A DNA stretch of 64,000 nt from Boswellia sacra (Eukaryota; Streptophyta; Magnoliopsida; Sapindales; Burseraceae): contig SNVD02012968.1 of NCBI GenBank assembly GCA_013180625.2, positions 372,001 through 436,000 of the forward strand, written 5' to 3'. How positions within the stretch are numbered: position 1 is the stretch's first letter; every line of letters starts with the position of its first letter. Both the position numbers and the translations under genes were made by a program. The notes under the pieces are model-generated. The model had not been told where the DNA came from, searched no databases, and worked only from the letters and a program-made list of their open reading frames with translations. This document shows, one piece after another, positions 1 through 64,000 of the stretch.

Positions 1-2309
1 CAGAAGGGCAACCAAGTAAAGGGGCTTCAGCTTTGATTCACAAATCTGCACAAGATAAAAATTATGCACAACACAAATAGAGAAGTAAGACCAACCAAAA
101 ACAAAGGTGAATGTATTAGTTAAGTTTTGGACATAAAGTTCTGTCTCCCCAAAAGAGAAACCAAAACCCAGGCATAAGAAATGGTTTTGCTCATAGAAAG
201 CACGTAATATCACCACTACAGTTATGATTTTACACACCAGCTTGTAAGATTCCAATTTATCTGGCAGCTTATAACGACTTTCCCCAGTTGTCAAAAATAA
301 AGGGTGATGCAGGTCAAGCCGAGCAAGCTTGCTTGGATCTTGGGTTAAAGTGGCAGATAGAACCATCTTCACCAGCCTAGGGTAAGGTTTATCCTTAAAT
401 CCCCTCTCAACGCTGCTGCAACAAATACACAATAATATTTGAACAAGGCCAAATAAATCAGGGGCTGTAATCAACTTTCTAATCGAGGAAATTTGAGAAA
501 ATGTTATCTTTTAAACTGCATTGATGATAAGAAAAGTCTAAGCATCAGCTATCCTACGAAACTATCTTGGAATGCACTTTAAATCCCAGAAAATAATTTA
601 CCCAAAAAATAAATCCCAACCTTAAAAGTACTGTAACCATTAGATGTACCATCATAATCTAGTGACAAACTAAAAGCACATTTACCTTCAGCACTTTAGT
701 GGCAGAGACTAATTTTAACTAATAGCAGTTATGTATACTATTTAATCTTAGGTAATTTGCAATCAATATTGCCCCCAAGCTGTACCGTCAGTTCAGTCAG
801 GCAGTTAAAGTTAAAACTGGTGGTAGGCACCAGAACACAGCAAATTTAAAAGGTATATCTGTAACAAAGGAACGTAAGTTCAATGTAGAACTCACCATCT
901 TCTTATGGTTTTTAAAGAACCAAATGTAGAATGAATAAACGAATCTGCAAACTGAAAGTGGCTTCCATCATTAGAGCGAGTTAAATGAAGCACATTTGGC
1001 AGCCAGGCTTGGTATGCCTCCCGAAGTAATCTATCTGTTTCATCAACAACCTGAATGGCATAAATAATCAGGCATAAGAAACAACTTAAAATAAAGCTTA
1101 TTAAGATAGTCCACTAGGGCCATGCACACCAAAATTATTGAAGTTGATTCTCCAGCTAATAAGTAATCCTAAAATCAATCATGCCTCAGAAATGCAAATC
1201 GTGATTTATGTTGCAAGAGGCAACCAATTAATAGATAACAGAATTGCCAAGTAATATCAGAGGACAACAGATGGACCAGAGCAATGAACATATATATCGC
1301 CATCATAATTGACAATCCCCAGTGTAATAATGACAAAGTCCATAATTCTTCTAGAATCAGCCAAGAGTAACAAACATCTGCAACTTACAAGGTAACATAG
1401 ATGCTCAAGTGTAAACCCTTTAGTTGTATTAATATGGTCCATAAGCCTTCCCGGTGTCGCCACCAGTATATCAACAGCACTTTGTAACTCTTGAAAATGA
1501 TCTTCTGGATCAAAACAGATTCCTGCCTCAACCTTTGGCCTCTTAATAAGCTCTGAAATTTCATCAGCAATTGAAGATTGACCCACAGCCAAACCAACAG
1601 ATAAGCCCACTGCAGGTGCAATTGCAGCAAACACTTCCTTCACCTGAATTACAGAAAGGAAACCAACCGAATGATCAATAAGCATCATATCATGACGAGC
1701 GAATCCATCATCAACTCATATGAAATTCAGTGACCAAATCATCTAGTCTCGTCAACTTGTCAAGTCTCACCAAAAAGGGAATCAAAGAGATTAAAGCTCT
1801 ATTAAATTTCAAAAACAACCCTTTGAACTTGATTATTTTTGCAAACTGCCTGAGATTCAGAAATTCAACCTGCAAGGCTAAATCACGTGTAGGCAACACC
1901 ACCAGAGCACGCAGACATCTAACAGCACGATTGGACAGCGCTTGCACTATTGGCAGAGCATAAGATAAAGTTTTCCCACTTCCCGTCGGTGAGTTGATGC
2001 AGAGGTCTCGTTCAAAAGAACCAGGACCAATTGTCTCCTGCCAAACAGCAACCTGCACTGGGAACAGTGAAGCAAAACCCATGTTCTGCAATGCCACCTT
2101 CAACCTAATTAACCAGAATTTAACAAACCAAATAAATGTAAGCATAATCTACGAAAACGTAACATATAATAAGCAATGCAGATGTGAAGTGGGTACCTGG
2201 GGTCGAGACAGGGGAGTGTGTCGAGAGAGCAGTCTGCAAAGGCACTTACGTCAACTGGATTTCGCATCCATGGCAAAATTGGCAAGTTTTTCTTCTTGGA
2301 CTCCTCCAT
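1..2309 (-). CDS. RH1: DEAD-box ATP-dependent RNA helicase, RH1-like (5' part)
   Basis: Partial gene reading leftward off the window. Exons (minus): 2309-2197, 2104-1870, 1643-1389, 1050-896, 415-238 and 45-1; all junctions are GT-AG and the phase is continuous for 327 codons. The protein starts MEESKKKNLPILPWMRNP. Visible helicase motifs: Q-motif region at about residues 48-59 (GFASLFPVQ), Walker A SPTGSGKT (76-83), motif Ia PTRDLA (109-114), motif Ib TPGR (179-182), motif II VDETD (203-207) and motif III SAT (273-275). Only the first RecA domain and the start of the second are inside the window. By family knowledge this is an ATP-dependent RNA unwinding enzyme; the DETD form of motif II and the overall sequence fit plant RH1 (Arabidopsis At4g15850 from memory). 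The ATG at 2309 was chosen because it opens the first exon and is followed by a sequence typical of this family. High confidence in family, good in orthology. Confidence 0.9.
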
Positions 2310-2373
2310 ATTTTTTTTTTTTTAAATTTTTGGTTTGCTTTGTCTGGTTTTGTTAGAAGAGCAGAAGAGCGAT

Positions 2374-2493
2374 AAACCCTATAAAAAAATTCAGGGTTTT
2401 AGGAGGAGCAAAGAAGAAGAGACATATAATTGGGCCTGACCCAATTCAATGATGGGCCTGAAAAGTAGAAACAGTTATTACATAGTTTGGGCT
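2374..2493 (-). promoter_or_regulatory. RH1 upstream region with telo box and site II motifs
   Basis: Just upstream of the RH1 start codon lie a telo box (AAACCCTA, 2374-2381), a second related AGGGTTTTA just beyond it (about 2393-2401), and three TGGGCC/TGGGCT site II elements at 2431-2436, 2453-2458 and 2488-2493. Telo box plus site II is known in plants from promoters of ribosomal-protein, ribosome-biogenesis and other growth-linked genes bound by TCP factors. The motifs are seen directly; their function here is inferred. Confidence 0.55.
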
Positions 2494-3479
2494 TGCCAAG
2501 ATGGTGATTTCTTGTAAAAATCCTTATTTGATATTAATTTTCTTATTTGAAAACAATAATAATATTTTACCATGTCAAACAATTGAATGAATTCCAACCT
2601 TAAAAGTTTTGAAAACTTAATCATATAACATAAGATTCTTTCTAAGAAATTGGAGAGAAAGAGACAGATGATAGTGATTCATAGCATTTTAAAATGATAA
2701 TTAGAAGTAATTTGCCAGCAAGAAAATAACACATGTAATGTGTAATCCTAGTATTGTTAAAAAAAATTATATTAGTCTAATCTAAGTCCAATCATTCAAT
2801 AAATTGTATCATAATATTTGTTATATGAAATCATTCATTTTGCCCTTTTCCAAAAGACCTGTTATTAATTCATATAAGATACCAACTGTTCCAATGTTGA
2901 ATGCTACACGCATCTTAATTTTATGCGTTTGATGTAAGCTAATGGAGAATTGAATTGGTTGTTACGGGCGGAGTTTAAGGGCCATGAGATGACGTATGAG
3001 CCTAAAAGAATTGCAAATGAATATGAAAATTAAAATATTTTCCAAATAGAACTTTCGATGGATAAATGTTTAGATAACGTAGGACCAAAATGGGTTTATT
3101 ATAGTATGCTCAGCCTACAATGAAAATGTTAATCATTTTGGCATCCCGTGAGCGTGGATGAGGCTATTACATCACCTATAGCTACAACGTCAATAAAGTT
3201 TGTACCACGCAAAGATAAGGAAAAACTATACGTCCGAAATATTTATTATTTATTTTTATTTTCATCATTCCAACACAAAACATTGAATTAATAATCATGA
3301 AAACTAAATAATCCAAAAAATTTTGTTGACAAATTTTTGTTGAACAATTATTGGGAAAACAAATTTTAAAAAATTTATAATAATATACTTTTCATGTTGG
3401 GTTCACGATGGCATGCATGACATGTGACCATTTGTTTTATCACCTTGTGAAAGAAAACTTTACTTTATATTAAATTCCT
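2494..3479. other. AT-rich intergenic stretch
   Basis: No open frame with protein-family character, no RNA gene and no clear repeat structure was seen here. It separates the RH1 promoter from a block of transposon remnants. Confidence 0.5.
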
Positions 3480-3875
3480 GGGTCATACTACGGTACTGTT
3501 GATATACCGGTATATCAATTTTTAAATTTGTGTAAAAGTTGTAAATGAATGTGTAAAAATTATAAATCAATATGTAAAAGTTGTAAATACAACTTTTATA
3601 TACTTAGTTATAATTTTTTTAAAAGAGTGTGTAAAAATTATAAATAAGTTTGTAAAAGTTGTAAATGAGTGTGTAAAAATTGTAAATGAATATATAAACA
3701 TTGTATTACAACTTTTACATACATTCATTTACAACTTTTACATGTCATGTATTACTTTTACACGTTAACTTACGACTTTTACATGTCATTTATTACTTTT
3801 ATACGTTAATTTACGACTTTTACACAATTTCACAAATTGCAGCATCGGTACATCAGTTGTACCGTAGCCACACTC
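3480..3875. mobile_element. Foldback/MITE-like element with repeat-filled arms
   Basis: About 396 bp forming a near-palindrome. The left end GGGTCATACTACGGTAC and the reverse complement of the right end GAGTGTGGCTACGGTAC share CTACGGTAC, followed in both arms by TGAT-A/G-TACCG. Each arm is built of degenerate ~20-bp tandem units of the type TGTAAAAGTTGTAAATGAA. There is no coding capacity. A clean target-site duplication could not be identified (flanks TAAATTCCT and TAAAATTGG are only loosely alike), so the exact ends and superfamily are uncertain. Confidence 0.55.
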
Positions 3876-4879
3876 TAAAATTGGGTAAAATTATTCCGAA
3901 TGCCTTGTATTTTCTATTCACACTATTGCCTGAAACATAATAGTATTAATTATGAGAATCCTAATAAAAATAGGATAACTTAAATTGAAATTCTAGTGGC
4001 TTAGGAATCTAACTTTAATTATCCTATATTATTTTAGGACATAAATTATATTAGCTTCGTCACTAAAGAGAATATATGTTTACATCCTATTATGTGATAA
4101 TTCTAATATGTGAATCTTTCATAAGTTAATTTAAGATATTATTATAATTTGTCCCCTAAGATTAGACCCACTTCAATTTTTTTCATATCTTTTCAGAAAT
4201 ATGTGGTTCATTCTTTGAGGTCTCATGTCGCCGTTAACTTAAAAGAGAAATTTAAAAAATAGCCCCCAAATCCGAGGCTTTTTAAAAATAACCAGGTTTC
4301 CTAAAACTTTTCGTGCCATAGTCCTCAAGTACTGAAAAGTCTAGAATGCCTCTATTATTTCAAAACTATTGTAACTTTTCATCTTTCCTACCACATCTCT
4401 ATCCAAATGCCAAACGGTTACAAGCATTGAACCCTCTAATCCGTGGCCATTGAACCCTTAATCATATTGTTTGATCACCTAAAAACCTTGATTGATTATT
4501 GTTAGGGAGAGTGGCAAGCATTTGATTGCATTTTAGAGAGAGAAAGCATCCAAACGAGATCAAACAATCATGGCTCATGGTTGAAGTTAAGTCTCTTTGA
4601 TTTCATGTTTATTTTCTGTCATTTAGTGTTAGAAATTGCTTGATGGATTTGATTTGATGAAAATGTGATATATTTGTAGAGAGAGAAATAGATTTGAATG
4701 TGGGTTTTGGTATTTCAGTTTTTTTTATTTATTTAGAGTGAATCATAGTGTTCTTTGTAATTATATTGGCTGATTTACGCTAATTTGAATGATGGTTTGA
4801 TGGTGTTTATCAAAAAAAAATTGTAAATGAACTGATAATTGATTATGGTTGCTATGGAGAAGACAAAGTTCTATTGTAT

Positions 4880-5225
4880 GTCGACCCATTAACCCCTCGT
4901 CTACCAATTCATCGCCCATCAACCAATCATCGATCCCAAACCCAAACATCGACCCATCGTCTGTAATCCCAATCTTTGACCCATCGTCAATCGAAGACCC
5001 ACTTGTTGATCCCATTTTGATCATTTAGAATTGTAGAAAGTACGTCGACCCTCTGTCAACCCTTTATTAAGCCATCGATCAGTCGTCGACCCTGTCGACC
5101 TCTGGGTCCATAGGTCGATGAGGTTTTGTCAGCCCGTTGATAAATTTAATAAGGTTGACAATGGATCAACGTTTGACATTAGACCTAATCGACAGGTTGA
5201 CAATCAACCCGTTGACCTATGGACT
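4880..5225. repeat. GTCGAC-rich low-complexity stretch inside the inner MULE
   Basis: Dense, irregular recurrences of GTCGACC, CATCGTC and GTTGACC; a similar block occurs at 5995-6205 on the other side of the DUF1985 remnant. In the minus frame around 4900-5020 this gives a periodic Ser-Ile-Asp-Asp-Gly pattern. It may be a decayed low-complexity linker of the former transposon protein. The role is unknown. Confidence 0.4.
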
Positions 5226-5289
5226 TATTTTACAGAATGAATTTTTTTTATTGTTTTTACTTTTTTTAAGGGAAATGACTAGTTTGATT

Positions 5290-5930
5290 TGAAAACGCCT
5301 GAGGATGATCATTTCAATGCCACAGTGTCCAATAGGACTAGTTTGGAATGCATTCAATAGATGAAGGAGAACCTCAATAAATAGGTACAAAACATGTTCT
5401 ACTACAATACCTACTTCGGATATCTTTTGGACACGTGTGAACTGACTTTTCTAGGTAAGGTTATCCATAATTTGCTGTTTGTATAATTTGCTATTACAGA
5501 AGGTGCAAACAACAATTTTGGGCAAAGAGTTGTGGTATCTAGTAAATGGTAAGATAATAGAACTTACGTACATCCATTTAAATTTCTTAACATTTTGTTA
5601 ATCTTACTCATTGACAATTAGATGAAATTTTATTTGATCAGGGAAGGTTATTCATTTTTAGTGCATGAGTTTGGGTTGATTACTAGTTTGAAGTTTGGAA
5701 AGACCCCTCCATCTCAAAAGAAGAAGAAATTTAACACACGATTGCTTGACGAGTATGTTGATGGAAAGAAATTGAAGCTGTTTGAGTTTAGGGAAAGATT
5801 GACAAATATGGATGTGTTAACAGTACCAGATAAGGATCAAGTAAAGTTGGCTTTATACTTTCTTTTGGAGCGATACAGGAGCACAAATCCAATACAAGCC
5901 ATCTGTGGTTCAATCATGCGTAAAAATTAG
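5290..5930 (+). pseudogene. DUF1985 domain remnant (Ulp1-type transposon protein)
   Basis: Translated segments include a degenerate stretch around 5375-5440 (NTYFGYLLDT, like the FGHLLD start of DUF1985). After an interruption, an open frame at 5622-5930 holds FLVHEFGLITSLKFG, RLLDEYVDGKKLKLFEF and DQVKLALYFLLERY. This spacing and wording are those of plant DUF1985, a domain usually fused to Ulp1-like cysteine proteases carried by MULEs and related transposons. The protease part was not found, so this is a fragment of transposon cargo. An ordinary host gene is unlikely given the flanking TIRs. Confidence 0.6.
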
Positions 5931-6899
5931 TCAAAATACATGAAAAATAAAAAAAAAGCTACAAAAGAGCCGCACACAACATATTCTGGAAAAAGGGTCG
6001 ATGGATCGACAAACTTATGTCGACTCTGGAACTAGATTGACAAGTCCACAGTTGACCGTTGAACCTTTGAATCAGGTCGATAGGGTCGACAACGGGTCGA
6101 GAAGACTATGTAGACCTGTTAATCCTATCTTTTGAAAATGTAAACAAATTTTGTCTAAGGTCGATAGGGTCGACGATGGGTCGATCCATCGACTCGTCCA
6201 CCTTATCGAAATTCTAGAAATAATAATTTCTTCTTTCTTCTTAAAAAACCATAAGTTTCATGCAACAATTACCTAAAATTAACTCCTTACACGTATATCA
6301 ACTATGACATCTGTTTTTCATAAATCATAAGAAAACGTGAAGAAAATATGGTTATGTATGTATGTTAGGGAGAGAAATGCCTTAAGAACCGATTTTTACT
6401 TCCTTCTAGTGCTTCTAGCTGAGTTTTATGCCTTTTATATATCTTCAAATGTTTGTTTGTTTGTTATTTCAGTCTCCCATATCTTAGTTTTGTTAGTTTT
6501 TTTCATATACTTAGAGGGTTAGTGAGGTGAGGTAGTTAGAGTTAGTATGGAGTAAATGAAATGGAGGGGAAGAGTTATTTCGGAGGTATACAAGGTAATT
6601 TACTGTGTGGGGTATGACATAAAAGTTTTGGGATACCTGGTTATTTTAAAAATGCCCCTAATTCGAGGGCTATTTTTAAATTTCCTTAACTTAAACCGCT
6701 GTAAGGGCAATTTCGTAATCTTACGTTACAATGAATTTGAAATTCAAAAGAAATCAGTTTCTGAAATTTTTAAAATTTTGGTTTAAATTTAAATTAAATA
6801 TTAATAAGTAATAAAGTAATTTTACAAGTTAATGAAAATTAAATTATATTTAAATTTAAATAAAAAATATCACAACACATTTTATCTCCTTCGCTTTCT

Positions 6900-8330
6900 C
6901 ATTGCTCTTGCCACACTCACCGTCATCCCTCACTGCCTTCGCTTTCTCTAACGAACCTTCCTTCTCCCTTGTCCCTCCACCATCACTCCCTCCAATAACC
7001 TTTGTATTGAATGATGGCTGGACTTTTTGTCCTATCTTCTTTTTGGGTATTTGATTGATTTTGTGAGAATAGGAACGGCGGTCAGTGGCTTAGTGATGTG
7101 ATGGCTGGACTTTCTTTCCTCTTTTCTTCTTTTTGTTCTCCGGTGTAGATTTGAGAAGTGGTTATTGGCATTATGATGGTGGCTGCCATGATTTTTGGGT
7201 TTGTTGAATGCCTTAATCCACGAATTCTATTTTTTTTTTCCAATCACATCTCCCCCACAGATCAGTCAACTCCTCACAGCCTTTCGATCATCCTTCTCCA
7301 CTCTTAAAAAAAACCACCACAATTCTGATCTGCACCCTTCTCTTTCTTCCTATATATATTCTTCCTTTCTCTACCGAATTATTATGGTAATTGTGTTGGG
7401 TCACAAGCAGTGGTTGCAACATGATGAGAATTTATGGAGGACAATAGGGTTTCCTTTGTTGCAAAGAAGTTGAGTGGTCTAGTCAAAGGGGTACATAAGT
7501 GAGTTGAAGTTTAACACTTGAAAAGTTAATTGAAATGGTATCTGTTGGAGTAAAAGGGATTGGGGTTGTAGGGTCGAACAGGTTTGATGTTTATGGTATG
7601 GATTTCTGGTAGGGGAGACCTAAGAAGGTGGAGACTATATTGGTCACTGAAACTATTTCTTTGGCAGGGAGTAAAGATGAAAGCAGCAATGTCGAGATTG
7701 GTGTAGTTTTGGAGAAGCAAGAAATGGAGGTTTTTGCTTCTTTATTTGTCAATGGGTTAACATGTTGATCTAACCCATCACAAGCCATTTGATTAATTAA
7801 CTCGATTACATCCTCTATCATCAAGCTCCTCCCTTAAGTTACCACCATAGCATTTATTCTTCTTCATCGATTTCAATCACCATCCTCCTCCACTACTCCA
7901 CTTCCATCACCTTTTTCCATCATTCATCACCCAATCTCTATCAACCTTTCTAGCTAGCGCAAATCTCATCTCTTTTCCTTCTCCATTTCCTTCACAAATT
8001 AGAACACTCTTCCATCACCTCACCACCTAATTTTCCATCCTAAAAAAAAATAATAAAATAAAAAATATAATAGTAAAAAAAACAATAAAGAAAAATTTTA
8101 TTAGTTTGTTGATATTGATGTGCAAATTGCTATTATTGTATTAGAAGTTTAGAATTTTTGTGTAATTATCACTTATTTAAGACTAATTGCATCAAAATAT
8201 ATTTCACTGTTTTCTAAAATACACGATTCCTAGGTTGTATTATTTTATTATTAAGTTTTGCAGTAACAAGGGCATTGAGTCTTTTTGCTATCTACTAACA
8301 ACCGCTTACTGTCAAAAAGGATAAAATCAG
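6900..8330. other. Interior of the outer element; no recognisable gene
   Basis: CT-rich and repeat-like sequence with only short open frames on both strands (for example minus 7824-7591). None shows family motifs or a coherent splice model. It is treated as non-coding transposon interior. Confidence 0.4.
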
Positions 8331-8474
8331 TTTAAGTTAATGGTGACATGAAACCTTTGGGGGTGAACAACATATTTTTTTAAAGACAATGACACAATTG
8401 AATTAGACCTAATCTCAGGGGATAAATTTAATAATTTATTAATTTAAAGGCTTTGCAAGATAGGAAAATATATT

Positions 8475-8667
8475 ATTTTTTTGGTAACCGAGATGTTTGA
8501 GCTAGCTTACACATACGTCGATTGATCCTCGAGACTAGCGCAATCATAATCTACTGTCACGATCTTCAATTTAAATCATGAGATAGGCCTATGCGAGAAA
8601 TCGAATCCATGCCCGTGTGCCTAAACACACAATCCTTGATTCGCCCTTACCACTAGGCTAACTCATC
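8475..8667 (-). mobile_element. tRNA-derived SINE
   Basis: Read on the minus strand, it begins GATGAGTTAGCCTAGTGG. This contains a box-A-like tRNA promoter (TAGCCTAGTGGTAAGG), and about 40 bases later a box-B-like GGATTCGATTTCTC. It ends CTCGGTTACC followed by an A run. This is the layout of a plant tRNA-derived SINE of about 190 bp with an RNA polymerase III promoter. No clear flanking duplication was found, so it is probably old. Confidence 0.6.
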
Positions 8668-8689
8668 ATAAGTCTGAACCACATACATG

Positions 8690-10166
8690 CTATCTCTATA
8701 GCTTGGAAATGCACGCATCATTCAAGGCTATTAAGGAAAGCAAGTCTGTGTGTATCATTGTTTAAGTCTGAGTGTGAAGTATCAAACTTTTATTGTGAGT
8801 TATAGGTTTTGTGGGATTAATTAAGTGAGTTGAGTGATTACATGTGTTTGTAATTAGATTAGTTGTTTAGTTATCCTTAACAAAGTGTGTTAAGTGAGTA
8901 GTAATAAGAGTGTGATAAAGGTTAGTGTTGTGATTGAACAGAGATTGGTTTTACATAGCCGAGGTTAGTGAGGGTAGTAGTACAATCACAATAAATAGTA
9001 ATTAGTTGTGTGAAAAAAAAAAAACAGCATTGCAACATTGTGATCTTACTGCCATTAATGTAAGGAGCAATTTTTTTTTTTTTGTCTTAAAGCTGAATAT
9101 GTCTGAATTCAACTGAAATATGAATATGTATGAATATAAGAATTTGAATGATATGTTTATTTTTTAGTTTTAGTATTTGAATTGAAATATCTGAAAACTA
9201 CATATATCCCTATTTATATATTTTACTTTTACTTGTGATTTTATTTCACATAGTAAAAATATTTGTATACTATAATTTATTTAAATATGTATACTTAAGT
9301 AAAAAAAGTTTTTTTTCCTTAAAAGAATTTGATATATAAATAAGCTAAATGACCATAAAATAATTTTAAAAATATATAAAGAATCATAATATAAAATTAG
9401 AAATAATAATGTTCTAAAATTAAAATATTAGGTTACGTACAAATTGATCATAAATGAATTTTATAAGGGCATTTAAGATAATTAAATGAGTAATAAATGA
9501 TTAAGATAAAAGTTATTATCTTTAGCTTTTTTCATTCAGAAAAAAATATCTTATAATAAGTCCTAAGTCAAAAAAACAAACATCATGAAAATATATAAAG
9601 TATAAGAACAAGTTAAATTCAGACTTTAAACCAAAAAAATAAACCACTTAAGTTTTATAATTGAACCACATAACAATCTTTAGTTCTGATTTACTTTATA
9701 ATTTATTGTTATATTTTGTTTAACTACTGATACACCTTCAAAACTAACATTTCATATTATGGATATAAAGAATATTTTCATTCTATTTGTGCAACATCTA
9801 CAAATTCATAACTTAATTTGAAAAATTATGATCCCAACTTTTATATGATGACATATTCAATAAAATTCTACAATCAACCTTTTACAACTTGAGTCAATAA
9901 AAATTCATAGATGAGTAAATAACAAAAAGGATGAGTAAAGAACAAAAATGAATAAGGATAAATATAATGTATGATATGGTAATTGGATCTCTAATATGAT
10001 TTTATCAACTTAATTATAGTAAAGTTATAGTAAAGGTAAGTTATAAATGAATTATAATTATAGTATTATTTTTAATAACCAACAAAACTTTAAATGTTCA
10101 TGTATAATATTCATTTAAATGAGGAGAGAATAGGGTAATTTATATGTTATTTAATAAGTCATATCA
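8690..10166. other. Intergenic AT-rich DNA, possible decayed LTR at its left
   Basis: Positions 8690-9035 contain GTGTTG/TTGTAATTAG-rich sequence reminiscent of a copia-type LTR end, but no partner copy or TG...CA boundaries were found. The rest is plain AT-rich DNA with no gene seen. Confidence 0.3.
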
Positions 10167-10176
10167 ATTTAATAAT

Positions 10177-11422
10177 GGGATAATATCATAAACCACCCCT
10201 AAAGTTTAGCTAATTACATGCGGAAAGCCTCTTATGTAAATATATCAACGTCGTCCTTAACATTTGCGTTTAAGCTTCATCCAAGTCCAGCTAACAGATT
10301 CTGTTAGATTTCAAATTAACGTTTTGGGGTATTTTAGTAAAATTACATAATTTCATATGGAATAATATCATAAACCACCCCTGAAGTTTAGCTAATTATC
10401 ACGCGGAAAGCTTCTTATGTAAATATATCAGCGTGGTCGGTCCAGCCAACAAATTTCGCTAGCTTTCAAATTAACATTTTGGGGTATTTTAGTAAAATAA
10501 CATAATTTCATATCAGTAAACGTAAAACTAACCCTTGAATTTTCTTTTCTAAAATCTTCATTTCATATCACACAAACATCACCATCCATAACCACCATAG
10601 CTACTATCATCACTATCAAATTCATTTAAATAAAAAAATATACGTCATAAGACTCCACCATGATAGCACTGAATTTTCCTCCACCATCTCAACTCAATCA
10701 CAAAGTTATTAATAAAAAAGAATCAAATATTCAAAATTAAATCCAGATTATTTCAACAATTATGTTTAAAAAAAAATTATGCAAAAACTCTAAAACCTAA
10801 AATTGGCATGCTTTTGTTTATCCTCACTAACTTCTTTAAAAATTTTCTCAACCTAAGAAAACATTCACAGACACTACGTATTGAAATGAAGCAACAAAAT
10901 AAAGACAAAAAAATTCTCAATATGAAATTTTATAAAGAACCAGTAGCTAGCCAAAGCTATGTTTGGAGATTGAGAGGTTGGGGTGAGAGAGGTAACTGTG
11001 GGTGTGAAAAGGGATTGGTTTTCGGTTGCAAAAAAAAAAAAAAAGAAAGAAGAAATGATATCAAAGTAAGGGCAAAATGGTATTTTTAATTTTTTTCTCA
11101 GTTTCTACACAAACGGAATCTGTTGGCTGGACCTGGATGAAGCTTAAACGCAAACGTTAGGGACCGCGCTGATATATTTACATAAGAGGCTTTCTGTATG
11201 ATAATTGGCTAAACTTCAGGGATGGTTTATGATATTATCTCATATGAATTATGTCATTTTACTAAAATACCCAAAATGTTAATTTGAAAGCTAACAGAAT
11301 CTGTTGACTGAACCTGGATGAAGCTTAAACGCAAACGTTAGGGATCGCGTTGATATATTTATATAAGAGGCTTTTCGCATGATAATTAGCTAAATTTCGA
11401 AAGTAGTTTATGATATTATACT
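10177..11422. mobile_element. MULE-like element with tandemly duplicated terminal inverted repeats
   Basis: A 1246-bp element flanked by the perfect direct repeat ATTTAATAAT (10167-10176 and 11423-11432). Each end holds two tandem copies of a ~180-bp unit beginning (G/T)ATAATATCATAAAC: left copies start at about 10179 and 10362; inverted right copies end at about 11242 and 11420. Shared internal landmarks are TAGCTAATTA, GCCTCTTATGTAAATATATCA, GTTTAAGCTTCATCCA and CAGATTCTGTTAG. The spacer (about 10545-11090) has no convincing gene; the 93-codon frame at 10808 is Lys-rich and lacks family features. Long TIRs plus a 9-10-bp duplication suggest a non-autonomous Mutator-like element. Confidence 0.75.
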
Positions 11423-11432
11423 ATTTAATAAT

Positions 11433-11788
11433 TTGAAAATTTTGATACCTAGATTATGCATCAATAATAAATTCATAAACTAAAATAAATTAAATTGGAT
11501 TCGTTGGACGGCGGGATATGCAACTGCTGGCAGGTAGAGGAAGACTTTTTCCTAGGAATCTTTCATTATACGTGGCAAGTGTCGGTTAGTCTTCCAATAA
11601 TAGATTAATTAATAACGATCATAAATAACTTGTTATTGTCAATATCAAAAATTATTAAAATAATAAGCCGATATTATTTATAGTATACCACTCGTGGTTT
11701 AATCGTGCCATTACACAAAAGTTCAGGCGTGCCATACCAATGTCATGCTCTATTGCGACGCAACGAGGCGTATATTGCAATGAACGAA

Positions 11789-11820
<32 letters not shown>

Positions 11821-14100
11821 TTATTTATTATTTCTACAATCTTATTTATACAAATTATAAAATTATTGAATAATATTATTACATCATCGAAAAAGACGTT
11901 ACCAAATTTTTTTTACAATAAACTAAATCTCTCGTTAATATTTAGTAGGTAACTTTTAAAAAAAAAAATCTATATATACATGAAATATGCAAGCGAATAA
12001 ATTAGACGTACAACTTATTTATAACTAATATTTTATATAACTTTAATTAGCAAGATATTATTGGATGTATCATTTAATTCAACATCCTTTATTTGTTTCA
12101 TTTTTTATTCATCTAGTGATAGCTTATCCACTCAGGTTGTATAAAAAGTAGTTATAGATGAGTTGTAGATTTAATATTATTCATGTGTAAAGTAAATAAT
12201 ATATATATATATATATATATTAAATGAAGATTTAGAGAGGAAGAATGAATAATAATTGAAGGTTCTACTTGGTAAATTGAGATTTAAGTGATTATATTTT
12301 ATAGCAAAACAGTAAAAAGATAATAAAGATTATATAAACAAAAAAATTTATTTCAAATGTGCTATAAGATGCAAAATGAATATTTTCTATATAATTTTTT
12401 TTCTAAAATTTGGGTAGGCTATAATTAATAAATTTGTCTTGAAGTATGGCTATAAGTGTTAAAATTTAAACTTTTTATATGAAATTAAAAATTTTCTCAA
12501 AATTGCATATGGTTATAGATTAGTTGAGTTAATCCTTGGTTATGCCATTGATATCTTGTATCTTAATTATTACAATTTATTATCAGTATTTATTTATCTA
12601 ATTATATCATATATATTAGGTTGTGTGGATAAATTTGTATAGAAAATATGTAAAAATATCATTATTTTTATTAAACAAGGGTAATATATGATGTTTATAC
12701 TATGTACAAGTGATGAAAATTTTCACACCCCATTAGTTACTGTTGTTTGACCACGAATCAGTCAACGACGTGTAGTAATAAACATTTAATAGAAGGGTAA
12801 ATAAGTTATCCAACAAAGTAACGTAATTAAGTTAAAATAGTCTTAATATTTTGATTATGAGGCTTCCTCTTAAATTACTTGATTGATTACATCACTTGAT
12901 TTCATTATGTTATATTGTCTTTCAGGTCGAATTATTTAGTTTGAATTGGACGTATATGGTGTAGGTGTTTACCAGTACTTTGTCCGTGGAAATAATTCAA
13001 TAATGAGACAAATTATTTACTTTTATTAATTTATTTATTGTAATAGGGTTTCATGACTTTGACAAATTCATAGAATCTAATTGAATAATCCAAATTCAAC
13101 AGTTCTATTTTGATTGGTCATCATATTTTAAACATATTATAATTATAATCAATACAATAATGGATCCGATAATTGCACTAAATTAGATTCTGAATTATTT
13201 TATCCCAATTATCTTAAAATTAAATAAATCAAATAATATTTACAAGTTCGTCCACGTCATAATTTTTTTTTTAAAAAAACAAAATTGCAATCTAGAGCAA
13301 CTGCCACTATGAACACGTTGACTTTTATGCCCAACTGAAGCAGCTTTTTCAGCACATAGTAAAGTTGTGTGAGATTGAATTAATGCACCCTTATCATAGC
13401 CGTATCGGTTTTGATTAGATTGTGCGATGCGTCCTCTTTATTATTATTATTATTATTATTTTTTTTTGTATTGTCGAATTAGAGGTCACAGTTTTTTATA
13501 CGATTGGAGATCACAATACGAAATTATTAGCGAATTAATGTGGATATTATTATTAATTAAATCATTTTAATATTAAAATATTTAATATGAGTAATAAATA
13601 TATAAGATTTATATATATTTAATGTATTTAATAATTAAAAATATCATATTAAATAAATTTAAATTATTTTATATTAATAATGATTTATATTAACAATTTT
13701 TTTAATTAATATAAATATATAAAATATAATTAATTAAAAATATATGTAAGTGTTAAATAATTAAATATATTATATAAGTTAATGTAATATAATAAATGAA
13801 TATGTAGTATGTTTATTAAATATGTTATATTTGTATTTAAAGATTTAACATAAATTATTAAATGAATCGTATATATTTTAATCAAAGTTTTATTAACTTA
13901 TATCTTAATATATCATGAACGATATAAACAAGACAAATAAATACGAATTATCACCCTATTTTTCGTTCACTGAAGTATAATATTAAATTGGTAACAATAC
14001 CTAATAAATGAAAATACGTGGCAAAACAAAAAAGTTGTGTTAAACATGGAAGAGAAAAATTGTACTAAATTTTACAGGTGTCGCTTAGATAAACGATAAA
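11433..14100. other. AT-rich intergenic DNA with microsatellites
   Basis: Contains (TA)n tracts at about 11791-11815 and 12199-12221, an (ATT)n tract at about 13438-13461, and a strongly AT-rich block at 13550-13950. No coding, RNA or bounded repeat feature was recognised. Confidence 0.5.
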
Positions 14101-14748
14101 CATTCTACCTTACGAAAAGCTGGTCGTCCGCCCACAGTTCATTGAATAATTGACGATTATTTTAGAGTGAAAGACCTCCCCTTCCTTCACCTTCCCCGTT
14201 TATGTTCAAATCATTATAAAAGACACCTGACACGCACCAAACTCATCGCCTAGGATTCAGCGTTCAAATTCATCACGCAAATCACTAGGAAAATAAAAGA
14301 GGATCAGACACATGTTCGTCTCTGATTTACCCTTACTGTCATCCAAATCGCGGCGTTAGTTATCTTTCCAAAATCGTGATGACAAAAAACTCTCCTTAAA
14401 TTTCGACTTTAGCTCCTTTTCTCTGTTGATCTTGATCCGCCCGATTTCCATGGGGTCCATCTCTGATACGACGGCCACGATTGCTCTCCAATTCCTCCTT
14501 CAAGTTTAGAGACGAACACGATCTCCATCCATCTAGGATTTTTTTTTTTTTGAGAGAGAGAAAATGAGGGTGGCGAAGTCCCAAGTATGGCAGCCGTGCA
14601 AGAAGAAGAGGTTTTAATGGTTTGTAAATAATCTCCAGAGAGAGAGAACGAGAGAAAAATCGAAGAAAGAGAAGATTTGTATTATAGGCAGGAAGGGGAA
14701 GCGATTGTAAATTTGGAGAGAGAGCGAGAGGGAGGGATTTGAAGGGAA
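14101..14748 (+). promoter_or_regulatory. CIPK23 promoter and 5' leader
   Basis: The sequence changes from AT-rich to a GA/CT-rich leader with several GAGAGAGA runs (14553-14565, 14635-14665 and 14715-14735) directly before the kinase ATG. Long antisense open frames here (for example 14812-14396) are by-products of this purine bias. No TATA position can be assigned with confidence. Confidence 0.4.
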
Positions 14749-25695
<10,947 letters not shown>

Positions 25696-26625
25696 TTGTC
25701 TTTCTGCCATGACTCGTGCTGTAGGGGTGGGACGTTCCTTATTAGTCAAAGTCAAACTTGCTTGCGCCGGTGTATCTTAGTATTGTATTCAACTCATGTT
25801 GTTTCAACGTTTGTGATTAAGAATTCATTTATCATGTACTTGGCTTGGTGTTGTTTACGGTTTATACAACTAATCGTACGATTGCAAATGTATCAAATAC
25901 AATGAATTACTTGCACATCCACACACCGAAATGTGTCTTCCAATCGAGTTGTAAACTTGTCACCTTTTTTACTTTTTAAATATAAAAATCTTTTTTTTTT
26001 TATTGGATTCTTTGTCATTTCCTCTTGTTGTTTCATAGTTCAGACTATGTTCTCTAGATTATCAAACTCCAACTTTTACAGAAATTAGCAGATACCTTTC
26101 TTGCAGTTGGATCCTAACAGAGAACTTGAATATTGATGATGGTGGAGAGGGGAGAAAATCGATAATATTTTTCAAAAATTTGTGGGAGGTTTTTGATTTT
26201 ATATCAAAATCCAAGAAGTCCAAAATTATTATTATTTTCATAAAATAAATTATGACAATGTAATGAAATTATCCTTTTGTTACCATATTTATGCTCTAAA
26301 GTCATTCCCTACAGTACCGGTGGTGATGAAGGGGTAATTATTTAAGAGTGTTGCTGTAAATTTTTACAACTGTAGAGAAGTAAATTGAATTACCACAAAT
26401 CTCGGGGGCAAAAGAAAATTGCCTTGAAATAAAAATAGACCGGACCCACATTGGCTGAACCCAACAACTCAACGTCACGGAGTTTTCACTGTCAACAATA
26501 CGCGCCACGCAATCGAATCGATACTCGCTATTATAAAATGCGGAACCCACTCGCACTGCACTCTGATCCCCATTACGACTATTTTTCTTAATTCGAAACA
26601 AAATCAACATACAATAAACAACCCA
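25696..26625. other. CIPK23 3' UTR and ILP1 promoter/leader
   Basis: The sequence after the CIPK23 stop is T-rich UTR-like DNA. Closer to 26625 it becomes less AT-rich, with ACGT- and CACG-type cores (26470-26530), before the ILP1 start. No additional gene is supported; the minus frame 26610-26338 has no recognisable features. Confidence 0.4.
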
Positions 26626-29600
26626 ATGCGGGAAGAAGTTATCAGCTCTGGAGGTACCGTAGATCCCACTCCTGCTGCCAGGTGCCTAATCTTCACAATT
26701 CAAACATCTTATTCCTCTCAATTTGGGGTTCTTTTGCTGGATTTTTCTGGCTTTTTGAAACTAGGGTTTTGGGTTCGCTGGTGTCTGGTAATTTGTTTAA
26801 TTTCTATTAGGGTTTTGGGTGTTTGCGTGGTTGGACTTGTGGGTTTGTGGTTCATTTTGTTGCTGGGGTAGTGAAGGAGAAATTAATGGGTGCTCAAAGT
26901 TTTGCCGTCTTGAATTTTGTGCTGGTTACTTGTTGAAAAGTGGAAGTAAATTGAATTAAGTCAATGTTATTGTGTTTGGATGCTCAGTGTATCTCATGCA
27001 TGCAGGCATTGACTTTGTTGGGAATGTGCGTTAGTGTTAAGATTAGCATTGTTGTTGTTTTGGTTTGTTGGAATAGTGTTGGGGGGTTTGCTGTTTGGGA
27101 AATGAGGAAATAAGCTGGGTGTCAAATTTTAGGGCTTTTAAGAATTAATTGAGTTTATGTATACATTTTCGGTTCCATACTACGAATGATAATTATAATT
27201 TTTTCATTTTGATTTTTGAGATCTCAATGTTGTAGAGCTTTTTTTTTTCTTTGTTTGGTTGGATTGGTAGTTTGCGGTTTTGTGGGTTGCTATAGATATG
27301 GAACTGAGGTAGAACTTCTACCGTTTCAATGGATTGTTTTTGACATTTTCTGAGCTGTTAAGAAAGAAAAATCTTCGGTAGGCTTGCATGGCTTGTTGAG
27401 ATTATACAATTTCATGTAACTATGCATGTTGTGGTTTTTTTGGGAACTAAAATAGCGAGAAGAACAGTCTTCTATATTTTTTTAATTGCAATCATTAGTT
27501 ATAGAACAGAATACTTAGTTAATATAAGAATTTTTTTTTAATATCTTGTTGTTATGATAATGCGTCGGTTTTTGTATTCTACTGGGTTTTGTTTGTTGCT
27601 GACAAAGTTTGGAAGAGAGAAGGAAAATGATGATAACCTCCAGTATAATATCTTATTCAGTTTGTTTTGCAAACTGTAGGACTGATCAGTGCTGTTTGAA
27701 GTTTATTTTAGGCTTATAAGGAGTAAAGGTGCTTGATTTAGGGGCCCATAAATGGGAAAGTCAATCACACTATTGTGCACAAATATGAGAGATTATGTGT
27801 GAATGGACATTATGTATAGATGTGGGGCAATTTCAAAGTAAAAGATGTGTAAATTGGGGAGTAGGGGTAATTTAGGGTATCTAGATTTATGCCAATATCT
27901 ATTTATTTGTTTCGGAACACTGTGAACCTGATTGTTTTTTCTCTCAGAAATCCTAATTTATAATGCTTTATGGGTGCCTTTTCTCAGTTCTGCCGGGGCG
28001 TCTTCACCTGCTGTACCTGCCAATGTTGGCAGTATAGAATGGTCTGGTCATGGACATAATTCTAAAGCTGCGTCTTTATCTTGTGTCGGTTCCCAACCAC
28101 CATGGACCTCTTTAAGCACAAGTGTTGGTGGTTCTGTTCTTGGGTCATCTCGACCTTCGTGTAGGCCATGGGAAAGAGGTGACTTACTGAGACGTTTGGC
28201 TACTTTTAAGCCTTCAAATTGGTTTGGAAAACCCAAGGTATGACACGATTTGGTTTTTCTTGAACTATATGCATTAATAATTCGACATCTATTCTCATCG
28301 TTGAATGCATAGTTGAGCGCTGAGGAGTTTTGGATTAAATGTCTACAGTGATTTTGGAAAAAGATATTGAAAGGGAAAAGAAAGGATACCTTATGTCATG
28401 TTCGTTGAGTGTCTGGATGCTTGCACCCTTGTTTGTGATTGTCTTTTTCTGCTCTTGTATATTAGGTGTCTTATTTATCTGTTATTAACTTATTCTATAG
28501 CGAAGCTTTTAATAATAATTTTAAGATATAATACATGTTAATAATCTAAAAGATTATGAACATGCTTAACCGCTTGTATAGGAAATCAAACTTGTTCTGT
28601 TAATCTTATTTGTAACAAGGGAACACTAAACATCTGGGATCTCTTTGGTTCCATTTACTTGTGATGTGGAGATTCTATATGTATGATAACCTGCCTTCTC
28701 ATCATAACTTTCTTGCAACAGATAAAAGCACAATGATTCTTGTCTGGTTTTGTCCAAGAATGATTATTATGCTTCCCTTTATATTCGATTCAGATGCCTT
28801 CCCTTAAAAGAGATTAGTTTAGAATTATAATTAAATAAATGAATGGGAAGAATAAATGAGCCCTCTAGGGACTATTTGTATCAGTTAGATTTGAAGGCTT
28901 TTTTATGGGTGTTCTTTAAACGTAAAAGAATTACAAAATAGAAATTGAAATACTGCAGTATGAGACTTTATTGTTTGCCATGAAGTTTCTTCATTTCGAG
29001 CTGTGTGCTTGGGAGGCTCGCTTTGGTGTTTCATTGTCTCTTTTTTGTAGTGGACTACATGTACATGATATACAATGTCCACAGATTCTAACCCTCTCAT
29101 ATCTTGTAGGTTGCCAGTTCCTTGGCTTGTGCTCAAAGAGGCTGGATGAATATTGATGTTGATCGAATTGCATGCGAATCTTGTGGTGCATGCCTGAGTT
29201 TTGTTTCAGCTCCGTCCTTGATGCCTGCTGAAGGTTAGCTATTGCAATCTAAGTTTTCTTATTCTTTTAATACTCCTATTTAGAGCTTCCCAGAATATAT
29301 CATCCTCTGCCGGATGACCCCCAAAAATTTGAAAAGGCTTTGGTGAGTCCTGCTAAGTGAGGTCTTTGGATATCATGCAGAATAAATGGGAAAAATTAAA
29401 AAGAAAATATTGCAAATTTACATCAATTGATGAGGAAAGAACTGGTTTTGTTGACTATATTATGAATGAGAGTTTGTGAACTTTGGATGGGAGACCGAGG
29501 TTGAAAAGAGTATTTGAGGGGAGAAGATGTGTCAGAGAGGGCTTCTGAATTTGTGGCTGTTCACTATTGCTGAGAAATATATCCTGACAAAGTTACTTCT

Positions 29601-32600
29601 CTGTGTTTGTGTGCATGTGTGTTTGGTTGTTTGACTATTTGATGAGGGATTCATGCCTGTGATGTGTTCTTTTTTCAATCATAATTTGTTTGTTTGAGGA
29701 ATGAAATAAGAAGTCCTATAGGTCTAATTGGCTATGATAAGTAAAAAATTCTAATAATTGCCATTGCATAACCAAGTTGTAGTGACTTTTTTCCTTTGGA
29801 CATTGTCTGATTTGGTTTCATGAAGCCCGTAATCTTGAATTGTATAGTTATTTTGATTCTGGGATACACAAATATATCTGATTACATAATTTATATGTTG
29901 CCCATTTTTTATGCCAAGTGTTTGTTTAGTTCTTTTCTCCTTGCTAAAAATAACTTGTTTGGTAAATCAACATCATCTTCATCAGCTTATCCTTTTGTAC
30001 TTTCACTAAATTTGATTCTTTGCCTATTCTTTTTGCTTTCGTACCTTTTCTCCCGAAAATTTTCTCTGGTTTAAGTTGAAGATGCTGGTGAAGCTTTTGC
30101 CAAGCAGCTGGATGTTGACCACAAAGTGAATTGTCCATGGAGAGGAAATAACTGTCCAGAAAGTTTGGTGCAGTTCCCCCCAACTCCCCAGTCTGCCTTA
30201 ATTGGGGGATATAAGGATAGATGTGATGGACTCGTACAATTTCAATCTCTTCCTGTTGTAGCTACATGTGCAATTGAGCAGATGCGGGTGTCTCGAGGCC
30301 CACAGATTGATCGCTTTCTGTCCCAGTCGCAGAATCTTACAGCTGGAGAAGTAGATGTAAAACCTGAAAGTATGCAGGAAGTTGAAACGTCTCGTGATGG
30401 TGCCTTCTACATGTATTCTCGAGTATGAAAATCTATGTTCTTGCTCCTGTAATTTAACCATTATGTTTATTATTTCATTATCTGATTGATAACTTGTTCT
30501 ATTTGTATCTCCATAGTTTATTTTCTTTCTTTCTTTATTTATTTTTTGCCAGGCACAGAAGCTTATAAGTCTGTGTGGATGGGAACCAAGGTGGCTTCCA
30601 AATGTTCAAGATTGTGAAGAACATTCTGCTCAGTCAGCAAGAGATGGATGTTCTGTTGGGCCGTCTGAGGCCCTGGTCCATCTATCAAAGGATCCAGGAC
30701 GAAGCAAAAATACACTCTCTGCCTCAGCCAAAAGGGACACTGGAAAGAATAAAATGGTGGCTGTGGAGTCCAGACATGAATATAGGTCACCTTTATTAGA
30801 CTGTAGCTTATGCGGTGCAACTGTGCGAATATCAGATTTCTTAACTGTTCCTCGACCTGCTCGTTTTACTTCAAACAACATCGATATCCCTGATACAAGC
30901 AAAAAAATGGGGCTGACCCTTGGAGTCAGTGCAGCTAGTGGAATTAGTGGTTGGGTTGCTGCTGATGATCCAGAGAAAGAACAAATAGAAGATCGTGATG
31001 AAGTGGCAACAACAGATGAGGGGAAACTGCTACAAAATACTGAATTTGATTTGAATTTGACAATGGCAGGGGGTTTGCCTTTTACTCAGCGGGGAAGGAC
31101 TGGAACTGCAGAAAATGTCCATGATGTGGACATGGGAAGGGACCTAATGATTGGTCAACCATCTGGGAGTGAGGTAGGTGATCGTGCAGCATCATATGAA
31201 TCTAGGGGTCCTAGTTCTCGTAAGCGGAGCCTAGAAATAGGTGGCAGCTCAGAAGATAGGCCACACTTGAGGATGCAGCAGGCGGATAGTGTTGAAGGTA
31301 CAGTCATTGATCGTGATGGTGAAGAAGTTACTGACAGTCGACAATATTCGGCTGGGCCTTCAAAACGTGCTCGGGACTTTGATGTATTTGATACACACTG
31401 TTCACCGTATCTGAGAGACTCATCTGGAGCTGGTCCTAGCCATTCAATGGGCTTGGAAATTCAGGCAGATGGAAACAGAGGTTCGTTGTTTCGACAAGGA
31501 AGTGACCAAGTTGGAGTCCTATCAACTAGAGATTCAACGCGTGCATCATCTGTCATTGCAATGGATACGGTCTGTCATAGTGCTGATGATGACTCTATGG
31601 AAAGTGTTGAAAATTCTCCTGGGGATGTTGATGATGTTCATTTTCCCTCTTCTAGTACACAAGGAATTTTTGAGATGAATGACACTTCGGAACTAAATTA
31701 TAGTAATCAGGCTCAGCATAGCATCTATTCCCGACGAGCTGTTGCAGCAGTTCCTGGGGAAATGGGTATCAGCAGTACAAATGATGGTGAAGAAATTTTT
31801 AATGCAGAAACTGTGACGGCTCAGGCTAGGGATGGACTTAGTTTTGGAATTAGTGGAGGGAGTGTTGGTATGTGCGCTAGCCATGAAGCTGAAATCCATG
31901 GTGCTGATGTTTCTGTTCATAGAACTAATAGTGTAGTTGGTGACATGGAGCCGAGAACTGAAGATGCTGAAAACCAGGGCCAGACGGGTGAATCTGCTCC
32001 AGATCCTGGATTAATGGATGAGATTGTCCCTGATGAAGTAAATAGGGAAGATCCACATGGTGATAGCCAGGAGATGCTATCTCGGTCGGTTGGAAGGGCT
32101 GACAGTGGTTCAAAAGTTGATGGTTCTGCCAAAGCGGAATCTGTTGAAAGCGGAGAAAAGATAAGTCAGAGTTGCAAGGCAGCCCAAGGAAATAGTGCTC
32201 ACCCTTCTCTTTCATGTAATGCTAATATCTATTCAGGATACAATACAACCAAGAATGAGGTCACAAAGAATGGAAAATCATCATCTACCAACAATTGTCC
32301 ATACCCAGAGTCTGAATATGCAGTTGCAAATGGGATAGGTAATTTTGGCCTACCTTTCTGGCCTAGGGTTTTATTTTCCCATTTTTTCTGCTCCTCCAAT
32401 TATTCTGTTTAGGTTGGCAACAATTCCAGTGAATGAGAAGTCATGATGGATCCTCTGTAATCAAATGATACTCCTTTAGAAGGAGGCTCTTATTTAGATG
32501 GACACCTGTTCTTTTATTTATTATTTATTTTTTAAAATCAATATATAGTTTTCTGTTTCTTATACAGAATTAAGTCATTGTCTGGATTTTGTTTTGGTTG

Positions 32601-34503
32601 GCAATTGGTGTTGATTGTTTACTTATTATTTATTTTTACTTTCTAGTCCTCTAAGCATACTCATTATTATAATTTTAGAAATCAATTTTTTGATCAATTA
32701 TCTGCTCACAAAGAAAAGGGTTTTCATTGTGTTTTTCTTTCATTTAATCACTAATCTACTAATAATTTGTTGGAACTATTTGCTATGTAGAGTAAAATTC
32801 TGATTTTTGACTTTTTAATTTTGTGTTTGCTTGAATTGGGTTTCAAAAGTATTTAATTGGGTGCATATAGCCCCATCTCTTGTTTATTTATTTGATTGCT
32901 AAATCTACTAGCCATATGTTGTGTTAAGCATAAAATTGTTGGACTGAATAGAGAACCTACTAAATTCTCATATATCTGACAGACAGGTCAATTATGTGCT
33001 TGTTTTATGTAGATTTAGAGATTATTGTTGGCTCAATTGATTTCTTGCTTATATTTATTTTAATAGTTTAAAAATTGAACTAGTAATCTAGTTGTTGTTG
33101 TTCTTGTGGGTGTGTGTGTTCTTTTTAATATTAAAATCCTCGCCTTCCGATGAGTGTTATCAATGCCACTTTTGACTTTTCAGGCCCTCCAAAAGGGGAA
33201 AGCAATTATGAAGAAGCTATAGAGTTTGATCCTATTGTTCAGCATAACCAGTTCTGCCCCTGGGTGAATGGGAATGTTGCTGCTGCTGGTTGTAACGGCC
33301 CTAGCTCTAGTAACAGTGCTGATGCTATTGCACTTTGTGGGTGGCAACTGACCTTGGATGCACTGGATACTCTACGATCGCTGGGGCATATTCCTATACA
33401 GACAGTACAGTCTGAGTCGGCAGCATCTTTGTACAAGGTTTGTCTCTATCACTCAGGCCTTTTAGTCTAACATAATTTTTGGTCTCTCCATGTGATGCAT
33501 CTTAAGTATTGCTTTTGTCCTTGCTCATGATCGACAAATAATGTAGATAGGTAAACTGAAGAGTTGGAAATTGGAGTTGGTACTCCTAGTTTCTGAGTAT
33601 GAATATTATCTAAAGTCATATGTTAAGTAGTTATTGGAATTGTTGTTTATGATAATTTCCTAGGCATGCTTTTGATGGAGAGTAAAAAACAATGGAATTT
33701 TCCATCTTTTCCCATTTCTCAAAATGCCCTTTTTTTTAATGTGAGATTTGTCCTTTGAACTTCTGCTTTGTAAAGCAAGTTGATAGAAGCTTTGTGTTTA
33801 TGGCTTCCAAGATCTCTGTTTGCAAGTAATTAATATATGCATATGATGGTCAAAAGCTATTGTGGGAAGTAATTTGTATTCAGCATCACGGTAAATGGGT
33901 TCCCCTAGCATATATCCTAGGTGATGCCCATGTCTTATCAGATCTTGAATGATGTATACTTTTTATATATTTATTATGCTGACTGTCCAATAAGGGATTC
34001 TTCTTTGAGCCCAGTTTAAGGGGGAAGCAATTCATGCACTATGTCAGGTTTATTCTTTAAAATCATTATTCTTTTCATGAGCAATTCTATTATTCTTCTT
34101 TGGGTGGCCATATTGGTTGTTAGGACCTAAGAGATATTATGGGAAAGTAAAAGATTTATTTTGCTTTACTGTTGGAAAGAGGACAAAGAATATGGGACAG
34201 ACAAAAATGGAAAAGCTACAGTCATGGGACAGGGAGTGGTACTTTTCTTTGCCCTTGCTTATACCTGCCAATTGGAGGACCTAGAACAATATATTTGGTT
34301 TCTCAAACAAAACTCAAGACCATGTAGACATTTCCCTTTTGCTTAATTTTGATGTGATTGACTATTTCTGCTGTTTTCTTCTTGAAGCTTGTATAGCCAG
34401 ATTTTTCTATTCTTTCTTTCTCCTATTGCAGGATGATCACCAAACTCCTGGACGAAAGCTCCTTCGACGGCACTCCATGAGCAAAAGCCATGGGCAACAT
34501 TGA
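26626..34503 (+). CDS. ILP1: C3HC zinc-finger / BIR-like protein, NIPA-ILP1 family
   Basis: Seven exons: 26626-26681, 27988-28237, 29110-29233, 30076-30422, 30553-32338, 33184-33437 and 34432-34503; 962 aa with consistent phase. The start MREEVISSGGTVDP is typical of the plant family. Module 1 contains RPWERGDLLRRLATFKPSNW, Cys124-x2-Cys127 and His159-x3-Cys163-Pro-Trp (zf-C3HC). Module 2 has CGWEPRW near 267 and Cys343-x2-Cys346, but its matching His875-x3-Cys879-Pro-Trp and CGWQLTLDALD lie about 530 residues later, after a long acidic, Ser/Asp-rich, probably disordered insert with basic patches (SRKRSLE, SKRARD) that could be nuclear signals. The animal homologue ZC3HC1/NIPA is a nuclear basket/F-box-like protein; Arabidopsis At1g17210 was named ILP1 (IAP-like). 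Exact function in this plant is not shown by the sequence. Confidence 0.88.
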
Positions 34504-37114
34504 TAATCAATCTGATGAACTAGTTTACTTGCAGTTATTGGTTAGTAGATATACCGATTTTTCGTAATGAATGCTCTCATCCTTCTCTAGTCACAAATCT
34601 TTTTTAATGTAATCACATAGCACTGGAGTGAAACATAATTATGCTACTTTAAGACCCCTGCAACCCCTACAGCCAAAACAAAAAGAAAAAAGAAAGGAAA
34701 AAAGAAAAAATCTTTAAACAATTTAAAATCTTCCGAGTCTTTTTCGTTGGCTGCTAGACAGCACATATATTTACCCATGCAGGTTTGTCAACTCTGAACG
34801 ATTTTATTTAGTGAACTATATACTAGTGAAAGCTTCTGTGATCGAGGAGTAATTCAACAGCTAAGATATAGCCTAATTTCTTGACCTCAGTGGGACTTGT
34901 TTAAGGGCGGTATCCTTTTTGGGGTAGGAGTGCGATTGGAAAAACCTAATATGCAAAGTCATTCGGCTGTTTTTGGTCATGGGGTAAAATTAAATGGATA
35001 TGTATTTGTGGGCGTTCTCACTGAAACTGATTAGCCTTTTTGGGGTTCTATTTGTTGCCAACATGCCATCCCTTCTAAAGTCTATGCCTTGTGAAAATAC
35101 TCTTCAAAAAATCACAAATGCACACCACTCAATCCAGCTTAGCTTTAGAGGGTTTAGCCTTTTGAAGATGGATAATACTGTGTATCCCAACTTTGTATCT
35201 CAGGTCTTCCATTCCAAGTAATGTGGCTTGATTTATATTGCCAGGTGCACATTAATTAATGTGACAAGTGATATGGTTTCTTAATTAATGTCGCATCGTT
35301 TGGGTTGTAAAACTTGGGATATAAACTTAGAAATTATAATGTTACTCTTTGAAGAATGCATGCTCAATTTATTTAGATCCAAGAGATTATGGTCTGTTGA
35401 AGATTAACTGTACTGCATGCAAGTTATTGCTGTCATGTGAGGGTTTCAAGGAAGTTCTGGTTGTTTTGTTTGAAATAACTCTATTATTTTATCAAACACA
35501 TAAAAAAAAAAGAAAAGAAAAAGAAAAAGAAAATATAAAGAAGAAACAGTTTTTATTAAGATCATTGCTCGCGCACAAATTGCAATGTGGCCGTGGATTG
35601 GGTGTTTTGTTCTTAACCTCTAAGAGATTGATTTTTTTGTTTGATTTAAAAAAGGTTGTCATATGCCTCTTTTACTCCAATGCAACCGGGAATGTATGTT
35701 AGCCATCTGGTTTTACCGTCTGAACCCTGTTGATGTCGTGATAGGATTATTCACTCAGCTTCTAAATGAGCAAGAATTATGGACCTTAACCTTGTTTGGT
35801 CTTGGTTGGAGAACTTGCAAACCGAAGTTACTCTTAGCTTTCTTTATGTCTATGATGTCATAGAACCTGCTATCTATGTGCTAAATGTTTATTTTATGAA
35901 TGCAAAATAGGACCCTCAATTCTCTTCTTATACTCTCTAATGCCAATGCTTGTGTAGGATTAAAATTGCAATCAATGTTATGGGGGCAGATCGGAAATTG
36001 ATTTCACTAGATGCCAAAAGCGCTGCTACAGGGAGAGTTCTGAGAAAGTTCACTTTTCTTTATGGCAGGATAATTATGCTATCGAGAAGATTTATTATTG
36101 CCGAAACAACATAAAGTTATCCATCACTGGAATGCTTTCTTTGAGAGTTTGTTGTTGGTTATCTATATTCATAGTCGGTCGGTGAGTAATGTGACACACA
36201 AGACCTTGGGATAAAGAACCCAAATAATTTTCACTTGCTGAGTTTTTTATTTGATTTTCTTGGATGATAGATTAAGTTGACAATGACATTCAACGACAGC
36301 TAATAATTATAAGAATTCAAATGTTTGCATTTAGATCTGCGTGCTACTGGATGCGATAATATATGTTATGCTGCCAAATGAAACTCAATCTTTTCCTCTC
36401 TTTCTCATCTTGTTAAACTGACCTTTTCCTTGAATCTGGAAACAAGCATCTGCTTTATTCTTTTTACATTAAGCAAGGGAGTGTATGCAATCTGCATCAT
36501 TAAAATTTTGGCCAACTGCTTGCTACACTCATGAGTTTCTTGTGTATGCAGCGGAAAGCCTGGTAGTTTTGTTTTGAGTGTAAGACTTATTCATTGCTAG
36601 TGATTGTAATCCGAGACGTGGACTGAAAGAAGCTCAAGTGACTCAACTGATGGATTCATAAGACTGATTTGAGATAAGGGGATATATTTAGACTTGAAAA
36701 ATTTTCGCCTAACTTCAATTTTTCCCAAGCTTTATCCAATATAAGACGGTTACTCATTTCGGGCTGACTTGAGTTCAATGAGCCGGGCGGAGCTTTAGAA
36801 AATCATAGCCATAGTAAGAAATTGGAATCGCTGAGCTGAAGAGATAGCGCAAGGCGCTAGTGTTTAACGCGGAGAGATCAACCGTAATGAAAGGGTGTAA
36901 GGTGCCACTGTGTTAAAAAACAAAGAAGTCATGTTGACATGGGCGAAGGATCTCCAAGCAAATGCTTCACCAGATAATCTAGAAATGCCTATTTCAGCCA
37001 ATAAATTTTATATAAACTGCCACATGGCATTGCACATAAACATATAAAGAACCAATAAGATGAGATTTTGGAACCTCTCTACCTCAAGTCTCGACCACCA
37101 ACCAAAGGTTCACC
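34504..37114. other. ILP1 3' region and intergenic DNA
   Basis: AT-rich sequence with A-rich tracts (34680-34715, 35500-35550). Scattered short frames (for example 34994-35221, 35349-35702) lack family features and start/stop context. No further gene, RNA or bounded repeat was recognised. Confidence 0.45.
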
Positions 37115-38032
37115 ATGCCAGCGCCATCGGCAACAGCTTTACACTCTTCTTTCTGCATATCTTCTTCACGGACACCATCATCATCTTCTCCCTCAAGTTC
37201 CCAGCAACTAAGTTTTCACTTAGCAACTAAACCCAAAAGCCTTCTCCAAAATCACCCTCTGTACCCACCAACTAATGCAAACCTCTCCTTCCAAATCCAA
37301 GAAAAAATCATTTGTCTTGAAATCATGGGCATTGACTCCGGCAAGGCATTGTCCCTCAACCCCTCTCTCCGCTCAGCTCCTCTTCATTCCATTCATGCAA
37401 TCATTTCCTTTCTCCAATCCAAAGGCATCCAGCAGAAGGACTTGCCAAGAATCTTTGGTATGTGCCCAAAACTCCTCACTGCTGACATAAAAAATGACAT
37501 TGACCCAGTCTTTAACTTCCTCTCACAAGACTTAAAAGTCCCAGAACATAACTTCCGGAGGGTCATCAACAAATGCCCAAGATTGCTAGTTTCAAGTGTG
37601 AGAGACCAGCTCAAACCAGCTCTCTTTTATCTTCAAAGACTTGGGTTCAAGGACTTGGAGGCTTTGGCTTACCAAGATACAGTCTTGTTAGTGTCCAGTG
37701 TGGAACACACTTTCATACCTAAGCTCAAGTATTTGGAGAGTGTCGGGTTCTCAAAGGATGAGACTCTGGTTATGGTTTTGAGGTGTCCAGGGCTGTTTAC
37801 TTTCAGTGTTGAGAACAACTATAAGCCTAAATTTGAATTCTTTGTTGAGGAGATGAATGGAAAGCTGGAGGACCTGAAGGACTTTCCTCAGTATTTTGCG
37901 TTTAGTTTGGAAAAGAGGATCAAGCCGAGGCACTTGGAGATGTTGCGAAGTGGTGTGAGACTATCTTTACCAGCCATGCTTAAGTGCACGGATGAACAGT
38001 TCAATGAGTTGATAAAGCGAGGGGATGGATGA
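37115..38032 (+). CDS. mTERF family protein, organelle-targeted, single exon
   Basis: An uninterrupted 305-aa frame. Residues 1 to about 65 are rich in Ser/Pro and poor in acidic residues, like a plastid or mitochondrial transit peptide. From about 85 onward it shows mTERF repeats with Pro-containing signatures: CPKLL (117-121), CPRLL (154-158), CPGLF (224-228) and FPQYF (257-261), ending with LEKRIKPRHLEML. mTERF proteins are helical-repeat nucleic-acid binders acting in organelle gene expression (transcription termination, RNA processing). Size and single exon resemble Arabidopsis At2g34620 (mTERF10, from memory). It lies 0.9 kb upstream of, and co-oriented with, the SPS3 gene, an arrangement also known in Arabidopsis. 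The ATG at 37115 is the first in frame and precedes the transit-like segment. Organelle destination is inferred. Confidence 0.9.
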   Translation: MPAPSATALHSSFCISSSRTPSSSSPSSSQQLSFHLATKPKSLLQNHPLYPPTNANLSFQIQEKIICLEIMGIDSGKALSLNPSLRSAPLHSIHAIISFLQSKGIQQKDLPRIFGMCPKLLTADIKNDIDPVFNFLSQDLKVPEHNFRRVINKCPRLLVSSVRDQLKPALFYLQRLGFKDLEALAYQDTVLLVSSVEHTFIPKLKYLESVGFSKDETLVMVLRCPGLFTFSVENNYKPKFEFFVEEMNGKLEDLKDFPQYFAFSLEKRIKPRHLEMLRSGVRLSLPAMLKCTDEQFNELIKRGDG

Positions 38033-38054
38033 ATGTCTGTCGTCTTGTGAGTAC

Positions 38055-38118
38055 TTTTGTTTTTGTTTTTTTTGTTTTTTTGTTTTTTTGTTTTTTTGTT
38101 TTTTTGTTTTTTTTTTTA
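38055..38118 (+). repeat. T-rich simple repeat after the mTERF stop codon
   Basis: Tandem T(5-8)G units in the presumed 3' UTR; likely a slippage-prone minisatellite with no other visible meaning. Confidence 0.7.
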
Positions 38119-38947
38119 ATATAAGAGAGTTTCTCTGTATACTATTTATGTACATGTGATGAATGGGAGAACGCTTTAACAATATGCTCGAGGAAATTGA
38201 AATAATTTTTTTATTTTGTAAAGTTTATTTAGTCGACAGCAAAAGGCAATTTAAATTATCTCATATATTGAGTTGAAATTGCTGACGCTGAGCTGCAATT
38301 TAGTTATTTAATTTTAATTGACTTTGATTGTCTGCACCTGCAACTAAAGCAGAATCTTGATGTTTTGATTTCGGACAAGCTAGTGTCTGCTTGAACTCTT
38401 GCATTTGTCAATTAAATTAAAACTTTGGCAGGGCCTGAAGGTCCTGGTGGGCGTAATCAAATGGCTTGAAGCTATCTAGTTTGGTTATGGAGACTTAGTA
38501 GTGCATGATAAACATCAAGCAATTATCAGTAAAACGGTTCCTAAACCATGAGACAAAACCTCAATAGACAATAATGGGCAGATCCAGATTGACGAACTCG
38601 TATTTCGATGAAGCTGCACATGCTGCCTTGGAGATATAATAATATAAAATGACCAAGTTAACTTGCATCTTCAATAAGTAACTTTACTCTATGTTGCAAA
38701 TTGCAAGCAGGGTATTGAAAGATTTCACTGCTCTGTAACGCATTTTGTCTGAAAAAAAAAAAAAAGAAAAAAAGAAAAAAAGAAAAGGAAAAATCTATCC
38801 CAATACTGATATCCCACGAAAAAACGAACCTTGAGATGCATTATCAACACAAGTACAGTTAAATAAAAAGTGGGTCGCATTAAGTTCATGTTCTTTTTTC
38901 CGGAGTTTATATTTTTCCTGTCTTTCTAAACTTTGTTTCTCTTGAGG
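38119..38947. other. mTERF-SPS3 spacer
   Basis: Holds the mTERF 3' region, then an A-rich tract (38751-38791) and the presumed SPS3 promoter and leader. No gene is seen on the plus strand; the minus frame 39043-38795 overlaps SPS3 exon 1 and is not supported. Confidence 0.4.
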
Positions 38948-41900
38948 ATGTTTCTCTATCCGGGATTTTCTCGGATTTCCAGAATTCCAAGAAACAGTTT
39001 TTTTAGCTGTAGATGGTTTCAGTCTCTTCAACCAGGCCATCATCCTAAGTTCAGAAACTCCAATGGGAAGGTAATAATGATTATTTTCTCTTTCTAAAGC
39101 TCATTGTGAATACAAGGGAGTCCCCTTTAGTTGGTTGTGTGTTCTACTGTTCTTAATTTTTTTTTCTTGGTGAGTGACTCCATCAGCACGTCAATCCATT
39201 GACTTGATATAAAGAAGAAGAAGAGTAGCGGATTACAATAGCCTTTTAAACCTTAATACTAAGTATAAGTTAAGTTGAAGAGGTCGTTTTGTTTAAATTG
39301 ACCGATAAAGTCTTCTGTAAGCTGCTTAGTTTTAATATATACTTATATATATTTTTTGGAAATCTGTGGAGAAATAGATTGTAAATACTAGAAGCAAAAA
39401 ACTGCATCCTATTTCTCTATGAAAAGAATGTCTAAAGGATATTTGTTAAGCTTGAGTGAAACTTCTGAAGATCACTTCTTGTGGTGGTCATATCAATTTC
39501 CGTGAAGAACTTTGCACCCATCCTTTGTTATGCCGCCAATCTCTGTTCTCATTTATAGGCCTCAATAGTCAGTTAATCACTTGGTTGCTTCTTGTATAAA
39601 TTCCATCATCTAAAGATAAAGAGTCAATTTTTGTTAGGATTTAGCACCTTAAAAAATAAGGTTACTGCAGAATTGGCCTTTAATTGATATTTATCTAAAT
39701 TGGAGTTCTTGGTGAAGCTAGTTAAGTAGTTTTTTGTCATGTAGAAGTTAAGGGATGATATGGAGTGGTGAAGAATGTAAAAAATTTAATGGGAGAGGCT
39801 GCTCTAGTGAGGGATGGGAGAAATTCTTGGGGTGAAATTAATTTTCTTCCATATTTATTTATTTTTATTTTTATTATTTGGGAGATAAGAAACTATAAAG
39901 GGGTGATATAGATCTTAACACCATATTTATGCTACTTCTGCACTACTATATTGTTGTGGTGCTTATTGCCATGGAAAGTTCTCAAAGGAGTATCTATTTC
40001 TTTGAATAGCATGTGGGAGTCAGTAAAGATTTAAGGTTTTAATTGTTATCGTTTCTGTTAATTAGCAGGTTTTGGGTTTCAGAGACACTTCTTCAAGGAA
40101 TTCATCTGCCTTGTGTGGCATTGGGCATCAAATGGATCAACAGAGGAGCTGCATATCTGAGGTCAGCTATAATTTCTTTTTGTATGTGCTTGACCTCGTA
40201 TAAATGTCATTTGATTTTGTTTTTCAAAATTTCTACCCACTTATGATTATTACATAAGAGACATGAGTGCCTGAGAATGTCTTATATTTCCATTCTTCAG
40301 GAAATTATTAGCTTGACATTAGATTTGAACTCTTGGGATGCTTGTAGTCCTATTTAATTTTATTGACACTGTTACAGTGACAGAAATGATGGTAAAAGAA
40401 TGAGCGTATGTAGTAAGTGTTTCTCCACTTGAGTTCTGAACAAAAACTATGAATAAAAATGCCCACATGATGGTATTTTGTCGGGTGAGTTTAGTTGTGT
40501 TTCAATTGTTCATAAAGGAGGTAAAATTCTAATTTGGTCCTTATCCTTTTCTGCCAATCAATAGATAGATGTAGTTAAACAATCTACATCTGATTTTGAA
40601 GTAATTAGGACTTCCAATCAGTTTTTAGATGGCTTATTGTCCATGGCTCAAGGATGATTATAAGTCTTTTTAGTGACTTTTATCCTGCTGAACCTTCTTT
40701 TATTGTTTACTGTTCCTGCTGATAATCTCTTGCATATTTTTCATAGTTAGTCTCTCAGAGAAAAATGCTTCTGGTTTCCCTTTTATTCTTTCTCTATCAA
40801 TTCTTATTGAGTCAGTGAGATTCTGTATTTCAGGATCAAGTTGAACCATTTTTACTTGTTGCTGATGAATTATCATTCATCACTAAGAGGTTGCGGTCAA
40901 TGGTAGATGCAGAGGTATCTTGTTGTCCTTCATCCTGCTTGTCTGAGTAATAGATGTGCAGATAGTAGATATCATGTTCTTCTATGATAGAATTAAGATT
41001 TAATATCTTGTGTTCATGCTTGATTCTATCTTTTCCAGGTCCCTAAGCTTGCCTCAGCTGCTGGATACTTCTTCAAAGTGGGGGTGGAAGGAAAGATGTT
41101 GCGTCCCACGGTAAACAATTTTCAAACATGTTAATATTAGATGTCTGTCCTCCCATGGTGGTAATCTTTTTGTTGGCTGTGTCCTAGTTTGTGCTTTCTG
41201 TGTCTACAAAACATTTCTCAGGCATATGGTACCGGTAGTAATGCTAGTGTGTCTCACGTACACAGTTAAATTCTTGCTCTTAGACAATATTATTTTTATA
41301 TATCAAATAAAAAAATAAAGAAAAATGCATGGAATATTAAATAAATCTGGGGTTTTGCTTGAAGACAAGGCCTCAGGGAAATGCCCAAGGCCTATCTTGA
41401 TGGTTTCTTATACTTCAATGTCCTAGTTGTTGACCGTCCAGCTTCCTTCTTGAGCCTTGCCTTATATGCTGACTTTTTTTTTTTTTTTGATCCAATAGCA
41501 ATCAAGATACATAATTTTTTATTTTTTATTTTCCATATTTTGCTTATGGCATGGGCTAAATGTATTGGATTCCAAAAAATTATTGAACTTTGACAAATTG
41601 TAACTGTAAGTTACACTTCTTAGCAATTGTTTTGAAATCCACAAGTACCTACTTAAGTTTGATGCTTGAACTTTGGTTTGAAACTTCGCTCTTTTGGTTG
41701 TTTCTTCAGTTTCATGATTTTTTGTTTTTTATTTTTTATGGCACTTCACTTCATTGTATGAGATTGAAAAATACCTTGCCATAACCCATCACTTTCAGAA
41801 TTATTACTTACTGAGCAGTTAAAACTATCTGATGCTTTAACATATCTCTTTCGGTTTGTATCTCAAATACGATTAATGGGCATCTATCTTATAAATGCAG

Positions 41901-44900
41901 GTTTTGTTGTTAATGGCAACAGCTTTGAATGTTTGTATTCCTGGACTGTCTCCTGATGGAGTTAGAGAAAATTCAAGACCTAAACTACATACAAGACAAC
42001 AGTGTATAGCTGAGATCACAGAGATGATCCATGTCAGTTCCTTAGGTTTTGTTTTTCCTTAATCAAATGATGTTATATGTTCTTTGTACCAGCTTCTAGA
42101 CTAAGTTAGTCATCTTTGTCTTAGGTTGCAAGTCTTATGCATGATGATGTCTTGGATGATGCCAATACCAGACGTGGTATTGGTTCACTAAGTTTTGTAA
42201 TGGGCGATAAGGTAACAGAACAATATTCACACTTATTCATAGTTTCCTTCATTTAAATAATTTCTTCTAAAAATTTTGGTTTCTTTACATTGACTTTATC
42301 ATTTTTTCCTCTTCATCCTAGAAAGATTGGATACTCATAGAAGTTCCCTTGGCATTGTGCACGAAACATTTTACCTTGTTACACTTAAATAGTTAGTTTT
42401 CAAGTGTGGCCTGGGTCAGAATCAAGTTTTCGTATAGACGTAATTTTGAGAAGGGCATATCCAGTCCACCGTGTTTCTTACCCAGCCCACTATGAAATTA
42501 CAATGTCAATGCCATCGATTGTTTTTCTCTTAGATAGTTGGGCATGTTGCTTTCACAGTTGTTAGAAAGGTTTAGCAGTTGCATGGTTGAGCTAAATCTC
42601 TGAATTATCTAAAATCTTTTTAAAAATTAAAAATTGCAATCATGGAGGGTTATTTATGATAAGAAGTCAATTTAAATTATTAGCCTTAAGGTTTTTGCTT
42701 TTGATATTTCATTTATTGATAATGCAGTTAGCTGTCCTAGCAGGAAATCTTCTGATTGCTCGAGCTGTTGTGGCCCTTGCTTCTTTGAAAAACACTGAGG
42801 TAACATACATTTGAATACATAGATGTGCTTTGAACAAGTAAGTTGTGAATATGCAAACTTTACACCATCAGCAACAAGCTCTTATGCTTCTCTTCATTCT
42901 TTCTTAGAAACAAGGATCCACATAAAAGGACATAAAAAATGAAATCACTGAAATTTGATTGTGAAACACATTGTTAACTTCTAGGATCTTCCTTTCACCA
43001 ATTTTTTTCCATATGTCCGCTCTCTGCTTTCTAATGTATTGGCCAGCGCCAGCTGATCCTTAATGCTTTATGCATATTCTGGTGGAATGTAATTTTAGGT
43101 ATTCAGCTGATCTTAATTTGGCATATCAGTTCATATCAATGCAATGCCCGGTGACACGCGAGAAATGAATTCACTTTAGCGGCCTCGTAGGGTTCTGAGT
43201 TCTAAATTTGTTTTCACTGGATTCCTTGAATCACTAGTAGAATTTACATACAATTGATTTACCTGCTCCTACTAATGTTTTCCATAAATGTCATGTGGCT
43301 CTAGGCTGTATCATTAATGGCAACAGCTATTAAGAATCTTGTTTCTGGTGAAAACATGCAAATGATTGCTGCATCTGAGCAGCGTTTTAGGTGAGCTGTT
43401 CCTCTGTTCTGCCATGATTATTTTGATGTTTCTTGCTCTATTTATGTGCCATTTGGGCACAAATGCTAACAGGCCAGGTTGGATTGAAAAACTACTCTGG
43501 CTCAATGCAAGATGCAACACCTCAGCCATAATTTAGTCCAACTGAGCTTCAATTTGTGCTATTCAACTGTGGCTTAACTTGTGCAAGCTCAGATTGTGTA
43601 TGGGTTGGCAGCTGTGGAGTATAGAATGTAACTGAGAGTAACTTTATTCTAGTATCAACATACGTATGCTTGCTCAATGAAATGCCTTACTAATTTTTTT
43701 ATTCTTCAATTTTTTTTTTTTTTTTTAACATGTGAAACCAATATAGAGTTGTTGTTGAACATATTGATCAGATTGAAATATACTTTTAGCCTGATTGCCA
43801 TGTTATGTTTTGTTGTGATTATAATGAGACAAATCTAGTTTATGTTTTTGAGACTTAGTTTAAACTGTATATTCATGGCAGGGTTTGACCCTCTTTTTCT
43901 TCTTTCACTTAAAGTTCTTACAATTTGACTAGTTCTTATAGTCTGGTCATTCGTTTTTGTCATGTTTTTAGTAAAGCAGGATAGTAACTTCTAATTCACA
44001 GAGGTGGCGTGTTGTAACCTCTACATTTATCAGCATCACTGTTTTTTTTCTCTTTTTCCTCTCCTGTCTGTAGTGTGCAGTGTCATAATTAACTAATAGA
44101 AGTAAAAATTTCGCTGAAAGCCTGAAGCGGGGGGAACAATTTTGGCCTTCTCAACTTGGACATTTTGCAAAGGCTTTAACTTAAGCCTCCATATTGAGAA
44201 AGGATAATCACTACCAACCAATATTCCAGAATTAAACTTAACCAACTAATGTAGTGTAATTCTTTTTTCTTTTTTTTCTTTTTTTGTCTCCCAATATAAT
44301 TAAATCTTATTTTAAATGGTACAACCTGTTTGATTCAAAGGTTGGACTGGTGTTGCTTCCTGACTTAATCATGGATCATTGCTGAAAACTTTTTGGGTAT
44401 CCAATCACCATTTCTTTTGGGCAATTGCCATTTCTGTTGGAATCTGTCATCTAATTTTGCCTTCTATAATTTCCAAGAGTAGCTTACAGATGTACCTTCT
44501 CTTTCATGTAAATATATCTATAGATTATGCATAAAAATCCTTGCAGTTGGTTAATTGATGATTGATCTTGATTATGCATGTCTGTGTTAATCTGATACCA
44601 TTTTAAAATTTATTGATGCTTGACAGGCTTCCTAAGAATCTTTTTTTTTTTTTGGTTAATTTGTGAAAGTAATTGATTTTAATTACAGCATGGAGTATTA
44701 TTTGCAAAAATCATACTACAAGACAGCATCACTGTTTTCAAATAGCTGTAAGGCGGCTGCTCTTCTTAATGACCAATCAGAGGAAGTTGCTGCATTGGCT
44801 TTTGAGTATGGCAAAAATCTGGTTTGTAAATTCCCTGATGTTCTTTTATCAGCTAATAATTATACTTAGCAAGCTTTCTAGTGTAAAATTTTTAAACCGA

Positions 44901-47830
44901 GTCACCCTGGCAAAATAAATTAATGAGAATGATGAAACCTTGATTGAAGCTTCACTCGTAAACCTTTTTCCTACCAATTTTAATTTGTAAACATCTTCAC
45001 TGGACATTAGTAAAAAGAAAACAAGAGCAGACTGTAAAAATGTTGTTTTCTAGACTTGTTTCAGTAATCAACGGAAAAGTATGAAAGCAAAAATGTAGTC
45101 TAAACAATGACCTATTCCAATATGAGTCCCTGATGGACATCTTTCTTTCTAGGTTCCTGAATCAAAACTCTTCTGCTCAACTTATATTCATTGATTATCT
45201 AAATCAGTCATGGAATGGTAGTTGGGGTGCTCAATGGCTTTTATTAGAGTTGTGCAATTGCCAACTCTGTTTCTGATCACTACATTTTATGTCAAGTACT
45301 TAAAGATTTGTTTACTCTTTGTACAGTGAACTTTCCTTCCGTATGACAGCACTACTGTAGATTGGCTCCTAAACTGCAATATTGGAACTGTACATTTAAA
45401 CCAAAGCCTAGCTGGTCTTAACTGCCATACACAAGAAAATTAATTTGTAACAAAGAGCAATAGGATTCACCTTTGCCTTGCTTTTGGAAGAGAAAAGTTA
45501 TTTCTTTCTTTCTTTATTTTTTATTTAAATATTTTGGCTCATTGTATCCTTTTCTTTCTTATTTTACTTTCCCAGGGATTGGCATATCAGTTGACAGATG
45601 ACATTCTCGATTTTACTGGCACATTGACTTCCCTTGGGAAGGGTTCTTTAACTGATATACGCCATGTAATTCATCTGTCCTCAATGCGATATCTTGATTG
45701 TTTGAAATATTAAAATGGTAGTTAGCTTGAATTGTTTTATGTAGCATCATCTGTAAGCCATGGTACACAACTCTGTCAATTGATCTGTCATATTTTTCAG
45801 AAATGTAAATTTCTGCAGTCAAAATCTTAAGTTATTCATGTGATATCAATATTTTTTCTGTCAAAATATTTCAAATTTATGGTAGAAAAATCTTGTTCAG
45901 AAGGATCTCCCAATTAATTGACAATGTTAAACTACTTAAATTTAAGGGTGCAACTACCAAAATTTGAACTGTTGGTTTTGTACAAAGATGAAGCAACTTA
46001 GCAATGGGATATTCATTATCTGGAGACAGATTTAAATTCAATGGATTAGGAAATTATAAATTTCTGGTGGGTTTTTGAAATGCGAGTGCTTCTTGATGTG
46101 TGAAAAGGACTATCAATGGTTTGACCTGGTTTTTGCTTCTGCTATGTCATATATATATATATATATATAATTGTATTTAATACAGCCAACTCATCAATCA
46201 TCTCAATCATTAGATTTTGTATATCAATGGCTAAAATATTATATCCAGTTTTATGTCAAAATATGCCCTCCCATATATATATATATATACACACATTTTC
46301 TAGTTTTATTACATCTTTATTTTATTTATTTATTTTTAATTTTTATTTCTTTATATGTACATAATGGTAACACATCTCAGCTACAAGCATTTTGTCAAAT
46401 CATAAAATTGGTAGTACCTGTTGCCCATAATTTCAGAGATTTTATTGTAGTTTAGAATAATCTTCTACCACTCACTTTGTTGCTTGAGGGGTGAGGGAAG
46501 GTTTGGGTTCTACTTTTTGAGTGCAGATTTCTTCTTTGACTAAGCCTAACCTGTGGAATTTTACCCAAGTGTATGTGTTGCTTATATTTTCCGGTCAAAT
46601 CATAGTACATGTTTGAACAATGTGAGGATCAGTCTTTTATCCCAAATTTCAGAGCCGGTGAAATTTGAGTTGTTTATGACAGTTCTTTGAATAAATGTAT
46701 AACTACAGGTCATTTCTTAATTGGGATTTGTTTACTTCTATATTGCAAATTATTACATTGGTTTTGTCTCAATCATTTGTAATGATTGTTTCTATAGGGA
46801 AACATAACGGCTCCTATATTGTTTGCCATGGAAGAGTTCCCTCAGCTGCGTGAAGTTGTTAACTTAGGCTTTGACAACCCTGCCAATGTTGATTGCGTAA
46901 GTTGTATAATTAGTTCTCAAGTGTTGCCCTTGATTTCCCAAGTTAATCTATCATAATGCTGAAACTTCTACAAAACTGAGGTTTATCTTCAGCATTTTGG
47001 CATTCATGAATCATTAGCATCTTATTTTGAAGGTGTTTCTGTTCATATCAGATGAAACTGCAACTCCTGCTGCAAATACAAAGTTTTTCACACTCCGAAA
47101 ATATTTATTGGTTTTGGCATTCCACATGTAATTACAAAAATGTTTAACGTATTTCATACAAATGTTAGTAATGCAGCATAATATATTTTTTTCCCATTCA
47201 CTTGGAAGAACAATATGCCCTTATATTCATTCCTGGATACTTTATGATGCACTTTGATGTGCATCTCCAGATGTCACCTGAGCTGATTTCAGGAGTGTTA
47301 ACCTTAGAGCCAAGTTGCCAAAAACTGATGAGAACTCATTTTCAGAGAATTTATGACCTCATTCACAATTCCCACTTCATACCCCTTTTTCTACAAGCTC
47401 TTCTGCCTTCAGAAATTTGGTTCAATTGATTGAAGTCGAAGTCTTAATTGTGTCTCTCAGAAGTTCAATAAACTAACTTACTCTAGCCTACAGACATTTT
47501 CTTGATTGCAAGTTGAAGGTGCAGATCATTCAGTTTTTAGCGGTGCAAGTGTCAAATATTCAACCCATATGCAGTCATACATATCTTTAGATTTAATGTA
47601 CCATTATCTTTTCAAATTTGTCCTGGTTGATGTACATGTGGAAAATACAGGCCCTTGGATATCTTGGAAAGAGTCATGGAATACAGAGGTCAAGGGAGTT
47701 AGCTATGAAGCATGCTAACCTTGCGGCGGCAGCCATTGATTCTCTACCTGAAACTACCGATATTAATGCAAAAAAGTCCAGGAGGGCACTAATACATCTC
47801 ACTCAAAGAATCATGACAAGGAATAAGTGA
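38948..47830 (+). CDS. SPS3: Solanesyl/polyprenyl diphosphate synthase, SPS3-type
   Basis: Twelve exons: 38948-39070, 40069-40161, 40834-40914, 41039-41110, 41901-42032, 42125-42211, 42728-42799, 43305-43390, 44689-44821, 45576-45665, 46798-46896 and 47651-47830; 415 aa, GT-AG junctions, phase consistent. Exon 1 (MFLYPGFSRISRIPRNSFF) is Arg/Ser-rich without acidic residues, a mitochondrial-type presequence. The isoprenyl synthase fold shows LLLMATALN, first Asp-rich motif DDVLDD (174-179) followed by TRRG, GNLLIARA, and second Asp-rich motif DDILD (301-305) with FTGTLTSLGKGSLTDI. These motifs bind Mg2+ and the allylic diphosphate. By homology with Arabidopsis At2g34630 (SPS3, formerly GPS1) it makes the C45 side chain of mitochondrial ubiquinone. 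All catalytic motifs are intact, so it is probably functional. It sits next to mTERF, as in Arabidopsis. Confidence 0.92.
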
Positions 47831-48693
47831 AATTGTCTCTTAACTTTTGCTAATTATTCTCAACATTGTTCCTGGAGGGTGAGAAGCTACTCAATTACTC
47901 TCCTCTTGTTATTCATCAACATCATTTCCAATACTGTTTATGGATTGTTTTTACAGTTACAATGAAGCAACAAATAGTTTTAAATCACGAAATATCTAAC
48001 AAGTTAAAATTGTTTGAACGTGTTAGTTATTAATATTACTAACAATTTTGGATTTTTTGTTTTAATAGTTTGTGTGAGTTGACTTCAAAGCCTGAGTTCA
48101 AATACCTTGTAAATTAATTCTTTGCCTCCGATCATCTTTGATTTGGAAGTATTTTGTACCTACAAAGAAAATGCTAAGATACAATCATCAAGCAATAACA
48201 ATAGTAACCGTAAAGAATAGCTAACTGACAGTCTTTATAACACTCGAACAAATTAAAATGATTCCTGTGGACTAGAGTACAAATGTACAATAACTTAAAC
48301 GAAAAAGGTAATAGTATAGATAAGGTTTTCCAAAATAAATAACTGAAGAACTCACAATCAGATTTCAGTTGTATTCTTGTTGAAAATCCTTTACGTGTGT
48401 AGGCATTTCTGTTTATAGATAGCTATTAATATAAGAGGATTCATTATATGTGAAAGGAGTATAATTTCGAAATAAAAATGATTTAAGAGGATAGATAAAA
48501 CGAATATCTTATTTATGAAAATTATTCAAATCAATCTTTTATAGAACAGTCTGAGGAATATATATAATTATTTCATGAATATATCTCTCTAAATCTTTCT
48601 GAAATATTAACAAAATCCACAATTTTGTCATTCAATATTTAGTAAAATTGAAATTAAAGTGTTAATAAATTTCTGGGGATGCTTCAATGGGTT
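47831..48693. other. SPS3 3' region and AT-rich spacer
   Basis: Ordinary AT-rich sequence between the SPS3 stop and the hAT element; nothing recognised. Confidence 0.5.
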
Positions 48694-48701
48694 CATATAC
48701 A

Positions 48702-49391
48702 CAGTGGCGGACCCAGAATTTTGTTGAAGAGGGGGCATCATTTATATTTTAATATTTATAATTTTATTTGATAGATCTTGATGATATAAAAAAATTTGTT
48801 AAAAAAATAATTTAGAAAAAAACGCTTAGATATAAGGACATAATGAGCCTTACCATTTTGAAAAGTTTCTCAAACATATTTTTTTAATGATATTTATTAC
48901 TTGTTTACCTCAATCCATACAAATAAATAAAGAATAAAAAGAAAGACATGGTACAATTTTACAAATATAATAATATGTTATTAAAAATTATTAAAAGAGT
49001 TAGTCTTTACCATTCACCAAAGTACTTCAATTTTGTACCCATCTAATAAGAATTGATTTTTTTTAAATATAAAAAAATTAAAATGAATTCCCCATAATTT
49101 ATGCCAAACTACATAAATAAGAACTATGTCTAAAATTCTATTTATTAATAAAATAATAGAAATTAATTAAAATATAATATGAACTCATATTGTTGCATAT
49201 GTGGCTGCATGGAGTGTTCAAGGGTAAGTAGCTTAGCACTTAGATAAAAAAGGACAGCAAAACATTGAAATTATGTGTTTTTTAAATAAAGGAGGATGAA
49301 GCAATTTCATAAAATAAGTGGGGGTTTTAGAGATTCTACAAATTTAGGAGGGGCCCAGGCCTCCCTGGGTCCCTGTGTAGGTCCGCCTCTG
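48702..49391. mobile_element. Non-autonomous hAT element
   Basis: A 690-bp element with ends CAGTGGCGGACCCAGAATTTTG and, in reverse complement, CAGAGGCGGACC. It is flanked by CATATACA (48694-48701) and CATGTACA (49392-49399), an 8-bp target duplication with one mismatch. CAGTGGCGGA-type ends and 8-bp duplications are those of plant hAT elements. The interior is AT-rich and lacks a transposase. Confidence 0.85.
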
Positions 49392-49399
49392 CATGTACA

Positions 49400-50409
49400 T
49401 GTGGGTGCATTAAATCTTACCTTATTCATGACCTAAAATTTTGATTTTTGAGGATGAAAAAGCAAGGAATCGTTTGGAAAAGTTGGGACGATATTAAGGA
49501 GCCCTTTGAGCGGGGCTTCCATCCTATTCCAAGCGCTTGCGACCTCAACATTGTTTTTCAAGCCCCTTTCGGACCTTAGGTGTACCATAGGTCAAGTCAC
49601 AAAGATAAGCCCGAAGATCATGGAGTCGTCACCCAGGAGTAACCATAAGAAAATTGAAGGATGGCAATCCAATCCCCTGCTTCTAGACCTAAACTGCTAA
49701 CTTTTTAGGAGATGAGCTTAAAAAGGTAGGTATGGATCTTCGATCTGTCCAGACAAAGCTTGACCTCTACTAGGGTCTACCGAATCCAAAGTTTTAGATT
49801 GTTAACTATTGTCCATCTTGAACCTATTTCATTTAATGCTTACAACCGATTTTATCTTATTATTCCATGTGAGATAAGACAGTTTATATACATCCAAAGA
49901 AAAAGGGAGGAGAATAGATTACAAATCTATTCTAACAAGGGGGAAAAGGGGAAGGGACTACAAACACTCTTTACAATGCATAAAAATAGATGCGTAAAGT
50001 AAATAAGTTCAAGATAAAGGAACTAAATCAAAGCACTCTGAATATTGATCAAATCCTGCCTAAGTGCGCCAAGGACTATAAAGGGGTCTACCATTGGAAA
50101 ACAGATCCTTCACCAAACAATGTGAATCCATCCATTCTCCAATCACCCTCATGGCCACCCTTTCATCAAAACTTCCATAATCAAATACTACCTACAATTC
50201 ATCAAAACAGATTCCTTAGCAAACAAAGCGACTCTATCCAACAACAACACTCCGAAAATGACATCAACTCCTCAAACAGGTTCTCCACTAGGCAATGTGG
50301 GTCTACCTCTCTCCAATGGCTCCTATACGCCCATCCTAACCTCCAATCTCCGAGATTAATTCCTTGCCACCAATATGAGTCTATCCACCACCAATACTTC
50401 AAATCACAT
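49400..50409. repeat. Older repeat sequence, probably LTR-retrotransposon remnant (left part)
   Basis: Contains AGTCGTCACCCAGGAGT-like wording common in plant LTR elements, then a CA-rich stretch with recurring CAATGTG(A/G)(A/G)TC(C/T) phrases. The same kind of phrase (AGCAATGTGGGTTCGCTC) recurs just right of the Athila insertion near 61702, which suggests one older repeat interrupted at 50409/61615. No protein domain was recognised, so class is uncertain. Confidence 0.35.
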
Positions 50410-51784
50410 TGATGAACACTTAAATATGTATGCTTAATAAGAGTTTAGTTTATCATATTGCATTAATAGTGTCATTAAATTTCTCAACTTAAGCATGTTT
50501 GTAGTCTTTGCATCTTTGGAATTAACTTTCTCTAAATTTTGGTTTTGTTATAGGTTTGGTAAAATAGGCATAACCTTCTATTTATAGACCATAATGGTGC
50601 AAATCTTAATGTTTTGGAAAGCTGATTAAATTATCTACAAGATTGTATTTCACAAGCATCATCAAATTTGGGCTTTTAATGGATCAAAAATGGGCTTGAA
50701 CTGAACCCATCAGTAGTTTCAACCCAGCCTGACCATGCCTCAGTATTTTAACCATATCTCTCAAGATACGTATCCAAATCATATAAATCAAGATATTCTA
50801 GAAAGGTGAGAGAAATATCTACGACTTTCATGAAGACATATGATTAAAATTCTCAATACTTCAATGTCAAAATCGGTGGTCAAAATCAGTTCACCTAATT
50901 ACCCCAATTATCAAAGTTGGTGCATATAATATTTGACAATTATTCCTTTGTAAATTGACAAGTTTGCCCCTAAATGTATCTATAAATAGAGATGCCTTGT
51001 GACCCATTAGAGCATCTTGGCCTTTGCTGGGATCTTTTGTTATTGTGATTTTCTCTCCTGTGTTTTTATGTTATTAATGAATTTTCTTTTTCTTATAATT
51101 AGTTTTCTTTCTCTTATAATGTATTTCTAATTTCTCTCTTGCTAAGGTGAAAGGGTGAAACCCTTGATATGAGAGTAAGGATTTTCTAACCCTTTGATAT
51201 GTGCTTTTATCATAATCTTGTGTTGTTTACTTTTTATGATTTATATTTATCTTCTTAATCAATCTTGACACCACTCGTAAAGTGGAGGTCTTGATTCAGT
51301 GTCTACAATCCTTGGCACATCAAATGCTTGGATCCTTTATAGATGTCATATGGTTCTTCCTCACCGACACGAATCTAGTTAGGAACCTTGATTTGTTGTA
51401 GACATATGGTGATTGACACATTGGATGCTTGAACCCATTTACAAGAAGTGGTATAAATATTGGTAACGAAACAAATATAATTCATATAACTAAAATGGGT
51501 TAATTATCCTTATTTGAAATATCAAGGGCGGATCCCCTAACCTTAGCTTTCATTATTATTGTGTTAATTTCTCTTGTGTTATTCTCATTTATTATTTAAG
51601 AACTTGTTCTTTAATCATATTTGTTGATATTATCTTGCCATCCCTTGGAATCATCCACATCATATTTGCTTACTTATAGTTTGTAGTGCTAAAATCTCCT
51701 TCCTCGTGGATCGACCCCGGTCTCACCGGGTTTATTACTTCGACACTCCTATACTTGGGAGACAATCCTTTTTCGGATGTGTCA
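50410..51784 (+). repeat. 5' LTR of the Athila element
   Basis: Direct repeat of 60235-61609. Contains a TATA-like promoter motif TATAAATAG at 50981-50989, likely driving the element's RNA; the 3' copy has TTTAAATAG at the equivalent place. Confidence 0.92.
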
Positions 51785-51788
51785 AGTT

Positions 51789-51810
51789 TTTAGCGCCGTT
51801 GTCGGGGAAG
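51789..51810 (+). other. Primer binding site of the Athila element
   Basis: TTTAGCGCCGTTGTCGGGGA lies just after the 5' LTR. It differs at two or so places from the TGGCGCCGTTGCCGGGGA site usual in Athila/Tat elements. Confidence 0.75.
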
Positions 51811-51987
51811 GTAAAAATTAGCATGCAAAATTGTAAGTATTCTCTTCTCTCATTTTAGATCTTAATTTTTTTACTTTGTTGTGTGTTCATCTTTTCTTCT
51901 CTTTTCTTCTCTCTTTCTTGCATGAAAATTTTGTCATGAACATCTAGTGGTAGACTTGTTAGAAAAACATCATCTTCCTTAGAAAAC

Positions 51988-53370
51988 ATGGCCGACAATC
52001 TAGTGGAAAGGTTCACGGATGAAGGGGACAATCGTTCCCAACAAAATGATCAGAACCAACCAAGAACCCTCAGAGACTACATGAATCCGGTAAGGACTAG
52101 TGCACCATCTTGTGTAGTTTCTCCTCCAGATTCAATCCATTTCAATTTCAAACCAAGTTTTGTGCAACTTCTACCTACCTTTCATGTCCTTGATATGGGG
52201 AACCCATATTCGCATTTAAAAATCTTTGAAGAGGTGCGTAACTCCTACAGTGACCCAAATTGTAGCATAAACACCATTAGATTAAAGCTTTTTCCTTTTT
52301 CCTTAAAAGATAAAGCTAGAATATGGCTACAAAATTTGAGGTCAAATTCTATCAGTTCATGGGATGAGATGAAACAACAATTTTTAAAAAATTTTTTTCC
52401 TACCCATAGAACAAATTCTCTTAAAAGACAAATTTCTAATTTCGCTGAAAAACAAGGGGAAACCTTTTACCAATGTTGGGATAGGTATAAGGAACTTAAT
52501 ACCTGTCCTCACCATGGTTTTGAAACTTGGAGAATAGTTGCACACTTCTATGAAGGGTTAACACCTCAAGATAGGCAGCTAGTAGAATTAATGTGTAATG
52601 GAGAATTTGGAGATAAAGATCCTGAGGAAGCAATTGACTACCTAGATTCCTTGATAGAAAAGGCACAAAATTGGGACACTGCTGGCACCTATGAGGTACC
52701 AAGCAAGGCCCCAACCTCGACATCCAATAGAGGCATTTACAACCTTAGGGAAGACCATGACCTTTAAGCCAAATATGCATCCCTAGCTAGAAAAGTCGAG
52801 GCTTTAGAAATGAAAAAGAGTGGTCAATTGAATTCTATTCAAGAAAATGTCTATAACATCTATAATGACAATGACCATTCTATTGATAATTGCCCAACTT
52901 TGCCTGCCTTTAGGGAATGTCTCCATGAAGAAGCCAATGCCTTGAACACTTTCAAAAGGCCAAATCACAATCCATACTCACACACCTACAATCCTGGTTG
53001 GAGAAATCATCCAAATTTTAGTTGAAAAAATGACAATCATACACAATCTTCACAAGTCCCTTTTCAAACACGACAAAATTTTCAAAATTCTCATGATCAT
53101 GCATATGCTCCTCCTCCTAGGAATGACATTGAGAAACATTGCATTCATTCATTACAAAGCAAGAGACTTTCAATAGTCAAACTGCTCAAACATTAGCAAA
53201 TTTGTTAGACATTCTTGCAAAATTTGTATCTACATTTAGCATCCAAGAGAAAGGAAAATTCCTTTTCAAACATTGCAAAACCCCAAAGATCAATCTAGCT
53301 CAAATGCAAGGAGTTCAAGTAACCGTTATTTTGACCAAGTCAAATCAGTCATGACCCTTCGCAACGGTAA
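51988..53370 (+). pseudogene. Athila gag, interrupted
   Basis: An open frame 51988-52767 (MADNLVERFTDEGDN...) carries the retrotransposon gag core: LKLFPFSLKDKARIWLQNL, SSWDEMKQQFLKNFFP, CWDRYKELNTCPHHGFETW. It is stopped at 52765. Further pieces, including VYNIYNDNDHSIDNCPTLPA at 52810-53025 and 53139-53354, are in broken frames. The product would have formed the particle shell; here it is truncated. Confidence 0.85.
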
Positions 53371-53485
53371 GGTTGTTGAAAAATAAATTCCTAACCCTTC
53401 TGAGAAAGAAGAAGAATCGATCTCTAAAGGGCAAGAAGGGGTTGTCAAACCAACACCTAGCAAAGAAGAAACCAAATCCTCATCT

Positions 53486-54373
53486 GTGCCTCCATTTCCT
53501 CAAGCATTAGCCACGCAAAAGAAGCCAACTCACAATTCTAAAATTTTTGAAATTTTCAAACAGGTAAAGGTCAACATTCCCTTGCTAGATGTGATCAAAC
53601 AGGTACCTTCTTACGCAAAATTTTTAAAAGACTTGTGCACTGTGAAAGGGAAACTGAATGTGAAAAAGAAGGCCTTTCTAGCCGAGCAAGTAAGTGCTAT
53701 TTTTCAAAACAATAATACAGTGAAATATAAAGATCCAGGTTGTCCTACAATTTCATGTGTTATTGGAGACCATAAAATTGAACAAGCTTTACTTGATCTT
53801 GGTGCTAGTGTGAATTTGCTTCCATATTTAGTTTTTCAGAAACTCAATATAGGTGAGTTAAAACCGACTTCTGTGACTTTTTTGCTTGCTGATAGATCAA
53901 TCAAAGTACTAAGAGGAGTAGTAAAAGATGTGTTAGTTCAAGTCGATAAATTCATTTACCCAGTAGATTTTATCGTCTTGGACACACAACCAGTGGAAGT
54001 ATGTAATTCAATTCCTGTCATTTTAGGGCGTCCATTTCTAGCTATCTTTAATGTTTTGATTAATTGCAGGAATAGAGTCATGAAGCTATCATTTGGGAAC
54101 ATGACATTGGAACTTAGTGTTTTCAATATGTGCAAACAACCACATGAAGAAGAAGATGAAATTGAGGAGGCCAATGTGATTGAAACTATTGTGGAATACC
54201 ATATCCAAAAAGAGAGTTCTTCTGACCCTTTGGAAACCTGTTTAGTGAATTCATTAGAATCAAGTATGGAACTAGAACCTGATTTTTCTGATATGTGTTC
54301 TTTATTAGGATTGTGCACAGGTGATGGAAAAAGGCTCAAAATCAAGATTCGAAGAATTGGGGCAAATGAATGA
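53486..54373 (+). pseudogene. Athila aspartic protease region
   Basis: A 295-codon open frame with FLKDLCTVKGKL, CPTISCVIGDHKIEQALLDL, the active-site segment LDLGASVNLLP, and a second half VILGRPFLA. These are the standard landmarks of the Athila gag-pol protease domain. It is open within itself but separated from gag and from the reverse transcriptase by stops and frameshifts. Confidence 0.82.
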
Positions 54374-55743
54374 AAGCAAGGAAGAGGAAGCTTCCAAGTT
54401 AGAACTGAAGCCTTTACCTGAAGGACTGAAATATGCATATCTTGGAGAGAATCAGACATATCCGTTGGTAATTTCTTCATCTCTCACAACCGAGCAACAA
54501 GGTAAGTTGATACACGTACTTAAAAGGCATAAAAATGCAATCGGGTAGACTTTAAAAGACATAAAAGGCGTTAACATTTGATTTGTACACATAGAATACA
54601 TTTAGAAGAAAATGCAAAAACATCCCAACAACCGTAAAGGAGATTAAATCCCCATATGAAAGAGGTGATTAGGGCTGAAGTTCTCAAACTACTTGATATG
54701 GGAATTATCTATCCTATTTCTGATAATAAGTGGGTAAGCCCTACACAAGTAGTACCTAAGAAATCTGGCATTACAGTAATCAAAAATGAAAAAGGGTGAA
54801 TTATTGCCAACTCGAGTCTCATCTAGTTGGAGGATGTGCATTGATTATAGAAAATTAAATGCTGTCACCAAAAAAAACCATTTTTCCTTACCTTTCCTTG
54901 ACCAATTTCTTGAAAAAGTAGCAGGGCACTCCTACGACTGTTTTCTTGATGGATATTCAGGCTATTATTAAATTCCCATTGCACTCGAAGACCAAGAAAA
55001 GACCACATTCACATGCCCTTCGGCACTTTTGCATTTAGGAGAATTCCTTTTAGACTTTGCAATGCCCCAGCCACTTTTCAAAGATGCATGTTAAGCATTT
55101 TTAGTGACATGGTTGAGCATTGTTTAGAAGTTTTTATGGATGATTTAACTGTCTTTGGAAACTCTTTTGATAATTGTCATGAATACTTAGAAAAAGTCCT
55201 AAAAAGGTGTGAAGAAAAAGGTCTTATTTTGAATTGGAAAAAATATCATTATATGGTCACTTCAGGAATTGTCTTAGGTCATGTGGTGTTTTCTAAGGGA
55301 ATTGAAGTAGACAAAGTAAAAGTGGAATTAATTTTCCATTTGCCTCCACCAAAAACAGTTAAAGAGGTACGTTCATTCTTAGGGGATGCTGGATTTTATA
55401 GGAGGTTCATAAGAAATTTCAGTGCTATATTTAAACCTCTTTGTAACCTCTTACTAAAAGACACTTCTTTTGAATGGACTCAAGAATGTCAAAATGCCTT
55501 TGATAAGTTAATTGGACTTTTAACAACTGCTCCAATTATGCAATCTCTTGATTGGTTCTTGCCATTTGAGTTGATGTGTGATGCAAGTGACTATGCCGTT
55601 GGTGCTGTCTTAGGACAAAGAAAAGAAGGTAAGCCTTATGTAATATACTATACAAGTAGGACTTTAAATGATGCACAAATGAATTATACAACAACTGAAA
55701 AAGAACTACTTGTAGTAGTATTTGCATTGGACAAATTTTGATC
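54374..55743 (+). pseudogene. Athila reverse transcriptase and RNase H, with stops
   Basis: Stops and frameshifts at 54540-54790 and near 54970. Recognisable blocks: WRMCIDYRKLNAVTKKNHF (54786-54971 frame), then in 55013-55741 MPFGTFAFRRIPFRLCNAPA, the catalytic box VFMDDLTVFG and LPPPKTVKEVRSFLG, and RNase H DASDYAVGAVLGQRK. The frame ends at 55741 inside RNase H. Confidence 0.85.
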
Positions 55744-57275
55744 GTATTTAATTGGTTCTCCTACGATTGTTTATATTGACCATGCAGCTGTGAGATATTT
55801 AATGTCTAAACAGGATGCAAAACCTAGATTGATACGGTGGATCTTCTTGCTCCAAGAATTCAACATCACAATAAAGGATAAGAAAGGAGTCGAAAATGTC
55901 GTTGCAGATCATCTTTCAAGACTAACGACAGAGACATTAATTGAAACTTCACCTATCAATGATTCTTTTCCTAATGAATTTTTTTTTGTTGCTGCTGTAC
56001 CTTGGTTTGCTAACATTGTAAATTTCCTTGCAACAGGAAAAATGTCACCTCATTGGAATGCTCAAGACAAAAGAAAGTTTTTGACCGAGGTGAAAAATTT
56101 TTATTGGGATGACCCATATCTGTTCAAATATTATCCGGACCAAATAATTAGAAGATGCATACCCGACAATGAGGTAAGTAGTGTCATTAATTTTTGTCAT
56201 TTCGAAGCATGTGAACGACATTTTTCATCTAGAAAAACAACTGCTAAAATCTTGCAATGTAGATTTTATTGGCCCACCTTATTTAAAGATGCACATGCAT
56301 TTTGCAAAACTTGTGAAAATTGTAAAAAATTGGGATCCATTTCAAAAAGAAACATGATGCTTTTGAATCCCATTCTTGTTATTGAAATCTTTGACTGTTG
56401 GGGTATTAATTTTATGAGACCTTTTCCACCATCATTTGGTTTTGTGTACATTCTTGTTGCAGTAGACTATGTTTCAAAATGGGTCGAGGCAATTCCATGT
56501 CGAAACAATGATCACAAAACAGTTATCAAATTCTTGAAAGAGAATATCTTGTGTAGATTTGAAATTCCTCGAGCCATTATCAGTGATGGGGGTACACATT
56601 TTTGTAACAAACCATTTGAAACCTTAACGAAGAAATATTGAATAACCCATAAAATTTCTACACCTTATCACCCGTAAACAAGTGGACAAGTTGAATTAGC
56701 TAATAGGGAGATAAAACAGATCTTAGAAAAAACGGTTAACCCAAATCGTAAAGATTGGTATTTAAGACTCAATGATGCACTTTGGGCTTACCGAACTGCT
56801 TTCAAAACATCATTGGGAATGTCTCCTTATAGATTAGTTTATGGAAAACCTTGTCACTTTCCTGTGAAAATTGAGCATAAAGCTTATTGGGCCATTAAAA
56901 CATTTAACACAAACTTGAATGATGCTTGCAAGTTACGTAAACTCCAACTGAGAAATCAGGAATGAGGCTTATGAAAATTCTAAAATCTACAAAGAAAAAA
57001 TGAAGGTTTTTCATGACAAATTCATTGTTAGAAAATCTTTTGAACCTTCACAAAAAGTTCTTTTGTATGATTCAAGATTGCACTTGTTTCCTGGTAAACT
57101 TTGATCTCGTTGGACTGGGCCTTTCATTGTTAAAAATGTTTTCCCTTATGGAGCAGTTGAAATTGAGAACCCAAAGAACGGTAATGTGTTTAAAGTTAAT
57201 GGATAACGGTTAAAACTATTCTTTAAAAATTTTGACCAAAATGAAGAGTCCATTGCTTTAATCGATCCTTTTTAA
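55744..57275 (+). pseudogene. Athila integrase, with stops and a lost catalytic Asp
   Basis: The frame 55790-56641 carries the end of RNase H and the integrase: zinc region HFEACERHF...CKTCENCKK, catalytic core WGINFMRPFPPS and IISDGGTHF. After a stop, the third catalytic segment [15 protein letters not shown] follows (near 56690), then the C-terminal part with [14 protein letters not shown] and a stop at 57273-57275. Athila integrases normally have GIDF; here it is GINF, so the first catalytic Asp is Asn. Confidence 0.82.
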
Positions 57276-57402
57276 GGATTGATTTCTCCCGGTCAAGTGG
57301 CAGATATAGTACTCCGTGGCTTTTAAAGTCGGTTTTTCAGTTTCCTAAAAACTGTTGCTCACCTTACACCCATTTTCTTTTCTTCTCTCTCATTTTCTTC
57401 AC

Positions 57403-58050
57403 ATGGATACCATTCTCTCAAAATTGCATAAACATTTTCCTTTTCTTCCTCAAAATGATTTGCTTAAAATTTACAAAGCTCGCGCAGAGAGACTAAGGAT
57501 GTTGATGTGTAAGGGTATGCCTGCTGATGTAAGATGGTTAATTGAAGTCAAGGTTTGATTTTCTTGTGAATTTTCAAATGATCTTGTTTCTCACATGCCA
57601 GGTATGGGAAAAAGCTCTTACGCCAAAAAGCGAAGGGCGAAAAGGTTACAAGTTTGTCCCAAATATGCAAGATGGACTTGTAACCAGCATTGTAGCTCCT
57701 TGGGATATTTGTCTAATAATCGTGAGGATAAACTACAGTTCATCAAGAATGGACTGAGTAGGGAGTCTTTGGATGATATCCGAATGACTCTTGAGATGTA
57801 TTCTTGTGGACTTGTGCAGCGTGAAATTTTTAAACTATGGACACAATTCTGAGATTAGCAGGAATGCTATAGTCTTGGGAATCTGACTCAAAACGACCCT
57901 GTTTGCCAGTTTATAAGAAAACTGGAAGGGAAGCATATCCCCAACTCATAGAAGGTGTTTAAGCCGTTTCTGGACGTAAAACCAGAGGAAGATGTGAGCC
58001 ACAGTCACAACTACCTGTACATATGCATGCGTGCCATCATTTTTGAATTT
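57403..58050 (+). pseudogene. Unrecognised frame between pol and LOG in the Athila element
   Basis: One frame runs from MDTILSKLHKHFPFLPQNDL (57403) to about 58050 with stops at 57556, 57850, 57856, 57949 and 58048. Between stops it reads like protein: a basic stretch (AKKRRAKRLQVCPKYARWTC), then NREDKLQFIKNGLSRESLDD, LVQREIFKLW and PVCQFIRKLEGKHIPNS. I do not recognise a family. The region corresponds to the place where Athila elements carry an env-like frame, but no membrane segment is seen. It may be a second captured gene or an element-specific protein. A 49-nt GT-AG intron could skip the first stop but would shift the frame, so a nonsense mutation is simpler. Confidence 0.45.
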
Positions 58051-58254
58051 TAATGCCTATTAGCTATCATTTTTGAATTTGTGTCTTATTTCTTATTTCA
58101 TCATCTTTTTTTGAATTTCTATGCATAATTGTCAAATTTTCAACAAGCAGTCGAGCTACCTATTTGGATGTCATCATTAGCATACCTTTTTGCACTCCAT
58201 AAATACCACATCTCTTGTTCTCTTCCTCACACATAGTTAGAGAGTTGCATAGAC

Positions 58255-58905
58255 ATGGAGGGAACTTCAAAACGTCGAATCCAAATGATATGTGTATTCT
58301 GTGGATCTCGACCGAGTAAAAGTAAGGAGTTTGTAGAAGCAGCAAATTATCTTGGTAGGCTACTGGCTGAAAGAAAGATTCATGTGGTTTATGGGGGAGG
58401 TAGCCTCGGGTTAATGGGTTGTGTGTCAACAGCTGCACATGTAGAAGGTAGTCAAGTTTTAGGAGTTGTTCCTAAAGCTTTGGCTATAGAAAGCATTGTT
58501 GGAAAAACAGTTGGGCATGAATTACAAGTCTCCTCTATATATGAACGCATGGCACATATGCTCATCAATTCAGATGCCTTTATTGCTTTACCAGGTGGCT
58601 TTGGTACTCTCAAAGAAATTTTTTAAATTGCCTCTTGGGCCCAACTGAATCTCCATAAAAAACCCATAGGTTTGTTGAATGTTAAAAATTTCTTTGATCC
58701 TTTAATAAGTTTTGTTGATGCAGCTGTAGAACAAAATTTTATCCCTTATTCGGCGAGACAGTTCCTTGTTTCTGCCACTTCTGCTGGTGAGTTACTTGAC
58801 AAATTACAAGCAGTTGAGTATAAACCTAACCCAGCTAGTATTCAAATTAATTGGTCAGGAGGGCAAAACAAAAAGTACAAATTGGATCTGAATCTCCGTT
58901 TGTAA
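58255..58905 (+). pseudogene. LOG-type cytokinin phosphoribohydrolase captured by the retrotransposon
   Basis: A 216-codon frame (start MEGTSKRRIQMICVFCGSRP) identical in layout to plant LOG enzymes (usual length about 215 aa). Motifs: VYGGGSLGLMG (45-55), GVVPKAL (70-76), ERMAHM with Arg98, and the signature PGGFGTLKE (113-121, catalytic Glu121). After one in-frame TAA (codon 124, 58624-58626) it continues as IASWAQLNLHKKPIGLLNV, then FVDAAVEQNFI and AGELLDKLQAVEY, to a terminal TAA at 58903. LOG enzymes release active cytokinin bases from their nucleoside monophosphates in the cytosol. Host LOG genes have several introns; this copy has none, implying capture from a spliced RNA. It lies in the element's sense strand, 1 kb downstream of pol. 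The stop makes the present copy a pseudogene. Confidence 0.88.
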
Positions 58906-60234
58906 TTTTTTTTCTTGTCTTTTATTTTATTTTATTTTTGGCATTTTATTTTATGAGTCTTTCAAGTCATATCTCTTGAATAACAGAAGCTTCAGGTAAT
59001 GTCTCCTATACTTTATCTCTCTACATTTAAACATTGAGGACAATGTTTCATTCGGTTGGGGGGGAAGGATAGTAGACATAAGTGTGTCTTTAATTTTTTT
59101 TCTTAAAAAAAAAAACGAGTTAGTAATTAGATTCAGAGTGCGGTGTAAGGAGTTCAAATCCTCTTGAGACGCATTCTGGTTCAGGAATGGCAGAGTAGGG
59201 AGGGCCAGTTTGAACTCTTGAAACACGCTCTAATCAATTTGTCATTTTGTTTTGATTTTGTATTTTTTAGGACTCATTTTAGTTAACTTGATATTATTTA
59301 GTTTTGATTTTTGAATTTTATAACAAGGAGGTCTTATTTATTTCACTTTGAATTATTCAAATCTATGAACTCTCACAATCTTATCATTTAATAAACTGTG
59401 TGCTTATGTACTCGTTAAGCAAGTATTCATGAACCTTTCTTCACACACACACACATACCTTGATGCATGATTGTGGATGGCGAAATAAAATGTTGCAATG
59501 TTTGAGTTCTTTTATTTTGTTTAGGATAACAACAAAAGGAAAGGGAAAGTAAAAAAAAAAAAAGCAAAAAAAAAAGTGAAAAAAAGAGAAGAAGAGAAAG
59601 CAATTGTGGATAAGTCTGGTCTCGTAGCCTCCTTAATTCGAGCAATTAAGCCCAATGGGTGCCTCAACACCTAATACCCTAAGACCAACTGGTTTGGGAG
59701 CTATTGGCCCAAAGCTCGCTACATGGATTAAGGAGAAAGCTTAATGGGATTGAACATTGCACTATCCACAAGTTTCTAAGCAAAAATAAAGCATCGGCAA
59801 CCCGAGTCGTTAAGCTCGAAGGGGTGTCTTAACACCTAATGCCCTAAGGCCAACTGGTCTGGGAGTTATTAGCCTAAGGCTCGCTACATGGGTTAAAGAT
59901 GCATTCTTTCAAAAAAAAAAAAACAGAAAACATATATAATAAATAAATGAATGCCCCTTACCTAAAGTTGTTAGCCTTAACAAATATTAGAACCGATATG
60001 GCTTCTTTCTAATAAGCCCCATAGTCATGTGTCGACTGAGCACAAAAATAAGGTTTATTGATATCTTGACTGAAGGGTACATGAGTCATTAAAAAAATCG
60101 GTTGAGAGTTTGTTTATTTGGATAAAATCAAGTAGAGTGCAATAATGACCACCTTGGATGTAAAATTCTATACATCACTTCTAAATAATAACGCTCTAAT
60201 TGCTAGGGACTAGCAATAAGCTGGTTGGGGGGTG
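58906..60234 (+). other. Athila 3' non-coding region with two polypurine-like tracts
   Basis: An internal G-rich tract (GGTTGGGGGGGAAGGATAG, about 59057-59075) follows a TTGAGGACAATGT phrase common in Athila/Tat elements. The terminal tract GGTTGGGGGGTG (60223-60234) abuts the 3' LTR and is the likely plus-strand primer. Between them are A/G-rich runs (59520-59600) and a two-copy repeat. Confidence 0.6.
59640..59908 (+). repeat. Two-copy tandem repeat in the Athila 3' region
   Basis: Copies start at about 59640 and 59806. Shared wording: CACCTAAT(A/G)CCCTAAG(A/G)CCAACTGGT, then GGGAG(C/T)TATT and GCTCGCTACATGG(A/G)TTAA. Period about 166 bp. Non-coding. Confidence 0.7.
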
Positions 60235-61609
60235 TGATGAACACTTAAATATGTATGCTTAATAAGAGTTTAGTTTATCATATTGCATTAATAATGTTAT
60301 TAAATTCCTCAACTTAAGCATGTTTGTAGTCTTTGCATCTTTGGAATTAACTTTCTCTTAATTTTGGTTTTGTTACAAGTTCGGTAAAATGGGCATAACC
60401 TTCTATTTATAGATCATAATGGTGCAAATCTTAATATTTTGGAAAGCTGATTAAATTATCTACAAGATTGTATTTTCACAAGCATCATCAAATTCAGGCT
60501 CTTAGTGGACCGAAAATAGGCTTGAAGTGAACCCATCGGCAGTTTCGGCCCAGCCTGACCATGCCTCAGTATTTTGACCATATCTCTCAAGATACGTATC
60601 CAAATCGTATAAATCAAGTTGTTCTAGAAAGTTGAGAGAAATATCTACGACTTTTATGAAGACATGTGGTTAAAATTCTCAATACTTTAATGTCAAAATC
60701 GGTGGTCAAAATCGGTTTACCTAATTACCCTAATTGTCAAAGTTGGTGCATCTAATATTTGACAATTATTTCTTTGTAAATTGACAAGTTTGCCCCTGAA
60801 TGTATCTTTAAATAGAGGTGCCTTGTGACCCATTAGGGCATCTTGGCCTTTGTTGGGATCTTGTTATTGTGATTTTCTCTCCTGTATTTTTATGTTATTA
60901 ATGAATTTCTTTTTTCTTATAATTAGTTTTCTTTCTCTTATAATGTCTTTTTAATTTCTCTCTTGCTAAGGTGAAAGGTGAAACCCTTGATATGAGAGTA
61001 AAGATTTTCTAACCCTTTGATATGTGCTTAATTATCATAATCTTGTGTTGTTTACTTTATATGATTTATATTTATCTTCTTAATCAATCTTGACACCACT
61101 AGTAAAGTGGAGGTCTTGATCCAGTGTCGATAATCCTTGGCACATCAAATACTTGGATCCTTTATAGATGTCATATGGTTCTTCCTCACCGACACGAATC
61201 TAGTTAGAAACCTTGATTTGTTGTAGACATATGGTGATTGGCACATTGGATGCTTGAACCCATTTACAAGAAGTGGTATAAATATTGGTAACGAAACAAA
61301 TATAATTCATATAACTAAAACGGGTTGTTTATCCTTATTTGAAATATCAAGGGCAGATCCCCTAACCTTAGCTCTCATTATTATTGTGTTAATTTCTCTT
61401 GTGTTATTCTCATTTATTGTTTAAGAACTTGTTCTTTACTCATATTTGTTGATATTATCTTGCCATCCCTTGGAATCATCCACATCAGATTTGCTTACTT
61501 ATAGTTTGTAGCGCTAAAATACTTTTCCTCGTTGATCGATCCCAGTCTCACCGGGTTTATTACTTCGACACTCCTATATTTGGGAGAGAATCCTTTTTCG
61601 GATGTGTCA
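60235..61609 (+). repeat. 3' LTR of the Athila element
   Basis: Direct repeat of 50410-51784 with the same length; three differences are seen in the first ~78 bases, suggesting a moderately old insertion. Confidence 0.92.
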
Positions 61610-61614
61610 CACAT

Positions 61615-62960
61615 CAAAATTAATTAAGGCTATCTTTAATTTCCAAGAAACACGATAAAAAGAACATGGAGCCCTAACATAAGAAGTGAGCACCTCACCA
61701 GCAATGTGGGTTCGCTCACTACTCACCAACTCCCACATTTATCAAATCAAATACTAATCAACCTTTGCAACATATTAATGATTTTAATCAACAACATCAA
61801 TAGTCAACATCAAGATAGGAAACTAATCATAAGAAATTTAACTAAACAAGCAAACATTCTCCATACTAACTTATTAGCATGCATGACTAACCTATTAAAC
61901 ATCATAAATCGCACAAATAAATGGAAATCATGGATAATAATAAAACAAAATAATAAAACACAAGAAGGTAGCCTACTATTCACAATTCCAACATACAAAA
62001 GAGAGTAGAACATGCGTTTAATGCTAATAACATGCAAACACTAACTCTAATTAGCATTTTCATCATCAAACAATGAAAACACACATACTAACAACACAAA
62101 ATAATTAGGGTAGCCCACTAACCACATATAATCATACATATATTCATTCATTAATCGAAGAAAATGTCATATTTCAACCAATAACTAAAGAGGCACTAAC
62201 CCTACCATGCATTTCCAACAATTTATTATAGAAAAATATTAACAACTCCATATAAATAACAAAATTCGTGATAATAATAAAGATGGCATAAAAAGCACTC
62301 ATATAAAATAAGGCATTTAAGCTTAAAAGTAAACTACCCCCACTATATATATATATATATACTGTATATATATATAAGTTCAAATATATCAAAAAAAAAC
62401 ATAAAGATAAAGCATTAATTATCAAGAAGAATCATGACAATGCATTCATTGCCCTCGGACTTACTAGAATCATCTAGATGGAATTAGAGTGTTTCAAACT
62501 CATAAAATCACTTAAAAAGCTCAGAAGGAAAGGATTTTTAAGTGTTTTAAAAGTGTTGGAGTGTGTATAAAGGTTGTTGTGTGAAGAAAATTGAGAAAAA
62601 AACTCGTGGAAGCCCTCCCAAAATCGGTCAAAAGTGTCCCAAGAAATCTAAAAAATTTTGTTTATATTAGAGGGCTACACTGACACTCGTCAGTAGGTAC
62701 TCACGCACATGAGTGCTACTGACGTGTGTCAGTAGAACTGGTGCACATGTGTAGCTTACTCATTGGCACACATGAGTAATGGATCTTCAGGCCTAGAAAC
62801 AACCCAAAACCCTAATTTTAACCCAACGGGCTTCAACTTAGGTTCCAAATGTGTTTTTAGTGTTCTCCCACTCAGAATTTCATCTCGACTTGGTATTTCA
62901 GTTATTGTCACGGCCCTTTAAATTATAAGCAAGATTCCAATGCTTACAAGTCCCTTTTGA
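61615..62960. repeat. Older repeat sequence, probably LTR-retrotransposon remnant (right part)
   Basis: Continuation of the sequence interrupted by the Athila element. It includes an AC-rich stretch, a (TA)n microsatellite (62344-62376) and, at 62680-62785, clustered inverted and direct copies of CACATGAG and CTACTGAC. There are no protein domains, so the class assignment is tentative. Confidence 0.35.
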
Positions 62961-64000
62961 CTGAAAAAGTCTTTTTAAAATTGGGCTAAAATTTGAGTCT
63001 ACACAAGATCATAGCCCAAGAACCACTTAACAACTGGGAGACATCTACAAACACCCTTGAGGTTTGGCTTATCTATCAGTTAGGGACGGTCAAATTTTAA
63101 ACTGACAAGTTAATTCCTAATTTTAATTTTTGCCTAATTTGATTGAGGGTAATTTGGATATTCGATAGAAAAAGGCACAAACCTCTCCTAAAATTTCTTG
63201 AAATCCCACAGTCACCTTAGGTTTCTAAAAATCTCAAATATTGCCCATTGTCATCAATCTCAATTGAGTTTTTTTTCTTATGTATATAAATAAAATCAAT
63301 ATATTAATGAAATTATTTTCTAACTTTAATATTAAAAAGGGTTTAGTAATTCAAAAACTAATAGAGTATATATTAAATAAATATAATAAAAATAATTAAT
63401 AATTTAGTATAAGTATATTTTCATTTAAAAAATTAGAAAAAGATACCAATAAACACTTAAAAAAATGGCTTATTACAATTTGCTCCCTCAAGTTAGCTTT
63501 GAAAAAAGATAGTCTTTAACTTTTCAAAAATTACAAATTGCCCCTTGAGGTTTTGATTTCAATCATCCTTGTAAACGGAAAAGTGTCTTTTGACAATGAT
63601 TTGACAATGAAAGATAAATATTTAACATTGTCAATATGAAAATACCCTCTCATCCAATTGTTGACTGGACTAAAGAATAAAAATTCATTTTAATATTGAA
63701 AACAATAAAATGCACATGATCTAAAAGCAAAATAAGCATTTTTTTAACCAAAATGCCTTAAATACTATATAAGCTTACATGGTAAACCTTATCACGTTCA
63801 TTGCTTTACCACTTACCATTAAACAAAGCTAACTGCATCATACCACCTGGAAGATAATAACGTTGGATGTGCCAACAACTACATATCCCCTAGCTCATCC
63901 TATATAAATAAATATACCCCTAATAAATACCATACATACAATCCTGTAGTGAAAGAACTTAAACAACGAGAAAAGTGATAGGATTCCAATAGAAATAGTA
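62961..64000. other. AT-rich intergenic DNA with TIR-like segment
   Basis: At 63468-63590 the phrases TTACAATTTGCTCCCTCAAGTTA and ACAAATTGCCCCTTGAGGTTTT resemble MULE-type terminal repeats. No inverted partner is inside the window, so any element would extend to the right. No gene was recognised. Confidence 0.35.

Follow-up and report, generated by a model that had tools for sequence, protein, structure and literature searches.

In Boswellia sacra, an LTR retrotransposon carries an intronless gene of the LOG family, and this element LOG looks old and selected, contrary to an origin as recent cargo. The element lies in a stretch of 64,000 nucleotides, which is the whole of the DNA analysed and is referred to here as the window. 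Its LOG frame is preceded by a second frame resembling the nucleic-acid-binding proteins (NABPs) of RNA viruses. We lean towards the reading that the two frames, LOG and NABP-like, form a selected accessory cassette of an old rosid lineage of Athila-type elements, and that this cassette acts on the host.

The retrotransposon in the window

The element spans 50410-61609, about 11,200 bp (Table 1). The features on which a preliminary description of this DNA had been based, namely an intronless, sense-oriented LOG frame between pol and the 3′ LTR, an LTR pair (94.6% identical) and a 5-bp target-site duplication (CACAT), were all present. The LTR pair, the 5-bp duplication and the TG...CA ends agree with the structure of the Athila lineage, and gag is followed by a weak protease match, reverse transcriptase/RNase H and integrase, which is the expected PR-RT-RH-INT order. 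Integrase-like reading could be followed by eye, in shifting frames, to about 57309. The primer-binding site was compared with a tRNA-Asp reference site of Athila type, with the core GGCGCCGTTGCCGGGGA; this core was also found in locus L040, described below. The site in the window is tRNA-Asp-like, i.e. of a non-chromovirus kind, and not tRNA-Met; tRNA-Asp is counted among the non-chromovirus primers (PMC6317226). No chromodomain was found in the four element frames scanned with Pfam, a scan that ended before the broken C-terminal part of the integrase. The anatomy, the tRNA-Asp-type site and general features of the group together point to placement of the element as Athila-type.

Table 1. Features of the retrotransposon, numbered from the first base of the window
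Feature	Position	Strand	Evidence
Target-site duplication CACAT, 5′ side	50405..50409	.	Sequence comparison
5′ LTR, 1375 bp, TG...CA	50410..51784	+	94.6% identity with 3′ LTR over 1372 aligned columns
tRNA-Asp-type primer-binding site	51791..51808	+	2 of 18 positions differ from reference site
gag frame, 259 aa	51988..52767	+	Pfam Retrotrans_gag, 1.6e-19
Protease-region frame, 295 aa	53486..54373	+	Asp_protease_2, 0.00013, 23 bits, below curated cut-off of 24.3
Reverse transcriptase/RNase H frame, both ends broken	55013..55741	+	Pfam RVT_1, RT_RNaseH
RNase H end and integrase frame	55790..56641	+	Pfam rve, Integrase_H2C2
NABP-like accessory frame between pol and LOG, stop at 57556-57558	57403..57849	+	Pfam
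LOG-type accessory gene, intronless, interrupted	58255..58905	+	Pfam, solved-chain match
In-frame TAA, codon 124 of LOG frame	58624..58626	+	Translation
Element-type C-terminal tail, basic cluster and LxLxL	58870..58902	+	Window ends KKYKLDLNLRL
Polypurine tract abutting 3′ LTR	60224..60234	+	By eye
3′ LTR, 1375 bp	60235..61609	+	LTR comparison
Target-site duplication CACAT, 3′ side	61610..61614	.	Sequence comparison

The LTRs have diverged by a K2P distance of 0.056, which gives an age of about 2.2-4.0 My with the substitution rates used for LTR dating, 1.3e-8 and 7e-9. The element had been called complete, but gag-pol is interrupted throughout by stops and frame changes. Because gag-pol and LOG are both broken, the window copy is a decayed member of its group and not a working element. 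No further copy of the element was found in the rest of the 64-kb window (blastn, 1e-5).

Several other features of the window were recorded. A stretch of about 90 bases is repeated about 164 bases apart in the non-coding region 59301-60234 of the element. Outside it, a frame with a reverse transcriptase domain (18909-19667, minus strand; RVT_1, 4.5e-32) is a further retroelement remnant, and two frames matching DEAD-box helicases (1257-2145, minus strand), one of them below its cut-off, are probably host gene exons. The plus strand has an open mTERF-family frame of 305 aa (37115-38032; 2.3e-44) and, at 30754-32412, an open frame of 552 aa for which Pfam gave no match.

The LOG frame

The LOG frame matched Pfam Lysine_decarbox at 4.6e-34, and its closest solved chain was Arabidopsis At2g37210 (3.5e-56). 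It has the LOG domain, the catalytic Arg and Glu, and the family motifs in the forms GGGSLGLMG and PGGFGTLKE (the latter PGGxGTxxE), with a break after codon 123. It had been described as a full-length open frame of 216 codons, which has to be corrected: only 123 codons are open before the TAA at codon 124, and the window copy no longer codes for a full LOG protein. Since its insertion, 18 substitutions and 0.57 stops would be expected in the window LOG (probability of no stop, 0.56), so that a single stop is unremarkable at the age of the element.

Upstream of the LOG ATG are a TATA-like string and a pyrimidine tract that ends in AG, so that the gene could be expressed either from its own promoter or through a spliced subgenomic RNA. 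Alignment of the host protein P0266 began 69 bases before this ATG. Capture of a host 5′ UTR together with the LOG was considered and dropped, as the first 40 residues of P0266 alone were unmatched there. Downstream, a run of 11 A lies at 59105-59115, 200 bases beyond the LOG stop codon. Scans of IMG/VR with the protein P0001 and with the element-type alignment gave no close relative of the LOG. Two IMG/VR contigs have LOG-family matches of 26% identity (L001, 9605-10141; L002, 2813-3349).

Copies in the Boswellia genome share one junction

The genome was searched over 7431 contigs, 638,608,913 bases in all. The 651-bp LOG gave 2864 first-look candidates, the best 40 of which were scored, and 41 matches were listed: the window itself, 39 places of full or nearly full length (94-95% identity) and one partial piece (93%). 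A gag query, for which the best 40 of 2635 first-look candidates were scored, gave 40 matches, the window included, all of at least 93%. The two candidate numbers are mostly unscored first-look figures and are distinct from confirmed copy numbers. With 41 LOG matches listed in its own genome, a chance association is excluded.

The preliminary description had proposed a search for other element copies with LOG at the same junction, and such copies were found. Twenty-one window-like copies besides the window were compared, one (L005) from the search and 20 fetched (L011-L030); L004 and L006-L010 duplicate fetched ones. In all 21 the segment that precedes LOG in the window lies directly upstream of LOG, and LTR-like sequence follows 1.6-3.5 kb downstream. 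The segment directly 3′ of LOG was unmatched in one copy, L011. The NABP-like segment lies upstream of LOG in 20 of the 21, although in L027 it amounts to just 122 bases; none was found in the 1500 bases covered upstream of LOG in L005. Ten of the 21 copies have no early stop or indel across LOG and 11 have one or the other, in a check that covered the frame apart from its start codon.

Origin and distribution of the element-type LOG

Host LOG genes were located by the motif pattern MH[QE]RKA, which gave 15 sites in the genome and none with the reversed control. Three of these loci were fetched, and in each the LOG consists of separate exon blocks spread over 1.4-2.4 kb. The one of LOG8 type is closest to proteins of Acer and Dimocarpus; the others are closest to a Cocos protein and to a chimeric Xanthoceras protein. 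Most LOG genes of peanut likewise have seven exons (PMC13257298). As the host LOGs are split and the element LOG is not, the element gene is of the processed kind. The earlier proposal that an element took up a spliced LOG mRNA and multiplied with it is thus upheld by the split host genes (3 of 3), the unsplit element copies and the common junction (21 of 21).

A tree of element and host LOGs, also called for in the preliminary description, placed 29 element-type rows, including the window, in one clade with support of 100/98 (IQ-TREE, LG+C20, 78 rows, hand-chosen from the 120 listed hits of one search and the listed hits of two others). Three Xanthoceras pieces join this clade at 100/100. It stands apart from the LOG1/3/4, LOG5/7 and LOG8 rows, and was recovered again in two further analyses. 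Its named members belong to the genera Populus (Malpighiales), Diplodiscus and Reevesia (Malvales), and Melia and Xanthoceras (Sapindales); the LOGs of Populus, Diplodiscus, Reevesia and Melia, like most of those from databases, are called element-type by clade alone. Two Xanthoceras gene models (P0002 and P0348) contain, between two LOG pieces, an Athila-type pre-protease segment with 53-54% identity to the window, which ties the Xanthoceras lineage to such elements as well. The simplest reading of the tree would be one LOG capture in the common ancestor of the group.

The element-type clade also holds two Populus proteins annotated as LOGL10 (P0037 and P0060). Judged from this placement, some of the genes annotated as LOG probably belong to elements.

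A second subfamily and two copies lacking polymerase and integrase matches

A search with Arabidopsis LOG3 (P0123) gave 150 scored, unsplit matches of LOG length out of 13083 first-look candidates, and 142 of the 150 were free of inner stops, a row count from a protein ranking that favours open frames. The copies of a second subfamily were drawn from this protein-ranked list and are therefore biased to open, conserved frames. Eight such loci (L031-L038) have LOGs with 69-72% DNA identity to the window LOG. Five have a 216-codon LOG from ATG to stop, L035 has a stop, and in L032 and L033 the first ATG lies further along the frame. The NABP-like segment is upstream of LOG in all eight.

Two further loci, L039 and L040 (9.9 kb each), have LTR pieces that are 98% identical, a match to the protease region and an open 216-codon LOG; a gag match was found only in L040. 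Fourteen pieces of the window, from the end of the protease to the end of the integrase, were searched against them at 1e-3, and no match to reverse transcriptase, RNase H or integrase proper was found inside either element. The same 14 pieces matched two window-like loci throughout, among the matches listed. The piece from just before reverse transcriptase gave two matches in L039 and one in L040, and a single 24-residue match lay on the opposite strand of L040, past its 3′ LTR piece. With these pieces unmatched, L039 and L040 appear to be without reverse transcriptase, RNase H and integrase, yet with an open LOG.

L039 has two copies of the stretch that precedes reverse transcriptase in the window, one at 3134-3286 (43% identity) and one at 3746-3817 (24 residues, 75%). 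The shorter copy directly precedes the NABP-like frame; its counterpart in L040 has 62.5% identity. Between the window and L040, gag has 30% identical residues and the protease region 51%, with synonymous sites saturated in this one pair. From these comparisons, LOG and the NABP-like frame thus look like a more recent common possession of the window element and L040 than gag and protease. The younger look of LOG and NABP-like frame, together with the second pre-reverse-transcriptase stretch, suggests that recombination linked the 3′ cassette to a different element lineage, a suggestion drawn from one or two loci and a weak gag alignment.

Selection on the LOG frame

Selection was estimated between the window-like copies (subfamily 1) and subfamily 2. 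For stop-free copies (10 × 7, 70 pairs) dN was 0.239 and dS 1.222, a ratio of 0.196; this dS is near saturation, and the subfamily-2 sample favours conserved frames. Over all aligned copies (176 pairs) the ratio was 0.204. Within subfamilies it was 0.48 for subfamily 1 and 0.17 for subfamily 2, and the window LOG gave 0.69 against its own subfamily. The low ratio between subfamilies and the higher ratios within subfamily 1 and for the window are as would be expected from selection between insertions followed by decay. By these codon comparisons the element LOG is under purifying selection. The LOGs of L039 and L040, both from the protein-ranked list, differ by 6 non-synonymous and 23 synonymous changes. 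For the NABP-like piece, dN/dS was 0.175 between the window and L040 (one pair).

Pocket residues and C-terminal tail

Active-site residues were assigned from CgLOG, in which Arg99 and Glu122 are the proposed catalytic residues, Met96, Lys100 and Glu121 form the adenine site, and Met96, His97, Lys100, Glu125 and Trp129 form the prenyl site; alanine changes at its AMP-site residues nearly abolish activity, Ser19 excepted (PMC4979012). We aligned 118 element-type LOGs, including the window, with 238 host LOGs and two bacterial LOGs; three chimeric Xanthoceras proteins and P0348 were replaced by six pieces. The phosphate loop and the catalytic residues are nearly invariant in the element-type LOGs, which keep Arg99 in 111 of 118, Glu122 in 115 and Trp129 in 116. 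Lys100 is present in every host LOG (238 of 238), both bacterial LOGs and all six Xanthoceras pieces, but in only one of the 118 element-type LOGs, with Ile, Leu or Met taking its place in the remaining 117. Glu125 is found in 237 of the 238 host LOGs (one gap), both bacterial LOGs and all six Xanthoceras pieces, but again in a single element-type LOG, 111 having Gln or His. One protein, P0085, accounts for the exception at both sites. At site 97, 51 of the 118 have His. The window LOG has Met at the Lys100 site and its stop at the Glu125 site, and additional changes at sites 96 (Ile), 97 (Tyr) and 121 (Lys). Since alanine changes at AMP-site residues cost CgLOG its activity, the changed pocket and the frequent loss of His97 could instead be signs of an inactive enzyme.

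A basic cluster and then LxLxL make up the end of 105 of 117 element-type LOGs, and none of the 238 host LOGs has them in its last 40 residues. This count leaves out the window, which has the motif, and the three Xanthoceras models, whose ends are chimeric and in which a tail was not seen. Several of the 12 tailless element-type LOGs have a near variant or a cut end. An alignment of 28 element-type LOGs showed no change at Lys207 or Leu212, whereas the stretch between Trp200 and Lys207 is variable. The tail is predicted to be unstructured: a model of P0005 had a mean pLDDT of 85.9, falling below 50 at residues 202-211 and 214-216. LxLxL EAR motifs bind and recruit TOPLESS (PMC10942257), and the tail would be EAR-like, a function suggested by the conservation of a short motif. 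P0085 has the tail, keeps the Lys and the Glu, and is the first branch among the tailed rows (99/93; remainder 98/91). A tailed protein with a classical pocket on the first branch suggests that the tail arose before the pocket change.

The NABP-like frame

In the window, the piece of the neighbouring frame after its stop (57559-57849) matched Carla_C4 with 22.5 bits, above the cut-off of 20.9, and Viral_NABP with 21.2 bits, against a cut-off of 23; the piece before it (57403-57555) had no Pfam match. Of eight sequences of this frame that were scanned, six exceeded the curated cut-off for Viral_NABP (PF05515) and seven that for Carla_C4 (PF01623), the best match across both families being 1.7e-10. 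Open relatives in L024, L028, L032 and L038 pass both cut-offs, and carla-type matches were also obtained in L033, L039 and L040. Throughout, the match rests on a basic, cysteine-rich segment in the middle part of the frame only. The frame is open over 182-186 codons in six of 32 distinct loci, some of which hold it in part. A structure search found no solved structure resembling it, and IMG/VR no close relative. By domain match, the frame probably encodes a nucleic-acid-binding protein of the carla-type RNA-virus kind. Viral NABPs of this type are able to suppress RNA silencing or to function in the nucleus.

Discussion

If the two frames form a selected cassette, as we favour, the parts may act as follows. 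The LOG-like enzyme would still cleave a nucleoside 5′-monophosphate, with an altered choice of N6 group, and through its tail the protein may reach the nucleus and TOPLESS-type corepressors. Its neighbour, the NABP-like protein, would bind RNA and might also counteract silencing. Their joint effect would be to ease transposition in the cell, which is probably a dividing cell of the meristem or a precursor of the germ line. A fuller version, in which an RNA-virus-type NABP is combined with a LOG rebuilt as a nuclear, corepressor-binding hydrolase of a new substrate, and in which the cassette is moved by recombination and selected even without reverse transcriptase and integrase, is put forward only tentatively.

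The element LOG may instead be an ordinary cytokinin-activating enzyme that raises free cytokinin and cell division, with its pocket changes tolerated. The retention of Arg99, Glu122 and the phosphate loop would fit this, as would the purifying selection, and the Xanthoceras pieces and P0085 keep the Lys and the Glu, so that the first captured form was probably classical. However, only 1 of 118 element-type LOGs has Lys100 and only 1 has Glu125, against 238 and 237 of 238 host LOGs, and both are prenyl-site residues of CgLOG, with Lys100 also in its adenine site (PMC4979012). We therefore consider an ordinary enzyme rather unlikely. The suggestion in the preliminary description that element copies altered cytokinin metabolism is weakened by the same finding, element-type LOGs being without two prenyl-pocket residues, one of them also adenine-binding. 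Were the enzyme role no longer to matter, the protein could be a nuclear adaptor that recruits TOPLESS-type corepressors through LxLxL. The tail, common to element-type LOGs (105 of 117), absent from the 238 host LOGs and predicted to be free, argues for this, as do the binding of TOPLESS by LxLxL EAR motifs (PMC10942257) and the sign from P0085 that the tail preceded the pocket change; but a pure adaptor would have no need of the nearly invariant catalytic residues and phosphate loop, and we judge it unlikely.

A processed LOG might be copied along with the element as a functionless passenger, as the stop in the window LOG and the stops or indels in 11 of the 21 other window-like copies would allow. 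Against this, dN/dS is 0.20 between subfamilies at a dS of about 1.2, one clade with its catalytic residues kept extends across several rosid families, and first-look candidates for LOG and gag are about equally many (2864 and 2635); a passenger is very improbable. That a lone host retrogene landed by chance in this one element after its integration was the case that the preliminary description had named as fatal to its proposal. The frame is intronless and the A11 run at 59105-59115 could be a poly-A remnant, but forty further genome matches were listed and LOG lies at the same junction in all 21 copies examined. Since other copies exist with LOG at that junction, this event is rejected, and its probability is negligible.

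The selected cassette has some parallels among known elements and proteins. Two Athila-like elements of Steinbauerova et al. (2011/2012, Genetica, doi 10.1007/s10709-012-9654-9) reportedly resembled LOGL4. To our knowledge, most of the additional frames in plant LTR elements have yet to be assigned a function. A YgdH (LOG) domain has been recorded in Gypsy consensuses of Citrus and, without a filter, of Populus, in a paper that cites Steinbauerova et al. 2011 (PMC9289625), which overturns the earlier impression that no LOG-carrying element had been described. These elements likewise have a LOG-like extra ORF in plant Ty3/gypsy, those of Steinbauerova et al. reportedly of Athila type. Selection on LOG, the pocket and tail changes, the NABP-like neighbour and copies lacking reverse transcriptase and integrase were not found in the available portion of that paper or among the open-licence PMC papers searched, where no further paper on a LOG-carrying element was recognised. 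Capture of LOG by Gypsy elements is thus already known, while the selection, pocket, tail, neighbour and copies without reverse transcriptase and integrase appear to be new. A Gypsy element of Phalaenopsis with an AlkB-type m6A RNA demethylase is also a case of a host-type enzyme fixed in Ty3/gypsy, but with another enzyme and another host, and with activity measured in vitro there as against sequence alone here (PMC9289625). A review links transduced genes to one or a few copies (PMC7264820).

The element LOG shares its fold family, PGGxGTxxE, GGGxxGLMG and the catalytic Arg and Glu with plant LOG1/3/4, LOG5/7 and LOG8, but differs from them in being intronless and multi-copy, in the absence of the prenyl-site Lys and Glu, and in its tail. 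The NABP-like frame is similarly related to carlavirus-type NABPs (PF05515, PF01623), which open relatives of the window frame match above the cut-offs, and differs from the carlavirus proteins in being encoded by a retrotransposon, in having about 183 codons where open, and in matching in the middle only.

Because selection, defined active-site changes and a defined tail coincide in the element LOG, its function is directly testable. The Populus LOGL10 proteins in the element clade and the chimeric Xanthoceras models mean that counts of LOG family genes may be distorted. If the fuller version of the cassette reading is true, LOG and its NABP-like neighbour would correspond, in plants, to retroviral accessory genes and to transduced growth genes. 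Confirmation of a host-acting cassette would mean that plant retrotransposons retain genes of host origin, and virus-like ones, as means of influencing the host.
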